Shown here in pieces: positions 1 through 64,000 of a DNA stretch of 64,000 nucleotides. A program made the translations under genes and the position numbers. The stretch's first letter is position 1, and every line of letters begins with the position of its first letter. Under the pieces are notes generated by a model. That model had not been told where the DNA came from and made no database searches. It saw nothing but the letters and a program-made list of their open reading frames with translations. Origin of the DNA: Veillonella magna DSM 19857 (GTDB lineage Bacteria > Bacillota > Negativicutes > Veillonellales > Veillonellaceae); contig NZ_KE386795.1 of assembly GCF_000428745.1 (NCBI RefSeq), positions 84,692 through 148,691 of the forward strand. The letters run 5' to 3'.

Positions 1-876
1 ACGGTGGTTTCTCAGCATGGCCCGTAGCTGTGCATTTACACCACCCTCTAATCGGTTATTGTAGGGCGACACTGCAATATCTATGAACTCTAAATAAGTA
101 AATAAGGTCTCTCGTTTAATAAGTCGAATTAAGGATTTTTCTGCTTTTAAAAGTCGTTCGTGCGTAGAGCGTTGGTTTCCAAATTCATCCATAGTCATTT
201 CCCGGAGAAAAGCATCATGCCTCATACGCCAGGATTCTAACTCCTCAATCCAGGCGGCAGCTTGGCCGAGGTTGTTAATGCTAAATAGCCTCTTGGATAG
301 CTCGTACAACTCTCGTCCTGCCACTGTTTTCGGTCGGCCGGTAGTATACCGTTTTACCTGGGTAAAGGCGTGGAATATACAACGTTGGTGGTTCGTATGA
401 GGCCAGCTTTCACGTAAAGCCTTAGCAAAGCCATAACCACCGTCTGAAATCACCACACGAGGTGCCACTATGCGTTCCATTAAAGCCTTCCATCCCCGGC
501 TATTTTCATAGCGACACACATACCAACCAAGTACATGTTCATCACTACAGCAGATCAGTACACACAGTTTTCTAGATAGATAAATACCATCTAAATAGAG
601 CACATCATATTGTTCCTCAATCTTAGGTGGCAGAGGCCATATAGACCAGAATTTAGCTGTTTTGCGCCGAAATGTACGGCCTTTTCCCGGCATGTCTGCC
701 TGTACCTCCTTGCTGAAAAGCCACCTCAAAAATTGGGTTAATAATTTAGCCGAACTATCTACTTTCTCGGTAAACGTGTTATTACAATTACCACATTTCC
801 AACGCTGTGTACCAGCTCTTGTTCTTCCATACTTGCTAGACTTTTCTCCACAATAAGGACATTTTATATATCGCAT
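1..876 (-). CDS. IS1249-type (IS256 superfamily) transposase, 3' part outside window
   Basis: Reading the minus strand from ATG at 876 gives 292 open codons that run off the window edge. The N terminus is a zinc ribbon (CPYC near residue 8 and CGNC near residue 31), as in IS1249-like transposases. A DDE catalytic core follows: first Asp in YLDGIYL, second Asp in ISDGGYG, and Glu in NNRLEGG close to the edge. The protein would cut and join the ends of its own element. A GGAGGT ribosome site lies just upstream (883-888 on the plus strand). No frameshift is seen in the visible part, so the element may be active. The exact IS subgroup is inferred from motifs only. Confidence 0.88.
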   Translation of the reverse strand, partial: MRYIKCPYCGEKSSKYGRTRAGTQRWKCGNCNNTFTEKVDSSAKLLTQFLRWLFSKEVQADMPGKGRTFRRKTAKFWSIWPLPPKIEEQYDVLYLDGIYLSRKLCVLICCSDEHVLGWYVCRYENSRGWKALMERIVAPRVVISDGGYGFAKALRESWPHTNHQRCIFHAFTQVKRYTTGRPKTVAGRELYELSKRLFSINNLGQAAAWIEELESWRMRHDAFLREMTMDEFGNQRSTHERLLKAEKSLIRLIKRETLFTYLEFIDIAVSPYNNRLEGGVNAQLRAMLRNHR

Positions 877-958
877 GTGAGTACCTCCAAAACAAAATAC
901 ACTATTTGAAGATACAACCTTATTGAAAGCAGGTAAATTATGGGCTTATCGTGTCCAT

Positions 959-1065
959 GACCAACACATTTTGTCCACCCTCAAAGTTGTCTAAAAAAAG
1001 TTTGAGAGCCGATGGCCCCAGTAAAATACTGATTCCATCGGCTCTTAGACCAACACATTTTGTCC
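959..1065. repeat. IS end region: 18-bp direct repeat flanking a hairpin
   Basis: The 18-mer gaccaacacattttgtcc occurs at 959-976 and again at 1048-1065. Between the copies is an 11-bp perfect inverted repeat (1005-1015 with 1035-1045). The position just upstream of the transposase start suggests the terminal repeat of the insertion sequence. Which copy is the true end cannot be decided here, because the other end lies outside the window. Confidence 0.5.
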
Positions 1066-1108
1066 TATAACTCTAATGATAAGATAAAAAGTAAAGTGAT
1101 GTAAAAGG

Positions 1109-1140
1109 AAAGAGCACTGAATTAAAATTCAGTGCTCTTT
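1109..1140 (-). terminator. Hairpin terminator behind gltS
   Basis: A 15-bp perfect inverted repeat (1109-1123 with 1126-1140) begins with AAAG and ends with CTTT. It lies about 50 bp beyond the gltS stop, between gltS and the insertion sequence, and could serve transcripts from either side. Confidence 0.75.
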
Positions 1141-1193
1141 CTGTATGTAGGACCAATTATAATGGGTTATACGCTAACCGAATATAATAGGTA

Positions 1194-2438
1194 TTACAGC
1201 ATTTTTGCCATAAAGGTGATTAAGAATGCATTGGTGAAGTCAATGAGGAAAGCCCCAACTAACGATACAACGAGCCATGCTTTAGGAGACGGACCGTGTT
1301 TATCAGCCAAGGAAAGCATATTTACGAGAGCGTTAGGCGTAGCCCCAAGACCGAAACCGATAGCGCCGGTACCGAGCATAACCGCATCGTAATTGCGCTG
1401 GAAAATCCAGAAAATGAGGTAGGCAAAGACAGCAATGGCAACCATCTGGTAGGCAAGAATAGCCAACAGCGGAATAGCCAAATCGATGAGCTGTACCAGT
1501 TTTAAACTGTTAATCGCCATGGTTACGAAGATACTTAACGAAATATTAGATACGGCATCTAATGCAGCGCTGTTAATACGATACGACCCGGTAAGGTCAC
1601 CGTAGTTTCGAATGACAGCGGCGACAATCATGGCACCGATGTAGGCCGGTAACGGACCAACAGCAATAGAAAGGCCATAACTTACAATGGTACCTAGGCC
1701 CAGGGAAATACCAACGATGGCGATGGTATTCATTAACTGTGGCAATGTAAAGCTCTTGCTTTCTTCGTCTTCGTTAGACATATCAATGCCATCTGCCTGT
1801 AGCAGAGAAGGATCTTCGGCAGGTGTCGTTACGTTGTGCATCTTAATAATGCGTTCTCCCACCGGAGCCCCCATAAGCGTACCGGCTACCATACCGAAGG
1901 TGGCTGCCGCGATGGCTGCGGTAGCGATACCGGGCATACCCAACTGTTCTTGGAAGAAGGGACCGAAGGCTCCGGCTGTACCAAGACCACCCATCATAGA
2001 AACGGAACCGGCCATGATGCCGAATATCGGATGAATGCCCATAAGTTTTGCGATAATAATACCACCGGCATTTTGTACTACAATCCAGGCGGTACAAACA
2101 ATCCAGAAAATAATAATACCAATACCGCCTTTTTTAAGAACGCTTAAGCTGGCCATAAGACCGATGGTAGTAAAGAAGGCCAACATGAGGAAGCTCTGTA
2201 AGGAGCTTTCAAAGGAAATGTTAATGATTTTATAATACGATAAAAACGCGCAGATAAATGCAAAGGGCAAACCGCCGATAGCCGGTGCCGGCATACACAC
2301 TTTCTGCAAAAAGGATGAATGTTTTTTTATGAATTCACCCAGATACAATGTTACAATTGCCAAGGCAACGGTTTGGATCATGGATAATTTCAATGTCCAG
2401 ACGCCGTTTACGAGGCTTAAGTCAATAAGACCTTTCAC
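1194..2438 (-). CDS. gltS: Sodium/glutamate symporter GltS
   Basis: This 414-residue polytopic membrane protein matches the GltS family in length and pattern. It has about ten to twelve hydrophobic segments and glycine-rich re-entrant stretches (near 145-160, GSVSMMGGLGTAGAFG, and near 355-370, GTGAIGFGLGATPNALVN) arranged as an inverted repeat. GltS imports glutamate with sodium across the cytoplasmic membrane. The start is GTG at 2438, with a GGGGGT ribosome site 8 bases upstream. It is the only complete gene on the minus strand and stands alone between the IS and the deacetylase, ending at its own hairpin. Confidence 0.93.
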   Translation of the reverse strand: MKGLIDLSLVNGVWTLKLSMIQTVALAIVTLYLGEFIKKHSSFLQKVCMPAPAIGGLPFAFICAFLSYYKIINISFESSLQSFLMLAFFTTIGLMASLSVLKKGGIGIIIFWIVCTAWIVVQNAGGIIIAKLMGIHPIFGIMAGSVSMMGGLGTAGAFGPFFQEQLGMPGIATAAIAAATFGMVAGTLMGAPVGERIIKMHNVTTPAEDPSLLQADGIDMSNEDEESKSFTLPQLMNTIAIVGISLGLGTIVSYGLSIAVGPLPAYIGAMIVAAVIRNYGDLTGSYRINSAALDAVSNISLSIFVTMAINSLKLVQLIDLAIPLLAILAYQMVAIAVFAYLIFWIFQRNYDAVMLGTGAIGFGLGATPNALVNMLSLADKHGPSPKAWLVVSLVGAFLIDFTNAFLITFMAKML

Positions 2439-2891
2439 TTGAAAAACCCCCTTTTTGTATTTTATAGATTGGTCCTCGTCAACATAATAGCATAAAAATT
2501 TTTTCTATAGAATAGTTATAGGTATATCAATGACGCATATGTGTATCACTGTAATGTATATATTGAGGAGATACAATATACAGAACTGCTCCGGTCGTAT
2601 TCTCAATAATTGAGAAGCGCACAGACAAAGGGTTTATATTTGTACGCACAGAGAAAATAGATTATTACTATATGAGATAGATGAGAAGGCTTTATGAAAT
2701 ACAATTACATAATTTATGACTTATCTATAATAGAAGGAGTTCTTACCAATAAATTTCATAGGTCAAGATATTGAAAGTCACGGCGAAGTGTGCTATTTTT
2801 ATAACGCATTACATAGTCGGTGTAATGACGATGATGTAGGTGAAAATACCTCAACATTCAGGTGAACGGATAGGAATGGAGTCATAAGGGT
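2439..2891. other. Divergent intergenic region with a short palindrome
   Basis: This 453-bp stretch separates gltS from the deacetylase and holds no gene that I can support. It is AT-rich. The clearest structure is a 7-bp perfect palindrome with a 3-base centre at 2600-2616, which could be an operator. A TTGACG box on the minus strand (2477-2482) would be a -35 for gltS, but its matching -10 falls too close to the ribosome site. Confidence 0.4.
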
Positions 2892-3740
2892 ATGAAACGA
2901 AAAATAAAATATTGGTGTACGGTTGTAGGTATATTTATTTTAGGTGCGGCAATGTATATAGGTGGGTGTTGGTGGACAGCCTCTTATTCTACTATCGCAG
3001 GAGTACCTATCCTTAATTATCATCAAGTGAATGATGTGAATTATTCACCACTTACTATGCAGGTGCCTCATTTTGAACAACAAATGGCATACCTGCACGA
3101 TAACGGATATCATACAATTACCTTAGATGAGTTATATGCGTTTTTGGAGGAAGGTAAAGCATTGCCGGATAAAGCAGTGGTGATTACCTTTGATGATGGC
3201 TATCAAGACAATTATAAAAATGCGTTGCCGATTCTAAAAAAATATGGGATGAAGGCAACTGTATTTATGATTGGTGATTCTGTTGGAGCACCGCGGTTTA
3301 TGACGGCTGATGAGTTGCGGACTATGCAACAAAATGGCATTGATGTTGAGTCGCATACATATAGTCATAAGGATTTGACGAAGATGAATCAAGCAAACGT
3401 TGAATCGGAATTGATGCGATCCAGGTTAATCTTGGAAGATATATTGCATAAGCCGGTGCGTTATGTGGCATATCCTTGTGGGTTTTACAACGATACGGTG
3501 TTGAAAGCCACCAAGGACACAGGTTATCGTCTGGGCCTAACGGTAACGACCGGGAATGCTCGGCGCGGTGATAATCCTTTAGCATTGCAGCGGCTGGCTG
3601 TGTTTGAAGGGGACGATCCATTCTTGAGTATGCGTATACGACTGCACATGGCTGATCTCGTAGGTAGTATGTGGAAGTTACGCGATGCGTTACGTGATCA
3701 TGGTTATGTAGAAATTGCTTCTAAGGTGCCTTTGATTTAA
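2892..3740 (+). CDS. Membrane-anchored polysaccharide deacetylase (NodB domain)
   Basis: This is a 282-residue protein with an N-terminal signal anchor (about residues 7-28) and one NodB homology domain. The metal-binding first motif is TFDDGYQDN near residue 98, the histidine motif is SHTYSHKDL near 154, and the YPCG motif lies near 195. The early YHQVND segment resembles PgaB/IcaB-type deacetylases. The probable role is removal of acetyl groups from N-acetylhexosamine polymers outside the membrane. The substrate (peptidoglycan or a PNAG-like exopolysaccharide) cannot be read from the sequence. A GT2 synthase with IcaA-like features at 8998 is a possible partner, but it is not adjacent. Confidence 0.85.
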   Translation: MKRKIKYWCTVVGIFILGAAMYIGGCWWTASYSTIAGVPILNYHQVNDVNYSPLTMQVPHFEQQMAYLHDNGYHTITLDELYAFLEEGKALPDKAVVITFDDGYQDNYKNALPILKKYGMKATVFMIGDSVGAPRFMTADELRTMQQNGIDVESHTYSHKDLTKMNQANVESELMRSRLILEDILHKPVRYVAYPCGFYNDTVLKATKDTGYRLGLTVTTGNARRGDNPLALQRLAVFEGDDPFLSMRIRLHMADLVGSMWKLRDALRDHGYVEIASKVPLI

Positions 3741-3757
3741 AAAAGTAAAAAGACATC

Positions 3758-3786
3758 TTGACAGCAAGAGAAAAGTGTATTATCAT
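3758..3786 (+). promoter_or_regulatory. Sigma-A promoter of the infC operon
   Basis: TTGACA (3758-3763) and TATCAT (3781-3786) are separated by 17 bp. Transcription would start near 3793, giving a leader of about 125 bases before infC. Confidence 0.75.
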
Positions 3787-3802
3787 GTATGAGTACTAAT
3801 TA

Positions 3803-3905
3803 AGAAGTAGAGGCCATCCGCTTCTCACCTTTTGCCATGAAGCAATAGGTTATTATATTACGATGAGTCAACGGATGGCGTATGCTGTCCGTTTTATTTA
3901 TTTTG
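3803..3905 (+). promoter_or_regulatory. infC leader attenuator (L20-leader type)
   Basis: Two exclusive structures can be drawn. The terminator is a 10-bp stem with two G-U pairs (3870-3879 with 3884-3893), a GTAT loop and then TTATTTATTTT. The antiterminator pairs 3813-3820 (gccatccg) perfectly with 3872-3879 (cggatggc), which takes away the terminator's left arm. A further hairpin, roughly 3827-3850, lies between. In Bacillus this operon is controlled by L20 binding to such a leader. L20 control here is inferred from position and architecture. Confidence 0.75.
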
Positions 3906-3919
3906 TGGAGGTGACTATC

Positions 3920-4432
3920 ATTAGCAAGGATACGCCGCGTATTAATGAAGAAATTCGCGCCCGTGAAGTTCGTGTGGTGAGTGCTGATAACGAGCAGTTG
4001 GGTATTATGTCTGCAAGAGAGGCGTTGGCTTTGGCAGAGGAACATCAGTTGGATCTTGTCGAAGTAGCACCGAACGGCAAACCACCTGTTTGTCGTATTA
4101 TGAATTATGGCAAATATCGTTATGAACAGCAGAAACGTGAAAAGGAAGCGAAGAAGAAACAAAAAACATTTACCTTGAAGGAAGTGAAACTTCGTCCGCA
4201 CATTGAAGATCATGATTTTTATGTGAAGATGAAGAATGCGTCCAAGTTCCTTGGTGAGGGAAACAAGGTGAAAGTTACCATCATGTTCCGCGGACGTGAG
4301 CTAAGCCACCCCGAATTAGGACATAATGTATTAACCCGATTTGCTGAGGAATTGGCAGAACAAGCTGTTGTTGAAAAAGCGGCTAAGCTTGAAGGGCGAA
4401 ACATGACGATGATATTAGCAAAGAAAGGTTAA
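3920..4432 (+). CDS. infC: Translation initiation factor IF-3, ATT start
   Basis: IF-3 binds the 30S subunit, prevents premature joining with 50S and checks the start codon and initiator tRNA. The 170-residue product has the N domain (DTPRINEEIRAREVRV...), a lysine-rich linker and the C domain (KEVKLRPHIEDHDF..., RGRE). I place the start at ATT 3920, because GGAGGTG at 3907-3913 lies 8 bases before it and family members begin near this residue. A GTG at 3911 overlaps the ribosome site, and an ATG at 3863 lies inside the attenuator hairpin. It is first gene of infC-rpmI-rplT. Confidence 0.95.
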   Translation: MSKDTPRINEEIRAREVRVVSADNEQLGIMSAREALALAEEHQLDLVEVAPNGKPPVCRIMNYGKYRYEQQKREKEAKKKQKTFTLKEVKLRPHIEDHDFYVKMKNASKFLGEGNKVKVTIMFRGRELSHPELGHNVLTRFAEELAEQAVVEKAAKLEGRNMTMILAKKG

Positions 4433-4451
4433 TTGAGGAGGATTATTAATT

Positions 4452-4649
4452 ATGCCAAAGATTAAAACCCGCCGTGCAGCGGCTAAACGTTTTGTACCGA
4501 CAGGTAGCGGTGAATTCAAACGCGCTAAAGCGTTCAAGAGCCATATCTTGGAAAAGAAATCTCCGGCTCGTAAACGCAATCTTCGCAAGGCTACTTTGGT
4601 AAGCAAAGCTGATTACAAACGCGTAGCTAAATGCTTGCCGTACGCTTAA
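4452..4649 (+). CDS. rpmI: 50S ribosomal protein L35
   Basis: This small basic protein of 65 residues starts [13 protein letters not shown], the family signature, and ends with a conserved basic tail. It is part of the large ribosomal subunit. It sits 19 bp behind infC, with a GAGGAGG ribosome site, in the conserved infC-rpmI-rplT order. Confidence 0.97.
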
Positions 4650-4698
4650 GATTGAATCTAATCGTTAATTCGTAGAGTAATGGAGGATATAGATAATA

Positions 4699-5049
4699 AT
4701 GGCTAGAGTAAAAAAGGGCGTTACCGCTCATGCACGTCATAAGAAAATTTTAAAATTAGCTAAAGGTTATCGCGGAACCCGCAGCCGCTTATTCAAAAAA
4801 GCTAACGAAACGGTAATGAAAGCATTATATTATGCTCGTCGTGACCGTCGCGCTAAGAAACGTGAATTCCGTAAATTATGGATTGCTCGTATCAACGCAG
4901 CAAGCCGCATGAACGGATTGAGCTACAGCCGTTTCATCGCTGGTCTTACTAAGGCTGGCGTAGAAGTTAACCGTAAGATGTTAGCTGACCTTGCTGTAAA
5001 CGACGCTGTTGCATTTGCTAAGCTCGTTGAAGTAGCTAAAAACGCATAA
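4699..5049 (+). CDS. rplT: 50S ribosomal protein L20
   Basis: The 116-residue product begins [15 protein letters not shown], typical of L20, with the long basic N-terminal extension that binds 23S rRNA early in 50S assembly. In Bacillus L20 is also the repressor of its own operon through the infC leader, and a suitable leader exists here at 3803-3905. It is last gene of the operon and is followed by a strong hairpin terminator. Confidence 0.97.
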
Positions 5050-5058
5050 GAAACTAGT

Positions 5059-5090
5059 AGAGTTGTAACCATAGGTTACAACTCTATTTC
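5059..5090 (+). terminator. Terminator of infC-rpmI-rplT
   Basis: A 12-bp perfect stem (5059-5070 with 5074-5085) with a 3-base loop ATA is followed by ATTTC. It lies 10 bp behind the rplT stop codon. Confidence 0.88.
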
Positions 5091-5189
5091 TATATATGAG
5101 CCCTCTTTTTCTATATACAGATTAGGAGATTTCGCTTATAATAAGGGAATAGAATTTATTTCTCTTTATTAATGATGGAGGTAATGGAT

Positions 5190-5378
5190 ATGCCAATCAT
5201 TCATGTAGAATTAGTAGAAGGTCGTACGAAGGAACAGAAGAAACAGTTAGGGGAAGCAATTACGAAAGCAACTGTTGATATCGTAAAGGTACCGGTAGAA
5301 GCAGTAAAGGTTATCTTTGTTGATATGAAAGCCGATGAATTTATGGAAGGCGGCGTTTTACGTTCCGAACGTAAATAG
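5190..5378 (+). CDS. 4-oxalocrotonate tautomerase family protein
   Basis: The 62-residue product starts Met-Pro-Ile-Ile-His. After Met removal, Pro1 would be the general base of the tautomerase superfamily. The rest fits one beta-alpha-beta unit of a DmpI-like hexamer. I choose ATG 5190 because GGAGG at 5177-5181 lies 8 bases before it and because Pro must follow the initiator; an upstream in-frame ATG at 5172 would bury Pro1. It stands alone between a terminator and guaB. No aromatic degradation genes are nearby, so the substrate is unknown. Confidence 0.88.
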   Translation: MPIIHVELVEGRTKEQKKQLGEAITKATVDIVKVPVEAVKVIFVDMKADEFMEGGVLRSERK

Positions 5379-5396
5379 AATATAGGAAGATGTTGA

Positions 5397-6917
<1,521 letters not shown>

Positions 6918-6935
6918 TAGATGAGGTGTAAGGTT

Positions 6936-7661
6936 TTGCGTAAACAAGTAGACGTGTTAGGCGTACCTGTTGACGTAGTGACCATGAAGGAAGCAATTCA
7001 GCGCGTACAACATATGTATGAAGAGCCGGGGCTACATTTAGTAGCCACGGCTAACGCTGAAATGGTCATGTTAGCGCGACGGGATAAAGAATTACATACG
7101 ATATTAAGCAATGCGGCATTAGTTGTGGCAGACGGTGCCGGCGTGCTTTGGGCCGGTGAACAGAAAGGACAACATTTCCCTGAAAGGGTAGCCGGTTGTG
7201 ATTTGTCGATGGCATTGCTTGCTGAAGCAGCTAAACGGAGAACACCGGTATATTGTTTAGGGGCGGCTCCGGGAGTGGCTGAACAGGCGATTCGTAATGT
7301 AGAAAAAAAAGTAGGTTCATTAGTCGTAGTCGGTACTCATTCCGGCTTTTTTGATGACCGAGAAGAGGCACGTATTATAGATACTATTGCCCAAAGCGGT
7401 GCTAAGCTGGTACTGGTAGCGCTGGGTGTGCCTAAGCAAGAAAAATGGATTAGCCAGAAGCTGGCACATTTGGATGGTGTGGTAGCTATTGGCATAGGTG
7501 GGTCGTTTGATGTTATGGCCGGTGTAGTAAAACGAGCACCGTTGTGGATGCAACGCAATCGTATTGAGTGGCTGTATCGCTTGGCTAAGCAGCCGCAACG
7601 CATCTTGCGGATGTTGGCGTTACCGCGGTTTATGTGGGCCGTATTAACAGCAAAAAAATAG
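6936..7661 (+). CDS. WecG/TagA/CpsF family glycosyltransferase
   Basis: The 241-residue protein belongs to family GT26: N-terminal VDVLGVPVDVVTMKEA, ATANAEMVMLARRD, DGAGVLWAG and a GVPKQEKWI motif. Members add the second sugar, often ManNAc or a related N-acetylhexosamine, to an undecaprenyl-linked precursor at the inner membrane face. The start is probably TTG 6936, which has GAGGTG upstream at about 6923-6929. An in-frame ATG at 6921 has no ribosome site. It lies between guaB and psd, with short gaps, in an envelope-oriented run. The acceptor and polymer cannot be told. Confidence 0.85.
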   Translation: MRKQVDVLGVPVDVVTMKEAIQRVQHMYEEPGLHLVATANAEMVMLARRDKELHTILSNAALVVADGAGVLWAGEQKGQHFPERVAGCDLSMALLAEAAKRRTPVYCLGAAPGVAEQAIRNVEKKVGSLVVVGTHSGFFDDREEARIIDTIAQSGAKLVLVALGVPKQEKWISQKLAHLDGVVAIGIGGSFDVMAGVVKRAPLWMQRNRIEWLYRLAKQPQRILRMLALPRFMWAVLTAKK

Positions 7662-7675
7662 AGAGGTGGTGCGCG

Positions 7676-8317
7676 ATGCCCACAGGGATTATTGTAAAAG
7701 AAGGGTATCCGTTCATAGGGATTACTTTTCTTGTTGCTTTTCTTGTCGGATATTTTGTTTCGGTATACGTAGCAATTATTCCTTTCATATTAGCTTGTTT
7801 TTTTACTTTTTTCTTCCGTAGTCCTAAGCGACAAATTCCGGAGGATCCCAATGTATTGGTTTCTCCTGCGGACGGGAAGGTGATGGATGTATCCGAAGTA
7901 TATGAAGATACATTTCTTGGCACTGAATGCAAAAAGGTAACTATTTTCTTATCTGTGTTCGATGTGCATGTCAATCGGGCACCGATGGCAGGTCGGATTA
8001 CCTTTAGACAATATACATGCGGCGGATTTTTACCGGCGTATAAATCCTCGGTAGGTTATGAAAATGAACGTCATTCTATCGGGATTGACAATGGGCGTAT
8101 ATCTATTTTGGTGACACAAATTGCGGGCTTGTTAGCGCGGCGTATTGTGTCTTGGACTGATTTGGATAGCAACCTGGAAAAGGGGCAGCTTTACGGTATG
8201 ATTAAGTTCGGTTCCTGTACGGAGCTCTTTGTACCAAAAAACGTGACGATTTGCGTTAAAAAGGGAGATCATGTTAAGGGCGGAGAAACTATTGTCGGGA
8301 GGCTGAACGATGAATAA
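7676..8317 (+). CDS. psd: Phosphatidylserine decarboxylase proenzyme, short type
   Basis: Psd converts phosphatidylserine to phosphatidylethanolamine in the membrane, using a pyruvoyl group made by self-cleavage. The 213-residue protein is the short type. It has two membrane stretches at the N terminus, SPADGKV near residue 63, FDVHVNRAP near 98, and the cleavage motif FGSCTEL, with Gly-Ser cleavage expected, near residue 182. Start ATG 7676 follows GAGAGGTGG; an ATG at 7634 lies inside the previous gene. It overlaps pssA by 8 bp, so the two PE-pathway steps are coupled. Confidence 0.94.
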   Translation: MPTGIIVKEGYPFIGITFLVAFLVGYFVSVYVAIIPFILACFFTFFFRSPKRQIPEDPNVLVSPADGKVMDVSEVYEDTFLGTECKKVTIFLSVFDVHVNRAPMAGRITFRQYTCGGFLPAYKSSVGYENERHSIGIDNGRISILVTQIAGLLARRIVSWTDLDSNLEKGQLYGMIKFGSCTELFVPKNVTICVKKGDHVKGGETIVGRLNDE

Positions 8318-8981
8318 ATCAATTTTTCCAAACCTATTTACCGGTGCTAATTTAGCATTTGGTGTTATCGGTATTACATTTTCGGCGCAAGGTAACTTTA
8401 CGGCAGCTGCTGTCTGCGTATTTTTATCATTGCTGGCTGATGGCTGTGACGGGCGTGTGGCTCGAGCATTAGGCGTGTCCGGGCCGATGGGGCGTGAGCT
8501 AGATTCCTTAGCCGATGTAGTCGGCTTTGGTGTTGCTCCTGCGTTTATGCTATTTGCTCGTGAGCTTACAGAATATGGTTGGCTAGGCTATGTACCACTT
8601 TTGGTATTCTCTGTCTTAGGCGCTTTCCGTCTGGCACGCTTTAATATTATGGCGGATGATGTACATGGGTACTTTTTAGGATTACCAATTCCGGCAGCCG
8701 GTTGTATGGCAGCTGCGTATGTATTGAGTGGTATTCACATACCGGCATGGCTATTGATGATAGCTATGATTGTTGTGGGGTATTTGATGGTAAGTAATGT
8801 CCATCATCCTGATTTTAAAGGTAAAGGTGCTGATCCGGTGCATATGCCGGCGTTACTTATTGTAGCTGTATTAGCGGTGATTGCATTGGTTCTTGATTGG
8901 CACTCCTGGCCGGTATTGATTTTTTCGTTATATGCGGTATTTGGTATTTGCAATACTGTAATTACACTAATAAAACAGTAA
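8310..8981 (+). CDS. pssA: CDP-diacylglycerol-serine O-phosphatidyltransferase
   Basis: PssA makes phosphatidylserine from CDP-diacylglycerol and serine. The 223-residue integral membrane protein carries the CDP-alcohol phosphatidyltransferase signature: DGCDGRVARA, a spacer, then G...D...D in GRELDSLAD (about residues 48-75). It has several hydrophobic helices. It overlaps psd, the next enzyme of the pathway. PE and its plasmalogen are common in Negativicutes. Confidence 0.95.
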   Translation: MNKSIFPNLFTGANLAFGVIGITFSAQGNFTAAAVCVFLSLLADGCDGRVARALGVSGPMGRELDSLADVVGFGVAPAFMLFARELTEYGWLGYVPLLVFSVLGAFRLARFNIMADDVHGYFLGLPIPAAGCMAAAYVLSGIHIPAWLLMIAMIVVGYLMVSNVHHPDFKGKGADPVHMPALLIVAVLAVIALVLDWHSWPVLIFSLYAVFGICNTVITLIKQ

Positions 8982-8997
8982 GGGGCGGAGGACGTAA

Positions 8998-10257
8998 ATG
9001 GATTACCTTCTTGACCTTGTCATGATTCCGTTACAAGTAATCATTGTATTTTATACAATTTATTATTTTATATTAGCGGTATTCGGAATGTGGCGAAGAA
9101 AAGAGAAAAAGCAATATGCGCCTAAAAACTCATTTGCAATTATTGTCTGTGCACATAATGAAGAAGCTGTTGTAGGACAATTGGTGGAAAATCTGCAAAT
9201 TTTACGCTATCCTAAAGAGCTGTACGATATTTTTGTAGTCGCTGATAACTGTACCGATAAAACAGCCGAGGTAGCTGCTAAAGCCGGTGCTACTGTATAT
9301 GAACGCTTCAATGATAAAGAAGTAGGTAAAGGGTATGCCATGGGCTGGATGTTTGATCGTGTTTTTGCCATGAAGCGTACATATGATGCTTTTGTTATTT
9401 TCGATGCCGATAATTTGGTGCATCCTAATTTCCTTTTGGAAATGAATAATCACTTGGAAAAAGGCGAACCTGTTATTCAAGGTTATCTGAATGCTAAAAA
9501 TCCGACAGATACTTGGGTAGCCGGGACGTTTGCCATTGCCTTTTGGATGGTAAACCACATGTGGCATTTGGCAAAGTATAATCTTGGCTTATCCACGGCT
9601 CTCGGTGGTACAGGAATGTGCATTCGTACCGACATTATTCGTGACTACGGTTGGGATTGTAACTGTTTGACAGAAGACATGGAATTTTCTATGAAATTGT
9701 TGATTCACGGTGTAAAGACAACGTGGGCTCATGATGCAATTGTGTATGATGAAAAACCGTTGGGATTTATGCAATCCTGGAGACAACGTAAGCGTTGGGC
9801 ACAAGGCCATTTTGATTGTGGAGAACGGTATATTCCCAAACTATTTGTCGAAGGCATTAAGCAAGGCAATTATCGTATTTTGGATGGAATTATCCAAATT
9901 AGTCAGCCTTATTTCTTATTGCTGTCAGCGTTCTATTTGATTATGACCTATATCAATGCCTTTGTGCCGGTGTATACGAATATTATTTATCAAATATTGC
10001 CGGTTACAGTATGGACAATTATTGGTATCGGGCAGTATTTGTTCCCTCTGATTGTATTGGCAACGATTAAGGTTCCGCCTAAAGTGTGGTTGTACTATCT
10101 GGTATATCCGATTTTTATGTACACCTGGGTACCGGTAACTTTCTTGGGATATTTGAATCGTCATGATAAAGTGTGGGCGCATACGCAGCATACGCGAGGA
10201 GTGGCTTTGGGTGAAGTGAAACTCACGCGTATGGGTGATGTAGATAAAGATAAGTAA
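8998..10257 (+). CDS. Membrane glycosyltransferase family 2
   Basis: The 419-residue protein has an N-terminal membrane helix, a GT-A catalytic domain (FAIIVCAHNEE at about 49, DADNLV near 138, the acidic pair in LTEDMEF near 224 and QRKRW near 260) and three or four C-terminal helices. The QxxRW motif marks a processive-type polysaccharide synthase such as IcaA/PgaC, cellulose synthase or hyaluronan synthase. It follows pssA by 16 bp and ends at a strong terminator. The polymer is unknown; linkage to the deacetylase at 2892 is speculation. Confidence 0.85.
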   Translation: MDYLLDLVMIPLQVIIVFYTIYYFILAVFGMWRRKEKKQYAPKNSFAIIVCAHNEEAVVGQLVENLQILRYPKELYDIFVVADNCTDKTAEVAAKAGATVYERFNDKEVGKGYAMGWMFDRVFAMKRTYDAFVIFDADNLVHPNFLLEMNNHLEKGEPVIQGYLNAKNPTDTWVAGTFAIAFWMVNHMWHLAKYNLGLSTALGGTGMCIRTDIIRDYGWDCNCLTEDMEFSMKLLIHGVKTTWAHDAIVYDEKPLGFMQSWRQRKRWAQGHFDCGERYIPKLFVEGIKQGNYRILDGIIQISQPYFLLLSAFYLIMTYINAFVPVYTNIIYQILPVTVWTIIGIGQYLFPLIVLATIKVPPKVWLYYLVYPIFMYTWVPVTFLGYLNRHDKVWAHTQHTRGVALGEVKLTRMGDVDKDK

Positions 10258-10273
10258 AGAGAAATGTATACGT

Positions 10274-10310
10274 AAAAATAACCGGAGCCAGTTATGACCC
10301 GGTTATTTTT
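10274..10310 (+). terminator. Terminator after the GT2 gene
   Basis: Complementary arms AAATAACCGG (about 10276-10285) and CCGGTTATTT (10299-10308) are followed by more T residues. It ends the guaB-to-GT2 run just before surE. Confidence 0.88.
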
Positions 10311-10334
10311 GTACAATAAAAGAAAGGTGATGGA

Positions 10335-11105
10335 ATGCATATTTTAGTAAGTAATGATGATGGTATTATGGCTCCGGGGATTATAGCGTTGGCAGATAGG
10401 CTGGCACAGAAACATCGTGTTACGGTTGTGGCACCGGAGAAAGAGCAGAGTGCAAAATCGCATGCGTTGACAATTCATAATCCCGTACAGCTTATTGAAA
10501 TGAATGGAGAGGGGGTAAATCCTCGGCGCTATGCATTAACGGGGACTCCAACGGATTGTGTTAAATTTGCACTTTCCTATTTATTAAAGGATGATAAACC
10601 TGATTTGGTAGTATCCGGTATAAATAATGGATTCAATCTCGGATCCGATGCGTTGTATTCCGGTACGGTAGGGGCTGGTATGGAAGGGCTTTTCTTCGGT
10701 GTCCCTGGGTTGGCTGTATCTGTGGAAAAATTTTCCGAAGAACGAGGAAAAGAAATTATTCCTTTCGTATGTGACTTCATTGAAGAAGTTTTTGAACATC
10801 AGGACTATTACGGTATGTTGAACATGAACTTCCCGCTTACGGGATGCTGTGATTGGGAGCATTGCGACGTAGTCAATCAGGGTCTCATGCCCTATGATGG
10901 TATTGTACGCCGAGAGGAATTACCGGATGGCAGAGTGCAATACCACATAGGGGGCAGTCTTGTTTTTAAAGGAGAAGATCGTCCTACCGATGTAACCTCT
11001 ATTAAAGAGGGACGGATTACTGTTGTGGCGTTGGGATGGCAGCAACAGGATCAAGGTGGAACGGAAATTGTTTCGACGATGGTAACTGCTAAAAAGAAGG
11101 CATAA
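10335..11105 (+). CDS. surE: 5'/3'-nucleotidase SurE
   Basis: SurE is a metal-dependent nucleoside monophosphate phosphatase linked to stress survival. The 256-residue protein starts with ILVSNDDGIMAPGI, which has the paired Asp metal ligands. It also has GTPTDCVKFAL near residue 75, SGINNGFNLGSDALYSGTVGA near 95, and the normal family length. The ribosome site is AAAGGTGATGG. It is first of a small run with PAP2 and TVP38 genes. Confidence 0.95.
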   Translation: MHILVSNDDGIMAPGIIALADRLAQKHRVTVVAPEKEQSAKSHALTIHNPVQLIEMNGEGVNPRRYALTGTPTDCVKFALSYLLKDDKPDLVVSGINNGFNLGSDALYSGTVGAGMEGLFFGVPGLAVSVEKFSEERGKEIIPFVCDFIEEVFEHQDYYGMLNMNFPLTGCCDWEHCDVVNQGLMPYDGIVRREELPDGRVQYHIGGSLVFKGEDRPTDVTSIKEGRITVVALGWQQQDQGGTEIVSTMVTAKKKA

Positions 11106-11195
11106 TTGGTTCACTGTATTTTCATTTATAATACATATAATAGAAAAACAGGTGAAGTATGCCTGTAAACGAGTAGTGTAGCGAGGCAATTACAT

Positions 11196-11777
11196 ATGGA
11201 ATATTTGGTAGCACTGGATTATCAGTGGTTTCAGGTGATCAACGGATGGGCCAATCATTATAGAATTCTCGATGCGGCTATGGTATTTTTTACTAAATTG
11301 GGTATTCCGTTGATGCTATTGTATTTAGCATCTCTGGTAGTACGAGGTGATAATGCGGAAAAACGTTTACGCAATAGAACCACTGTTATGGTGGCGTTGT
11401 GTGCCGCCGTTTTGGCTTTGGCAATTAATGGTATACTAGCACAGCTATTCTTTAGAGATCGGCCATTTATTGATCATGCTGTCAATCTTTTGGTATATCA
11501 TGATGCAACGTCGTCGTGGCCGTCCAATCATGCCGCAATTTCGGCAGCCATGGCTATGTCGCTTTGTTTTAGGCGGCGTTGGGGTGCGCGCGTTTGTACT
11601 ACCATCGCGGTATTGGTAGCATTGTCGCGGGTATATGTGGGAGTACATTACCCAATGGATATAATCAGTGGCTTTATTATTGGTATTGTCGCGTCGTTTA
11701 TTATCATCAGTATCAGTGAAAAGCTGGAGCATTTGCTAATACGATTGCAATCACATTATGAAAAGCAAGGGAGTTAA
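11196..11777 (+). CDS. PAP2 family phosphatase (undecaprenyl-diphosphatase-like)
   Basis: The 193-residue membrane protein has the three acid phosphatase motifs: RDRPF near residue 86 (KxxxxxxRP-like, the first Lys not obvious), SWPSNHA near 107, and SRVYVGVHYPMD near 147. This layout suits BcrC-like undecaprenyl pyrophosphate phosphatases, which recycle the lipid carrier for peptidoglycan and LPS, but lipid phosphate phosphatases look alike. The next gene starts 5 bp after its stop. Confidence 0.88.
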   Translation: MEYLVALDYQWFQVINGWANHYRILDAAMVFFTKLGIPLMLLYLASLVVRGDNAEKRLRNRTTVMVALCAAVLALAINGILAQLFFRDRPFIDHAVNLLVYHDATSSWPSNHAAISAAMAMSLCFRRRWGARVCTTIAVLVALSRVYVGVHYPMDIISGFIIGIVASFIIISISEKLEHLLIRLQSHYEKQGS

Positions 11778-11782
11778 GGAGT

Positions 11783-12493
11783 ATGTCGGGGAAACGAGAA
11801 AAACGGACGGAAACATGGATACGGATAGGTTTCGCTGTAGCAGTTATTGTGTTGCTGATCGGGATTGAAGTTATCAAACCCGGATTTTATCGAGAAATGG
11901 CAGACTTGGCGGTTACCGGAGATGTGAAGCATATAGCGGCCGTATTGCAAAGTTATGGCCCAATGGCTATGGTCATCAGTTTTGTGTTAGACATATTCAT
12001 TAACGCTGTTGGCGTACTGCCGTCTATTTTTTTCTCTACCGCTAACGGACTGGTATTCGGGTTAGTTCCAGGCATTATTATCTCATGGCTGGCAGAAACG
12101 GTCGGTGTCGTTATTAGTTTTGTCATCATGCGGTACTTTCTTCGTGAGTCGGCCTTGACATTAATACAGAAGAGTAAATTTCTTCTGAAAGTAGATGATT
12201 TTAGCGATAAAAACGGACTGATGGTCATGCTGTTCGCAAGAGCTATTCCGTATTTCCCCAGTGGTCTTATCACCGCATTGGGGGCGGTAAGTCGCATTAG
12301 TTTACGCGATTATATCATTGCTAATCTTATTGGTAAGTTTCCCTCTACTGCTTTGGAGGTAGTCGTCGGTCATGATGCGGTCATGTTTCATGAGCACATG
12401 AATCGCCTCGGTGTGGTTGCTGTGGTAGCAACTATGGCTTACGGACTACTGTGGTATTTGTATCGTCGCTATCGCAAGGCAAGAGAAGAATAA
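11783..12493 (+). CDS. TVP38/TMEM64 family membrane protein
   Basis: The 236-residue polytopic protein has the SNARE-associated (VTT/DedA) domain: a long helix-rich core with GLVFGLVPGIIISWLAETVG around residue 90 and the conserved RAIPYFPSGLIT segment near 153. Members are being linked to lipid transport and scrambling across the membrane. Here it sits beside a PAP2 phosphatase and ends in a terminator. The precise function is unknown. Confidence 0.85.
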   Translation: MSGKREKRTETWIRIGFAVAVIVLLIGIEVIKPGFYREMADLAVTGDVKHIAAVLQSYGPMAMVISFVLDIFINAVGVLPSIFFSTANGLVFGLVPGIIISWLAETVGVVISFVIMRYFLRESALTLIQKSKFLLKVDDFSDKNGLMVMLFARAIPYFPSGLITALGAVSRISLRDYIIANLIGKFPSTALEVVVGHDAVMFHEHMNRLGVVAVVATMAYGLLWYLYRRYRKAREE

Positions 12494-12509
12494 ATATATG
12501 TAAGTTGTT

Positions 12510-12545
12510 AAAGAGAGTGTAGCTTTGCGTGACACTCTCTTTTTG
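12510..12545 (+). terminator. Terminator after the TVP38 gene
   Basis: An 11-bp perfect stem (12510-12520 with 12532-12542) is followed by TTT. The right arm also forms part of the spacer of the next promoter. Confidence 0.85.
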
Positions 12546-12553
12546 TGTATAAT
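12525..12553 (+). promoter_or_regulatory. Sigma-A promoter of the aminotransferase gene
   Basis: TTGCGT (12525-12530), a 17-bp spacer and TATAAT (12548-12553). It overlaps the preceding terminator, a compact arrangement. Confidence 0.65.
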
Positions 12554-12619
12554 GGGATACATCTGTAGGGTCGCTTTAGAGCGACATGGTAGTAAACAGT
12601 AGGAGAGAGGTAGTAACAT

Positions 12620-13813
12620 ATGAAATTTAAATTACCGAAAAAATCAATGCACAAAGGCCCAAACTTTATCCGTGAAGTATTTGAACGCGGAGCGGGTATA
12701 CCGGGATTTATAAGTTTCGGCATTGGGAATCCCGCATCGGAAGCAATTCCTGTTAAGGAAATTCAAGACGCCTTTGATGAAATAGTTCATACGAATCCAA
12801 TTGAAATTTTGCAATACGGCCCTATGCAGGGGGATGCTCATCTTGCAGAGCTTACGCGGCAGCGCTTAATTAATGTGCGACACATGCCGGCAGAGGGACA
12901 ATCTATCTTGATTTCTATTGGTGCCGGTCAGGATTTGGGCTTAGTGCCTCGCACTATATGTGAAGACGGCGACGAAGTGTATATGGATGCTTATACTTTT
13001 ACAAGTGGCATTAACGCAGTGCGGAATTGCGGCGCAGTACCGGTAGGTATCGCTATGGATGAAAAGGGTATGATTCCGGAAGCGCTTGAAAAGGCGGCAA
13101 AGTCGGGAAAGGGTAAATACATTTATTTAATTCCTAACTTCCAAAATCCGACAGGTATTACCATGCCGTTAGAACGTCGTCGCGCTATTTATGACATCGC
13201 ACGGACGTATGATTTGTTGATTTATGAAGATGATCCGTATGGTGAAATCCGCTTTACTGATGAAGTTGTACCGACATTTAAATCGATGGATGAAGATAAT
13301 CGCGTCATTTATGCTGGATCTTATTCCAAGACTGTATCCGCAGGTTTGCGGGTAGGCTTCTTATATGGCCCGGAAGAAATTATCGGAGCCATTCAGATGG
13401 TAAAGAATAATTGCGATGGTCAAATGCCGCTGGTAACACAGCGGGTTGTGGCGCATCTGTTAGACACGATAGACTATGATGAACAGATAAAAAAAGTAGC
13501 CCGAGTGTATAAGGAAAAATGCGATTTAATGCTGGATACATTTAAAAAGTATGGCAGCAGTAAGGTGCGTTTTACAACGCCGACGGGAGGCATGTTCGTA
13601 TGGATGACCATGCCGGATGGCGTGGATTGCGATGCTTTCTTTGAAACCTGTATGGAACATAAGGTAGGGATTGTGAAAGGTGCTGCTTTTGCTGCTGATG
13701 GAATTCCGGCAGGTCAATCCTTCCGATTAAGCTTTACCTTCCCATCGAAGGAGCAAATCGTGGAAGGCATGAAGATTGTAGGAGCGCTGACAAAAGAAGT
13801 ATGTGGTGATTGA
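12620..13813 (+). CDS. PLP-dependent aminotransferase, class I/II
   Basis: The 397-residue fold type I enzyme has NPTG near residue 176, the YEDDPYGEIRF segment at 202-212 and SYSK with the PLP lysine at residue 237, followed by RVGF. The pattern is that of the LysN/2-aminoadipate and MocR-type aminotransferase group, which often uses 2-oxoglutarate and aromatic or branched substrates. No DNA-binding domain is present, so it is the free enzyme. It has its own promoter and stands alone; substrate not determined. Confidence 0.88.
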   Translation: MKFKLPKKSMHKGPNFIREVFERGAGIPGFISFGIGNPASEAIPVKEIQDAFDEIVHTNPIEILQYGPMQGDAHLAELTRQRLINVRHMPAEGQSILISIGAGQDLGLVPRTICEDGDEVYMDAYTFTSGINAVRNCGAVPVGIAMDEKGMIPEALEKAAKSGKGKYIYLIPNFQNPTGITMPLERRRAIYDIARTYDLLIYEDDPYGEIRFTDEVVPTFKSMDEDNRVIYAGSYSKTVSAGLRVGFLYGPEEIIGAIQMVKNNCDGQMPLVTQRVVAHLLDTIDYDEQIKKVARVYKEKCDLMLDTFKKYGSSKVRFTTPTGGMFVWMTMPDGVDCDAFFETCMEHKVGIVKGAAFAADGIPAGQSFRLSFTFPSKEQIVEGMKIVGALTKEVCGD

Positions 13814-14049
13814 GCGAATTTGATTATATTTATAAATTTTGATTAACTGATAGTTAATGACAGCAGAATAAGAATAATCGGTAGTTTTTATAAGGTGGTT
13901 ATGCCAATATTGAAAATTATCGATTATTTTTTTAGTTTGCTTTTGATGGATATTGAAGATTTACAATGGGTATGATAGAATAACATACGTGGGAGCGTGT
14001 GCTCCGGATATAAAAATAGTTACATACTTGATGAAAGTAGGTGTTTATA
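13814..14049. other. Intergenic region with two inverted repeats
   Basis: This 236-bp AT-rich gap carries a 7-bp palindrome (13842-13848 with 13852-13858) and a wider-spaced pair (13873-13880 with 13921-13928) whose right arm runs into seven T residues. The latter could be a weak terminator for the aminotransferase gene. No gene is seen. Confidence 0.4.
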
Positions 14050-14877
14050 ATGGCCTGTGGTAGTTCGGGCGGATGCAGCGGTTGTTCTTCTGCATCGACA
14101 TGCGGTAGTGCGCAACAGCAACCGCAGGATTTGACGGCAAAGTTAAATCCGTTGAGTAGTGTTAAACATGTAATCGGTGTCGTTAGTGGTAAAGGTGGCG
14201 TTGGTAAGTCCTTAGTGACTAGTATGCTTGCTATTTCCATGGCGCGTAAAGGCTATAAAGTTGGTATTCTTGATGCGGATATTACCGGTCCGTCGATTCC
14301 TAAAGTATTCGGTGTAAAAGGTAAGGCACGTGTTGATGAAGCCGGCATGTATCCATTACCGTCCAAAGGCGGCATTGATATTATGTCAGTTAACCTATTA
14401 TTGGAAAACGAAACAGATCCGGTGTTATGGCGCGGTCCTATCGTTGGTAATGTGGTTAAACAATTTTATACCGATGTGATTTGGCAGGATTTGGACTATT
14501 TGTTTGTAGATATGCCACCGGGAACCGGTGACGTAGCTATTACCGTATACCAGTCCTTGCAGTTAGATGGTATTGTGGTTGTTACCTCTCCGCAGGATTT
14601 GGTAGCCATGATTGTGGAAAAAGCCGTAAAGATGGCAGATCTTATGCAGGTTCCAATTATCGGCGTAGTGGAAAATTTCTCATATTTCCATTGCCCGGAC
14701 AATGGCAAAGATTACAAAATTTTCGGGGACAGTCATATCGATGAAGTGCTGAAACGGTATAATTTGTTGTTAATGGCACGACTTCCTATCAATCCGGATA
14801 TTGCCGCATTATGTGATGCCGGTAAGCTTGAGGATATTGAAAAGACCGGATTGGAAGATGTCGTATTACCTCAATAA
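14050..14877 (+). CDS. Mrp/NBP35-type Fe-S carrier P-loop ATPase
   Basis: The 275-residue protein has a cysteine- and serine-rich head (ACGSSGGCSGCSSASTCGS) like NBP35-type ferredoxin motifs. A MinD/ParA-like P-loop follows with the deviant Walker A GKGGVGKS near residue 43, then DADITGPS and DMPPGTGD. Family members carry and deliver iron-sulfur clusters. Near the C terminus the usual CPxC is CPDN, so only one cysteine remains. ATG 14050 is preferred over an in-frame GTG at 14041, because the ribosome site TAGGTG covers the latter. Confidence 0.9.
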   Translation: MACGSSGGCSGCSSASTCGSAQQQPQDLTAKLNPLSSVKHVIGVVSGKGGVGKSLVTSMLAISMARKGYKVGILDADITGPSIPKVFGVKGKARVDEAGMYPLPSKGGIDIMSVNLLLENETDPVLWRGPIVGNVVKQFYTDVIWQDLDYLFVDMPPGTGDVAITVYQSLQLDGIVVVTSPQDLVAMIVEKAVKMADLMQVPIIGVVENFSYFHCPDNGKDYKIFGDSHIDEVLKRYNLLLMARLPINPDIAALCDAGKLEDIEKTGLEDVVLPQ

Positions 14878-14931
14878 TAGGTAAGTAGGTGTAGAGAGGG
14901 GCGACTCAGGGGGATACTAGACAGGATATGT

Positions 14932-14966
14932 ACCTGCCTGCGTCTTTGATGCAGGCAGGTTTTTTA
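14932..14966 (+). terminator. Terminator after the Mrp gene
   Basis: A 10-bp GC-rich perfect stem (14932-14941 with 14951-14960) is followed by six T residues. Confidence 0.92.
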
Positions 14967-15020
14967 GTGGGTGGATAGTAACTCGTTATATTTCTAAGTA
15001 GAAAAGAGGAGCAAAACCAT

Positions 15021-16421
15021 ATGAAGAAGTATCTATCGTGGATTATTCCTATCGTAGTAGGTGTGGGCATTTGGTTTACACCAGTACCGGATGGATTAAA
15101 GCCACAAGCATGGCACTTGTTTGCTATATTTGCAGGTACTATTTTAGGATTTATTTTACAACCGCTCCCGATAGGGGCATTATCGATTATCAGTATTGTA
15201 GTAGCCGGATTGACGAATACCTTGAAAATCAATGAAGGATTATCTGGATTCTCCAATGCTGCTATTTGGCTGATTGTAGCAGCCTTTCTATTTTCGCGCG
15301 GCTTTATCAAAACAGGTTTAGGGAAACGTATCGCCTATTCATTGATTAAAGCCGTCGGTAGTAGTTCCTTGAAATTGTCGTACGCATTGGTGTTAAGCGA
15401 TTTGATTTTATCGCCGGCTACACCGTCTAATACAGCTCGTGCCGGTGGGGTAATTTTCCCGATAACAAAAAGCTTGGCATCTGCCTTTGGGTCGGAACCG
15501 GGTAGTACAGCTCGTAAAATTGGGGCATATTTGATTCAGGTTATTTATCAAGGTAATACGATTACCTCGGCTATGTTCATGACTTCTATGGCTGGTAATA
15601 CGTTGGTTGCTTCTTTGATTGCTGAGTCCTTCGGCATGGAAATGACATGGGGCATGTGGGCTATGGCTGCTATTGTTCCCGGTATTGTTGCCTTAATCGT
15701 TATGCCGTTTATTCTTTACAAGGTATATCCGCCGGAATTGAAGGATACACGCGACATCCAGAAGATGATTGGTAAAGAATTAGCAGATCTGGGACCTATG
15801 TCCTACGGTGAAAAGGTTATGCTTGGCGTATTTATCTTGTCGTTGATTCTTTGGGCTACCGGACAATTCACACATATCAATGCTACGGTAGTTGCTTTGC
15901 TTGGCGTATCGATCCTGCTTGTTACTAAGGTATTGGAATGGAAAGACGTAACGGAAGAAAAAGGTGGCTGGGATACCTTAATTTGGATGGGTACCATGAT
16001 GGCGTTAGCATCCTTCTTAACAAAGCTTGGTTTTATTCCTTGGTTTGCTAAAATTGTGGGAGCACAGGTAGCCGGAACCAGCTGGTTTGTAGCCTTCTTG
16101 ATTTTGGTACTGGTATATACCTATTCGCATTATCTTTTTGCCAGTCTTACTGTTCATATTTCGGCCATGTATGTTGTATTCGTTGCTGTAGCAATCAGCG
16201 CCGGAGCACCGCCGTACTTGGCTATGTTGGCCTTGGCGTTCTTCTCGAACTTGTGTATGTCCTTGACACATTATGCAGCCGGGCCGTCGCCGGTTTGCTT
16301 TAATGCCGGGTATGTACCGCAAAATACGTGGTGGCGCTTAGGCTTTATGGCATCGGTGATTAACCTTGTTATTTGGCTTGGTATCGGCTCTGTATGGTGG
16401 AAAGTATTGGGCTTGTGGTAA
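15021..16421 (+). CDS. DASS family sodium:dicarboxylate/2-oxoglutarate-malate carrier
   Basis: The 466-residue protein has about 12-14 membrane segments and the DASS (SLC13/CitT) signatures: SNTARAGG near residue 135 and the C-terminal repeat around LTHYAAGPSPVCFNAGY near 415. Closest by pattern are CitT/2-oxoglutarate-malate translocators, which exchange or co-import di- and tricarboxylates. An organic-acid-fermenting cell would use it for malate, succinate or citrate; the exact substrate is inference. It is monocistronic, between two terminators. Confidence 0.88.
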   Translation: MKKYLSWIIPIVVGVGIWFTPVPDGLKPQAWHLFAIFAGTILGFILQPLPIGALSIISIVVAGLTNTLKINEGLSGFSNAAIWLIVAAFLFSRGFIKTGLGKRIAYSLIKAVGSSSLKLSYALVLSDLILSPATPSNTARAGGVIFPITKSLASAFGSEPGSTARKIGAYLIQVIYQGNTITSAMFMTSMAGNTLVASLIAESFGMEMTWGMWAMAAIVPGIVALIVMPFILYKVYPPELKDTRDIQKMIGKELADLGPMSYGEKVMLGVFILSLILWATGQFTHINATVVALLGVSILLVTKVLEWKDVTEEKGGWDTLIWMGTMMALASFLTKLGFIPWFAKIVGAQVAGTSWFVAFLILVLVYTYSHYLFASLTVHISAMYVVFVAVAISAGAPPYLAMLALAFFSNLCMSLTHYAAGPSPVCFNAGYVPQNTWWRLGFMASVINLVIWLGIGSVWWKVLGLW

Positions 16422-16464
16422 TGGGTTTGACTACCCCTCTATGGGCACATAAATAATTAGACGT

Positions 16465-16513
16465 AAAAGAGCTATCCTTCAATGGATTTTCCTCGGAGGA
16501 TAGCTCTTTTTTT
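16465..16513 (+). terminator. Terminator after the DASS carrier gene
   Basis: A 14-bp perfect stem (16465-16478 with 16497-16510) runs into seven T residues. Confidence 0.92.
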
Positions 16514-16647
16514 GTTGTGATTCAATTACTGTTAGTAGTGTGTCTCTCTTACTCGCTAATTATATAGAAGAGGGTGCTGTTTTGGTTGCAACTGTAGATG
16601 TGATATAATAAAGGCAATATAATACTAATTATAACGGAGGTGCGAGA

Positions 16648-17928
16648 ATGACAACAGCAGAGCATCTGTTAACATTTATAAAGCAGAGCACATCACCCTA
16701 TCATACGGTGAGCAGTGCCGCCAATATACTGGAAGAAAATGGATTTAAAGAATTGGCTTTGAATGAAGAATGGCATTTGTCTGAAGGTAATTATTATGTG
16801 AAGGTATACGGAACGACACTATTTGCTTTTCATATCGGTCGTCGGGTGCGTTCTTCCATGCGCATTGCCTCGGCGCATACCGATTTCCCGGCTATACGGG
16901 TAAAACCGAATCCTATCAGTAAGGAAAAAGGATATAGTAAGCTGAATGTCGAAACGTATGGAGGATTGATTTTAAATACATGGCTGGATCGACCTTTGTC
17001 AATGGCCGGTGCCGTTGTATGCCGTGGAGCATCACCATTCTCTCCGGTACAATATTTGATTGATATGAAAAGACCGTTGTTTACAATTCCTAATTTGGCT
17101 ATTCATATGAATCGAGCGATGAATGATGGCGTAGCGCTCAATCGTCAGAAAGATATGTTACCGTTGGCTATGATGTGCGGTGATGAAACACCGACGGAAA
17201 AACAATGGATGGAAGTCTTGGGAAATGAAATCGGCTGTGCAGCAGAAGATATTTTATCCTATGAATTAACATTGTATCCGGCAGAGGATGGATGTATTTT
17301 TGGTTTACAAAATGAGTTTATCAGTTCTCCACGCCTTGATAATCTGACATCTTGCGTGGCATGTTTGACAGGTATCACGGAAGCGGCTCAGGCAAAAGCC
17401 GAAGGATTGCGTGTGATTGCTCTCTTCGATAATGAAGAGGTAGGCAGCCGTACGAAACAAGGCGGTGCTTCCATGATATTACCGACTATAATCCATCGTA
17501 TTTACGATGCCTTGGGATTATCGGCGGAGGCATGTCGTGCCGATATAAGCGGAGGATTTATGGTTTCTGCCGATGTAGCTCATGCATATCATCCCAATCA
17601 CGGTGAAAAAAATGATATTACCAATGTACCGATTTTAAACGGTGGGGTAGTATTAAAAATTGCTGCCAGTCAATCCTATGCCGGTGATGCAATGGCGCTG
17701 GCTACGGTTCGTGATTTATGTGAAACAAACGACATACTATGGCAGAGTTATGTAAATCGTTCAGATATTCCCGGCGGCTCTACGGTAGGGTCCATTTCTT
17801 CAGCTATGTTGACGATGCGTACCATGGATGTGGGGGTTGCGTTATTGGCCATGCATTCTGCACGAGAAACTATGGGGATACAAGACCAGGCTGCATTAAA
17901 TTCATTGATGAAGGCATTTTTACGATAG
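16648..17928 (+). CDS. M18 family aminopeptidase (first of two)
   Basis: The 426-residue cytosolic metallopeptidase has the M18 layout: SAHTDFPAIRVKPN near residue 74 with a zinc His-Asp pair, DNEEVGSRTKQGG near 265 with the catalytic and metal-binding acidic residues, and a C-terminal PGGSTVGS stretch with a final metal His in AMHSARE. It removes N-terminal, often acidic, residues from peptides. The ribosome site is GGAGGTG. A second, longer M18 enzyme lies at 32824; the two are clearly different paralogues. The next gene starts 9 bp downstream. Confidence 0.92.
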   Translation: MTTAEHLLTFIKQSTSPYHTVSSAANILEENGFKELALNEEWHLSEGNYYVKVYGTTLFAFHIGRRVRSSMRIASAHTDFPAIRVKPNPISKEKGYSKLNVETYGGLILNTWLDRPLSMAGAVVCRGASPFSPVQYLIDMKRPLFTIPNLAIHMNRAMNDGVALNRQKDMLPLAMMCGDETPTEKQWMEVLGNEIGCAAEDILSYELTLYPAEDGCIFGLQNEFISSPRLDNLTSCVACLTGITEAAQAKAEGLRVIALFDNEEVGSRTKQGGASMILPTIIHRIYDALGLSAEACRADISGGFMVSADVAHAYHPNHGEKNDITNVPILNGGVVLKIAASQSYAGDAMALATVRDLCETNDILWQSYVNRSDIPGGSTVGSISSAMLTMRTMDVGVALLAMHSARETMGIQDQAALNSLMKAFLR

Positions 17929-17937
17929 GTGATATAC

Positions 17938-18624
17938 ATGCTGGATACATATGTTGGATTTATTTCACATGGTCTGGAAACATGGCAAGGGCAGGGCTTG
18001 ATTGTGTTACTGTTTTTTCTCGCCGGTTTTACTACCGCATTATTGCCGGAAACAGTAGCGACGATTTTACCGCGCTTGGCCGGACATGTGTATAAACGTA
18101 TTTATTTCGCAGTGGGGATGGTTATTTCAGTTATCGGTATCGGAGTGGTGTCTTCTTGGATATTGGGACCTTCGATAATTGGCAAAGGCGCCTATTATTT
18201 ATGGAGTGCATTACTGGTGGCGATGGCATTGCAGTGTTTTGAGTGGGTTGCTTTTATTCATCCGGCTCCGTTAGGAGGGCTTCGTACGGCACGACGGACG
18301 GAGAGAAAAAGTTCTACCGCACAACGCCTCTTATCTATTATGGTACAAGGTATCCGTGTGGGTGCGACGTGGCGGTATGACCGGTTGCCTATTTATATTT
18401 GGCTTATTGCCGGGATTGCTTTGGTGGGGTGGCGTCTGGCATCACTTATGACGATTGCCTTTATTTTAGGTGATATAATACCGATTTTCTGGCTGACCAA
18501 TCGGATGGAACGATTGGCTGGTTTGGTGACTAAACCTGATTATCGAAGGGGGATTCGTTTCTTTAAACGGTTGATGGGGATTATTATGCTACTGGAAGCA
18601 TTGTATTTTGTTGGTCATGTATAA
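17938..18624 (+). CDS. Unknown polytopic membrane protein
   Basis: I do not recognise this 228-residue protein. It has about six hydrophobic segments: near residues 20-40, 55-75, 80-105, 150-170, 175-195 and 205-225. A basic cytoplasmic loop (about 110-140, RTARRTERKSS) lies in the middle. Start ATG 17938 has AGGTGA 6 bases upstream; an in-frame GTG at 17929 overlaps that site. It is probably co-transcribed with the M18 aminopeptidase and ends at a hairpin terminator ahead of pyc. Transport or membrane-scaffold roles are both possible. Confidence 0.7.
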   Translation: MLDTYVGFISHGLETWQGQGLIVLLFFLAGFTTALLPETVATILPRLAGHVYKRIYFAVGMVISVIGIGVVSSWILGPSIIGKGAYYLWSALLVAMALQCFEWVAFIHPAPLGGLRTARRTERKSSTAQRLLSIMVQGIRVGATWRYDRLPIYIWLIAGIALVGWRLASLMTIAFILGDIIPIFWLTNRMERLAGLVTKPDYRRGIRFFKRLMGIIMLLEALYFVGHV

Positions 18625-18691
18625 GGCAAGTATGACAAATATATATGATTGACAGAAGATGATTAAAATTAATAGAAATCATGTAAAAAAC

Positions 18692-18742
18692 AGGGAATGC
18701 AAGCCGTATTGATAGTATACGGAATAGACATTCCCTTTTTTC
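18692..18742 (+). terminator. Branched hairpin terminator ahead of pyc
   Basis: Outer arms 18692-18699 and 18729-18736 (AGGGAATG with CATTCCCT) enclose an inner CCGTAT/ATACGG pair and are followed by a T run. Confidence 0.85.
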
Positions 18743-18840
18743 TGTCTTGCTCTGCTGGAAAATGCCGGTTTTTGATGTATATGCAGATAAATTAATGGAC
18801 AATTGACTGCCAACGGTGTAGGATTAAAGATAGGTTTGAG

Positions 18841-18870
18841 GCCATCTCCTAAGTGAGGATGGGAGATGGC
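18841..18870 (+). promoter_or_regulatory. Leader hairpin upstream of pyc
   Basis: A 9-bp perfect stem (18841-18849 with 18862-18870) stands just before the pyc ribosome site GAGGAGG. It lacks a long T run, so it is either a processing or stability element or a weak attenuator. Function is a guess. Confidence 0.4.
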
Positions 18871-18892
18871 TGTTTCGTGAGGAGGAAAGACC

Positions 18893-21800
18893 ATGAAAGA
18901 AATAAAATCTGTATTGGTAGCGAACCGCGGTGAAATTGCGATTCGCGTATTCCGTGCGTGTAATGAAATGGGCATTCGGACAGTAGCTATCTATTCGAAG
19001 GAAGATGCTCTTTCTTTACATCGAAATCAAGCGGATGAAGCGTATTTGGTAGGCCGTGGTAAGAAACCTGTTGATGCCTATTTGGATATCGAAGATATTA
19101 TCCGCATTGCACACGAACATGATGTAGATGCTATTCATCCGGGTTACGGGTTCTTGTCTGAAAATGCAAAATTTGCCAGACGCTGTAAGGAAGAAGGCAT
19201 TATTTTTATCGGACCGAATGTAGAACATTTGGAAATGTTTGGTGATAAAGTAAATGCTCGTATCCAGGCAAAGCTAGCTAATATTCCTATGATTCCTGGC
19301 AGTGATGGTCCGTTAAAAGATTTTGATGAATTAGAAGCATTCGCTAAAACGCATGGCTTCCCGCTGATGATTAAAGCAGTAAACGGCGGCGGTGGTCGCG
19401 GTATGCGTGCCGTGTCTCGGATGGAAGAACTACGGGATGCATACGATCGTGCTAAATCAGAAGCTAAGATGGCTTTTGGCGATGACGATGTATATGTCGA
19501 AAAATTAATTGTAGAACCGAAACATATTGAAGTGCAGGTTATTGGGGATACGCATGGCAATGTAGTTCATCTCCATGAACGTGACTGCTCCGTACAGCGC
19601 CGTCACCAAAAGGTTGTCGAAATGGCACCGGCCTTTGCCGTACCTGTGGAAACACGTCAAAAAATATGTGATGCAGCAGTTCAGATTATGAAAAATGTGC
19701 ATTATGTAGGGGCTGGTACCGTAGAATTTTTGGTAACCAACGATGGTAATTTTTATTTTATCGAAGTTAACCCGCGTATTCAGGTAGAACATACAATTAC
19801 CGAAATGGTTACCGGTATCGATATCGTACATACACAAATTCGTGTAGCCGAAGGATATTCCTTATACGATAAAGAAGTCGGTGTGCCGGAACAGAAGGAT
19901 ATTCGTTGTGATGGACAGGCAATCCAGTGCCGGATTACAACAGAAGATCCAAGTAATAACTTTATGCCTGACACCGGTAAGTTGTTAGCTTATCGCAGTA
20001 GCGGTGGCTTTGGTATTCGTCTTGACGGTGGTAATGCCTTTACGGGATCGGTTATTACACCGTATTATGATTCTTTGTTAGTAAAAGCGTCCTCTTGGGC
20101 TTTGACACCGAAGGAAGCTATTAACAAGATGCTTCGCTGTTTACGTGAGTTCCGTATTCGTGGTGTTAAAACGAATATTCACTTCTTGACAAATGTATTG
20201 GAAAGTCCTGAATTCCAGGCCGGTACCTGCAACGTAAACTTCATTGATGAACATCCGGAATTGTTTGTGTTCAAACAAGAACGCGACCGTGGTACGAAGA
20301 TGTTACGTTACATTGCAGATGTTACTGTAAACGGTTATGCCGATACGGGTAAACAGGAGTTACCTGATTTTGAACCGATTCAGTTACCGCCGACACTGGC
20401 TATCGAACCGCCGCGCGGAACCAAACAGCGCTTTGATGAATTGGGACCGGAAAAATTTGCGCAATGGTTAATGAAGGAAAAACAAGTCTACTTTACGGAT
20501 ACTACATGGCGTGATGCTCATCAATCCTTATTTGCTACGCGTCTGCGCACAGCCGATATGGCTCGTGTTGCCGGTGAAGCAGCGCGCGGTGTACCGAATC
20601 TGTTTTCCCTGGAATGCTGGGGCGGCGCAACCTTTGATGTAGCTTATCGATTCCTTCATGAAGATCCGTGGGAACGACTTCGCATGTTCCGCAAAGAAGT
20701 ACCGAATGTACTTTTACAAATGTTGTTGCGCGGTGCTAATGCTGTTGGTTATACCAGCTATCCGGATAATGTAGTGCGCAAATTTATTCAGCTGGCAGCT
20801 AAAAACGGGGTAGATGTATTCCGCGTATTTGATAGCTTAAACAGTTTGGACAACATGCATGTTGCTATTGATGAAGTTCGTAGTCAGAATAAATTGGCTG
20901 AAGTATCTTTGTGTTATACCGGAGATATTTTAGATGCATCTCGTCCTAAATATAATTTGGCTTACTATGTAAATATGGCGAAGGAACTTGCCAATGCAGG
21001 GGCTAATATTATCGCTATCAAGGATATGGCAGGCTTGTTGAAACCACAGGCTGCGTATAACTTGGTATCCGCTTTGAAAGATGCTGTTGATTTGCCGATT
21101 CACTTACATACACATGAAGGAGCCGGCAATGCCATTTATACCTATGGTCGTGCCATTGATGCAGGTGTAGATGTAGTGGATGTAGCTTACTCAGCATTTG
21201 CTAATGGTACTAGCCAACCGAGTATGAATTCCTTGTATTATGGTTTGACAGGTCATGAACGTCAGCCGTCTATGGATGTGGACTATATGGAAAGTATGTC
21301 CCACTATTTTGCATCAATTCGTCCATACTATAAAGGGGTAGACCACACCTCTCCGTTCCCGAGCACAGAAGTGTATCAACATGAAATGCCGGGCGGACAG
21401 TTCTCAAATCTACAACAGCAAGCTAAGAGTGTAGGCCTTGGTGATCGGTGGTCGGAAATTAAAAAGGTATACCATCAAGTCAGCATGATGTTCGGTGATA
21501 TTATCAAGGTAACTCCGTCTTCTAAGGTTGTTGGTGATATGACATTGTATATGGTGCAAAATGGTTTAACCGAACAAGATATCTATGAAAAAGGTGAAAC
21601 CTTGGACTTCCCGCAATCGGTAGTGGAATTCTTTGAAGGGCGTTTGGGTGTGCCGTATCAAGGATTCCCGGAAAAGTTACAGAAGATTGTATTGAAGGGA
21701 AAACAGCCGTTAACGCAGCGTCCGGGGGCAGCATTACAGCCGGTAGACTTTGAAGATGTACGCAAGAAACTAGCTGATATGGGTGCCGGCACTACCGATG

Positions 21801-22342
21801 AAGATGTAATTGCTTACTGCTTATATCCGAAGGTATTCAGCGATTATGTAGAATTTACCAAGGATTATGGTGATATTTCGGTCCTGGATACGCCGACATT
21901 CTTCTTCGGGATGCGTCGCGGTGAGGCTATTCACGTTGTCATTGAAAAAGGTAAGATGCTCATCATTAAATTGATTCACGTTAGTGAAGCCGATGAAGAT
22001 GGCAAGCGTATAGTAAGCTTTGAATTTAACGGTCAGCCTCGTGACATCAAAATTCAGGATAAACACGTTAAGACCACCGGTGTAGTTCGTCATAAAGCAG
22101 ACAAGACGCAGCCGGGCGAAATCGGTGCTACCTTGTCGGGATCCGTTGTTAAGATTTTGGTTAAAAACGGACAGGCTGTTGTAAAAGGAGAACCGCTTAT
22201 TGTAACAGAAGCTATGAAGATGGAAACAACAATCACTTCTCCTATCGACGGTTTGGTTGGTGAAGTATATGTTCGTGAAGGCAGTCGTATCGAAAGTGGC
22301 GATTGTCTCATGAAGATTGAAGATAAAGGCAGTCAGCAGTAA
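18893..22342 (+). CDS. pyc: Pyruvate carboxylase
   Basis: Pyc makes oxaloacetate from pyruvate and bicarbonate with ATP and biotin. The 1149-residue single chain has all parts. Biotin carboxylase covers about 1-450 (LVANRGEIAIRVFRA, NGGGGRGMR, EVNPRIQVEHT). The carboxyltransferase barrel covers about 535-830 (DTTWRDAHQSLFATR, metal-binding LHTHEGAG). The C-terminal biotin carrier has EAMKMETT, with the biotinylated lysine at about residue 1109. Length is typical for the Firmicutes alpha4 enzyme. It is monocistronic between terminators. It feeds the reductive arm to malate, fumarate and succinate, and needs biotin, which links it to the bioY region at 61692. Confidence 0.98.
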   Translation: MKEIKSVLVANRGEIAIRVFRACNEMGIRTVAIYSKEDALSLHRNQADEAYLVGRGKKPVDAYLDIEDIIRIAHEHDVDAIHPGYGFLSENAKFARRCKEEGIIFIGPNVEHLEMFGDKVNARIQAKLANIPMIPGSDGPLKDFDELEAFAKTHGFPLMIKAVNGGGGRGMRAVSRMEELRDAYDRAKSEAKMAFGDDDVYVEKLIVEPKHIEVQVIGDTHGNVVHLHERDCSVQRRHQKVVEMAPAFAVPVETRQKICDAAVQIMKNVHYVGAGTVEFLVTNDGNFYFIEVNPRIQVEHTITEMVTGIDIVHTQIRVAEGYSLYDKEVGVPEQKDIRCDGQAIQCRITTEDPSNNFMPDTGKLLAYRSSGGFGIRLDGGNAFTGSVITPYYDSLLVKASSWALTPKEAINKMLRCLREFRIRGVKTNIHFLTNVLESPEFQAGTCNVNFIDEHPELFVFKQERDRGTKMLRYIADVTVNGYADTGKQELPDFEPIQLPPTLAIEPPRGTKQRFDELGPEKFAQWLMKEKQVYFTDTTWRDAHQSLFATRLRTADMARVAGEAARGVPNLFSLECWGGATFDVAYRFLHEDPWERLRMFRKEVPNVLLQMLLRGANAVGYTSYPDNVVRKFIQLAAKNGVDVFRVFDSLNSLDNMHVAIDEVRSQNKLAEVSLCYTGDILDASRPKYNLAYYVNMAKELANAGANIIAIKDMAGLLKPQAAYNLVSALKDAVDLPIHLHTHEGAGNAIYTYGRAIDAGVDVVDVAYSAFANGTSQPSMNSLYYGLTGHERQPSMDVDYMESMSHYFASIRPYYKGVDHTSPFPSTEVYQHEMPGGQFSNLQQQAKSVGLGDRWSEIKKVYHQVSMMFGDIIKVTPSSKVVGDMTLYMVQNGLTEQDIYEKGETLDFPQSVVEFFEGRLGVPYQGFPEKLQKIVLKGKQPLTQRPGAALQPVDFEDVRKKLADMGAGTTDEDVIAYCLYPKVFSDYVEFTKDYGDISVLDTPTFFFGMRRGEAIHVVIEKGKMLIIKLIHVSEADEDGKRIVSFEFNGQPRDIKIQDKHVKTTGVVRHKADKTQPGEIGATLSGSVVKILVKNGQAVVKGEPLIVTEAMKMETTITSPIDGLVGEVYVREGSRIESGDCLMKIEDKGSQQ

Positions 22343-22437
22343 TTGGTACTATTACTTTATAGTACATACAGGTTGCCAGATTATGTAATTAATTGCTATA
22401 TGCGAATGATAGACTGTTAATTTGTATTTAGCCGGAG

Positions 22438-22477
22438 CAGCTCTTCAGGGTAAGATATACCCTGAAGAGCTGTTTTT
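22438..22477 (+). terminator. Strong terminator after pyc
   Basis: A 15-bp perfect stem (22438-22452 with 22458-22472) is followed by TTTTT. The remaining parts of the gap 22343-22615 show no gene. Confidence 0.93.
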
Positions 22478-22615
22478 AGTTTTCTTACGGATTATAGAGG
22501 GACTACTTAATAAACGGAGCAATATGTTGTATAATAAATGGATGAATGTAGATACTGTATTTTATAATGCCTTGCAGTGGAGATGGCTACAAGCCGTAGT
22601 AGGAAGGAGTCAAGT

Positions 22616-23764
22616 ATGCTTGAGTTGGCAAGAGAAGAATGCAATGGGTGTGGTGCCTGCTATAATGCCTGTCCGATGAATTGTATAACAATGGTCCCCG
22701 ATGAACGAGGATTTTTATATCCTAACATCGATACGGCGGTGTGCATTTCTTGCGGTGCTTGCGAAGCAGCTTGCCCTCCGTTGACGCCGCTGATGACGTT
22801 AACATCCGAGTCTACAGTGTATTTGACCTGTTATGAGCATGAAGGATTTTTGGAACCGGCAGCAGGCGGTGCTATCTTTGCTATGTTGGCACGATATGTC
22901 ATTGAGAAAGGAGGTACCGTATTCGGTGCTTCTTTTTCCCCGGATATGGAGTTGCGCCATCGCAGTGCTACCGAGTTAAATGATATTTTTAAATTGCAAG
23001 GGGTTAAGCTTTCGCAAAGTGATACAAAACATACTATGCGAGAGGCTAGAGATCTCCTTAATGATGGTAAATGGGTGTTATATGCAGGGACGCCTTGTCA
23101 GATAGAGGGATTCTTAGCCTTTTTGGGACGTGAATACGAAACGCTGATTACCATTGATTTCGTATGTTCCGGCGTCAGTTCGCCACGCTTGTTAGCGTAC
23201 TACTTGGAAGGACTATACAAGGATTACGGTGAACCGGTTGTATCATTACGGGTTCGGGAGAAGTATAAAGGTTATAAAGAGCCGTATGTCAAAATATTCT
23301 GCAAGCCCAGTGTTAAGATTTTTGAATTAGCACAAAGAAATTCGTATGTACAATTATATGAGAAGGGCTATGGCTATCGGCCGTCTTGTCGGAGTTGTCA
23401 ATTCCGTAAGCCGCATCATTTGTCTGACTTTACGATAAGTGATGCGTGGTCGGCGGTGGATGATAGTTTTGCCGCGGACAATCGAGGCTTGACTATCGTG
23501 CAACTTAATACGGAACAAGGCGATGCAGTTTGGAAAACGTGTCTGGATATTGTTGAAGATAATCGCCGCTTATTACGTGCCGTGCCGTATGACCTGGAAA
23601 AAGAAAAAGCTGTAAATGCCGGATTTACCTCAGATAAACAAGTGGATGAGGATATGGAAGAAGCTTTGTTCAACGATTTAAAAACGAAACGGTTCCGCAA
23701 GGCGGTTAAGGCGTATATAGAAGAACCTAAGAAAAGCTTTTGGAGTCGTTTGCTAGGGCGTTAA
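22616..23764 (+). CDS. FrhB-like iron-sulfur protein (F420 hydrogenase beta-subunit family)
   Basis: The 382-residue protein has two 4Fe-4S ferredoxin motifs at the N terminus (CNGCGACYNACP near 9-20 and CISCGACEAACPP near 42-54). The FrhB N- and C-terminal domains follow (AGTPCQIEGF near 158, FVCSGVSSP near 183, and a CRSCQFRKPHHLSDFTISD segment near 260-280). In bacteria such proteins occur beside polysaccharide pyruvyl transferases and glycosyltransferases, and their chemistry is poorly known. Start ATG 22616 has AGGAAGGAG upstream. Here the neighbour is a DUF535 gene and no pyruvyl transferase is present. Confidence 0.85.
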   Translation: MLELAREECNGCGACYNACPMNCITMVPDERGFLYPNIDTAVCISCGACEAACPPLTPLMTLTSESTVYLTCYEHEGFLEPAAGGAIFAMLARYVIEKGGTVFGASFSPDMELRHRSATELNDIFKLQGVKLSQSDTKHTMREARDLLNDGKWVLYAGTPCQIEGFLAFLGREYETLITIDFVCSGVSSPRLLAYYLEGLYKDYGEPVVSLRVREKYKGYKEPYVKIFCKPSVKIFELAQRNSYVQLYEKGYGYRPSCRSCQFRKPHHLSDFTISDAWSAVDDSFAADNRGLTIVQLNTEQGDAVWKTCLDIVEDNRRLLRAVPYDLEKEKAVNAGFTSDKQVDEDMEEALFNDLKTKRFRKAVKAYIEEPKKSFWSRLLGR

Positions 23765-23819
23765 GCAAGAGCGGGATGAAGTAATTAAAAACCGAATAGG
23801 TGATATAGGAGGATTTTTT

Positions 23820-24737
23820 GTGTTAACTTATGCAAAGAAGCAATGGCGACAGGGTCGCGAAATTTACGGATATCATAGCTGGAGAGAAAAACGACGGATT
23901 TTTCTACATACGTTACGTTCCTATAAAAACTACAGCCAGTTGCAGGCGTTAAAAGCCTACTTTGATACCTACACGGCCTTTCCCGGTTTGCTGGAAGAAC
24001 ATGTGGGGATCTATGAAGTAATCAATCGTATCTTTTTATATAAAAACTCTACGGCAAAGGAACGTTTGCAGTGTATTATGGATCATTTTGATAGATTGCC
24101 TCAGTATTTTACGACAGAAGCCATTCGTCGGATGTACACTAACGACCAGTCGCAAGAAGTTGTGATTTGGAGTAATGAAGAGTTGGATTTGCGCGCTACG
24201 TTATGGTTTCACACGGGGCAACGCAAGGAAGGATTCCTAAGCTTATTCCTTTTTATGGGTGACCAAGGAATTTATCATATTAATTTCCGTCTCGGCTATG
24301 GCTATAAAAAGGAACCATGCATTTGGATTGGGACTATACAAGGTTACCGTGAAGGATTGGCGAATGCCAAAAAATTAACCAAAAAAATGTTTGGGTATCG
24401 TCCGAAAAATTTCATGTTCTTTTTATTACGGCAGCTGGCTACAAACATGGGAATACATTCGTTGTATGCCGTGTCGGACGAAGGATTTTATACAAATACA
24501 CATTTGATTCGAGGAAATCGATCTAAAAAAGTTCGCTTTGATCCGTTTTGGGAAGAAATGGGGGGAACGGTGTGTCCTGAGGATGCTCGTTTCTATCGGA
24601 TTCCCTTGGAGGAAGAGCGTAAAACCTATGAAACAGCTAAGACACATAAGCGTAATATGTATCGCAAACGTTATGAAATGCTAGATACTTTTATTGAAGA
24701 AATTGCAGCCTGTAGCAAAGAATATTTACGCAAATAG
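23820..24737 (+). CDS. DUF535 (VirK/YbjX-like) protein
   Basis: The 305-residue protein matches the DUF535 pattern: a basic N-terminal half, FHTGQRKEGFLSLFLF near residue 137, HINFRLGYG near 158, IWIGTIQGYREG near 170, YAVSDEGFYTNTH near 220, and RKKRYE at the end. Members such as VirK and YbjX are associated with the Gram-negative outer surface and resistance to host peptides, but their activity is unknown. The start is GTG 23820 with AGGAGG 7 bases upstream; there is no better ATG. It lies 55 bp after the FrhB-like gene, probably in the same transcript. Confidence 0.82.
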   Translation: MLTYAKKQWRQGREIYGYHSWREKRRIFLHTLRSYKNYSQLQALKAYFDTYTAFPGLLEEHVGIYEVINRIFLYKNSTAKERLQCIMDHFDRLPQYFTTEAIRRMYTNDQSQEVVIWSNEELDLRATLWFHTGQRKEGFLSLFLFMGDQGIYHINFRLGYGYKKEPCIWIGTIQGYREGLANAKKLTKKMFGYRPKNFMFFLLRQLATNMGIHSLYAVSDEGFYTNTHLIRGNRSKKVRFDPFWEEMGGTVCPEDARFYRIPLEEERKTYETAKTHKRNMYRKRYEMLDTFIEEIAACSKEYLRK

Positions 24738-24779
24738 AATAGGGCTGGCAGTATGTTGAAAAAGAGGTGAAGTGCGATT

Positions 24780-25277
24780 ATGAGATGTCCCTATTGTAAG
24801 CATGAAGACAGCCGTGTAACGGATTCACGGGCAACAGATGATGGCAAGAGTATTCGTCGTCGTCGGCAGTGTATGAGTTGCGGCCGTCGTTTTACAACAT
24901 ATGAATATATCGATCGTCCGCCATTGGCTGTGATTAAACGTAGCGGTGGTACGGAAATGTTTGATGCCAATAAATTATTACGGGGCATTAGTCGCTCTTG
25001 TAATAAGCGTGGCATTGACAGTGAAGTATTGGAAGGAATTGTAAAGTCCGTGGAAGAATCGCTTCGTAGCGAGGGTAAAATGGAAGTACCTACCGAACGT
25101 ATTGGAGAATTGGTGTTGGATCAGTTGCGCGATATCGATCAAGTAGCCTATGTGCGTTTTGCGTCGGTATATCGCAAGTTTGATAATATTGACAGCTTCA
25201 TGGATGAACTGGAGCAGCTGAAGAAACTTAGCAATAACAGACGCGGACGGCGTCAGCAAGGAGACAGTGATGATTGA
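24780..25277 (+). CDS. nrdR: Transcriptional repressor NrdR
   Basis: NrdR represses ribonucleotide reductase genes when ATP/dATP binding signals sufficiency. The 165-residue protein has a zinc ribbon (CPYCKHEDSRVTDSR at 3, CMSCGRRFTTYE near 31) and an ATP-cone (VIKRSGGTEMFDANKL onwards). Length is normal. It is first gene of a very tight run that goes through the heptose genes; the M19 gene overlaps its last 8 bp. No NrdR box was searched for or found here. Confidence 0.96.
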   Translation: MRCPYCKHEDSRVTDSRATDDGKSIRRRRQCMSCGRRFTTYEYIDRPPLAVIKRSGGTEMFDANKLLRGISRSCNKRGIDSEVLEGIVKSVEESLRSEGKMEVPTERIGELVLDQLRDIDQVAYVRFASVYRKFDNIDSFMDELEQLKKLSNNRRGRRQQGDSDD

Positions 25278-26202
25278 TTTACACTGTGATACGATTATGC
25301 AACTTATAAATCATCCCGATAAGGGAGATTTAATGAATAATTGTTGGAAAATAGATATAGAAAAATTAAAGCGCGGTGGCTACTATCTGCAGGACTTTGC
25401 TCTATTTGTGGAATTGGACCACGAAGCGGATCCTTATGCTCGCTATGAGGCCATGCGTCAGGTATTTGCAAAGCAGATGGAATTATACAGTCCTTATATT
25501 CGTCATGTGAAAAGCTATGATGAGTATGAAGCGTGTCGTCGTAATGGTGTACTCGGCGCATTGTTATCTGTAGAAGAAGGTGGCGTGTTCGGCGGTAGCT
25601 TGGAAAAATTAAAGAAGGCCTATGACGATGGTGTTCGCCTAATTACTATTAGTTGGAATTTTCCTAATGGGCTATCTTATCCTCATGGACCGGAATATGA
25701 GGGTAAAGGGCTTACCAAGACAGGAGTAGCTTTTGTAGAGTATATGGAAGAATTAGGGATTATGGTAGATTGTTCGCATCTAAATGCTGCGGGGATGTTC
25801 CAGCTTGTGGATATGATGAAAAAACCGTTAATTGCTTCACATTCCAACGCACGCGCCTTGACACCGCATACAAGAAATTTAACGGATGAACAGATTCGGA
25901 GTATAGCGGAAAAGGGTGGCGTTATCGGACTTAACTTTGCCCAGGCATTTTTGGGAGAGTCAAGGGTAAGTCAGATTCGAGATATGGTACGTCACACGAT
26001 GCATATATATCAGGTAGGCGGCAGTGATGTGTTGGCACTGGGAACTGATTTCGATGGTATCAGACCGGACACGGAAATTGAAAATGCTGCGGATGTACCG
26101 CGGTTGTTTACGTCTTTAGCCGAAGCGGGATTACCGGAAGAGGCAATAGAAAAAATGGCATGGCGGAATGCTGAACGGGTTATGAAGGAGTGGCTGGCAT
26201 GA
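25270..26202 (+). CDS. Membrane dipeptidase, M19 family
   Basis: The 310-residue metal-dependent dipeptidase has the DLHCDT motif with zinc ligands at residues 3-7, a bridging Glu in VEEGG near 101, HSNARAL with a zinc His near 195, and GTDFDGI near 258. Bacterial members hydrolyse dipeptides, including those with a C-terminal D-residue. The start is ATG 25270, 7 bases after AAGGAG; GTG 25267 is adjacent but less likely. It overlaps nrdR by 8 bp and gmhA by 4 bp, so translation is coupled. Confidence 0.93.
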   Translation: MIDLHCDTIMQLINHPDKGDLMNNCWKIDIEKLKRGGYYLQDFALFVELDHEADPYARYEAMRQVFAKQMELYSPYIRHVKSYDEYEACRRNGVLGALLSVEEGGVFGGSLEKLKKAYDDGVRLITISWNFPNGLSYPHGPEYEGKGLTKTGVAFVEYMEELGIMVDCSHLNAAGMFQLVDMMKKPLIASHSNARALTPHTRNLTDEQIRSIAEKGGVIGLNFAQAFLGESRVSQIRDMVRHTMHIYQVGGSDVLALGTDFDGIRPDTEIENAADVPRLFTSLAEAGLPEEAIEKMAWRNAERVMKEWLA

Positions 26203-26789
26203 ACGAAGCAATACAAGTATTAATCGCACAGCGATTTAGTGATCATCTGGATGTTTTTGGACAGACGATGGAACAGATGGAGGTCATCAGTGATATAGCC
26301 GAGCGATGTCGGGCTGCCTTAACAGCAGGACAAAAAATATTGTTTTGCGGCAATGGCGGTTCCGCTGCCGATGCACAGCACCTAGCGGCAGAGTTGATCG
26401 GTAGATTTCAGAAAGAACGACGCTCCTTAGCTGCGGTAGCATTGACGACCGATACATCTATCCTGACAGCAGTGGCTAATGATTACGGCTATGAAGAAGT
26501 ATTCGCTCGGCAAGTAGAAGGTTTGGGTCGTTCCGGCGATGTGCTGATTGGCATTTCCACCTCTGGCAACAGTAAAAATGTAGTAAAGGCTGTGGAAAAG
26601 GCCCGTGATATAGGCATGCATACAATTGCTTTCACCGGTGAAGGCGGTGGGAAATTATCGTCTTTGTGTGATATCACGTTAGCCGTGCCGTCTAAAGTTA
26701 CGGCACGGATTCAGGAAATGCATATTTTGGTAGGCCATATTATATGCGAATTGGTGGAAGAGGATTATGGTAACGCAGACGATAAATGA
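26199..26789 (+). CDS. gmhA: Sedoheptulose-7-phosphate isomerase
   Basis: GmhA turns sedoheptulose 7-phosphate into D-glycero-D-manno-heptose 7-phosphate, the first step of ADP-heptose synthesis. The 196-residue SIS-domain protein shows FCGNGGSAADAQH near residue 48, GRF, TTDTSILTA and GISTSGNSKNV. Start ATG 26199 follows AAGGAG by 8 bases and overlaps the M19 stop (ATGA). It is first of six consecutive heptose genes. Confidence 0.95.
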   Translation: MNEAIQVLIAQRFSDHLDVFGQTMEQMEVISDIAERCRAALTAGQKILFCGNGGSAADAQHLAAELIGRFQKERRSLAAVALTTDTSILTAVANDYGYEEVFARQVEGLGRSGDVLIGISTSGNSKNVVKAVEKARDIGMHTIAFTGEGGGKLSSLCDITLAVPSKVTARIQEMHILVGHIICELVEEDYGNADDK

Positions 26790-28248
26790 TTTTTTAACAA
26801 CAAAGCTGCCGGAGCTTTCTATTGCCGTTATTGGCGATATCATGGTTGACAGATATGTGTTTGGCGATGTGGGGCGTATTTCGCCGGAAGCACCGGTACC
26901 GGTAAATCGAGTGACGGATATTCGTGAAGTACTAGGTGGCGCGGCTAATGTAGCATCCAATTTGGCAAATTTGGACTGCCATGTATTTTTAGCAGGCTTA
27001 GCCGGTAATGATGAACATAGTCCCTTATTACAGCGTCTTTTGAAAGAGAATGGTATTGATGATAGCGGTGTTCTTTACGAAGATAGTCGCCATACAACGA
27101 CTAAAATGCGTATCTTAGGCGCACGGCAGCAAATGTTGCGCCTGGATTTTGAAGAACCGCGTGATATAGCTAAGGAAGAAGCGAAACATATTATTAGTTG
27201 GCTTGAGGAAAAAGCGAAGATGGGATTGGATGGTATTGTTATTTCCGACTATGGCAAAGGTGTATGTACCCCGCAAATGTTAGAAACAATCCTTTCCATC
27301 GCCAGAGAATATAATATTACCACTATCGTTGATCCAAAGGGAAATGATTGGACAAAATATAACGGAGCGACCTTTATTACTCCGAATGTAAAAGAGTTGT
27401 CGGAACGTGTAGGCTATGCAGTGGCTAATACAGATGAAGCTATCGTCAAGGCAGCTAAAAATGTATTGACCACGGTACAGCTTAATTATGTAGTGGCAAC
27501 ACGTTCTGCCAAAGGGATTACCGTTGTCGGTCGGACGGGTAAAATTTGGCATAGTCAGGCAACGCAGCAAGAAGTATTTGATGTAAGCGGTGCCGGTGAT
27601 ACGGTTGTGGCTATGATTATTACAGCAATTGCCGCAGGTCTTACTATGCGTGCTGCTTTACACGTAGCAAACGGTGCTGCCGGCATTGTTGTATCGAAGG
27701 TAGGCACCTATCCAATTCATCGTCGGGAACTGTTGGAGTTATGGCGCAACGTGCGTCAGCGGCGTCGACGTGCCGTTGATTTTTACAATCGGCACTCGAT
27801 GGCACAACAGATTAGACAATGGCAAAATGATGGTGATACGGTAGTTTTTACTAATGGTTGTTTTGACATTCTTCACTGCGGACATATTTCGTATTTGGAA
27901 GCGGCTGCAAAATTGGGAGATCATCTGGTGGTGGCACTTAATTCCGATGCATCTGTAAAACGTTTGAAAGGTGAAGCACGACCTATCAATAATGAAACCG
28001 ATCGCGCAACTATGATGCAGGCGTTGGGGTTTGTGTCCGGCGTGGTATTCTTTGATGAAGATACACCGGCGGAGCTCCTTAGTGAGTTAAGACCTAACAT
28101 TTTAGTTAAAGGCGGTGACTATACGCCGGAGAATGTTATCGGCGGTGAATACGTAGATCGCGTAGAAATTTTACCATTTAAGGACGGATATTCTACGACA
28201 GGCATTATTGAGCGTATTAAAGCTTTGGTGAAGGAGGGAAAACTATGA
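26767..28248 (+). CDS. hldE: Bifunctional heptose 7-phosphate kinase / heptose 1-phosphate adenylyltransferase
   Basis: HldE phosphorylates heptose 7-phosphate at C1 and, after GmhB action, adenylylates it to ADP-D-heptose. The 493-residue protein has a PfkB/ribokinase domain (1 to about 320; GGAANVASN near 58, SGAGDT with the catalytic Asp near 275) and a cytidylyltransferase-like domain (about 350-493; TNGCFDILHCGHISYL). Both halves look intact. It overlaps gmhA by 23 bp and hldD by 4 bp. Confidence 0.96.
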   Translation: MVTQTINDFLTTKLPELSIAVIGDIMVDRYVFGDVGRISPEAPVPVNRVTDIREVLGGAANVASNLANLDCHVFLAGLAGNDEHSPLLQRLLKENGIDDSGVLYEDSRHTTTKMRILGARQQMLRLDFEEPRDIAKEEAKHIISWLEEKAKMGLDGIVISDYGKGVCTPQMLETILSIAREYNITTIVDPKGNDWTKYNGATFITPNVKELSERVGYAVANTDEAIVKAAKNVLTTVQLNYVVATRSAKGITVVGRTGKIWHSQATQQEVFDVSGAGDTVVAMIITAIAAGLTMRAALHVANGAAGIVVSKVGTYPIHRRELLELWRNVRQRRRRAVDFYNRHSMAQQIRQWQNDGDTVVFTNGCFDILHCGHISYLEAAAKLGDHLVVALNSDASVKRLKGEARPINNETDRATMMQALGFVSGVVFFDEDTPAELLSELRPNILVKGGDYTPENVIGGEYVDRVEILPFKDGYSTTGIIERIKALVKEGKL

Positions 28249-29210
28249 TACTAGTAACAGGCGGGGCCGGATTTATTGGCAGCAATATAGTAAAAGAATT
28301 AAATAATCGCGGCCGTAATGATATTTTGATTGTTGATGATTTAACAGACGGACGAAAAATCAGAAATTTGCAGATGTTGGATTTCTATGATTATGTGGAT
28401 TGTCTTGATTTTGATGAAGCGGTTGCCAATGGGGCGCTAGATGTAGGCCCGCTAGAAGTTATTTTTCATCAAGGGGCCTGTGCGGATACAATGAATTATG
28501 ACGGCCGCTATATGATGAAGAATAATTTTGAAGGAACGAAAAATTTATTCCATTTTGCCCAAGAGCATCGAATTCCGTTTATTTACGCATCATCTGCATC
28601 TACTTACGGTCATGGAAATAAAGGCTTCCGCGAGGAAGCAGCTTGTGAAGAAGCATTGAATCCTTATGCGTATTCTAAATTATTTTTCGACCGCTACGTT
28701 CGCCGATTTAAGGATTCCTTACAATCACAGGTGGTAGGATTACGGTATTTTAATGTTTTCGGCCCTAATGAAAATCACAAAGATAAGATGGCATCATTAG
28801 TACGTCAAATGTTTTATAAATTGCAAGAAACCGATGAAATAACTCTGTTTGAAGGCACGGATGGTTATGGTGACGGTGAACAGGTACGTGATTTTATTTA
28901 TGTAAAGGACGTAGTTAATGTCAATTTGTTTTTCTGGGAACATCCGGAATTGAGCGGAATTTACAACTGCGGAACCGGTGAAGCAAAAAGCTTCAATCGA
29001 TTCATGAAGGCGGTAATAGCCTATGCGGGTAAGGGTGCTATTCGTTATATTCCGTTCCCGGAGGTATTAAAGGGAAAATATCAAAGCTTTACAGAAGCAG
29101 ATACGACCAAATTGTTGGCAGCCGGATATGATAAAGGCTTTACGCCACTGGAAGAAGCGGTAGCCGAATATTGCGAGTTATTGGATCATAATGAAGGATA
29201 CCTGCGTTAG
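28245..29210 (+). CDS. hldD: ADP-L-glycero-D-manno-heptose 6-epimerase
   Basis: HldD inverts C6 of ADP-heptose to give the L,D form used by heptosyltransferases. The 321-residue short-chain dehydrogenase has the Rossmann motif TGGAGFIGSN at 5-14, the NADP-type region after beta2, the family segment HQGACADTMNYDGRYMMKNN near 77-96, and the YxxxK pair (YAYSK near 143). It is joined to hldE by an ATGA overlap. Confidence 0.96.
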   Translation: MILVTGGAGFIGSNIVKELNNRGRNDILIVDDLTDGRKIRNLQMLDFYDYVDCLDFDEAVANGALDVGPLEVIFHQGACADTMNYDGRYMMKNNFEGTKNLFHFAQEHRIPFIYASSASTYGHGNKGFREEAACEEALNPYAYSKLFFDRYVRRFKDSLQSQVVGLRYFNVFGPNENHKDKMASLVRQMFYKLQETDEITLFEGTDGYGDGEQVRDFIYVKDVVNVNLFFWEHPELSGIYNCGTGEAKSFNRFMKAVIAYAGKGAIRYIPFPEVLKGKYQSFTEADTTKLLAAGYDKGFTPLEEAVAEYCELLDHNEGYLR

Positions 29211-29265
29211 CGAACTGGTGTATAAACATTAGTGTAGTATGTGGGATGAAAGAGGGAGGACAGTC

Positions 29266-29787
29266 GTGAGAAAAACACTTTTTCTCGATCGTGACGGAAT
29301 TATTAATGTAGATGTCCACTATTTACATCGCATTGAGGATATGAAATTTATACAGGGCGCAATAAAAGCGCTGAAGGTAGCGGTCGAGGCCGGTTATCAA
29401 TTAATTGTTATTACCAATCAAAGTGGTGTGGCGCGGGGTTATTATACGGAAGACGATGTTAAAAACTTGCACCGGTATATGGGAGATCAACTGGCTGCTG
29501 CGGGAGCACCAATCACAGCATTCTATTATTGTCCACATCATGAAAAAGGAGTAGTACCGGCGTATACAAAATCTTGTGAATGCCGTAAGCCACGCCCCGG
29601 TTTAGTGTTACAGGCGGTGCGTGAGCATCAGGTGGATGTGGCGCACAGCTTTATGATTGGTGATAAACCTAGCGACGTTGCTACTGCTGAGGCGGCCGGT
29701 ATGGACGGATACTTGTTTAAAGGTATCGATTTAGCGGATTTCTTGCTCCCCATTTTAGCGAAAAGAGGATACGATGAAAGCGTATAA
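29266..29787 (+). CDS. gmhB: D-glycero-D-manno-heptose-1,7-bisphosphate 7-phosphatase
   Basis: GmhB removes the 7-phosphate between the two HldE reactions. This 173-residue HAD phosphatase has FLDRDGIINVD at the N terminus, ITNQSGVARG near 48, a zinc loop with CPHH...CECRKP (about 96-114) and GDKPSDV near 137. The start is taken as GTG 29266, 6 bases after GGAGG; an ATG at 29239 has no ribosome site. It overlaps the next gene by 14 bp. Confidence 0.94.
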   Translation: MRKTLFLDRDGIINVDVHYLHRIEDMKFIQGAIKALKVAVEAGYQLIVITNQSGVARGYYTEDDVKNLHRYMGDQLAAAGAPITAFYYCPHHEKGVVPAYTKSCECRKPRPGLVLQAVREHQVDVAHSFMIGDKPSDVATAEAAGMDGYLFKGIDLADFLLPILAKRGYDESV

Positions 29788-30805
29788 ACGAATTTTAATT
29801 ATAAAAATGAGTTCTCTCGGTGATGTAATTCACGCATTACCCACATTGTATGCTATTCGCAAAAATTGGCCGGACGCTCATATTACGTGGGCAGTGCATG
29901 AACAATTCAGTCAAGTCTTGCCTGGCAAACCATGGATAGATGAAATTATATACATTGATAAAAAGAAACTCACATCCTTGCCGTATCTGTGGCAGTTGCG
30001 AAAAGAGTTACACCGTCGTAAGTTTGATATGTGTTTGGATTTACAATGTTTAGCAAAAAGCGCTTTGGTTGCTTGGTTGTCGGGAGCGAAGGAGCATTAT
30101 GGCTATTGGGAATTGCGCGAAGGTAGCGGTTTGATTAATACAGCATTGGTAGGGCCTCATAAAATGGGGCATGTGATTGAGCGTTATCTGGATACCGTAC
30201 GTGTCTTAGGAGGTACGGTAGATAAGGTAGAATTCCCATTGCGCCGAGATCCAAAAGAGGCTGATGCAGTAAATACACTGTTGCAGATGGACGGTATGCC
30301 GAAAGGCATGCCTTACATCGTTGTAGCTCCGGGGGCACGCTGGGCAGTTAAGGAGTGGCCTTCTGAGAATTATGGGCTTTTGTGTAAGCGCTGGGCAGAA
30401 AAAGGAATGTATACGGTGATTGTAGGTTCCTCGGCGGAAAAGGCAAAGGCCATGTCTATTAGGGATATCGCGGGTACAACGTATTGTATTGATATGACGG
30501 GGAAAACTACATTACAGGGACTAATAGAACTTATAGCCGGCGCCTCTATGTATGTGAGTGCCGACACGGGACCGTTACATATAGCCAATGCGCTGAAAGT
30601 TCCGTTGCTTGCTCTGTTTGGTCCCACTTCGCCGCAGAGAACGGGACCGTACGGCGGTGCACATGTGCATTGTCTTATTTCTCCTACCAGTAAAGCAACC
30701 CCGGAGCATCCCTTGGTAGATGATCCGGAATGTATAAAACAAATTACGGTAGATGATGTGTGGTCGATCTATGAGGAGGTGTCAAACCATGGAATTAAAC
30801 CATAA
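29774..30805 (+). CDS. waaC: Lipopolysaccharide heptosyltransferase I-like (GT9)
   Basis: This GT9 enzyme would transfer the first L,D-heptose from ADP-heptose to Kdo of lipid A. The 343-residue protein has the N-terminal RILIIKMSSLGDVIHALP, where the Asp is catalytic in the family, the middle LDLQCLAKSALVAWLSGA and the C-terminal ADTGPLHIANAL...LFGPTSPQRTGPYG. The order after gmhB and before a second GT9 fits WaaC then WaaF. Which paralogue acts first is inferred from similarity and order. Confidence 0.88.
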   Translation: MKAYKRILIIKMSSLGDVIHALPTLYAIRKNWPDAHITWAVHEQFSQVLPGKPWIDEIIYIDKKKLTSLPYLWQLRKELHRRKFDMCLDLQCLAKSALVAWLSGAKEHYGYWELREGSGLINTALVGPHKMGHVIERYLDTVRVLGGTVDKVEFPLRRDPKEADAVNTLLQMDGMPKGMPYIVVAPGARWAVKEWPSENYGLLCKRWAEKGMYTVIVGSSAEKAKAMSIRDIAGTTYCIDMTGKTTLQGLIELIAGASMYVSADTGPLHIANALKVPLLALFGPTSPQRTGPYGGAHVHCLISPTSKATPEHPLVDDPECIKQITVDDVWSIYEEVSNHGIKP

Positions 30806-31829
30806 GCGCATTGTCGTTACATTTTTGATGCATTTAGGCGATGTGATTTTGACGACCCCTTTTATGTATGTATTACGACAGGCTGCTCCGGATAGTCATA
30901 TTACGTATGTAATGGATGAGAAACTTAAAGATGTTATGCTGTATAACCCGTACATCGATGAAATTATAACGGTTGATAAAAAGGGAAAGGATAACAGTAT
31001 AGGGGCATTATACCGTATTGCGCGAAATATTCATTGCAAAGTGCAGCCGGATGTGGTGATTAATTTACATCCTAACGAGCGAACGTCCTTTTTGGCATGG
31101 GCCATCGGTGCTAAGAAAACCGTGGGGATGAGTCACTTTTTATTTCGTCTGTGGATGACAACGTATACACGATTAGATAGGCGTACGCGTCATGCGGCTG
31201 ATATGTATATCAATGTGTTGGAGCAACTTAAGGTACCCATTGTGCCGAATAAGGGATTGCAGATTTTTAGTTGTCCGCAGTGGCAGTCTGCGGTAGATGA
31301 TTTATATAAGGCCCAAGGAGTGTCTGCATCAGATACGCTAGTTGGTTTTAATGTAGGAAGCGCAGTGCCGGAAAAACGTTGGCCTAAGGAGCGCTTTGCA
31401 GCAATTGCCGATACATTGGCTGATGAAGGCTATGTACCGGTATTCTTCGGGGGACCTATGGACGAAGAAATGGTGTCGGAGGTAGTTGCCGGTATGTCGC
31501 ATACACCGATTGTCATGACAGGTCGCTTGGGATTAGGGGAATTAGCGGAAGCGATTAAGCGTTGCCGTTTGTTCATTACCAATGATTCGGGGCCTATGCA
31601 TGTAGCTGTCAGCCAACAAGTGCCGGTAGTGGCTTTGTATGGTCCGTCAAATCCTAAATTTTACGGGCCGTATACAACGAAGTGTATTGTTCTTGAATCA
31701 ATGACAGACTATGAAATCGGCAAAAGTATGAAGCAGATTATACGCGAAGGAAAGTATAAAGGTCTTAGTGTTATATCTGAGGAGGCTGTTTTGGAGGCAG
31801 CGCATACTTTATTGCAGAAACAGGAATAG
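30789..31829 (+). CDS. Second GT9 heptosyltransferase (WaaF/WaaQ-like)
   Basis: The 346-residue paralogue begins RIVVTFLMHLGDVILTTP and has INLHPNERTSFLAWAIGA near 90, NVGSAVPEKRWP near 182 and NDSGPMHVAVS...LYGPSNPKFYGPY near 260-285. It should add a second heptose to the LPS inner core. Start ATG 30789 follows GAGGAGGTG; an ATG at 30753 lies inside waaC. It overlaps waaC by 17 bp. Assignment as WaaF rather than a branch-heptose transferase is not certain. Confidence 0.85.
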   Translation: MELNHKRIVVTFLMHLGDVILTTPFMYVLRQAAPDSHITYVMDEKLKDVMLYNPYIDEIITVDKKGKDNSIGALYRIARNIHCKVQPDVVINLHPNERTSFLAWAIGAKKTVGMSHFLFRLWMTTYTRLDRRTRHAADMYINVLEQLKVPIVPNKGLQIFSCPQWQSAVDDLYKAQGVSASDTLVGFNVGSAVPEKRWPKERFAAIADTLADEGYVPVFFGGPMDEEMVSEVVAGMSHTPIVMTGRLGLGELAEAIKRCRLFITNDSGPMHVAVSQQVPVVALYGPSNPKFYGPYTTKCIVLESMTDYEIGKSMKQIIREGKYKGLSVISEEAVLEAAHTLLQKQE

Positions 31830-31838
31830 TAGGTAGAT

Positions 31839-32822
31839 ATGGAGTATGTAATATTTGATTTAGAGTGGAATCAGCCGTATGATAATGATATAAGCTTTAT
31901 TAAGCGTACAGGTATGCCTTTGGCCGGTGAAATTATTCAAATCGGAGCGATTAAGTTAGATGCAAAATTTCATCATATAGATAGCTTTAATTGTATCGTG
32001 AAGCCAAAATATTTGAAGCGAATGCATTGTCATGTACAGCGATTAACTCATATCACAAATGAAGATTTGGCGTTGGGGACCGACTTTGTCACAGCATTTC
32101 GACGATTCGATGCATGGTGTGGTGATGATGTGGTGCTACTGACTTGGGGCGTAGATGATATTACGATGTTACGCGATAATTTGCGATTACATAAATTGCC
32201 GGGACAGTTGCGATTGCCATGGTATGATGCTCAATTGTTATATGCACACTTCATGCATGGTAATCAAGAGCAGGTGTCGTTGAAGCGGGCCATGGAAGAA
32301 TTATCTATTTCTTTCGATGATTTAACGGCTCATGATGCATTGCATGATTCTATTTTTACCGGTCGTGTTTGTCAGCAAATACCATTGGCGGAGGGAATGG
32401 CGATTTACGATGAATTGACGCGTGAATCTACACATTCCGTGTACTTCCCGGATCCGTTGGCCTTCTTTATTTATGAAAACTTCGAAGATAAAGAAGAAGG
32501 GTTTCGGTTACCGAAGGTGCATCGCGTGTATTGTCCACACTGCCAGGAACCACTTCAGCTGCGACGCGTGGAGCGCATCGCCAGAGATAAGCAAATGACA
32601 ATCGGTCACTGCAAAAAGCACGGTGATTTTGCCGTATTGTGGCGTGTCAGCAAATATATGGCACGACATAGATTACCGCGGTTTTATATTACAAAGACGA
32701 TAACGGAAGCTCCGCCTTTTATGACGGCGCTATACGAAAAGAAAGCACATATAAACAAAGTAAAGTGGGAACGCTATTTGGCGCGTAAAGCGCAAATGGA
32801 GTCTCAAGGAAAGGAAGGATAG
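31839..32822 (+). CDS. DEDDh 3'-5' exonuclease domain protein
   Basis: The 327-residue protein has an RNase T/DnaQ-type exonuclease fold at the N terminus: FDLEWN near residue 5 (Asp and Glu), RLTHITNED near 68, a middle WGVDD segment near 105 and the HDALHDSIFTG end motif near 165. A C-terminal part with CPHC near 238 and a CKKHGDF sequence may bind zinc. Family members such as KapD trim RNA or DNA ends. It lies 9 bp after the heptosyltransferase and 1 bp before the aminopeptidase. Its substrate is not clear. Confidence 0.82.
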   Translation: MEYVIFDLEWNQPYDNDISFIKRTGMPLAGEIIQIGAIKLDAKFHHIDSFNCIVKPKYLKRMHCHVQRLTHITNEDLALGTDFVTAFRRFDAWCGDDVVLLTWGVDDITMLRDNLRLHKLPGQLRLPWYDAQLLYAHFMHGNQEQVSLKRAMEELSISFDDLTAHDALHDSIFTGRVCQQIPLAEGMAIYDELTRESTHSVYFPDPLAFFIYENFEDKEEGFRLPKVHRVYCPHCQEPLQLRRVERIARDKQMTIGHCKKHGDFAVLWRVSKYMARHRLPRFYITKTITEAPPFMTALYEKKAHINKVKWERYLARKAQMESQGKEG

Positions 32823-32823
32823 T

Positions 32824-34236
32824 ATGGAACGTAAATATGCATGGCATGAATATAACGAACAGGATATGAAGGCGCTTAACACATTATGCGATGAATATAT
32901 GGCCTTTCTTGATGCAGGCAAAACGGAACGGGAATGTGTACAGCAGTCCGTAGCATTGGCAGAAGCCAAAGGATATCGTAATTTAAAAGAGGTATTGGCA
33001 AAGGGAGACACCATTAAAGCAGGTGATAAACTGTATGCGGTGCAGATGAAAAAAGCAGTAGCTCTTTTTAATATCGGAACGGAGCCGATTGAAGACGGCA
33101 TGAATATTTTAGGGGCTCACATTGATTCACCTCGCCTTGATGTAAAACAAAATCCTTTTTACGAAGATAGCAATTTAGCTTTTTTTGATACCCATTACTA
33201 CGGTGGCATAAAAAAATATCATTGGGTAGCTATGCCCTTAGCCTTACATGGGGTGGTTGTCAAGAAAGATGGTACGGTAATTCCGATTTCCATTGGGGAA
33301 AAAGAAACAGATCCGGTATTCTGCGTAACGGATTTGTTACCACATTTAGGTCAGGAGCAAATGGAAAAGAAAGCGGCCAAGGTGATTGAAGGAGAAGCAT
33401 TGGATTTGCTTATTGGCAGTCGTCCGGTAAAGGGAGAGTTGAAAGAAGGCGTAACCAAGTTCTTGCAGGATGTATTCACTAACGAATATGGTTTTGAAGA
33501 GGAAGATTTATTGTCAGCAGAATTGGAAATTGTACCGGCCGGTAAAGCTCGGGAAATGGGTTTCGATCGTAGTATGATTATCGCCTATGGTCAAGACGAT
33601 CGCGTATGTGCATACACTTCTTTAGCGGCTATGCTGGAAGTTGATACGGTAGCGCGCACTAGTTGCACCTTGTTGGTGGATAAAGAAGAGATCGGTTCTG
33701 TTGGGGCGACAGGAATGCAGTCACGATTCTTTGAAAACATCGTAGCTGAATTATTGGAAGGCATGGGTATAACCTCGCCACTGGCCGTACGCCGTGCATT
33801 GGAAAACAGTCGTATGCTTTCTTCCGATGTAAGTGCCGGTTATGACCCGTTGTATGCATCTGCCTTTGAAAAGAAAAATGCGGCATTTCTCGGTAAGGGT
33901 GTTGTATTTAATAAGTTCACCGGAGCACGCGGTAAATCCGGCTCTAATGATGCCAATGCAGAATATATGAGTTTGGTACGTCGTATTATGGACGATAATA
34001 AAGTTACCTTCCAGACAGCCGAATTAGGCCGTGTTGATCTTGGCGGTGGCGGCACTATTGCGTACATCATGGCATTATACGGAATGAATGTTATCGATTG
34101 CGGCGTAGCTGTATTGAGCATGCATGCGCCGTGGGAAGTAACAAGTAAAGCCGACATTTATGAAGCTAAAAAATGCTATGTGGCCTTTTTACAAGCAGCC
34201 GGAAAGGAGTCGGTATTAAATGACCTCTGCAAATAA
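32824..34236 (+). CDS. M18 family aminopeptidase (second, long form)
   Basis: The 470-residue metallopeptidase has GAHIDSPRLDVKQNP near residue 97 with the first metal ligands, DKEEIGSVGATGMQ near 280, SSDVSAGYDP near 338 and SMHAPWE near 435. It resembles the longer bacterial M18 type (about 460 residues) and differs from the 426-residue M18 at 16648. It should cleave N-terminal residues from peptides in the cytoplasm. Its stop overlaps the next gene by 17 bp. Confidence 0.92.
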   Translation: MERKYAWHEYNEQDMKALNTLCDEYMAFLDAGKTERECVQQSVALAEAKGYRNLKEVLAKGDTIKAGDKLYAVQMKKAVALFNIGTEPIEDGMNILGAHIDSPRLDVKQNPFYEDSNLAFFDTHYYGGIKKYHWVAMPLALHGVVVKKDGTVIPISIGEKETDPVFCVTDLLPHLGQEQMEKKAAKVIEGEALDLLIGSRPVKGELKEGVTKFLQDVFTNEYGFEEEDLLSAELEIVPAGKAREMGFDRSMIIAYGQDDRVCAYTSLAAMLEVDTVARTSCTLLVDKEEIGSVGATGMQSRFFENIVAELLEGMGITSPLAVRRALENSRMLSSDVSAGYDPLYASAFEKKNAAFLGKGVVFNKFTGARGKSGSNDANAEYMSLVRRIMDDNKVTFQTAELGRVDLGGGGTIAYIMALYGMNVIDCGVAVLSMHAPWEVTSKADIYEAKKCYVAFLQAAGKESVLNDLCK

Positions 34237-34618
34237 TTTTGCCGGTGCGCCGTTAGCGGTAAACCCTGACAGTCATGATGGACGGAAGCATAAGACAGTA
34301 CATATTGATATATTTGATATTCCGGCGGATGAAGCGGAACAATTTTTAAAGGATCGCGATTTTTGTATTCGCGAGGCTACAAAAGTAATGGAACCGTATT
34401 GCGAACACGTCGCCGTTGATTGTTTAGACCCTGATGAAGGACAGGCCGTCGTAGGGTATTACCATACAGGTGAGGTTTTGATGAGCGTTGTTTTGGATCC
34501 TTTCGAAATTCCCGTTATGAAGGTAGCCTATGAAAGAGGTAAATTGAAAGAATATATCTTGGCTGCCAATGGGCTGACGGAAGATATGATGGTAGAATTG
34601 TCTAAGAAGGAATCATAG
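34220..34618 (+). CDS. Unknown acidic protein
   Basis: I do not recognise this 132-residue soluble protein. It is acidic, with no membrane segment and no obvious enzyme motif. A possible small alpha/beta domain spans about 28-125 (HIDIFDIPADEAEQFL..., EHVAVDCLDPDEGQAVVGYY). AAAGGAG precedes its ATG, and it overlaps the M18 aminopeptidase by 17 bp, so it is very probably a real, co-translated gene. Function unknown. Confidence 0.7.
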   Translation: MTSANNFAGAPLAVNPDSHDGRKHKTVHIDIFDIPADEAEQFLKDRDFCIREATKVMEPYCEHVAVDCLDPDEGQAVVGYYHTGEVLMSVVLDPFEIPVMKVAYERGKLKEYILAANGLTEDMMVELSKKES

Positions 34619-34648
34619 TTCTTAGCGCATAAGAAAAGGAGAGATTGT

Positions 34649-35017
34649 ATGCTGTTTATCGAGTATCCTAAGTGCACTACTTGCCGTAAAGCAAAAAAGT
34701 ATTTAGTGGATAAAGGAATCAACTTTACGGCGCGAGATATAAAGGAAGATAATCCGACTGAGGCGGAAATACGGGAATGGCAACCTAAAAGTGGTAAGGA
34801 GTTAAAAGCGTTCTTTAATACATCCGGACAGATATATCGCAGTGAACAGCTGAAAGATAGATTGCCGTCTATGAATGAAGAAGAAAAAATTTCTTTATTG
34901 GCAGCTAATGGCATGTTGGTGAAGCGTCCGATATTGGTGTTGCCCGATACTGTGCTAGTTGGGTTTAAAGAGGCCGAATGGGAAGCGGCGTTAGTTAGAA
35001 ACGGACTATTGAAATAG
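34649..35017 (+). CDS. ArsC/Spx family thioredoxin-fold protein
   Basis: The 122-residue protein starts LFIEYPKCTTCRKAKKYL, with a CxxC (Cys10 and Cys13), and continues with an ArsC-like fold ending in KRPILVLPDTVLVGFKEAEW. This is the Spx/MgsR/YffB branch. True Spx regulators bind RNA polymerase under thiol stress, while others have no known role. The CxxC and length (118-122) fit, but lack of a clear RNA polymerase-binding signature keeps the call general. It is last gene of the nrdR-to-34649 run. Confidence 0.85.
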   Translation: MLFIEYPKCTTCRKAKKYLVDKGINFTARDIKEDNPTEAEIREWQPKSGKELKAFFNTSGQIYRSEQLKDRLPSMNEEEKISLLAANGMLVKRPILVLPDTVLVGFKEAEWEAALVRNGLLK

Positions 35018-35097
35018 TTGGAGAAACACGCTATAATAAACTCAATCTATCCGTGATGGACGGATATTTGTAGCATAGTAGAAGGGAGTAGTTTCGC

Positions 35098-36075
35098 ATG
35101 TGGAAGAAACGAATTGTAGGTGCCATAGCAACACTTATGGCAGTAGGACTCATTGCAGGATGTGGCGGGAGCCAGGGAACGACGAGCGGAGATAAACAGT
35201 ATAAGGTCGGTGTGGTGCAGTTGGTAGAACATCCGGCACTGGATGCGGCCAACAAAGGGTTCGTTGATGGTTTGAAATCAAAAGGCTTCGATAAGAATGT
35301 AGTATTGGATCAGCAAAATGCACAGGCCGATCAGTCTAATTTGAATAGTATTGCACAGCGATTTGTATCGGATAAGAAGGACTTAGTATTGGCTATTGCT
35401 ACGCCGGCAGCACAGGCGATGGCTAATGCTACAAAGGATATTCCTATATTGGGTACGGCGATTACCGATTATAAAACGGCAAAGCTCGTTCAATCCGATG
35501 AAAAACCGGGTACGAATGTAAGTGGTACTACGGATATGAATCCGATTGAACAACAGGTAGACCTGATTATTAAATTGGTGCCTAATTTAAAAACACTGGG
35601 TACTATTTATACAGCTAGCGAAGTGAATTCGCAATTGCAGGTAGAAAAGATGAAGGCCTATGCAGCTACGAAAGGGATTACTGTGGTAGAAGCTACGGTG
35701 TCTAATGTAAACGATATTCAGCAGGCAGCACAAAATCTTGCGTCGCAAGGCGTACAGGCCATTTACATACCAACGGACAATGTGGTAGCCTCGGCATTTG
35801 CCAATGTAGTTAAAATCACTGATGCAGCAAAAATCCCTGTATTCCCGGCAGAAGAAAACATGGTTAAGGCCGGTGGGGTAGCTATTTATTCGGTAGATTA
35901 TTATAAACTGGGCTTCCAGACCGGTGTGATGGCAGCTAAACTGCTATCCGGGGAAGCAAAGATTTCGGATATGCCAATCGAACGTCAGAAAGAAATGAAG
36001 CTAGTTATTAACAAGGAAGAAGCGGCAAAGCTGGGTATTGCTATTCCGGCTGATTTGGCGCAGGAAGTGAAGTAG
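35098..36075 (+). CDS. ABC transporter substrate-binding lipoprotein (TrpX-like)
   Basis: The 325-residue protein has a lipoprotein signal peptide ending in LIAGCGG (lipidated Cys about 22). A periplasmic-binding fold of the DUF534/TrpX type follows (VGVVQLVEHPALDAANKGF near residue 38, FAEE-like FPAEENMVKAGG near 252). It binds the solute outside the membrane for the permease and ATPase encoded next. In streptococci this family takes up tryptophan; the substrate here is inferred and unproven. No T-box or trp leader was seen upstream. A hairpin lies behind the gene, which may lower expression of the downstream transport genes. Confidence 0.88.
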   Translation: MWKKRIVGAIATLMAVGLIAGCGGSQGTTSGDKQYKVGVVQLVEHPALDAANKGFVDGLKSKGFDKNVVLDQQNAQADQSNLNSIAQRFVSDKKDLVLAIATPAAQAMANATKDIPILGTAITDYKTAKLVQSDEKPGTNVSGTTDMNPIEQQVDLIIKLVPNLKTLGTIYTASEVNSQLQVEKMKAYAATKGITVVEATVSNVNDIQQAAQNLASQGVQAIYIPTDNVVASAFANVVKITDAAKIPVFPAEENMVKAGGVAIYSVDYYKLGFQTGVMAAKLLSGEAKISDMPIERQKEMKLVINKEEAAKLGIAIPADLAQEVK

Positions 36076-36090
36076 GTTTGTAACAAGCAG

Positions 36091-36120
36091 GAAAAGGGCA
36101 TCTGATGCCCTTTTCTTTTT
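36091..36120 (+). terminator. Intra-operon terminator-like hairpin
   Basis: An 11-bp stem (36091-36101 with 36105-36115) is followed by TTTTT. It lies between the binding-protein gene and the permease gene, which would explain higher expression of the binding protein. Confidence 0.85.
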
Positions 36121-36136
36121 TAACCGGGAGGAAATT

Positions 36137-37006
36137 ATGACAGATTTAATTATTGCCACATTGGGGCAGGGATTGTTGTGGTCCCTCTTAGCCATTGGTG
36201 TATTTATAACATTCCGCGTACTTGATATTGCTGATTTGACGGTAGAAGGAAGTTTTCCTTTAGGAGCAGCCATTTCGGCTACGCTTATCGTTGAAGGCGT
36301 AGATCCCGTGGTATCAATTTTAGCCGCTGCCATCGGGGGAATGATTGCCGGTGCTGTTACGGGATGGATTCATACAAAATTAAAGATTCCCGCATTGTTG
36401 GCAGGGATTTTAACGATGATTGCCCTATATTCTATTAACTTACGTGTTATGGGTAAAGCCAATGTATCCTTATTGCGAATGGACACCATTTATACGTTCT
36501 TTGAAAAGCTGAGCTTCATGCACACATGGGCATTGGCGTTGGTAGGTTTATTGGTAGCTGTTGTTACCTGCGTTGTATTGTTCTGGTTCTTCGGCACGGA
36601 AATAGGAGCTTGTCTGCGAGCAACCGGCGTAAATCCTCAAATGATTCGTGCGCAGGGGGTTAATACCGATACCATGATTGTGTTAGGCCTTCTTCTTTCC
36701 AACGGTTTTGTCGCTGTTTCCGGTGCTTTAATTGCACAGGGGAATGGCTTTGCCGATGTCGGTATGGGGGTAGGTACCATCGTAATCGGCTTGGCATCGG
36801 TAATTATTGGTGAGGTTCTTTTTGGAACCCGTTCTTTCGTATCGAACCTGATTTCCGTTGTACTGGGTTCTATCGTGTATCGTATTGTTATTGCCGTAGT
36901 GTTGTATCTCGGTATGCCACCAAATGATTTGAAATTATTTACAGCTGTATTGGTAGCTATTGCCTTGTCGTTACCGACATTGAAGGCAAAATGGCAGAGT
37001 CGCTAA
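36137..37006 (+). CDS. ABC transporter permease (TrpY-like)
   Basis: The 289-residue protein has about eight hydrophobic segments and the branched-chain amino acid permease-type (BPD_transp_2) pattern: LLWSLLAIGVFITFRVLDIADLTVEG near the start and the EAA-like loop near 175-200 (GAC...GVNPQMIRAQGVNTD). It forms the membrane channel with the ATPase encoded 11 bp downstream. The ribosome site is GGGAGGAAA. Confidence 0.88.
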   Translation: MTDLIIATLGQGLLWSLLAIGVFITFRVLDIADLTVEGSFPLGAAISATLIVEGVDPVVSILAAAIGGMIAGAVTGWIHTKLKIPALLAGILTMIALYSINLRVMGKANVSLLRMDTIYTFFEKLSFMHTWALALVGLLVAVVTCVVLFWFFGTEIGACLRATGVNPQMIRAQGVNTDTMIVLGLLLSNGFVAVSGALIAQGNGFADVGMGVGTIVIGLASVIIGEVLFGTRSFVSNLISVVLGSIVYRIVIAVVLYLGMPPNDLKLFTAVLVAIALSLPTLKAKWQSR

Positions 37007-37017
37007 GGAGGGGTACC

Positions 37018-37809
37018 ATGCTAGAACTTACGGGAATTGTGAAAACCTTTTTTAAAGGGACGGTAAATGAAAAAACGGCGCTCCGCGGTGTGGATTTGCG
37101 ATTGGAAAGCGGTGATTTTACGACGGTTATCGGCGGTAACGGGGCAGGTAAGAGTACGTTACTGAATTCCATTGCAGGTGTATTCCCTGTGGATGAAGGA
37201 AAAATTGTTATTAATGATACGGATGTAACAAAGATGCCGGAATATAAACGGGCTGCTTTTATCGGGCGTGTATTTCAGGATCCTATGCTGGGGACGGCAG
37301 GTAATATGCAAATAGAAGAAAATTTATTGCTAGCCTTACGCCGCGGTAAACGCATGGGTTTGAAATGGGCCTTTGTACCTAAAGAACGAGAATTTTTCAA
37401 AGAACGATTATCTTTGCTTGGCTTGGGTCTGGAAGATCGACTGACAGCGCGTATGGGATTGCTTAGCGGTGGTCAGCGTCAATCGATTACGTTGTTAATG
37501 GCGACGATGATGCGTCCTGATTTATTGTTGTTGGACGAACACACGGCAGCGCTGGATCCTAAAACAGCAGCTAATGTATTAACCTTAACGGAACAACTGG
37601 TTGAGGAACATAAGTTAACGACATTGATGATTACGCATAACATGCGCGATGCACTTCGTTACGGGAATCGCCTTATTATGATGGATAACGGAAAAATCAT
37701 TTTTGATGTTCGTGATGAAGAAAAGAAAAAACTCACCGTCAAAGATTTATTGGAACGTTTCGAGGTAGCCGGCGAAGGAGGCCTAAGCGACCGTATGATG
37801 TTGGGATAA
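37018..37809 (+). CDS. ABC transporter ATP-binding protein (TrpZ-like)
   Basis: The 263-residue ATPase shows Walker A GGNGAGKST near residue 40, a Q loop in VFQDPMLG, the signature LSGGQRQ near 148, Walker B LLLLDEHTAALDP near 168 and the H loop MITHNM near 202. It would energise uptake by the two preceding gene products. Start ATG 37018 has AAGGAGGGG before it; an ATG at 36991 lies inside the permease. Confidence 0.92.
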   Translation: MLELTGIVKTFFKGTVNEKTALRGVDLRLESGDFTTVIGGNGAGKSTLLNSIAGVFPVDEGKIVINDTDVTKMPEYKRAAFIGRVFQDPMLGTAGNMQIEENLLLALRRGKRMGLKWAFVPKEREFFKERLSLLGLGLEDRLTARMGLLSGGQRQSITLLMATMMRPDLLLLDEHTAALDPKTAANVLTLTEQLVEEHKLTTLMITHNMRDALRYGNRLIMMDNGKIIFDVRDEEKKKLTVKDLLERFEVAGEGGLSDRMMLG

Positions 37810-37813
37810 CCTC

Positions 37814-37842
37814 TTTACAGCAATACGGATATAGTGTATACT
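37814..37842 (+). promoter_or_regulatory. Sigma-A promoter of rpsO
   Basis: TTTACA (37814-37819), 17 bp, then TATACT (37837-37842). Transcription would start near 37849, leaving about a 97-base leader. Confidence 0.75.
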
Positions 37843-37848
37843 GACATA

Positions 37849-37940
37849 GGTCACCGATGAGAGTGGCTAACGCAGGCGAAGTAACCGACTTCTCCGACGA
37901 CTACTTCAGCTTTGCGAGGTTATGATAATTAAGGAGGATA
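37849..37940 (+). promoter_or_regulatory. rpsO leader, possible S15 autoregulatory RNA
   Basis: The leader has imperfect self-complementarity (the CGCAGGCGAAGT segment near 37872 against ACTTCAGCTTTGCG near 37902) ending shortly before the ribosome site. S15 proteins commonly repress their own mRNA through structured leaders with three-way junctions. The exact fold and S15 binding are inference. Confidence 0.45.
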
Positions 37941-37945
37941 CAGAA

Positions 37946-38212
37946 ATGTTAACTACTGAAGCAAAACAGGCAATCATTAAAGAATTTGCAGTTCATGAAG
38001 GCGACACCGGATCTCCGGAAGTACAGATTGCAATCTTGACTAATCGCATCACTTACTTGACGGAACACTTGAAAGAACACAAGAAAGACCATCATTCCCG
38101 TCGTGGTTTGTTGAAATTGGTTGGTCAGCGCCGTAACATGCTCGACTACCTTCGTCGCAAGGATATCGAACGTTACCGTGCAATCCTTGAAAAATTGAAC
38201 CTTCGCAAATAA
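37946..38212 (+). CDS. rpsO: 30S ribosomal protein S15
   Basis: The 88-residue product has the S15 family core ([19 protein letters not shown] near 16, [19 protein letters not shown] near 46). It binds the central domain of 16S rRNA. ATG 37946 follows AAGGAGG by 9 bases; an in-frame ATG at 37922 lies ahead of the ribosome site. It is monocistronic with promoter and terminator and is followed by pnp, a widespread order. Confidence 0.97.
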
Positions 38213-38229
38213 TTTATTTGCTGATACGT

Positions 38230-38259
38230 ATAGGAGTGGCTATGGCCACTCCTATTTTT
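38230..38259 (+). terminator. Terminator between rpsO and pnp
   Basis: An 11-bp perfect stem (38230-38240 with 38245-38255) with the loop TATG and four following T residues. Confidence 0.9.
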
Positions 38260-38272
38260 GTAGATAAATAAA

Positions 38273-38301
38273 TTGCCTTTTTCGGCTATTTCCTTTAGAA
38301 T
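38273..38301 (+). promoter_or_regulatory. Promoter of pnp
   Basis: TTGCCT (38273-38278), 17 bp and TAGAAT (38296-38301). It gives a leader of about 80 bases. Confidence 0.6.
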
Positions 38302-38388
38302 AGTAGGGAAATCTAAAAATGTTTATAGTTATAAGAAAGCGACACAGGTCTTTACGATTTGTTGGATGTCGCCAGAGGAGGAATCGGA

Positions 38389-40458
38389 ATGGAACAATTC
38401 CAAATGGAATTAGCCGGTCGTACCCTAACGATTGAAACGGGGGAGTTGGCTAAGCAAGCAAGCGGTGCCGCATTGGTTCGCTATGGTGATACGGTAGTAT
38501 TAGTGACGGCTACAGGATCTAAAGAAGCTAAGGATATTGACTTTTTCCCGCTGACTGTTGATTATGAAGAAAAAATGTACGCCGTTGGCCGTATTCCGGG
38601 AGGCTTTGTAAAACGTGAAGGACGTCCTCCGGAAACAGCTATTTTACACAGTCGTTTAATTGACCGTCCGATTCGTCCTCTTTTTGATAAAGGATGCCGC
38701 AATGAGGTACATGTAGTGGCAACGGTATTATCTGTTGACCAAGATAACGCACCGGAAATTTGCGGTATGATTGGTGCTTCGGCGGCACTGGCTATTTCCG
38801 ATATCCCGTGGGCAGGTCCGATTGCGGGTGTACGTATGGGGCGTGTAAACGGTGAGTTTGTTGTTAACCCAACGGTAGCACAATTGGAAGAAAGTGATCT
38901 CAATGTTGTTGTAGCCGGTACAAAGGATGCTATTCTGATGGTTGAAGGCGGTGCTCAGGAGGTACCGGAAGAAGTACTGCTGGAAGTTATCATGACTGCA
39001 CACGAAGAAATCAAGCGTATCGTAGCATTCCAAGAAGACATGGTAGCTAAGGTAGGCAAGGAAAAGCGCGTGTTTCCTGTTCATGAAATTGATGAAGAAG
39101 TATCAAAGGCCGTACATGAATATGCACATGATGCTTTGGATAAAGCGGTTCGCTGTGCAGATAAACAGCAGCGTGACGCGCAGCAGGAAGCTGTGTTTGC
39201 TGAGGTGTTGGCTCATTTCGAAGAAATTTATCCGGAACAGATGCAAGATGTGTCCATGACATTAGAAAAAATGGTGAAGGAAATTGTTCGCCATATGATT
39301 ACCGTAGAAAAAATTCGTCCGGATGGTCGTAAATTGGATGAAGTGCGTCCGATTTCTGTACGCGTTGGGGTATTACCGCGCACACATGGTTCCGGATTGT
39401 TTACGCGTGGACAAACACAGGTATTGAATATCTGTACGTTAGCACCATTATCTGAAAAGCAAACAATCGATGGTATTGGTATCGAAACGGAAAAACGTTA
39501 TATCCATCATTATAACTTCCCGTCTTATTCGGTAGGGGAAACAAAATCATCTCGCGGCCCGGGACGTCGTGAAATTGGTCACGGGGCTTTGGCAGAACGT
39601 GCTTTGGTGCCTGTTATTCCGTCGGAAGAAGAATTTCCGTATGCCCTCCGCTTGGTATCTGAAGTGTTAGAATCTAATGGCTCCAGCTCTATGGCCAGTG
39701 TATGCGGCAGTACCTTATCCTTGATGGATGCCGGTGTACCGATTAAAGCCCCGGTAGCAGGGGTTGCTATGGGACTTGTAACCCAAGGTGAACATTACAC
39801 CATTTTGACGGATATTCAGGGCATGGAAGATGCACTGGGTGACATGGACTTTAAAGTAGCCGGTACGACAAAAGGTGTTACGGCAATTCAGATGGATATC
39901 AAGATTTCCGGTTTGTCCCGTGAAATACTCAGTGAAGCATTACAGCAGGCTCACAAAGGACGCATGCATATTATGGGCAAGATGATGGAAGTCATTGATG
40001 CTCCTCGTGGCGAAATGTCTCAGTGGGCACCGCGTATTATCACGATTCATATCGATCCGGATAAGATTCGCGATGTAATCGGTCAAGGTGGTAAAGTAAT
40101 TCGCGGAATCATTGAAGAAACTGGCACGAAGATTGATATCGAAGATGATGGTACTGTATACATTGCTTCCGTGGAAGCTGCCGGTGCCAACCGTGCTATC
40201 GAAATTATTACCAGCCTGACAAAGGAGCCTGAAGTAGGTGAAGTGTACATGGGTAAGGTAACACGTCTGATGAACTTCGGTGCTTTCGTAGAAATTTTGC
40301 CGGGTAAAGAAGGATTGGTACATATTTCTAAGCTCGCTAAAGAACGTGTGGAAAAAGTAGAAGACGTAGTTAATGTAGGCGATGAAATTATGGTTAAGGT
40401 TATTGAAATCGACAAACAGGGCCGCATTAACTTGTCTCGCAAAGACTGCTTAAAATAA
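38389..40458 (+). CDS. pnp: Polynucleotide phosphorylase
   Basis: PNPase degrades RNA 3' to 5' with phosphate, and can also polymerise, in the cytoplasm. The 689-residue protein has two RNase PH domains (about 1-220 and 310-540; [14 protein letters not shown] and [14 protein letters not shown]), an all-helical linker, KH (about 550-610; [15 protein letters not shown]) and S1 (about 618-688; [19 protein letters not shown]). Start ATG 38389 follows GAGGAGG; the in-frame upstream TTG is not needed. Confidence 0.98.
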
Positions 40459-40602
40459 AAATCATGACAACCCGTTGTGGTTATATTGTGCAGAGTATAT
40501 GGCGGTTGCCTTCATAGTGTTGACGGCAGCCGCATTGCTTGACATGATGTAACTAGTTAGGGTGGCATAGTTATGAAATCAACCGATAAGGGAGTTATTT
40601 AG

Positions 40603-41049
40603 ATGGATATACGTGGATTTGAAGTCGTGTCCGCTTATGAAGAGGCAGATATTAATTTGCCGCAGCGAAAGACAGCGGAAAGTGCCGGCTATGATATTGA
40701 ATGTGCAGAAGAGGTAGAGATTCAACCGGGGGAAATGAGGTTAATCCCAACGGGGTTAAAAGCGTTTATGAATTATGATGAATATTTAGCAATTCATATT
40801 CGTTCCAGTATGGCGATTAAACGCGGATTGATGCTAGTGAACAGCACAGGAATTATAGACAGCGACTACTATAATAATGAAGATAATGAAGGACATATCC
40901 TAATTGCTATTCGTAATATGGGACATGAAACCGTAACCTTGGCTAAAGGAGAACGTGTAGCGCAGGGGATATTCTCTAAATATTTAGTAGCTACAGATGA
41001 TCAAGCGACGGGCATCCGTACCGGTGGGATAGGTAGCACGGGCAAGTAA
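40603..41049 (+). CDS. dut: dUTP diphosphatase
   Basis: Dut hydrolyses dUTP to dUMP to keep uracil out of DNA and feed thymidylate synthesis. The 148-residue product has the trimeric dUTPase motifs: AGYDIEC near 28, RSSMAIKRGLMLVNSTGIIDSDYY near 67-90 and a C-terminal RTGGIGSTGK that closes over the site. The DSDYYNNEDNEG variant of motif 3 is a longer loop than in Escherichia coli Dut and occurs in other Firmicutes. A G-rich hairpin (40502-40510 with 40525-40533) lies upstream. Confidence 0.94.
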   Translation: MDIRGFEVVSAYEEADINLPQRKTAESAGYDIECAEEVEIQPGEMRLIPTGLKAFMNYDEYLAIHIRSSMAIKRGLMLVNSTGIIDSDYYNNEDNEGHILIAIRNMGHETVTLAKGERVAQGIFSKYLVATDDQATGIRTGGIGSTGK

Positions 41050-41195
41050 TATCTTCTTGGTCATTAGAGCCATACAAAAAGAAATTTGTTTTGTCCCCGT
41101 AAATAATATATAGAAGGTTTTCGTTTTCTGTGATATAATCATACTAGAGTGTAGATGAAAAATTTTCGATATATTATCGATGGGAGGTTTTCTTG

Positions 41196-41684
41196 ATGAA
41201 TCAGAAAATTGCAAAAGCATTAAATGAACAGGTTATTTTTGAATTTAATTCCGCATACCTATATTTAGCAATGTCTTTGGCTATGGCTGATGCTCGTTTC
41301 AAAGGCTTTGCTGCATGGCTGCGCTTCCAGTATCAGGAAGAGATGGATCATGCATTTAAATTTGTGGATTATCTCGATAGCCGAAACGAAAGCGTAACCT
41401 TAGGCGATATCAAAGCGCATGCTGTTGATTTTACGGATCCCTTAAAGGTAGCCGAAGCAGTATACGCGCATGAACAGGTGATTACTGGTAAAATTAATGA
41501 TCTCTACACATTGGCTGTAGAAGAAAAAGATTATGCTACGGTAAATTTCCTCAACTGGTTTGTAACGGAACAGGTAGAAGAAGAAGCTAATGCACGTGAT
41601 TTGGTAGATGAATTTACATTTGCCGGTGATAGTCGCGCAAGCCAGTTGTTTGTGGATGCACGTTTAGGTGGTCGTGCTAAATAA
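41196..41684 (+). CDS. Non-haem ferritin
   Basis: The 162-residue four-helix protein has the ferritin pattern with the ferroxidase Glu in the FNSAYLYLAMSL helix (near 17), EEMDHAFKF near 48-56 and EQVEEE near 127. It stores iron as a mineral in a 24-mer. The ribosome site is GGGAGG before ATG 41196. A TATAAT at 41134-41139 may be the -10. It stands alone and ends at a hairpin. Methionine haem ligands of bacterioferritin are not evident. Confidence 0.93.
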   Translation: MNQKIAKALNEQVIFEFNSAYLYLAMSLAMADARFKGFAAWLRFQYQEEMDHAFKFVDYLDSRNESVTLGDIKAHAVDFTDPLKVAEAVYAHEQVITGKINDLYTLAVEEKDYATVNFLNWFVTEQVEEEANARDLVDEFTFAGDSRASQLFVDARLGGRAK

Positions 41685-41712
41685 TTCTTTGATTACTAAT
41701 TACATAGGTTTG

Positions 41713-41755
41713 AAAGAGTTGTTACAGTTATTGCTGTGACAACTCTTTTTCTTTT
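41713..41755 (+). terminator. Terminator after ferritin gene
   Basis: A 15-bp stem with one G-U pair (41713-41727 with 41734-41748), followed by TTCTTTTT. Confidence 0.9.
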
Positions 41756-42045
41756 TAAAGTATTCCGTTCACAAGGCTCTCGAGAAATGATATATAAGTA
41801 TTTATAAATTTTATGTTGCGTTAACTCGATGAACGTGTCTTTGTAGCTTATTATAAATGTATTTTGGTAGTTTGATTATATGTGTATATAAATAATCCTT
41901 GTTATTCTTGAATAATAGATGGATAGGGGGGTATAGAAATATAATGCTGATATGATGTTTGCCGGAGGCTGGTATGTTTAACCGTATGAATTAGTTTTTT
42001 GCAAAGATGAGAAAGGCTTCTTTGAAGTTTTTTATAAAAAGTTTA
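41756..42045. other. AT-rich gap before ctsR
   Basis: About 290 bp of AT-rich DNA with no gene that I can support. The operator and promoter of ctsR begin at its right end. Confidence 0.4.
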
Positions 42046-42141
42046 ACTTTTTGACTTTTTGCGCTTGACAAAAGTCAAAAAGTCTAATATTATATAGCCA
42101 AGGTCAAAAGAACAAAAGAGCAAAAGACCAAAAAGTAAAAA
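42046..42141 (+). promoter_or_regulatory. CtsR-type operator and promoter of the ctsR-clpC operon
   Basis: The promoter is TTGACA (42065-42070), 17 bp and TATTAT (42088-42093). A 14-bp perfect inverted repeat (42046-42059 with 42070-42083) made of GTCAAA-like heptads overlaps the -35. Downstream of the -10, from 42102, four or five octamers of the form GxxCAAAA follow (GGTCAAAA, GAACAAAA, GAGCAAAA, GACCAAAA, AGTAAAAA). CtsR of Bacillus binds tandem GGTCAAA heptads, so this region should be the autoregulated, heat-inducible control site. Confidence 0.85.
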
Positions 42142-42204
42142 AGAAGTGATGTATATGAGTCATCGATCAAGATGTCATCAAGAGAATATAATGAGGTGAT
42201 GATT

Positions 42205-42672
42205 ATGGGAATCTTGGCAGATCGGATTGAACAATTCATTTTGGAGAAACTCTTAGAAGAACAAGAACAAGCGATAGTGTTGCGCCGTAATGAATTGGCC
42301 GATGAACTTGAATGCGCCCCATCACAAATCAGTTATGTATTGAGTACTCGTTTTTCTACTGATAGAGGTTTTACCGTAGAGTCTCGTCGGGGCTTGGGCG
42401 GCTTTATCAGTATAACCCGTATTCCGGCTTCTGAAAATGCTGTGCCTCAGCAGGTGAAGAAAGAAGCCGTTCAAGATAAAAAGCCACTTACACTTGGTGC
42501 AGTAGATAATGCCTTATTTGATTTGATAAAGCATAAACTACTGACCAAGCGAGAGGCTGCGTTTCTTCACGAGGCGTTTGCGATTTTGATGGAAGAGTCC
42601 AATCAAGAGCAGCGGACAAAGCAGGTTCGTCGTTTATACGATGCGGTACTAAAATTAACGAGGGAGGCATAA
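42205..42672 (+). CDS. ctsR: Class III heat-shock repressor CtsR
   Basis: CtsR blocks clp genes until heat or protein stress relieves it. The 155-residue protein has the winged helix-turn-helix domain (ILADRIEQFILEKLLE..., CAPSQISYVLSTRF, ESRRGLGGFISI, where the glycine-rich wing touches DNA) and a helical C-terminal part. Start ATG 42205 has GAGGTG 6 bases upstream and gives the normal length. Upstream in-frame codons at 42172 and 42199 fit worse. It is first gene of ctsR-mcsA-mcsB-clpC. Confidence 0.95.
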   Translation: MGILADRIEQFILEKLLEEQEQAIVLRRNELADELECAPSQISYVLSTRFSTDRGFTVESRRGLGGFISITRIPASENAVPQQVKKEAVQDKKPLTLGAVDNALFDLIKHKLLTKREAAFLHEAFAILMEESNQEQRTKQVRRLYDAVLKLTREA

Positions 42673-42675
42673 GCT

Positions 42676-43212
42676 ATGCTTTGTGATGAATGTAAGAAAA
42701 AAGAAGCTACTGTCCATATGACAAGCGTAATTAATAATAAGAAGACCGAAAGTCACTTATGTGCGGACTGTGCGGCTAAGCACGGTGGCTCCGGAAGTCC
42801 CTTTGGTACTTTCGGATTTGGCGGAAGCATTTTTGATAATGATTTCTTCACTAACGATTTCTTTACCAATGCGGTATATCCTGACGGAATGTTGGGACGA
42901 CGAGGCCAAACGTGCAGCGGTTGCGGTATGACTTTCGCCGATTTTAATCGAACAGGAAAGTTTGGATGTGACCGGTGTTATGAAACGTTTGCCAGCGAAA
43001 TTGATCCGTTGGTAAAACGTTTACAAGGGTCATTGGACTATGAAGGTCGTGTACCGGGACGAGGTACAGGGGTGTTTAAGACAAAACATCAGATTAAACG
43101 ACTGCGTCAAGAATTGACAAAAGCAATTCAGGCAGAACATTTTGAAGAAGCAGCTAAGCTGCGCGATGAAATTAAAGTCTTGGAAGATTCATTGCAGCAA
43201 GGCGAAGCGTAA
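42676..43212 (+). CDS. mcsA: McsA, activator of the protein arginine kinase
   Basis: The 178-residue protein has an N-terminal zinc finger (CDECKKKEATVH...CADC), a second CxxC pair (CSGCGMTF ... CDRCYETF near 80-98) and a UvrB/UvrC motif at the C terminus (about 138-172). McsA activates McsB. Spacing is 3 bp from ctsR and 12 bp to mcsB. Confidence 0.94.
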   Translation: MLCDECKKKEATVHMTSVINNKKTESHLCADCAAKHGGSGSPFGTFGFGGSIFDNDFFTNDFFTNAVYPDGMLGRRGQTCSGCGMTFADFNRTGKFGCDRCYETFASEIDPLVKRLQGSLDYEGRVPGRGTGVFKTKHQIKRLRQELTKAIQAEHFEEAAKLRDEIKVLEDSLQQGEA

Positions 43213-43224
43213 GGAGGGATTACG

Positions 43225-44292
43225 ATGTTAGATCGAATTTTGGATGAGCCTCTCAGTAATTGGCTGAAACGGCCGGAACAAAGTGATACGAAAGAACACA
43301 TCGTTATTTCCAGTCGCATTCGTTTGGCTCGTAACTTTAAAGATATAGTATTTACCAATCGTCAAGACAAAGAAGCACTGGCGAAGGTCGACACTATGAT
43401 GCGAGGTATCTTGGGAGTATTAAAGAAGGCTGACGGTCATGAATACTCTAGTATCAGCCTTGATAAGCTGTCGGATGCGGAACGGGAAATCCTAGTGGAA
43501 AAGCATTTGATTAGTCCGGCTATGGCACAGAAAGCACCATATAGAGCGTTGGTTGTATCCGATGATGCATCTGTAGCCGTTATGGTGAATGAAGAAGATC
43601 ACATTCGTATACAAGCAATGGCACCGGGGCTTGATTTAAGCAGTGCTTATGCTCATGCGGTGCAGGTAGATGATGCAATTGAAAGTAAATACGATTACGC
43701 ATTTAATGAACATTTCGGCTACTTAACAGCATGTCCTACCAATGTGGGGACGGGCATGAGAGCTTCGGTTATGATGCATCTGCCGGCACTGGTAATGACA
43801 GGACGTATTAACCGCGTAGTACGCAGCATTTTACAGTTAGGCTATTCTGTACGAGGACTGTACGGTGAAGGTTCGGATGCATTGGGACATATTTATCAAG
43901 TATCCAATCAGTTAACAATGGGCATCAGCGAAGAGGATACTATTGCGCAGCTTGAAAAGGTTATTAACGGTTTGGTTGCGGAAGAACGTAAGGCGCGTCA
44001 GGCACTGCATGACGGTGACTGGGAAGCCTTTGAAGATAGAGTATGGCGTGCATATGGCACTTTGGAATATGCACGTCGCCTGTCCGGCGAAGAAGCGTTG
44101 TCGCTGTTAAGCGATGTACAACTGGGCATGGACATGGAAATATTGCCGAAAAAGGGTGATACATTCTTTAACGAATTAATTGTGATAACAAGACCGAATT
44201 TCTTGGCGAAGTATGCCGGTAAAGATGCGATGACAGCATCTGAACGAGATAGTTATCGCGCTAAAGTGATTCGTTCTTATATAGAAAAATGA
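43225..44292 (+). CDS. mcsB: Protein arginine kinase McsB
   Basis: McsB phosphorylates arginines in proteins, marking them for ClpC-ClpP degradation and inactivating CtsR. The 355-residue guanido kinase-type enzyme shows ISSRIRLARN near 28-37, the catalytic region with CPTNVGTGMRASV near 170, and HIYQVSNQ near 216. The operon with its activator, target repressor and effector ATPase supports the assignment. Confidence 0.96.
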   Translation: MLDRILDEPLSNWLKRPEQSDTKEHIVISSRIRLARNFKDIVFTNRQDKEALAKVDTMMRGILGVLKKADGHEYSSISLDKLSDAEREILVEKHLISPAMAQKAPYRALVVSDDASVAVMVNEEDHIRIQAMAPGLDLSSAYAHAVQVDDAIESKYDYAFNEHFGYLTACPTNVGTGMRASVMMHLPALVMTGRINRVVRSILQLGYSVRGLYGEGSDALGHIYQVSNQLTMGISEEDTIAQLEKVINGLVAEERKARQALHDGDWEAFEDRVWRAYGTLEYARRLSGEEALSLLSDVQLGMDMEILPKKGDTFFNELIVITRPNFLAKYAGKDAMTASERDSYRAKVIRSYIEK

Positions 44293-44303
44293 GGTGATGG
44301 GAT

Positions 44304-46736
44304 ATGATGCAACGATTTACAGACGGAGCACAACGAGCATTAGCAATTGCTCAGGAAAAAGCAAAGGAGTTCGGCCATGATTATGTGGGTACAGAACACT
44401 TATTGCTTGGTTTATTAGAAGAAAAAAACAGCGTTGCCGCTAAGGCATTGCATAAATTAGGTTTACAGGATAAAGAGGCAGAAAAGGCTGTTCTTGATGC
44501 AGTCGGTCGCGGTTCTAATCATGGCGATACATTATACATGACACCGCGTACGAAACGAGTTCTTGAATTGGCTGTGGATAGTGCTAACCGCATGCAACAC
44601 AGCTATGTGGGTAGCGAACATATTTTGCTAGGCATTCTCAGTGATGGCGGCGGCGTGGCAGTAGCTGTTTTACAGGCATTCGGTATTCGTGCCGAAGATA
44701 TTGTAAAGGAAATTCAGGCTATGGTTGGTCGTGAAGGTGGCAGTAGTTCCGAAAGCGCCGGCGCTAACAGCGATCTCGGCGAAATAGCCGACTATGCCGT
44801 TGATTTGAACGAAGCAGCTAAACAAGGAAAGATTGATCCGGTTATCGGCCGTGACAATGAAATTAATCGTGTTATTCAAATTTTGAGTCGTCGTACGAAA
44901 AACAATCCGGTACTTATCGGTGAACCGGGCGTAGGTAAAACGGCGATTGCCGAAGGATTGGCGCAGCGCATCGTAAGTCAGAACGTGCCGGAAATCTTAC
45001 GTAACAAACGTATTATTTCGCTAAGCTTGTCTTCCATGGTAGCCGGTGCCAAATATCGTGGTGAATTTGAAGAACGGCTGAAAAAAGTTATTGATGAAGT
45101 ACAGTCTCATGATGATATGATTGTGTTCATTGACGAATTACATACATTGATTGGGGCCGGTGCTTCTGAAGGTGCTATGGATGCGGCAAATATTTTAAAA
45201 CCGGCGTTGGCTCGCGGTAGCTTCCAAGTTATCGGTGCGACTACGCTGGATGAATATAAGAAACATATTGAAAAAGATGCAGCTTTGGAACGTCGTTTCC
45301 AACCGGTACAGGTAGGTGAACCGAGTGAAGAAGATGCATTGGAAATTTTGAAGGGGTTACGCGATCGGTATGAAGCATTCCATAAAGCAAAAATTACCGA
45401 TGAAGCATTAAAGGCCGCCGTAGAATTGTCCAGTCGGTATATTTCCGATCGTTTCTTACCGGATAAGGCCATCGACGTTATGGATGAAGCAGCTTCTAAA
45501 GTGCGCATGCGCGTATTTACCGCTTCGCCGGATGTTAAGAAGTTGGAAGCAGAGTTAGCTGATGTACGCAAAGAAAAAGAGGCAGCCATTACGGCACAGA
45601 ACTTTGAAGAAGCTGCTAAACTGCGTGACCGTGAAAAAGCATTGACGGAGGATATCGAAGCTAAGCAAGAAGCCCGTTCCAAAGAAGATGAAGAAAAATT
45701 AGTTGTTACGGAAGAAGATGTTGCCGAAGTCGTATCCGATTGGAGCGGTGTACCGGTAGCGCGTATTGCCGAAGAAGAATCGCAACGACTCCTTCGTTTG
45801 GAAGATGAATTGCATGAACGCGTAGTAGGTCAGAATGAAGCCGTAGTAGCCGTAGCTAAGGCAGTACGTCGTGCACGGGCCGGCTTAAAAGATCCGAAAC
45901 GGCCTATCGGTTCGTTCCTCTTCTTAGGACCGACCGGGGTAGGGAAAACCGAATTGGCCCGTTCCTTGGCAGCTAGTCTGTTCGGTGACGAAAATGCTAT
46001 GATTCGACTTGATATGTCGGAATACATGGAAAAACATACTGTGTCTCGCTTGGTTGGGGCACCTCCCGGATATGTTGGTTATGATGAAGGCGGTCAATTG
46101 ACGGATGCGGTACGTCGTAAACCATATAGCGTAATCCTTTTTGACGAAGTTGAAAAAGCCCATGCAGATTTCTTCAATATTTTGCTCCAGGTATTGGATG
46201 ATGGCCGTCTGACGGATAACCAAGGTCGTACCGTTGATTTCAGAAATACGGTTATTATCATGACCAGTAACTTAGGTGCTAAATTCCTTAAAACGGATGA
46301 TGCAGCTGTGATGGGATTCTTAGCCGGTAAGAATAAAGATGGCAAAGAAGCAAACGATAATTTTGAAGAAGCCAAGAAATCGACGATGGAAGCAGTAAAA
46401 CGTCATTTCAGACCTGAATTCTTGAATCGTATCGATGAAATGATTGTATTCCACCCGTTAACCGGCGATGATTTAAGCAAGATTGTCACCATCCTGTTGC
46501 GCTCCGTAACAAAACGTTTACACGAACGCGGATTGGAATTGGAAATCAGCGATGATGCTATGAAGTTATTGGTAAAAGAAGGTTCCGACTTTGCCTTTGG
46601 TGCACGCCCGCTGAAACGTGCTATTCAAAGACTTATTGAGGATCCGATTTCTGACTTGATTTTGAAAGGAGAGGCTAAGGAAGGTAGTACCATCAAAGCA
46701 GAAGCTAAGGATGGCGAAATTGAATTGACGGTATAA
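44304..46736 (+). CDS. clpC: Clp ATPase ClpC
   Basis: ClpC is the hexameric unfoldase that feeds ClpP. The 810-residue protein has two N-terminal Clp repeats (1-145), D1 AAA domain (Walker A GEPGVGKT near 208, Walker B IVFIDELH near 274), a UVR-containing coiled-coil middle domain (about 410-470) and D2 (GPTGVGKT near 545, FDEVEKAH near 614). The middle domain distinguishes ClpC from ClpA. It ends the operon core; a hairpin lies before radA. Confidence 0.97.
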
Positions 46737-46845
46737 CTGCAAGGCACGTCCTCACCGAAACAGATATCATCAACAAGAGAATTAATATTGCAACTTTAGC
46801 TAATACATGATACATTACAGATAGTAATGCAGGGATTAGCGATGG

Positions 46846-46883
46846 AAATCACGAATACTGTAACAGGTATTCGTGATTTTTTT
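46846..46883 (+). terminator. Terminator between clpC and radA
   Basis: A 13-bp perfect stem (46846-46858 with 46867-46879) is followed by TTTT. Some read-through into radA is likely, given the short gap. Confidence 0.9.
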
Positions 46884-46898
46884 ATATAAGGAGGATGT

Positions 46899-48278
46899 AT
46901 GGCGAAGGTAAAGACTACATTTTTTTGTAATAACTGTGGTGCCGAATCACCGCGGTGGTTAGGCAAGTGTCCTCAATGCGGGCAATGGAATACATTGGTT
47001 GAAGAGGTAGTACACGATAGCAATAAAAAATCAACATCCGCCGCGTATCGACCGGTGGATAGCACGGCGACCAAGCCTCTGGCATTGGATGATATACAAA
47101 CGACGGGCGTAGCTCGTCTTACAACAGGGTACGGCGAAATCGATCGTGTACTTGGCGGCGGTATTGTTCCGGGATCCTTAGTACTGCTTGGCGGAGACCC
47201 CGGCATAGGCAAATCCACGCTACTCTTACAAGTTTCCGGACATATTGCAGAAAAAAGCGGTGTAGTCTTATATGCATCTGGCGAAGAATCGCAAACACAG
47301 TTAAAACTGCGGGCGGAACGACTTCACATTACTGGCAAACGCTTGCAGGTAATGGCGGATACACGTCTTGACGGTGTTTTAGCAGAAGCGGTTCGAAATA
47401 AACCGGTATTGCTTATTGTCGATTCCATTCAAACTATGTATACCGAAGATATTGAGTCGGCGCCGGGAAGTGTGGGCCAGGTAAGGGAATGTACGGCGCG
47501 GTTATTACGATTTGCTAAAGAAACAGGGGTACCAGTAGTTATTATCGGTCACGTTACTAAGGAAGGAAATATTGCAGGGCCACGCATGCTGGAACATATG
47601 GTAGATGTTGTACTTTATTTTGAAGGAGAACGGTCGTATCAATTTCGTATACTACGGGCTATAAAAAATCGTTTCGGTTCCACCTCGGAGACGGGGTTGT
47701 TTGCCATGGAAGAAGAAGGCTTAGGAGAACTACTGAATCCGTCGGCAACATTGCTGGCGGAGCGTACCGAAGAGGAAAGTGGTTCGGCTATTATGGCATA
47801 CCTGGAAGGTGTTCGCCCTATTCTGGTAGAAGTGCAAAGTCTGGTCGTGACTACAGCATTCGGCATGCCGCGTAGAACATCCATCGGTTATGATTTGAAT
47901 CGTTTGATTGTGTTATTGGCGGTGTTGGAAAAACGATGTCGGTTAACGTTGGGAAATAAAGATGTCTATGTAAATGTTATCGGCGGACTCAAAGTAAACG
48001 AGCCTGCTTGTGATTTGGCAATGGCCGTAGCTATCGTTTCCAATTTAAAAAATCGAGCTGTGCCGGCAGATATGGTTATTCTCGGTGAAGTCGGCCTTAC
48101 CGGAGCAGTGCGCAGCATTCCTCGTATTGAGCAACGTATACAGGAGGCGGCAAAGCTTGGTTTCAGACGTTTTATTGTTCCAGCCGGTAACAAACAACAG
48201 TTAAAAAAACTGAACGGAGATATAACGGTACATGGTGTAAGTACAGTCGAAGAAGCATTACAGGCTGTATTTGGGTAA
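46899..48278 (+). CDS. radA: DNA repair protein RadA
   Basis: RadA is a RecA-related helicase acting on branch migration in recombinational repair. The 459-residue protein has the zinc finger (CNNCGAESPRWLGKCPQCG), Walker A GDPGIGKST near 106, KNRFGSTSE near 252 and a Lon protease-like C-terminal domain. It follows clpC as in Bacillus. Confidence 0.97.
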   Translation: MAKVKTTFFCNNCGAESPRWLGKCPQCGQWNTLVEEVVHDSNKKSTSAAYRPVDSTATKPLALDDIQTTGVARLTTGYGEIDRVLGGGIVPGSLVLLGGDPGIGKSTLLLQVSGHIAEKSGVVLYASGEESQTQLKLRAERLHITGKRLQVMADTRLDGVLAEAVRNKPVLLIVDSIQTMYTEDIESAPGSVGQVRECTARLLRFAKETGVPVVIIGHVTKEGNIAGPRMLEHMVDVVLYFEGERSYQFRILRAIKNRFGSTSETGLFAMEEEGLGELLNPSATLLAERTEEESGSAIMAYLEGVRPILVEVQSLVVTTAFGMPRRTSIGYDLNRLIVLLAVLEKRCRLTLGNKDVYVNVIGGLKVNEPACDLAMAVAIVSNLKNRAVPADMVILGEVGLTGAVRSIPRIEQRIQEAAKLGFRRFIVPAGNKQQLKKLNGDITVHGVSTVEEALQAVFG

Positions 48279-48367
48279 TAAAATCATGGAATACCTGAAA
48301 TTGTTCATGTATAATTTATGATTTTGCTGTACAATATTATATATACGGAAAGGAGGTGAAACGAAAT

Positions 48368-49513
48368 ATGTATAGGATTTTACGATATGTCATAGCCATC
48401 TTATTCGGAATCATGGGCTTCATGTTAATGGAGGCGTCCATGCCGATTTTATCGCCTATTATTGATGTGAAGTTTTTAAAAATGGGCTTTTTCGGTGTAT
48501 CGCTGATGAAGATTTTAGCACTGATACTAGGCTCCGGTCTAGGCGGTGTGGTAGGCTACTTGATTTCAGCCTTTGTACTCGACCAAGGGATTCGCATGTC
48601 TAAACATGTAGAGCGTGTGTTATCTCATGTGCCGAGTCAAGAATTAATGGCCGGCACAGCCGGATTACTTTTCGGACTCATAATAGCAAATTTAATCGGC
48701 TTGGCATTTTACAGAGTTCCTATCATAGGCTCCTATATTCCTATCGTGTTAAGTGCTGTTCTCGGTTACATCGGTATGCAACTGGCCTCGCGAAAGGGTC
48801 CGGAATTGTATACTTCGCTATTGCAGTATAAGAGTGCACCGAAGGCGAAGAAAAAAGAAAAAGGAGACGCAAAAGCAGCGGCAATACAGGACGATCGTTT
48901 TTCCGGTATATCGGAAGCAAAACTGCTGGACACATCGGTGATTATCGACGGTCGCATCGCCGAACTGTGTGCTACTGGATTTTTAGAAGGTCCATTGGTA
49001 GTCCCTCTTTTTGTATTGGAAGAGTTGCAGCGCATTTCCGACTCGTCGGATACGTTGAAACGGAATCGCGGCCGACGCGGTTTGGATATTTTGCAGGATA
49101 TGCAGCAACGAGATCTCATTCCGATTATTGTTATTGACGATGATTATGATGATATTGCCGAAGTAGATTCTAAATTGATGCGGCTGGCTTTGGAACGACG
49201 TTGGAAGATTATTACTAATGATTTTAATCTTAATAAGGTAGCGCGATTACAAGGCATAGCCGTATTGAATTTAAATGATTTGGCCAATGCATTAAAGCCG
49301 GCAATGATTCCGGGCGAATGGATTCGCGTGCAGGTTATCAAGGAAGGGAAAGAAAACGGTCAAGGCGTAGCCTATCTGGATGACGGAACTATGATTGTCA
49401 TTGAAAACGGCGCCGAATATGTGGATACGTCTATTGATGTTATGGTTACTTCAATTTTACAAACCAGTGCGGGCCGTATGATTTTTACACGTGCTAAAGG
49501 GAGTAAGGAATGA
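48368..49513 (+). CDS. PIN/TRAM domain membrane protein YacL
   Basis: The 381-residue protein has four N-terminal membrane segments (about residues 5-130), a PIN nuclease-fold domain (about 178-290; LLDTSVIIDGRIAEL, EELQRISDSSD, TNDFNLNK with conserved acidic residues) and a C-terminal TRAM domain (about 300-360). It matches YacL of Bacillus in order and domains. Start ATG 48368 follows AGGAGGTG; a GTG at 48356 lies within that site. RNase activity is suspected in the family but its target is unknown. It overlaps ispDF by 4 bp. Confidence 0.9.
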   Translation: MYRILRYVIAILFGIMGFMLMEASMPILSPIIDVKFLKMGFFGVSLMKILALILGSGLGGVVGYLISAFVLDQGIRMSKHVERVLSHVPSQELMAGTAGLLFGLIIANLIGLAFYRVPIIGSYIPIVLSAVLGYIGMQLASRKGPELYTSLLQYKSAPKAKKKEKGDAKAAAIQDDRFSGISEAKLLDTSVIIDGRIAELCATGFLEGPLVVPLFVLEELQRISDSSDTLKRNRGRRGLDILQDMQQRDLIPIIVIDDDYDDIAEVDSKLMRLALERRWKIITNDFNLNKVARLQGIAVLNLNDLANALKPAMIPGEWIRVQVIKEGKENGQGVAYLDDGTMIVIENGAEYVDTSIDVMVTSILQTSAGRMIFTRAKGSKE

Positions 49514-50685
49514 TTAGTTGTATTTTGTTGGTGGCCGGATGCGGTCGTCGCATGTGTATGAATAAGAATAAAATATTTCTTCGCATCGGAGGACTCTCCT
49601 TGGTGCAGTGGAATTTAAAACATCTACGAGAGGTTACGAATCTGGCAGAGGTAGTTATTGTTACGGCTCCCGGCGAGCGTGACTCCATTCAAGGCGAAGT
49701 GGCGGCTATGGGAGAATTTCCCTGGCGCGTTGTGTATTGTGATGGTGGCAAGGAACGGCAAGACTCGGTAGAAAACGGACTGGCCATGGTCGGTGACGAT
49801 TGTAATGTCGTACTGGTTCACGACGGTGCGCGTCCTATGGCTACGGCTGAACTGTTTGAAGCGGTAGCGGCAAAGGCCGCCGAAGTCGGCGCTGCTTTAG
49901 CGGCGGTGCCGGCCGTGGATACCATTAAACGGGTGGATGGCGATGCCTCTCGAAGTTTGGCTACGTTACCGCGGGAAGAATTATATATTGCGCAAACGCC
50001 GCAGGGCTTTCGCAAAGATGTAATGATAGCCTCAAGACGCTATGCGGTTACCCATAAGGTGCGAGGCACCGATGATGTTTCATTGGTAGAAGCCATGGGA
50101 GAGCCGGTGGCCATTGTTGCCGGTGATTATAAGAATATCAAGATTACAACGCCGTCGGACAGACAGGCAGCCATGTGTTATTTAGGAGGGAAACAGCCCA
50201 TGATGCGCGTAGGCTATGGCTACGATATTCACCGATTCAAAGAAGGACGCCCTTGTATTTTAGGTGGTGTTACCATTGAGAGTCCCATAGGGCCGGACGG
50301 TCATTCCGATGCAGATGTACTGATTCATGCCTTGATGGATGCTCTGTTGGGAGCTGCGGGATTACGGGATATCGGCTATTATTTCCCGCCGGAAGACATG
50401 CAGTATAAAGGGATTTCCAGCATGGAGCTGTTGCGCCGGGTGAATTTATTGTTGAAAGAAGAAGGGTTAAAAGCCTATAATGTAGATGTTATGGTTATTG
50501 CTGAGGCGCCGAAGTTAAAACCGCATATTGAGCAAATGAAAGAAAACATCGCTCGTGTGCTGGACATGGAGCCCGGCTATATAAGTGTAAAGGCTACTAC
50601 CAACGAAATGCTTGGTGCCTTGGGCCGAAAAGAAGGTATTGCGGCACAGGCAGTAGTTACACTGTGTGAAAGAGAGGATTTGTGA
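49510..50685 (+). CDS. ispDF: Fused IspD-IspF isoprenoid biosynthesis enzyme
   Basis: One 391-residue reading frame has IspD (2-C-methyl-D-erythritol 4-phosphate cytidylyltransferase, about 1-225; AGCGRRM, VHDGARPM, TPQGF, GTDDVSL) and then IspF (2,4-cyclodiphosphate synthase, about 232-391; GYGYDIHRF, GHSDADVLIHALMDALLGA, KATTNE). IspD and IspF are separate genes in Bacillus; the fused form is best known from Proteobacteria. The metal-binding Asp and His residues of IspF are kept. It overlaps yacL by 4 bp and lies just before gltX. Confidence 0.94.
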   Translation: MISCILLVAGCGRRMCMNKNKIFLRIGGLSLVQWNLKHLREVTNLAEVVIVTAPGERDSIQGEVAAMGEFPWRVVYCDGGKERQDSVENGLAMVGDDCNVVLVHDGARPMATAELFEAVAAKAAEVGAALAAVPAVDTIKRVDGDASRSLATLPREELYIAQTPQGFRKDVMIASRRYAVTHKVRGTDDVSLVEAMGEPVAIVAGDYKNIKITTPSDRQAAMCYLGGKQPMMRVGYGYDIHRFKEGRPCILGGVTIESPIGPDGHSDADVLIHALMDALLGAAGLRDIGYYFPPEDMQYKGISSMELLRRVNLLLKEEGLKAYNVDVMVIAEAPKLKPHIEQMKENIARVLDMEPGYISVKATTNEMLGALGRKEGIAAQAVVTLCEREDL

Positions 50686-50687
50686 TT

Positions 50688-52154
50688 ATGTCAAAAATGA
50701 AAGTTCGTTTCGCTCCGAGCCCGACGGGGCCGTTCCATATCGGTGGCGCACGCTCCGCTTTATTCAACTGGTTGTTGGCTCGCCGCGAAGGAGGTACATT
50801 CCTACTTCGTATCGAAGATACCGATTTGGTGCGCTCTACCCGTGAAAGCGAAGAAAATATTAAAGCCGCTTTAAAATGGTTAGGCATGGATTGGGACGAA
50901 GGTATTGACGTTGGCGGTGACAACGGTCCGTATCGCCAGACAGAACGACTCGATATTTATAAAGAAGTGACGGATCGTCTCATTGCCGAAGGCAAAGCAT
51001 ATTATTGCTATTGCACGGAAGAAGAATTGGAAGCGGAACGTCAAGCACAGTTGGCACGCGGCGAAACACCGAAGTACAACGGTCATTGCTGTCATTTGAC
51101 GGAAGAGCAGCGCGCTGCTTACGAAGCGGAAGGACGTAAGCCGACGGTACGTCTTCGCGTACCTCTTAACGAAACCGTTGCGTTTGATGACATGGTTCGC
51201 GGTCATGTATCCTTCGAATCGAACGGTATCGGCGATTTTGTTATTGTTAAGTCCGACGGTATTCCGGTATATAACTATGCCGTTGTCATCGATGACCACA
51301 CGATGGAAGTAACCCATGTTATTCGCGCGGAAGAACACTTATCTAATACGCCGCGACAGATTGTTATCTACAATGCCTTGGGCTGGGAGGTACCGACGTT
51401 CGGTCACATTTCGTTGATCATGGGCAAAGACGGTAAGAAGATGAGTAAACGTCATGGTGCTACATCGGTAGAACAATATAAAAACCTCGGTTACTTGCCG
51501 GAAGCAATCAATAACTTCTTGGCTCTTATGGGGTGGGCTCCGGAAGGCGAACAGGAACTCTTTACGACAGAAGAATTGATAAAGAACTTCTCCATGGATC
51601 GCGTTGCTAAAAACCCGGCCGTGTTCGACATTGATAAGTTGAATTGGATTAACTTCAATTACATGAAGAAACTTACCGATGAAGAATTATATAGGTTGTG
51701 TTTGCCATCGCTACAGGAAGCAGGCTATGCATCGGCGCAGCCCGATGAAGCGGAAAAAGCACGGCTTACCATGTTGTGCGTATGCTTGAAGGATCATATC
51801 AGTTACGGTGCGCAAATTAAAGAAGAAGCGGCTATGTTCTTTACCGACAGCATCAGTATTGACGAAGAACACCGTGACGATATCAAGGCTGTGTTGGCGG
51901 AAGAATCCTGCCCGACTGTATTAGCTGCTTTCAGCGATAAATTAAAAGCGATGGACGAAGTGACGCCGGAACAGGTAAAAGCAGCCATTAAGGCCATCAT
52001 GAAGGAAACTAAACTGAAGGGTAAATTCGTGTTTATGCCGATTCGTGTGGCCATCACCGGACAGATGCACGGACCGGACTTAAACTACATCGTGCCGTTA
52101 CTCGGTCGCGATACCGTATTGGCACGCTTGGCATCCGTAGATACATTGGCATAA
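50688..52154 (+). CDS. gltX: Glutamyl-tRNA synthetase
   Basis: GltX charges tRNA-Glu. The 488-residue class I enzyme has the HIGH-type motif in RFAPSPTGPFHIGGARSALF at 6-25, KMSKRHG near 250 and an anticodon-binding C-terminal domain. Start ATG 50688 has AGAGAGGA upstream; a GTG at 50682 is a possible alternative. There is no T-box in front of it. Confidence 0.97.
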   Translation: MSKMKVRFAPSPTGPFHIGGARSALFNWLLARREGGTFLLRIEDTDLVRSTRESEENIKAALKWLGMDWDEGIDVGGDNGPYRQTERLDIYKEVTDRLIAEGKAYYCYCTEEELEAERQAQLARGETPKYNGHCCHLTEEQRAAYEAEGRKPTVRLRVPLNETVAFDDMVRGHVSFESNGIGDFVIVKSDGIPVYNYAVVIDDHTMEVTHVIRAEEHLSNTPRQIVIYNALGWEVPTFGHISLIMGKDGKKMSKRHGATSVEQYKNLGYLPEAINNFLALMGWAPEGEQELFTTEELIKNFSMDRVAKNPAVFDIDKLNWINFNYMKKLTDEELYRLCLPSLQEAGYASAQPDEAEKARLTMLCVCLKDHISYGAQIKEEAAMFFTDSISIDEEHRDDIKAVLAEESCPTVLAAFSDKLKAMDEVTPEQVKAAIKAIMKETKLKGKFVFMPIRVAITGQMHGPDLNYIVPLLGRDTVLARLASVDTLA

Positions 52155-52193
52155 CACAGGTAGCGCCGTTAGGCGCATAAGGGAGGCAGTACA

Positions 52194-53414
52194 ATGGAAA
52201 CTATGTTGGAACGTTTTATTCGTTATACAAAAATTAATACGCGGTCAAATGAAGAAAGCACGACGGTGCCGTCTACCGAATCTCAGGTGGCCTTTGCCAA
52301 GATGTTGGCAGAGGATTTAGAACGTATCGGTATGCAAAACGTAATGATCAACCCGCGAAATGGTTTTGTAACGGCGGCATTGCCGGCGAATACGGATAAA
52401 AAGGTACCGGCTATAGGCTTTATTGCTCATATGGATACCGCCGATTACAATGCGGAAGGTATTTCTCCGCGCGTTATTGAATCCTATGACGGTAAGGACA
52501 TCTTGCTAAATGAAAAGGAACAGATTTATAGTCGCGTAAAAGACTTCCCGAATTTAAAAAACTATGTAGGAAAAACACTGATTGTTACCGACGGTACAAC
52601 TCTGTTGGGTGGTGATGACAAGGCAGGCATCGTAGAAATCATGGAAGCCTTACAATACTTAATGGCTCATCCGGACATCGAACATGGTCTTGTTATGTGT
52701 GCCTTCGGACCGGATGAAGAAATCGGGCGCGGTGCCAATTTGTTTGAACCGGATACTTTCCCTGTTGACTTTGCTTATACGGTGGACGGTTCTTGCTTAG
52801 GCGAACTGGAATACGAAACATTTAACGCTGCCGGAGCTACGGTTACCTTAAAGGGGATTTCCGTACATCCCGGTTCGGCAAAGAATACCATGATCAACTG
52901 CAATAAATTGGCGATGGAATTCGATCGCATGTTACCGCAGTGCGCCGTACCGGAATTAACCGAAGGCCATGAAGGCTTTATTATGTTGCAAAGCACTACT
53001 ACCTCTATCGACAGCGGCGAAATGAGTTATATCATTCGCGATCACGACAGAGCAGCCTTTGAAGCTAAAAAACAATTATTCCTATTGGCAGGAAAAGTAT
53101 TAAATGAACGGTACGGTACGGATGTAGTAACGATATCCATGAAAGATAGTTACTATAATATGTACGAAATTATTAAGGATCACATGGAATGCGTGGATGT
53201 TGCCAAGCGCGCCATGGAAGAAGCCGGCGTAACACCGATTATTCAACCGATTCGCGGCGGTACCGACGGTTCGAAAATTTCCTTTATGGGAATACCGACG
53301 CCGAATATTTTTACCGGTGTAGAAAACTTGCACGGTCGTCATGAATTTGCTTGTCTTGATGATATGCAAAAAGCGGTTGCCACTATTGTTAATATCTGTG
53401 ATACGAATAAATAG
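52194..53414 (+). CDS. pepT: Peptidase T (tripeptidase)
   Basis: PepT is a zinc aminopeptidase that cleaves N-terminal residues of tripeptides. The 406-residue M20 family protein shows GFIAHMDTAD near 75, LLGGDDKAGIVEIM near 137, GPDEEIGRGA near 170 and GGTDGSKISFMGIPTPNIFTG near 350. Ligands appear complete. It lies between gltX and the cysS T-box, where Bacillus has cysE, so it looks like a lineage-specific insertion in the block. Confidence 0.96.
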   Translation: METMLERFIRYTKINTRSNEESTTVPSTESQVAFAKMLAEDLERIGMQNVMINPRNGFVTAALPANTDKKVPAIGFIAHMDTADYNAEGISPRVIESYDGKDILLNEKEQIYSRVKDFPNLKNYVGKTLIVTDGTTLLGGDDKAGIVEIMEALQYLMAHPDIEHGLVMCAFGPDEEIGRGANLFEPDTFPVDFAYTVDGSCLGELEYETFNAAGATVTLKGISVHPGSAKNTMINCNKLAMEFDRMLPQCAVPELTEGHEGFIMLQSTTTSIDSGEMSYIIRDHDRAAFEAKKQLFLLAGKVLNERYGTDVVTISMKDSYYNMYEIIKDHMECVDVAKRAMEEAGVTPIIQPIRGGTDGSKISFMGIPTPNIFTGVENLHGRHEFACLDDMQKAVATIVNICDTNK

Positions 53415-53499
53415 TTTACTCTGAAATACTTTGACTTTATACGGCGGTCGTGGTATAGTATTACATATTGAAAATTTATAATGTAACGACTATGATTGA

Positions 53500-53716
53500 A
53501 AGAAGTACTTTTACACTAGCTTTACAGCGAGGACCGACTGGTGGAAGGGTTCAAGTATAGAAAAAAGGAATGCGTTCAGGAGTTGGTGGGTCGAATGATG
53601 CAGTAGACTAGCCCGGCGACGCCCGTTATGCGTATTGAGTGAGCGTGTACAGCGCTTAACAGAGTGGAACCGCGGGCCACCGTCTCTGTATGAGATGGTG
53701 GCCCTTTATATTTTTA
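53500..53716 (+). promoter_or_regulatory. T-box riboswitch (Cys specifier) controlling cysS
   Basis: The leader has the AGTA bulge (53504-53507), an AGCGAG/GGTGGAAG distal part of stem I, the specifier triplet TGC (cysteine) at 53571-53573 after GGAA, the T-box sequence AGAGTGGAACCGCGG (53661-53675) and a terminator stem (53674-53686 with 53692-53704) followed by T-rich DNA. Uncharged tRNA-Cys would favour the antiterminator, in which the T-box sequence pairs. A second TGC at 53599 is the less likely specifier. Confidence 0.95.
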
Positions 53717-53738
53717 CGGAAGTGAGGCATCGGGGACG

Positions 53739-55187
53739 ATGAGAGAAGTTAAAGTATTCAACACAATGACGAGGGAGAAAGAAGTATTTAAGCCTGTAAA
53801 AGAGGGGGAGGCTAAAATTTACGTCTGTGGCGTAACTCCCTACAATCACCCCCATATCGGTAATGCGCGCCCGTTTGTAACTTGGGATGTGATTCGCCGT
53901 TACTTAACGCATATCGGTTACAAAGTAACCTATGTGCAAAACTTTACGGATGTAGATGATAAAATTATTAACACCTCCAATGGCGAAGGCGTAAGCTGGG
54001 ATACCATTGCTAATCGTTATATCGATTCGTATTTTGAAGTTATGGATGCCCTCAATGTACGTCATGCCGATATCTATCCGCGCGTGTCGGAACACATTGA
54101 TGACATCATTGCCATGATTTCCCGTTTGGTGGAAAAAGGATACGCATACGAGTTGGACGGCGATGTGTACTACAGTGTAGAAAAATTCGAGCATTACGGT
54201 GAACTGTCCGGTCGTACGTTGGATGATATGGAAGCCGGTGCTCGCGTTGATGTAGACGATCGCAAGCATAACCCGATGGATTTTGCGTTGTGGAAAAGTG
54301 CTAAACCGGGGGAACCGTACTGGGAAAGTCCTTGGGGCAACGGTCGTCCGGGATGGCATATCGAATGCTCTGCCATGAGTAATAAATACTTGGGTGAGGA
54401 ATTTGATTTCCACGGTGGCGGCAGTGACTTAATCTTCCCGCACCATGAAAATGAAATTGCCCAGTCAGAAGGGTGTAACGGTCATCATCCGTCCGTGCGC
54501 TACTGGTTGCACAATGGATTTATTACCATTAACCAAGAAAAAATGAGTAAATCCTTGAATAACTTCTTCTTGGTAAAAGATATCTTGGCAGAGTACAGTC
54601 CGGATGCATTGCGCTACTTCCTTTTGAGCACGCATTATCGCAGTCCTTTGGATTTCAGCGATGAACGCTTGGAAGAAGCCAATAAATCATTGGAACGCAT
54701 GACGACGGCTATCGAAAACTTATTGTACTTGGAAGGCTGTGAAGACGGCCCGTGTGATGAAGAAGCAGCAGAATTATTAAAGAAGGCAAAAGCTTACGAA
54801 GAAGAATTTGAAGAAGCCATGTCCGATGATTTCAACACCGCATTAGCCGGAGCACCTATGTTCGGTTTGGCAAAAGAAATCAACATTTATTACCAGTCGG
54901 TACAGAACCAATCCGGCACGGTATGCCGCGAAACCATTGCGGAAGTAAAACGTATTTTCCGTATGATGACGGATATTCTCGGTATTTTGGAACAAGCATG
55001 GGAAGGTCCGAAGGCAGACGGAAAAGAATATGATGCGCTTATGCAGGTGATTCTGCGCGTACGTCAGCATTGCCGCGATAAAAAATTATGGGACGTAGCG
55101 GACGCAATTCGTGACGAATTGAATGAATTGGGTATTATTATCGAAGATTCTCCGCAGGGAGCACGGTGGAAGAAACGTGAAATTTAA
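53739..55187 (+). CDS. cysS: Cysteinyl-tRNA synthetase
   Basis: CysS charges tRNA-Cys. The 482-residue class I enzyme has the zinc Cys in YVCGVTPYNHPHIGNAR (HIGH = HIGN), GWHIECSAMS near 207, HHENEIAQSE near 236 and KMSKS near 268. The gene is behind the T-box at 53500-53716. Length is typical. Its end overlaps mrnC by 11 bp. Confidence 0.97.
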   Translation: MREVKVFNTMTREKEVFKPVKEGEAKIYVCGVTPYNHPHIGNARPFVTWDVIRRYLTHIGYKVTYVQNFTDVDDKIINTSNGEGVSWDTIANRYIDSYFEVMDALNVRHADIYPRVSEHIDDIIAMISRLVEKGYAYELDGDVYYSVEKFEHYGELSGRTLDDMEAGARVDVDDRKHNPMDFALWKSAKPGEPYWESPWGNGRPGWHIECSAMSNKYLGEEFDFHGGGSDLIFPHHENEIAQSEGCNGHHPSVRYWLHNGFITINQEKMSKSLNNFFLVKDILAEYSPDALRYFLLSTHYRSPLDFSDERLEEANKSLERMTTAIENLLYLEGCEDGPCDEEAAELLKKAKAYEEEFEEAMSDDFNTALAGAPMFGLAKEINIYYQSVQNQSGTVCRETIAEVKRIFRMMTDILGILEQAWEGPKADGKEYDALMQVILRVRQHCRDKKLWDVADAIRDELNELGIIIEDSPQGARWKKREI

Positions 55188-55644
55188 ACAATATCAGTTT
55201 TTACGAGACAGAGCCGTTGCTATATTGAAAGAACAAGACACGCATGAGGGGATGCACACCGTTGAGGCGGCAGAGGATTCCCTCATGCTTGCCTATATGG
55301 GGGATGCGCTGTATTCTCTATATGTACGAGAACGTGTGATTGCTACGGGCATTGCCAAAGTGCAGGTACTTCACACGATAGTGACGGAATTTATCTGTGC
55401 CAAATCACAGGCGAAGGCGTTACCGGTACTGGAAACCTTGTTTACGGAAGAAGAACATGAGGTGGCCAGACGGGCACGCAACGGTCATGTGAACGTGCCG
55501 AAGAGTGCTACCGTACAGGAATACCGAGCCAGTACGGCATTTGAAGCCGTACTCGGTTATTTATATTATGAAGGGCGCCGGGATCGATTGCAGAGCCTGA
55601 TGGCAAAAGCATTTTCGGTTACGCTGGAGAATTTACACTTTTAA
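55177..55644 (+). CDS. mrnC: Mini-RNase III
   Basis: Mini-III matures 23S rRNA in Bacillus. The 155-residue protein has only the RNase III catalytic domain (LAYMGDALYSLYVRE near 37, EYRASTAFEAVLGYLYYEG near 115) and no double-strand RNA-binding domain. The start is taken as GTG 55177, which overlaps the end of cysS and has GGTGGAAG upstream; an upstream in-frame ATG lies deep in cysS. Order cysS-mrnC-rlmB is as in Bacillus. Confidence 0.93.
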   Translation: MKFKQYQFLRDRAVAILKEQDTHEGMHTVEAAEDSLMLAYMGDALYSLYVRERVIATGIAKVQVLHTIVTEFICAKSQAKALPVLETLFTEEEHEVARRARNGHVNVPKSATVQEYRASTAFEAVLGYLYYEGRRDRLQSLMAKAFSVTLENLHF

Positions 55645-55682
55645 CTATCCGAAGAATGCTGAACTGATAAGAAAGGACGACC

Positions 55683-56408
55683 ATGGAAGAATATATTGTA
55701 GGACGCAATGCTGTTCGCGAGGCATTGCGGTCGGGACGACCCATTCAACGCCTGTTGGTGACTACCGAGAAAGGGCAAGGCTCACTGAAAGAAATTATTG
55801 CCTTGGCAAAGGATAAGGGCATTGAAGTACGTCACGTACCGGAATCACAGCTACAGGCTTGTGCTCACGGTAATGTGCATCAAGGCGTGGCGGCCATGGT
55901 TGCCACCGTACATTTTGCTTCGCTGGATGATGTACTGGCACAAGCAAAGGGAACGCCGCTGCTTATTCTGACGGACGGTGTAGAGGATCCGCACAATATG
56001 GGAGCAATTATTCGCACCGCAGAATGTGTAGGTGCTACGGCTGTTCTCATACCGAAACGTCACAATGCGCCGATTAACGCAACAGTGGCAAAGACATCGG
56101 CCGGGGCGGTAGAGTTTATTCCTTTAGTGCAAGTGGGCAATGTGGCACAAACCATTAAGGAGTTACAGAAGCAGGGCTTTTGGGTAATGGGCGCTCATAT
56201 GGAAGGCGACAGAACGATGTACGAGGCAGACATGACAGTACCTACTGTGTTGGTGGTGGGGAACGAGGGCAAAGGCCTTAGTCGTTTAACCAAAGAAAGC
56301 TGTGATTTTTTGGTGACGATTCCTATGGCAGGACGCCTTAATTCCTTGAACGCTTCGGTAGCAGCGGCATTGCTCATGTATGAGGCACAGCGACAAAGGC
56401 AGGCTTGA
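55683..56408 (+). CDS. rlmB: 23S rRNA (guanosine-2'-O-)-methyltransferase, TrmH/SpoU family
   Basis: The 241-residue SPOUT enzyme has a SpoU substrate-binding N domain and the knot: DGVEDPHNMGAIIRTAE near 99, NEGKGLSRLT near 198 and IPMAGRLNSLNASVAAALL near 213. It would methylate the ribose of G2251 of 23S rRNA. The next gene starts 5 bp after its stop. Confidence 0.94.
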   Translation: MEEYIVGRNAVREALRSGRPIQRLLVTTEKGQGSLKEIIALAKDKGIEVRHVPESQLQACAHGNVHQGVAAMVATVHFASLDDVLAQAKGTPLLILTDGVEDPHNMGAIIRTAECVGATAVLIPKRHNAPINATVAKTSAGAVEFIPLVQVGNVAQTIKELQKQGFWVMGAHMEGDRTMYEADMTVPTVLVVGNEGKGLSRLTKESCDFLVTIPMAGRLNSLNASVAAALLMYEAQRQRQA

Positions 56409-56412
56409 TACT

Positions 56413-56970
56413 ATGAAGGCAGACATATTGCTGGTTGACGGATATAATGTAATTTTTGCATGGCCCGAACTCAAACGATTGAGTAAGCAATCATTATCGC
56501 ATGCGCGTAGTCGTTTGCGACATATACTGCAGAACTATGGTATGTTCAAGGGCTATTACGTTATTTTGGTATTTGACGGTAAGTATGCGGGAATGGCACC
56601 GGCGGAGGAGGAAGTGTCGCCGGACTTTTTGGAAGTGTATACGGCGGAAGGCGTGACGGCGGATTCATATATTGAAAAAGCAGTATTTATCCGTAAAAAC
56701 AGCTTCCGCAATATTTATGTGTGCACATCGGATCACGCGGAACAAAACCAGATTCTCGGTTCCGGGGGCCTTCGTATTTCCGCGCGGGAACTATTGCGGC
56801 AAGTAGAACGGGCCAAGTTGGATGAACGACGTCATTACAGACATACGCATACCGGTGACAGCGTTCGGTTGGAACGCAATGAATTCGGTCGTCTTATCGA
56901 GGGGACAAAGGCAGCCGAAGGTTGGGAAACAATGCGCCTTAACGGCAAGAAACGAGAGAACAAGGAATAG
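56413..56970 (+). CDS. NYN domain ribonuclease-like protein (YacP)
   Basis: The 185-residue protein is YacP/Rae1-like: ILLVDGYNVIFAWPELK at the N terminus with the first catalytic Asp, VFDGKYAG near 56, and a DSYIEKAVF...VCTSDHAEQN region near 87-120. Rae1 of Bacillus cleaves mRNA inside the ribosome A site. I place the start at ATG 56413, since family members begin just before ILLVDGYN; an ATG at 56380 lies inside rlmB. The ribosome site is weak. Confidence 0.87.
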   Translation: MKADILLVDGYNVIFAWPELKRLSKQSLSHARSRLRHILQNYGMFKGYYVILVFDGKYAGMAPAEEEVSPDFLEVYTAEGVTADSYIEKAVFIRKNSFRNIYVCTSDHAEQNQILGSGGLRISARELLRQVERAKLDERRHYRHTHTGDSVRLERNEFGRLIEGTKAAEGWETMRLNGKKRENKE

Positions 56971-56986
56971 TAAGTAAATACGAATG

Positions 56987-57020
56987 AACCCTTGCGTTAC
57001 GGCAAGGGTTAACGTATAAT
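56987..57020 (+). promoter_or_regulatory. sigH promoter overlapping a hairpin
   Basis: TTGCGT (56992-56997), 17 bp and TATAAT (57015-57020). A 9-bp perfect stem (56987-56995 with 57002-57010) covers the -35 and most of the spacer and could act as a weak terminator for upstream transcription. Confidence 0.65.
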
Positions 57021-57067
57021 GGAGGATGTATTGATACATCGTTCTTGTATGTAACGGAGGGCCGTAA

Positions 57068-57748
57068 ATGAGCGTGATAAGACAGCATTATGAAGGTTAT
57101 GACCGCTTTGAGGGCTTGAAGGATGAGGACATTGTCAGATATATACAGGCAACTAAAGATGAAATTGCTATAGATTTTCTTGTAGAGAAGTATAAAAATT
57201 TTGTACGAGCTCGAGCGCGGACATACTTTATTGTCGGTGCAGACAGAGAAGATTTAATTCAGGAAGGGATGATTGGTCTTTATAAGGCCATGCGTGATTT
57301 TAAAGCCGATCGCACCGCATCGTTTAGGGCATTTGCCGAATTGTGTATTGTACGACAAATTATTACAGCAATAAAAACAGCGACGCGGCAAAAGCACATT
57401 CCTCTGAATTCATATGTATCTCTCAATACCCCGATTTACACGGATGAGTCGGAACGTAAATTGGAGGATGTCATTTCCGAAGGACAAGTAGCCAGTCCGG
57501 AAGAGGAAATGATAAACCACGAGGACTTGGTAGCTATGGAAAATTCCATCGGTATCATCCTCAGTAAATTCGAAGCTCGGGTAATGACGGCCTATTTAGA
57601 CGGGAAAAGTTATCAGGAAATCGGTGAAGAGGTAGGACGCAGTGTCAAGTCCATCGACAATGCTCTGCAACGGGCTAAGCGCAAGTTGGAGCAACATTGG
57701 GGAATTCACCATAAAAATAAAGGCGCGGCAGCCGGTAAGGAAGGATGA
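57068..57748 (+). CDS. sigH: RNA polymerase sigma factor SigH
   Basis: The 226-residue sigma-70 family protein has regions 2 (DREDLIQEGMIGLYKAMRDF near 58) and 4 (YQEIGEEVGRSVKSIDNALQRAKRKL near 180) and corresponds to Bacillus SigH/Spo0H by sequence and place after yacP. In Bacillus SigH drives early stationary phase, competence and sporulation genes. The function in this probably non-sporulating lineage is open. It overlaps secG by 4 bp. Confidence 0.92.
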   Translation: MSVIRQHYEGYDRFEGLKDEDIVRYIQATKDEIAIDFLVEKYKNFVRARARTYFIVGADREDLIQEGMIGLYKAMRDFKADRTASFRAFAELCIVRQIITAIKTATRQKHIPLNSYVSLNTPIYTDESERKLEDVISEGQVASPEEEMINHEDLVAMENSIGIILSKFEARVMTAYLDGKSYQEIGEEVGRSVKSIDNALQRAKRKLEQHWGIHHKNKGAAAGKEG

Positions 57749-57990
57749 ACGAAGTGAAAAGCTTTTTGATGTTTGCAGAGGTAATCGTTTCTGTATTATT
57801 AATTGTGGTAGTGGTGATGCAGTCAAGCAAGAGTGCAGGCATGGGCGGTGCTGTATCGGGCGCGGCTGATTCCGTGTTTGGCGGTAAAGCACGCGGCATT
57901 GACGGATTTTTATCCAAATGCACTATCGTGTTGGCGGTTATTTTTGCCGTGTTGAGCCTTGTATTAGGGTTCTTATTAAACCAATATTAA
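57745..57990 (+). CDS. secG: Preprotein translocase subunit SecG
   Basis: The 81-residue protein has two membrane helices (about 8-26 and 58-78) with a glycine-rich loop (GMGGAVSGAADSVFGG) between, as in SecG. It is a nonessential part of the SecYEG channel. It overlaps sigH by 4 bp (ATGA) and a hairpin lies behind it. Confidence 0.93.
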   Translation: MNEVKSFLMFAEVIVSVLLIVVVVMQSSKSAGMGGAVSGAADSVFGGKARGIDGFLSKCTIVLAVIFAVLSLVLGFLLNQY

Positions 57991-57996
57991 TAGGAG

Positions 57997-58022
57997 GGCC
58001 TGCGTATGCGGGTCTTTTTTTA
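57997..58022 (+). terminator. Terminator-like hairpin after secG
   Basis: A 7-bp stem with two G-U pairs (57997-58003 with 58008-58014), GTAT loop and seven T residues. Confidence 0.75.
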
Positions 58023-58043
58023 TAGAAAGCGAGACGACAGTAT

Positions 58044-60389
58044 ATGCGAGAGGCAATAGACAGACAAGAAATAAAAGAGCAGTTGCTCACTTTTTATAAA
58101 GACATTGCACCGGAAGCCTATCATGTGGAGGATGCAGCGTATATGCTGGGCATGAAAAGCGCCGATGAAGTAGCGGCCTTTATGGATGCCGTGGATGAAG
58201 CAAAGCGGGACGGGCTATTGATGACAAAGGACGGAGAGTATTATAGGTATGCGCCGGCAGTGGCCAAAGGAATGATGGCAGAAGGAATTTATAAAAGCTA
58301 TCGCAAGAGCTTTGGCTTTGTGGTAGGTCCCAATTTGGAAGAGGATATTCATATTTCCGAAGAACATCGTCACGGAGCTATGCAGAACGACAAGGTGCGA
58401 GTGCGGATTATCGGAGCCGAGAAGGGACGACGCCGAGAAGGTGAAATCGTAGCGATTATCGAACGAGCCAATACGATTATTGTTGGTACTTACGATCGCC
58501 AGAAAAAATTTGGCTTTGTGAAACCTGACGATGAACGGATTACCGAGGATATTTATATCAGCCTGGATCATGCGCTGGATGCACGCAGCGGTGCTAAAGT
58601 GGCGGTGGAAATTATTAAATGGCCGGAAGGCAATGAATTGCCGGAAGGACGTATTACTGCCGTACTCGGCTATGAAGGTGATAAGGGTCTTGACATTAAT
58701 TGCATTATGGCACAGCATAAGATCCCCTTTGCTTTCCCCGAAGATGTACTGAAGGAAACGGAGTCTATCAGCATGACCGTTCTGCCGGAAAAGGGTCGAT
58801 TGGATTTACGGAACGAACCGATGGTTACCATTGACGGCGAAGATGCGAAAGACTTGGATGATGCGGTCAGTGTTAAGCGCTTGCCTAACGGACATTGTCA
58901 GCTGGGTGTTCACATTGCGGATGTAAGCAACTATGTGGTGGCGAATACGGCGATCGATCGCGAAGCGTACAGCCGTGGTACCAGTGTGTACTTGGTTGAC
59001 CGTGTAGTACCGATGTTACCGACGATTTTATCCAACGGAATTTGTAGTTTAAATGCCGGTGAAGACCGTTATGCCATGAGTTGCATTATGGAAATCGATG
59101 ACGATGGTACTGTGGTGGAATCAACTATCAGTCCTTCGGTTATTCGGGTTGACCGACGCTGTAGCTATCGCGAAATTTACCAAGCCTTGGAAGAAGACAT
59201 TATTCCGGACACCTTAGTCCCGCTGATGCCGATGGTAAAAGAGCTGCGGAATGTGGCCGAAACATTGATGGACATGCGTCATCGGCGCGGTGCTATCAAT
59301 TTTGAGTTCCCGGAATTTAAAATTATTCTTGACGGTGACGGTACGCCACTGCGCATCGTTAAACGGGAACGGACGATTGCGGAAAAAATCATCGAAGAAT
59401 GTATGCTGATTGCCAACGAAACGGTAGCTTGCTATCTGCGTGATCACGCGCCGGCCTCGGTGTATCGTATTCATGAAACGCCGAATGCGGAAAAACTGGC
59501 AGCACTACAAAACGTATTGCAGTATCTGGGACGTAATGAACGCTTTACCGAAGATGTGACGCCGAAGGATGTACAGAAATTTTTGGAAAGCGTCAGCGGT
59601 GAAGACATTGAGCAGGTTGCCCAGGTCATGACACTTCGCTCCATGCAGCAGGCGCGTTACTCTGCCAACAATGCAGGACATTTCGGTTTGGCGTCGGAAT
59701 GCTATACGCATTTTACATCGCCGATTCGCCGTTACCCTGATTTGATGGTGCACCGTTTGCTGAAAAAAACGATGCATTGGCATGACGGCTACAGCAAGCG
59801 CGATGACGATATAGCGTATTTGGCAGAAGCAGCCGAACACTGCTCCATGCAGGAACAGGTAGCGGTGGAAGCCGAACGCGATACGGATGATTTGAAAAAA
59901 GTACAATATATGGAACGCTATGTCGGTGAGGTATTTACAGGACGAATTAATTCTATTACCGGATTTGGGATGTTCGTCGAATTGGAGAATGGCATTGACG
60001 GATTGGTACACGTATCCATGATGGAAGATGACCACTACTTCTTTGATGAAGATCACTTCCTATTGGTAGGACGTCGCACGGGCAAACAATATCACCTGGG
60101 ACAGGAAGTAACGGTTACGCTGATTAAGGCAGACACGGAACGACGCCAAATTGATTTTGTCCTCGGCGAAGTAGAAAACTTAGCCGCCTTGCAACGACGT
60201 TGGCTGGATAAAAGTATGAAGCGCGACAGTCAGGCCGGTCGCAAGAAAGGTAATGCCGGGTCATCTGCCGGGGGTAGGAGCAAAGCTAAGAAGAGTCGCA
60301 ACGGTAAATCCGGCAGCGGGAAAGGAAAAAAGAAAAAGGCCCATGCATCGCGTAAGCGTAATCGCAGTAAAGGAAAACATAGAAAATAG
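58044..60389 (+). CDS. rnr: Ribonuclease R
   Basis: RNase R is a processive 3'-5' exonuclease that degrades structured RNA and works with tmRNA in quality control. The 781-residue protein has a helical N terminus, cold-shock domains (about 80-230), the RNB catalytic domain (DGEDAKDLDDAVS with the Asp cluster near 270), S1 (about 630-710) and a 70-residue tail rich in Lys, Arg, Ser and Gly. It lies between secG and smpB-ssrA, a functionally coherent set. Confidence 0.96.
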   Translation: MREAIDRQEIKEQLLTFYKDIAPEAYHVEDAAYMLGMKSADEVAAFMDAVDEAKRDGLLMTKDGEYYRYAPAVAKGMMAEGIYKSYRKSFGFVVGPNLEEDIHISEEHRHGAMQNDKVRVRIIGAEKGRRREGEIVAIIERANTIIVGTYDRQKKFGFVKPDDERITEDIYISLDHALDARSGAKVAVEIIKWPEGNELPEGRITAVLGYEGDKGLDINCIMAQHKIPFAFPEDVLKETESISMTVLPEKGRLDLRNEPMVTIDGEDAKDLDDAVSVKRLPNGHCQLGVHIADVSNYVVANTAIDREAYSRGTSVYLVDRVVPMLPTILSNGICSLNAGEDRYAMSCIMEIDDDGTVVESTISPSVIRVDRRCSYREIYQALEEDIIPDTLVPLMPMVKELRNVAETLMDMRHRRGAINFEFPEFKIILDGDGTPLRIVKRERTIAEKIIEECMLIANETVACYLRDHAPASVYRIHETPNAEKLAALQNVLQYLGRNERFTEDVTPKDVQKFLESVSGEDIEQVAQVMTLRSMQQARYSANNAGHFGLASECYTHFTSPIRRYPDLMVHRLLKKTMHWHDGYSKRDDDIAYLAEAAEHCSMQEQVAVEAERDTDDLKKVQYMERYVGEVFTGRINSITGFGMFVELENGIDGLVHVSMMEDDHYFFDEDHFLLVGRRTGKQYHLGQEVTVTLIKADTERRQIDFVLGEVENLAALQRRWLDKSMKRDSQAGRKKGNAGSSAGGRSKAKKSRNGKSGSGKGKKKKAHASRKRNRSKGKHRK

Positions 60390-60465
60390 TTGAAAGCATA
60401 AAAAGAATTGAACGCATGAAAAGGGAATAAAAATATAGAAAAGAATTGAAACAGGAGGGATACCA

Positions 60466-60942
60466 TTGGCAAAGACAAAGAAGGACAGTACCAGCTTAAT
60501 TGCGGATAATCGCAAGGCACGTCATGATTATCATATTCATGAAACCTATGAAGCCGGCATTGCCCTAACCGGGACAGAGGTAAAATCGATTCGCCAAGGT
60601 CGACTCAATTTGAAGGACAGCTTTTGCGGTATTGAAAATGGAGAGCTCTTTCTCTATCAGGCACATATTAGCCATTACGAACAGGGCAATCAATTCAATC
60701 ATGAACCGGAACGGACACGTAAGCTATTAATGCATAAGGCGGAAATTCATAAATTGTTGGGGCAGGTCAAAGAGAAGGGCTTCTCTTTAGTGCCGTTGAA
60801 TTTTCACTATAGTCATGGCTTGATTAAAGTTACCGTAGGTCTTGTGACAGGGAAAAAGAATTATGATAAGCGACAGGATATGGCGGAACGAGATGCGAAG
60901 CGTGATATTCAGCGGCGCATGAAAGAACAAGATCGCTATTAA
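60466..60942 (+). CDS. smpB: SsrA-binding protein SmpB
   Basis: SmpB brings tmRNA to stalled ribosomes. The 158-residue protein has IADNRKARHDYHIHETYEAGIALTGTEVKSIR at the N terminus, GKKNYDKR and the C-terminal basic tail. The start is TTG 60466, with AGGAGGG 7 bases before it; there is no better start. It lies directly ahead of the tmRNA gene. Confidence 0.97.
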   Translation: MAKTKKDSTSLIADNRKARHDYHIHETYEAGIALTGTEVKSIRQGRLNLKDSFCGIENGELFLYQAHISHYEQGNQFNHEPERTRKLLMHKAEIHKLLGQVKEKGFSLVPLNFHYSHGLIKVTVGLVTGKKNYDKRQDMAERDAKRDIQRRMKEQDRY

Positions 60943-60951
60943 TTAAAATAA

Positions 60952-60981
60952 TTGACAAGCTAATGAGGTATTGCGTATAAT
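60952..60981 (+). promoter_or_regulatory. Promoter of ssrA
   Basis: TTGACA (60952-60957), 18 bp and TATAAT (60976-60981), both perfect consensus boxes, just downstream of smpB. The mature tmRNA start is about 30 bases downstream, so a short 5' leader is removed by RNase P. Confidence 0.85.
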
Positions 60982-61011
60982 AAAGTTTGCACATGATATG
61001 TGCGTACTCGC

Positions 61012-61355
61012 GGGGACGTAATGGTTTCGACAGGGATGCGTGTATCATGGATAGCGAGCCGGCGTTCCATTAGGCCGTTAAACGGTGGAACCTTTAAATT
61101 AAACGCAAAAGAAAACTTTGCATTAGCTGCATAAGCTACGTCTTACCTCTCTTCGCCCGTGAGAGGGGATAAGGCGTCAAACTACGGGCTGGTTTAACTC
61201 ACTTGCTCAAATGAGTTAAATAAGATTCCTTGAGCTGGGACAGTGTAGTTTGTCGTTGTACAATAGCTGTCTGAGATTTAAAACAGCGACTGCGCTCGGA
61301 GAAGTCCTTGGGGCACCGTTTTTGGACAGGGGTTCGATTCCCCTCGTCTCCACCA
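61012..61355 (+). ncRNA. ssrA: Transfer-messenger RNA
   Basis: The 5' end GGGGACGTAATGGTTTCGAC and the 3' end GGTTCGATTCCCCTCGTCTCC plus ACCA form the tRNA-like acceptor (GGGGACG with CGTCTCC) and T arm, with CCA encoded. The tag reading frame at 61105-61134 reads AKENFALAA then TAA, ending in the ALAA degradation signal. The RNA rescues stalled ribosomes with SmpB. Size of 344 bases is ordinary. It is a one-piece gene. Confidence 0.96.
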
Positions 61356-61492
61356 CATGCTTGGTCGGTTTTGCGAAATGTGTTAATCATGGAGAAATAT
61401 CGGCCAAATACATTCCATTATACTGTGAGAGGTAGCATTTAATATTAAATTTTTAATTACCTCAATTTTTTCCCCCTCGCTATCCTCTCAGC

Positions 61493-61530
61493 AAAACAAG
61501 CCACTATGTAAGTAGTGGCTTGTTTTGTTA
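61493..61530 (+). terminator. Terminator after ssrA
   Basis: A 14-bp perfect stem (61493-61506 with 61513-61526), loop TGTAAG, followed by GTTA. It lies about 140 bp behind the tmRNA 3' end. The DNA between, 61356-61492, is AT-rich and shows a partial GAGAGGTAGC/GCTATCCTCTC inverted repeat but no gene. Confidence 0.85.
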
Positions 61531-61602
61531 TATACCGTAATTTACGAAGAATGCCGAGTTTGGATTATCGTAGTGGCTCCGGTTGAAATCCGGATAACTC
61601 TT

Positions 61603-61634
61603 TTGTTAACTTTGGTGTAGTATACAGTTGACTA
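61603..61634 (+). promoter_or_regulatory. Candidate BirA operator
   Basis: TTGTTAAC (61603-61610), 16 bp, then GTTGACTA (61627-61634). The consensus for Firmicutes BirA sites is TTGTTAACC, about 15 bases, GGTTAACAA. The left half is perfect over eight bases and the right half has two mismatches. It overlaps the -35 of the promoter in front of a bioY-containing operon, the expected place for biotin-responsive repression. BirA binding is inference. Confidence 0.6.
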
Positions 61635-61656
61635 ATGTATATATATCTTCTATAAT
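61628..61656 (+). promoter_or_regulatory. Promoter of the hydratase-bioY-thiolase operon
   Basis: TTGACT (61628-61633), 17 bp and TATAAT (61651-61656). The -35 is inside the right half of the candidate BirA operator. Confidence 0.75.
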
Positions 61657-61691
61657 CGAAACGTAGAAATCAAAATTGAGGAGGGACAGCG

Positions 61692-62366
61692 GTGTATACA
61701 TTGTTTCGTGCTATGACGGCAGCGGATATACCGAAGGACGTTGTTATTGCTTCTTTGGCATGGCGGCAACACAATCCGTCTCGTGCCGGAGTCTATGACA
61801 AAAGTCCGGAAACGAAGGTGCGTTGTCGTGGAAATCGCTACCGTTTCTTTGCTGTCGATGATGAGGGAAGCTTGGAGGCTGTCTTAGTGCCCTATGATTC
61901 TTCACGCACGATTCTTCCGACGAGTACTGCTGATGTAACAAGCGTAGGCGATACCGAGCAGTTGATACGCTGGCGTTCCTTTTCGCCAACGGTGGTACAT
62001 GCGTTTACCGAAGCGGTAGGCGATGCCAATCCCATTCACCGAGACGACTGCTGTATTGTGCCGGGGTGCTTATTGCTGGCTGCTTTTTACGAAGACTGGC
62101 CATCGGTAATACGTGGGAATAAGGAAAACGAGGCACGGCAGGAAGGCGATACACTTGGCACTGATATAGTGGGGAATGAGACGGTTTGCGGTAATACAAA
62201 AATACCATCAACAAAGGATACCATCAAGGAGATCCGTATCCGTTTTCGCAATCCCGTGTACGGGGATACACCGTTGTTTCTCCGAAGTGAGGGACCCACA
62301 GACTATACGGTGATTACTGCAGATGGACTGCGGCTGTTTGATGTGGTGGTTACTGTATCGGCATAG
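61692..62366 (+). CDS. MaoC/R-specific hydratase-like hot-dog protein
   Basis: The 224-residue protein has an N-terminal region of about 95 residues of unknown fold, then the MaoC-type segment FSPTVVHAFTEAVGDANPIHRDD (97-119), with the Asp-x4-His catalytic pair, and VPGCLLLAAF. (R)-specific enoyl-CoA hydratases use this pair to add or remove water at a 3-hydroxyacyl thioester. The C-terminal FRNPVYGDTPLFLR stretch fits the hot-dog sheet. Overall it is divergent. GTG 61692 follows GAGGAGGGA. It heads the bioY operon, so an acyl-thioester in biotin precursor metabolism is possible. Confidence 0.72.
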   Translation: MYTLFRAMTAADIPKDVVIASLAWRQHNPSRAGVYDKSPETKVRCRGNRYRFFAVDDEGSLEAVLVPYDSSRTILPTSTADVTSVGDTEQLIRWRSFSPTVVHAFTEAVGDANPIHRDDCCIVPGCLLLAAFYEDWPSVIRGNKENEARQEGDTLGTDIVGNETVCGNTKIPSTKDTIKEIRIRFRNPVYGDTPLFLRSEGPTDYTVITADGLRLFDVVVTVSA

Positions 62367-62419
62367 GATAGGTTCTTGACGTAGCAATTAAAAATAAATG
62401 AAGAAGGAAGTAGAGCTAG

Positions 62420-62935
62420 ATGAGTGATGTACGTAAATTGACAAAAATGGCGCTTTTGGTAGCGTTAATGTGTATTTCGGCGTATATTTCGTTTCCCTTG
62501 CCCTTTACACCGGCGATGGTTACGGCATTAACATTGGTTATGTGCTTGGTGGCCTTTATGCTGCCGCCGAAGGAAGCTTTCATTGTACTTTGTGTCTATG
62601 TGTTGCTGGGAGCGGTAGGCTTACCGGTATATGTAGGCGGTACGGGTGGTTTGGGCAAGCTGTTCGGACCGACCGGCGGTTTTATTTGGGGTTGGCCGGT
62701 AGCGTATACATTGCTGAGTATTTGCAAAGGTAAAACCGTATCCTTTTGGAGTTATGCATGGCGCGCCTGCGTCATTACGATTCCCATTACCTACGCGTTT
62801 GGTATTGCCGGCGGTATGATTGTAACAGGAATCGGATTTAACGCAGCCTTAGCCGGTTATGCGTTGCCTTTTATTCCCGGGGATGTTTTCAAATGCCTGG
62901 TGGCTTCGTGGTTAGCTACAAAAATTAGATTGTAA
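62420..62935 (+). CDS. bioY: Biotin transporter BioY (ECF S component)
   Basis: BioY binds biotin and works alone or with an ECF EcfAAT module. The 171-residue protein has about six membrane segments and the family pattern: FPLPFTPAMVTALTLV near 25, YVGGTGGLGKLFGPTGGFIWGWP near 72-95 and PFIPGDVFKCLVASWLATKI at the end. Genes for the ECF ATPases are not in the window. It lies 53 bp after the hydratase-like gene and 35 bp before the thiolase gene. Confidence 0.93.
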   Translation: MSDVRKLTKMALLVALMCISAYISFPLPFTPAMVTALTLVMCLVAFMLPPKEAFIVLCVYVLLGAVGLPVYVGGTGGLGKLFGPTGGFIWGWPVAYTLLSICKGKTVSFWSYAWRACVITIPITYAFGIAGGMIVTGIGFNAALAGYALPFIPGDVFKCLVASWLATKIRL

Positions 62936-62970
62936 ACAAAATGTAACAGATCGCAAGAGGAGGAAACGTT

Positions 62971-64000
62971 GTGAGTAACGGTAACAAGACTTCTTGTCGC
63001 GACGTATATATCATGGGCGGCCTTAGGTCGCCCATTGGTGTATATAGAGGACAATATAAGACAACGCCGCCGGAAGTATTGGGAGCGGCAGTGATTGATG
63101 CATTGCTGGAGCGCACCGGTTATACGACGGTGGATCGTGTCTATTGTGGCAATGCCGTAGCCGGCGGAGGAAATATAGGGCGTCTTACTGCATTGCTTTC
63201 ATCATTGCCGGAAACAGTACCGGCCGTAACGGTGGATATGCAATGCGCTTCGGCCGGCGGTGCCTTGGAATGGGCGTACAGCGGTATACGAGCCGGGTTG
63301 TACGATACCGTTTTGGCCGGTGGGACTGAAAGTAGTTCGCTGCAACCGCTGCGTACCTATGGGGACGATGATTATCGGGAAGGCTCGTACCGCGTGGCAC
63401 AGTTTTCGCCGCACGAGCGAGATGAGCTGGCCATGCTCAAAGGGGCGGAGCGTACCATGCAGAAATATCAGGTAAGGACCGATGATTTGACGCCGTGGAT
63501 ATTGCGCAGTCATCAGCGTGCCGTGCTGGCTGAGAAAGAAGGCTATCTACAATCATACAAACTTGACGGCGAAGACATGGAACGGCGCATAGCGCTTGTA
63601 AGTAAGGCCTATGGCATACCGCAGCCGATATTAACGCATACGCCGGTTGATGAATGCATTCGGCCGCGTATGTCGGAGCGTTTGTTACAACGAATGCCGT
63701 CTCTTTTGGGACCGAATACGCTGACTACGGCGGGGAATGCTTGTCTTACGCATGATGGAGCGGCCTTTCTTTTACTGGGGACACAGCCCTCAAGATATCG
63801 AATGACAGCGGTTACAGCATGGGCAGGCAATCCTTTGTACAGTCCGGAAGGTGCTATGGAAGCAACGGAACAATTGTTGACGCAAACGGGACTGACCATG
63901 GAAGCAATAGATGCAGTGGAGTGGAACGAAGCCTTTGCAGTGATTGATGTATTGTTCGGTCGGCGGTACGGAACATACACGGAACGCTATAACCGTTGCG
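62971..64000 (+). CDS. Thiolase family protein, C terminus outside window
   Basis: From GTG 62971 the frame stays open for 343 codons to the window edge; AGAGGAGG lies 7-10 bases upstream. The acyl-accepting cysteine is in DMQCASAGGALE (Cys92). The TAGNACLTHDGAA stretch near 250 and EWNEAFAV near 325 are typical thiolase elements. The final catalytic Cys and GGHPxG motif lie outside. It would condense or cleave 3-ketoacyl-CoA. The bioY-thiolase pair matches the Bacillus yhfU-yhfT-yhfS biotin regulon genes, where YhfS is a thiolase and YhfT an acyl-CoA ligase; a ligase gene may follow beyond the window. Confidence 0.9.
   Translation, partial: MSNGNKTSCRDVYIMGGLRSPIGVYRGQYKTTPPEVLGAAVIDALLERTGYTTVDRVYCGNAVAGGGNIGRLTALLSSLPETVPAVTVDMQCASAGGALEWAYSGIRAGLYDTVLAGGTESSSLQPLRTYGDDDYREGSYRVAQFSPHERDELAMLKGAERTMQKYQVRTDDLTPWILRSHQRAVLAEKEGYLQSYKLDGEDMERRIALVSKAYGIPQPILTHTPVDECIRPRMSERLLQRMPSLLGPNTLTTAGNACLTHDGAAFLLLGTQPSRYRMTAVTAWAGNPLYSPEGAMEATEQLLTQTGLTMEAIDAVEWNEAFAVIDVLFGRRYGTYTERYNRC

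What the first reader, a model, noticed from the sequence alone, without database searches (positions are those of the whole stretch)
61603..64000. Possible biotin-regulated pimeloyl-type operon: hydratase, BioY and thiolase behind a BirA-like operator
Seen: TTGTTAAC-16 bp-GTTGACTA overlapping the -35 of a clean promoter, then a MaoC-like hydratase, bioY and a thiolase, all on one strand with short gaps. Known: in Bacillus the bioY homologue yhfU is in a BirA-controlled operon with an acyl-CoA ligase and a thiolase of unproven role, and BioZ of alpha-proteobacteria builds a ketopimeloyl thioester from glutaryl-CoA. Inference: thiolase plus R-hydratase could be two of four steps of a reverse beta-oxidation route (glutaryl-CoA plus acetyl-CoA to pimeloyl-CoA), or could take apart an imported biotin precursor. 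The hydratase is a new partner for this association.
Basis: partly seen in the sequence, partly recalled or inferred. Interest (0 to 1): 0.75.

Follow-up and report, generated by a model that had tools for sequence, protein, structure and literature searches.

The report
Biotin-controlled acyl-chain-building operon
Next to a vitamin transporter, and under the cell's biotin sensor, sits a conserved set of three enzymes that looks built to lengthen an acid chain when biotin runs short; it is an enlarged form of a known but unexplained Bacillus operon and is probably not the biotin-precursor pathway first suggested.

Summary
BirA control is well supported: the genome's BirA has a DNA-binding domain; the exact site occurs three times in 2.2 Mb (before this operon, before bioB, once inside a gene); a box (>=13/16) precedes 30 of 35 sampled cassettes against 4-7% of control windows. 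The pimeloyl reading is not supported: the genome already has BioW (bioX-bioW-bioF), ten genomes carry the four-gene cassette with neither bioW nor bioF, and nine close relatives carry bioF without the cassette. Thirteen cassette genomes, the own included, have no acyl-CoA dehydrogenase, so ordinary beta-oxidation is out and a reductive, chain-building direction is likelier. Two new points: the hydratase is a compact double-hotdog (R)-hydratase-like family, unseen by Pfam and NCBIfam, that partners the Bacillus-type YhfS/YhfT pair across Negativicutes and some Clostridia; and the 'thiolase' belongs to a subfamily (80 of 80 named loci; Bacillus YhfS too) lacking the second catalytic cysteine, the base normally needed to use acetyl-CoA. 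The product remains unknown.

The parts
61603..61634 (+). BirA-type operator TTGTTAAC-N16-GTTGACTA
   Evidence: Read; same half-sites before bioB; conserved before relatives' cassettes
61628..61656 (+). sigma-70-type promoter TTGACT-17-TATAAT overlapping the right half-site
   Evidence: 11 of 12 consensus bases
61692..62366 (+). double-hotdog (R)-hydratase/dehydratase-like protein (GTG start), catalytic motif D111-A-N113-P-I-H116
   Evidence: predicted fold; no Pfam/NCBIfam hit
62420..62935 (+). BioY-family ECF S-component (bioY1)
   Evidence: Pfam BioY 107 bits; second bioY on contig C25
62971..64000 (+). YhfS-type thiolase-fold condensing enzyme (continues to 64167 outside the window); nucleophile C92, NEAF, GHP kept, second catalytic Cys replaced by Ala
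   Evidence: The fourth gene, the YhfT-like ligase, lies outside at window-equivalent 64178-65527 (L003 3870-5219)

Best explanation
A BirA-repressed operon, switched on when biotin is scarce, that couples a BioY-family vitamin importer to a three-enzyme module for lengthening an acyl chain by two carbons. Shown here: gene order, operator, a BirA with a DNA-binding domain, wide conservation, invariant catalytic residues of the hydratase, loss of the second thiolase cysteine. Inferred: (1) the YhfT-like ligase adenylates a carboxylic acid and loads it on CoA or ACP; (2) the YhfS-type enzyme takes the acyl group on its cysteine and condenses it with a C2 donor; (3) a FabG-type reductase of ordinary fatty-acid synthesis makes the (R)-3-hydroxy thioester; (4) the (R)-specific double-hotdog protein dehydrates it; (5) the FAS enoyl reductase finishes. 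Likeliest purpose: acyl-chain salvage or elongation that helps the cell when biotin-dependent acetyl-CoA carboxylase fails. It is not a dedicated pimeloyl-CoA route. Module logic and direction are fairly likely; substrate and purpose are a guess.
For: Operator, BirA HTH domain and genome-wide site count. Cassette conserved with differing flanks. Cassette present without bioW and bioF in ten genomes. No acyl-CoA dehydrogenase in 13 cassette genomes, so the degradative direction lacks its first enzyme. Hydratase fold nearest to (R)-specific enoyl-CoA hydratase 2, which matches FabG stereochemistry (established knowledge). Related ligase/condensing pairs sit with other hotdog dehydratases and a FabG-like SDR in G121, and with a FabZ-like ORF in G097. 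In S. aureus biotin limitation hits acetyl-CoA carboxylase and membrane lipids (PMC12642757).
Against: The condensing enzyme lacks the base used by ordinary thiolases, so an acetyl-CoA (biotin-free) condensation is doubtful, and a malonyl donor would itself need biotin. Twenty of 80 loci lack the hydratase and fifteen lack bioY; those without bioY show no BirA box, so the enzymes may have a role not tied to biotin. No substrate is known; no expression data.
Confidence: 0.4

Rival explanations
1. Scavenging without elongation: the ligase recycles free fatty acids to ACP or CoA when fatty-acid synthesis slows for lack of biotin, and the other two enzymes act as acyl transferase and thioester-processing hotdog protein.
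For: A review reports that B. subtilis YhfT forms acyl-adenylates and passes them to ACP, not CoA (PMC10988940). Loss of the base cysteine fits acyl transfer without Claisen condensation. Several hotdog thioesterases also match the predicted hydratase fold, more weakly.
Against: NEAF and GHP, which shape the enolate site in thiolases, are kept, and the hydratase keeps the full D/N/H catalytic motif in all homologues; both suggest real condensation and dehydration.
Confidence: 0.2
2. Vitamer repair: BioY imports shortened biotin catabolites such as bisnorbiotin; the ligase activates the side chain, the module adds two carbons and restores biotin.
For: Explains BioY linkage, BirA repression, and presence in genomes with and without biotin synthesis; needs a chain-building direction, as one search suggests.
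Against: No report of such salvage found. Fifteen of 80 loci lack bioY in the cassette. The B. subtilis BioY-family protein of the operon takes up pantothenate (PMC11487621).
Confidence: 0.12
3. Pimeloyl or pimelate synthesis: glutaryl thioester plus C2, then reduction, dehydration and reduction to a C7 dicarboxylic thioester for BioF, or free pimelate for BioW.
For: Same regulon as bioB and a bioW operon. BioZ does comparable chemistry in alpha-proteobacteria, and the source of pimelate for BioW is unsettled according to PMC11089781.
Against: Ten cassette genomes have neither bioW nor bioF; nine relatives have bioF and no cassette. BioW already supplies pimeloyl-CoA in the own genome.
Confidence: 0.1
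4. Classical beta-oxidation that takes apart an imported acid or biotin vitamer.
For: Ligase, hydratase and thiolase are three beta-oxidation activities.
Against: No acyl-CoA dehydrogenase in 13 cassette genomes, the own included. The thiolase base cysteine is absent. A biotin-repressed operon would not be expected to destroy vitamers.
Confidence: 0.03

Closest known systems
Bacillus subtilis yhfUTS operon (BirA regulon; YhfU = PanU) and S. aureus yhfS-yhfT
   Same: BioY-family S-component, YhfT-type ligase and YhfS-type enzyme under a BirA operator (PMC4016012, PMC6391492); Bacillaceae YhfS equivalogs G408/G236 also lack the second catalytic cysteine and sit beside ligase and BioY
   Different: Adds the hydratase; gene order differs (thiolase before ligase); sequences score far below the PRK06690 and PRK07638 cut-offs
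Thiolases (acetyl-CoA C-acyltransferases, e.g. Zoogloea thiolase)
   Same: Fold and nucleophilic cysteine, NEAF and GHP motifs
   Different: CXG (Cys378 base) and VMG fingerprints replaced by AxG-type and xSP in all 80 named loci
(R)-specific enoyl-CoA hydratase 2 / MaoC dehydratases
   Same: Predicted double-hotdog fold, D-x-N-x-x-H motif
   Different: Typically 165-200 aa against about 250-300, 10-15% identity, TM-score about 0.5; not recognised by Pfam or NCBIfam
BioZ pathway of alpha-proteobacteria
   Same: Idea of C5 + C2 condensation followed by FAS-type reduction and dehydration
   Different: BioZ is FabH-like and serves BioF; here the enzyme is thiolase-like and the cassette occurs without BioF

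Membership tests
BirA (biotin) regulon | Conserved BirA box in the promoter | tested here: met
   same site before bioB; 30 of 35 cassettes
BirA (biotin) regulon | BirA with N-terminal DNA-binding domain | tested here: met
   HTH_11 52 bits plus BPL domains in a 324-aa protein
BirA (biotin) regulon | Biotin-dependent BirA binding or repression | not testable with these tools
   Shown only for B. subtilis and S. aureus operators in the literature
YhfU/T/S-type operon | BioY-family protein, YhfT-type ligase and YhfS-type enzyme adjacent | tested here: met
YhfU/T/S-type operon | Equivalog score to PRK06690 (YhfS) and PRK07638 (YhfT) | tested here: not met
   178 of 498 and 143 of 518 bits: relatives, not equivalogs
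Thiolase (CXS, VMG, NEAF, GHP, CXG fingerprints; PMC3406046) | CXS nucleophile, NEAF, GHP | tested here: met
Thiolase (CXS, VMG, NEAF, GHP, CXG fingerprints; PMC3406046) | CXG base cysteine and VMG | tested here: not met
   0 of 80 named loci have the cysteine; VMG reads xSP
(R)-hydratase / MaoC hotdog superfamily | Hotdog fold with D-x-N-x-x-H catalytic motif | tested here: met
   Predicted fold (pLDDT 85) nearest to hydratase 2, E 6e-7; D, N, H invariant
(R)-hydratase / MaoC hotdog superfamily | Recognised by the Pfam MaoC models | tested here: not met
   No hit at E 0.001
BioY biotin S-component | BioY sequence family | tested here: met
   PF02632 107 bits
BioY biotin S-component | Transports biotin rather than pantothenate | not testable with these tools
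   B. subtilis family member YhfU is PanU (PMC11487621); comparison with L. lactis BioY was not informative
Pimeloyl-thioester synthesis operon | Tied to BioF-dependent biotin synthesis lacking another pimeloyl source | tested here: not met
   BioW present in the own genome; ten cassette genomes lack bioW and bioF

The most novel reading that the evidence does not exclude
A biotin side-chain repair pathway: BioY1 imports shortened biotin catabolites (bisnorbiotin, tetranorbiotin), the ligase activates them, a thiolase-fold enzyme with a non-thiolase active site adds two carbons, and FabG, the (R)-dehydratase and the enoyl reductase restore biotin, all under biotin repression.
Probability: 0.12. 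Interest if true: 0.85.

Novelty: new variant of a known kind. Interest (0 to 1): 0.5.

Why it matters
BirA-controlled YhfS/YhfT pairs are known in Bacillus and Staphylococcus, but no paper found here gives their metabolic role in biotin physiology. The hydratase partner and the missing base cysteine turn 'a ligase and a thiolase of unproven role' into a defined three-step module with a likely direction and a definite chemical oddity, and name organisms in which to test it. If the module repairs biotin vitamers or spares biotin-dependent lipid synthesis, it would be a widespread nutritional adaptation of gut, oral and rumen anaerobes.

Tried and rejected
Weak hits of the hydratase profile in G421, G251, G243, G371 are not in such a cassette. 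BioY1 and BioY2 compared with L. lactis BioY did not tell biotin from pantothenate. Bisnorbiotin salvage: no held paper found that reports it in bacteria (by titles and abstract openings). No held paper was found that joins bioY with a MaoC hydratase (open-licence library only). Joint loss of bioY and the box: in about 4 of 5 independent tree pairs they go together, none opposes, but too few for significance. Hydratase presence does not track the box. No Rfam element other than the upstream tmRNA. Rodionov 2002 is not in the library.

Full report
Observation. Reading on past the window gives the end of the thiolase at 64167 and, 10 bp later, an AMP-forming acyl ligase of 449 aa; the next gene, after a gap, is nrdD. 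The ligase and thiolase resemble the models PRK07638 and PRK06690 (which I take to be the Bacillus YhfT and YhfS types) but score far below those curated cut-offs. The hydratase hits nothing in Pfam or NCBIfam.

Regulation. The genome has one BirA of 324 aa with an HTH_11 domain. TTGTTAAC-N14..18-GTTGAC occurs three times in 2.2 Mb: at this operon, before bioB with identical half-sites and spacing, and once inside a peptidase gene; the reversed pattern occurs nowhere. Looser boxes lie before bioX-bioW-bioF and bioY2-bioD-bioA (13/16). In relatives a box of at least 13/16 precedes 30 of 35 cassettes, against 4-7% of control windows (G061, which has no cassette, left out, and the start of the G038 gene corrected). 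Among the 80 named loci, cassettes with bioY often have the box (38 of 55) and those without bioY do not (0 of 21) (added up here over loci with enough upstream sequence). B. subtilis BirA binds yhfUTS (PMC4016012) and S. aureus BirA binds yhfS-yhfT (PMC6391492).

Conservation. The order hydratase-bioY-thiolase-ligase is kept in relatives with different flanking genes. A profile of the hydratase finds the same cassette in further Negativicutes families and in two genomes of other classes; all nine strong hits outside weak MaoC-like ones sit in cassettes. The named scan shows it in Veillonella seminalis, V. ratti, V. rogosae, Negativicoccus, Mitsuokella, Anaerovibrio, Acidaminococcus, Pectinatus and some Clostridium. 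C. difficile, Propionispira and Succiniclasticum have bioY-thiolase-ligase without the hydratase. Of 80 loci, 28 have the four genes in this order (two more with a split ligase), 20 lack the hydratase, 15 lack bioY and 6 have bioY-ligase-hydratase-thiolase. Cassette-free Veillonellaceae were called by absence in two searches. Absence in more distant families is less certain, because one true cassette (G040) fell under the threshold.

Not a pimeloyl route. The own genome has bioX-bioW-bioF, bioB and bioY2-bioD-bioA, so pimeloyl-CoA comes from BioW. Ten genomes with the four-gene cassette lack both bioW and bioF: G029, G032, G035, G036, G038, G088, G272, G319, G433, G455. G031, with the three-gene form, lacks bioW, bioF and bioB. 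Conversely G007, G008, G010, G012, G014, G016, G018, G025 and G027 have bioF (bioW tested and present in G007, G008, G010, G025, G027) but no cassette. Within the order the two traits still correlate loosely through shared ancestry; the exceptions in both directions are what count. bioC and bioH were not searched.

Direction. PF00441 finds no acyl-CoA dehydrogenase in the own genome nor in G009, G013, G015, G019, G021, G026, G088, G272, G319, G343, G433, G455, while the same search rings in controls and in other relatives. Classical beta-oxidation is therefore not available to them. A reductive direction that borrows FabG and the enoyl reductase from fatty acid synthesis is the simplest alternative (inference). 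In G121 a related ligase-condensing enzyme pair sits with FAS1_DH and MaoC hotdog proteins, an SDR reductase and ECF-type genes; in G097 a thiolase-ligase pair sits with an ORF that looks FabZ-like to me but has no Pfam hit. Recurrent pairing with dehydratases supports the module reading; the G121 operon has no BirA box.

Active sites. Thiolases are defined by five fingerprints, of which CXG holds Cys378, the base that abstracts the proton from the second acyl-CoA (PMC3406046). All 32 sampled cassettes and all 80 named loci keep the nucleophilic cysteine and the GHP histidine but lack this cysteine, and VMG reads xSP in the 80. The two Bacillaceae YhfS equivalogs and the nearest YhfS-like proteins (G121, G097, G272, G306) also lack it, while the other thiolases in the same alignment keep it. 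So the biotin-linked enzymes are a subfamily with an altered active site; plain acetyl-CoA condensation should be tested, not assumed. The hydratase keeps D-x-N-x-x-H in every homologue examined. Its predicted structure (pLDDT 85, pTM 0.81) is a compact double hotdog whose best matches are enoyl-CoA hydratase 2 domains (E 6e-7, TM about 0.5).

What it may do. Literature adds two warnings: YhfU of B. subtilis is a pantothenate S-component, PanU (PMC11487621), and YhfT passes acyl-adenylates to ACP rather than CoA according to a review (PMC10988940). The BioY here may thus carry pantothenate, and the ligase may be an acyl-ACP synthetase. I rate acyl-chain salvage/elongation under biotin shortage highest (0.4 for the whole statement), scavenging without elongation 0.2, vitamer repair 0.12, pimeloyl synthesis 0.1, and degradation 0.03.

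Verdict. The system is a new variant of the known BirA-controlled YhfU/T/S operon.

Noticed in passing
L052 9372-10352 (contig C5 of the window's genome): BioW of this genome carries an in-frame insert of about 60 residues made of TTNHEAAAQP-like repeats that close relatives lack; the hydratase of the window also has a loop insert of about 35 residues not seen in relatives.
   Followed up: partly
L134 5449-13047 (genome G121): A fuller related operon: vitamin-transporter-like gene, ligase, thiolase without the second cysteine, two hotdog dehydratase genes, a FabG-like SDR and ECF transporter genes, with no BirA box.
   Followed up: partly
L146 (record labelled Streptococcus vestibularis strain AS012761): This contig carries a Veillonella-like hydratase-thiolase-ligase cassette and groups with Veillonella in the tree; probably a mislabelled or contaminated assembly.
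   Followed up: no
L165, L167, L178, L183, L189, L195, L198, L206, L210 and others: Rumen Selenomonadaceae and Quinella have hydratase-thiolase-ligase without bioY and without a BirA box: a form of the module apparently released from biotin control.
   Followed up: partly
L004 1-7025 (contig C25 of the window's genome): bioY2-bioD-bioA lies on a 7-kb contig between a repetitive YadA-like adhesin ORF and a transposase-like ORF.
   Followed up: no
window 61012-61355: tmRNA gene (Rfam 188 bits) just upstream of the operon and downstream of smpB; ordinary.
   Followed up: yes
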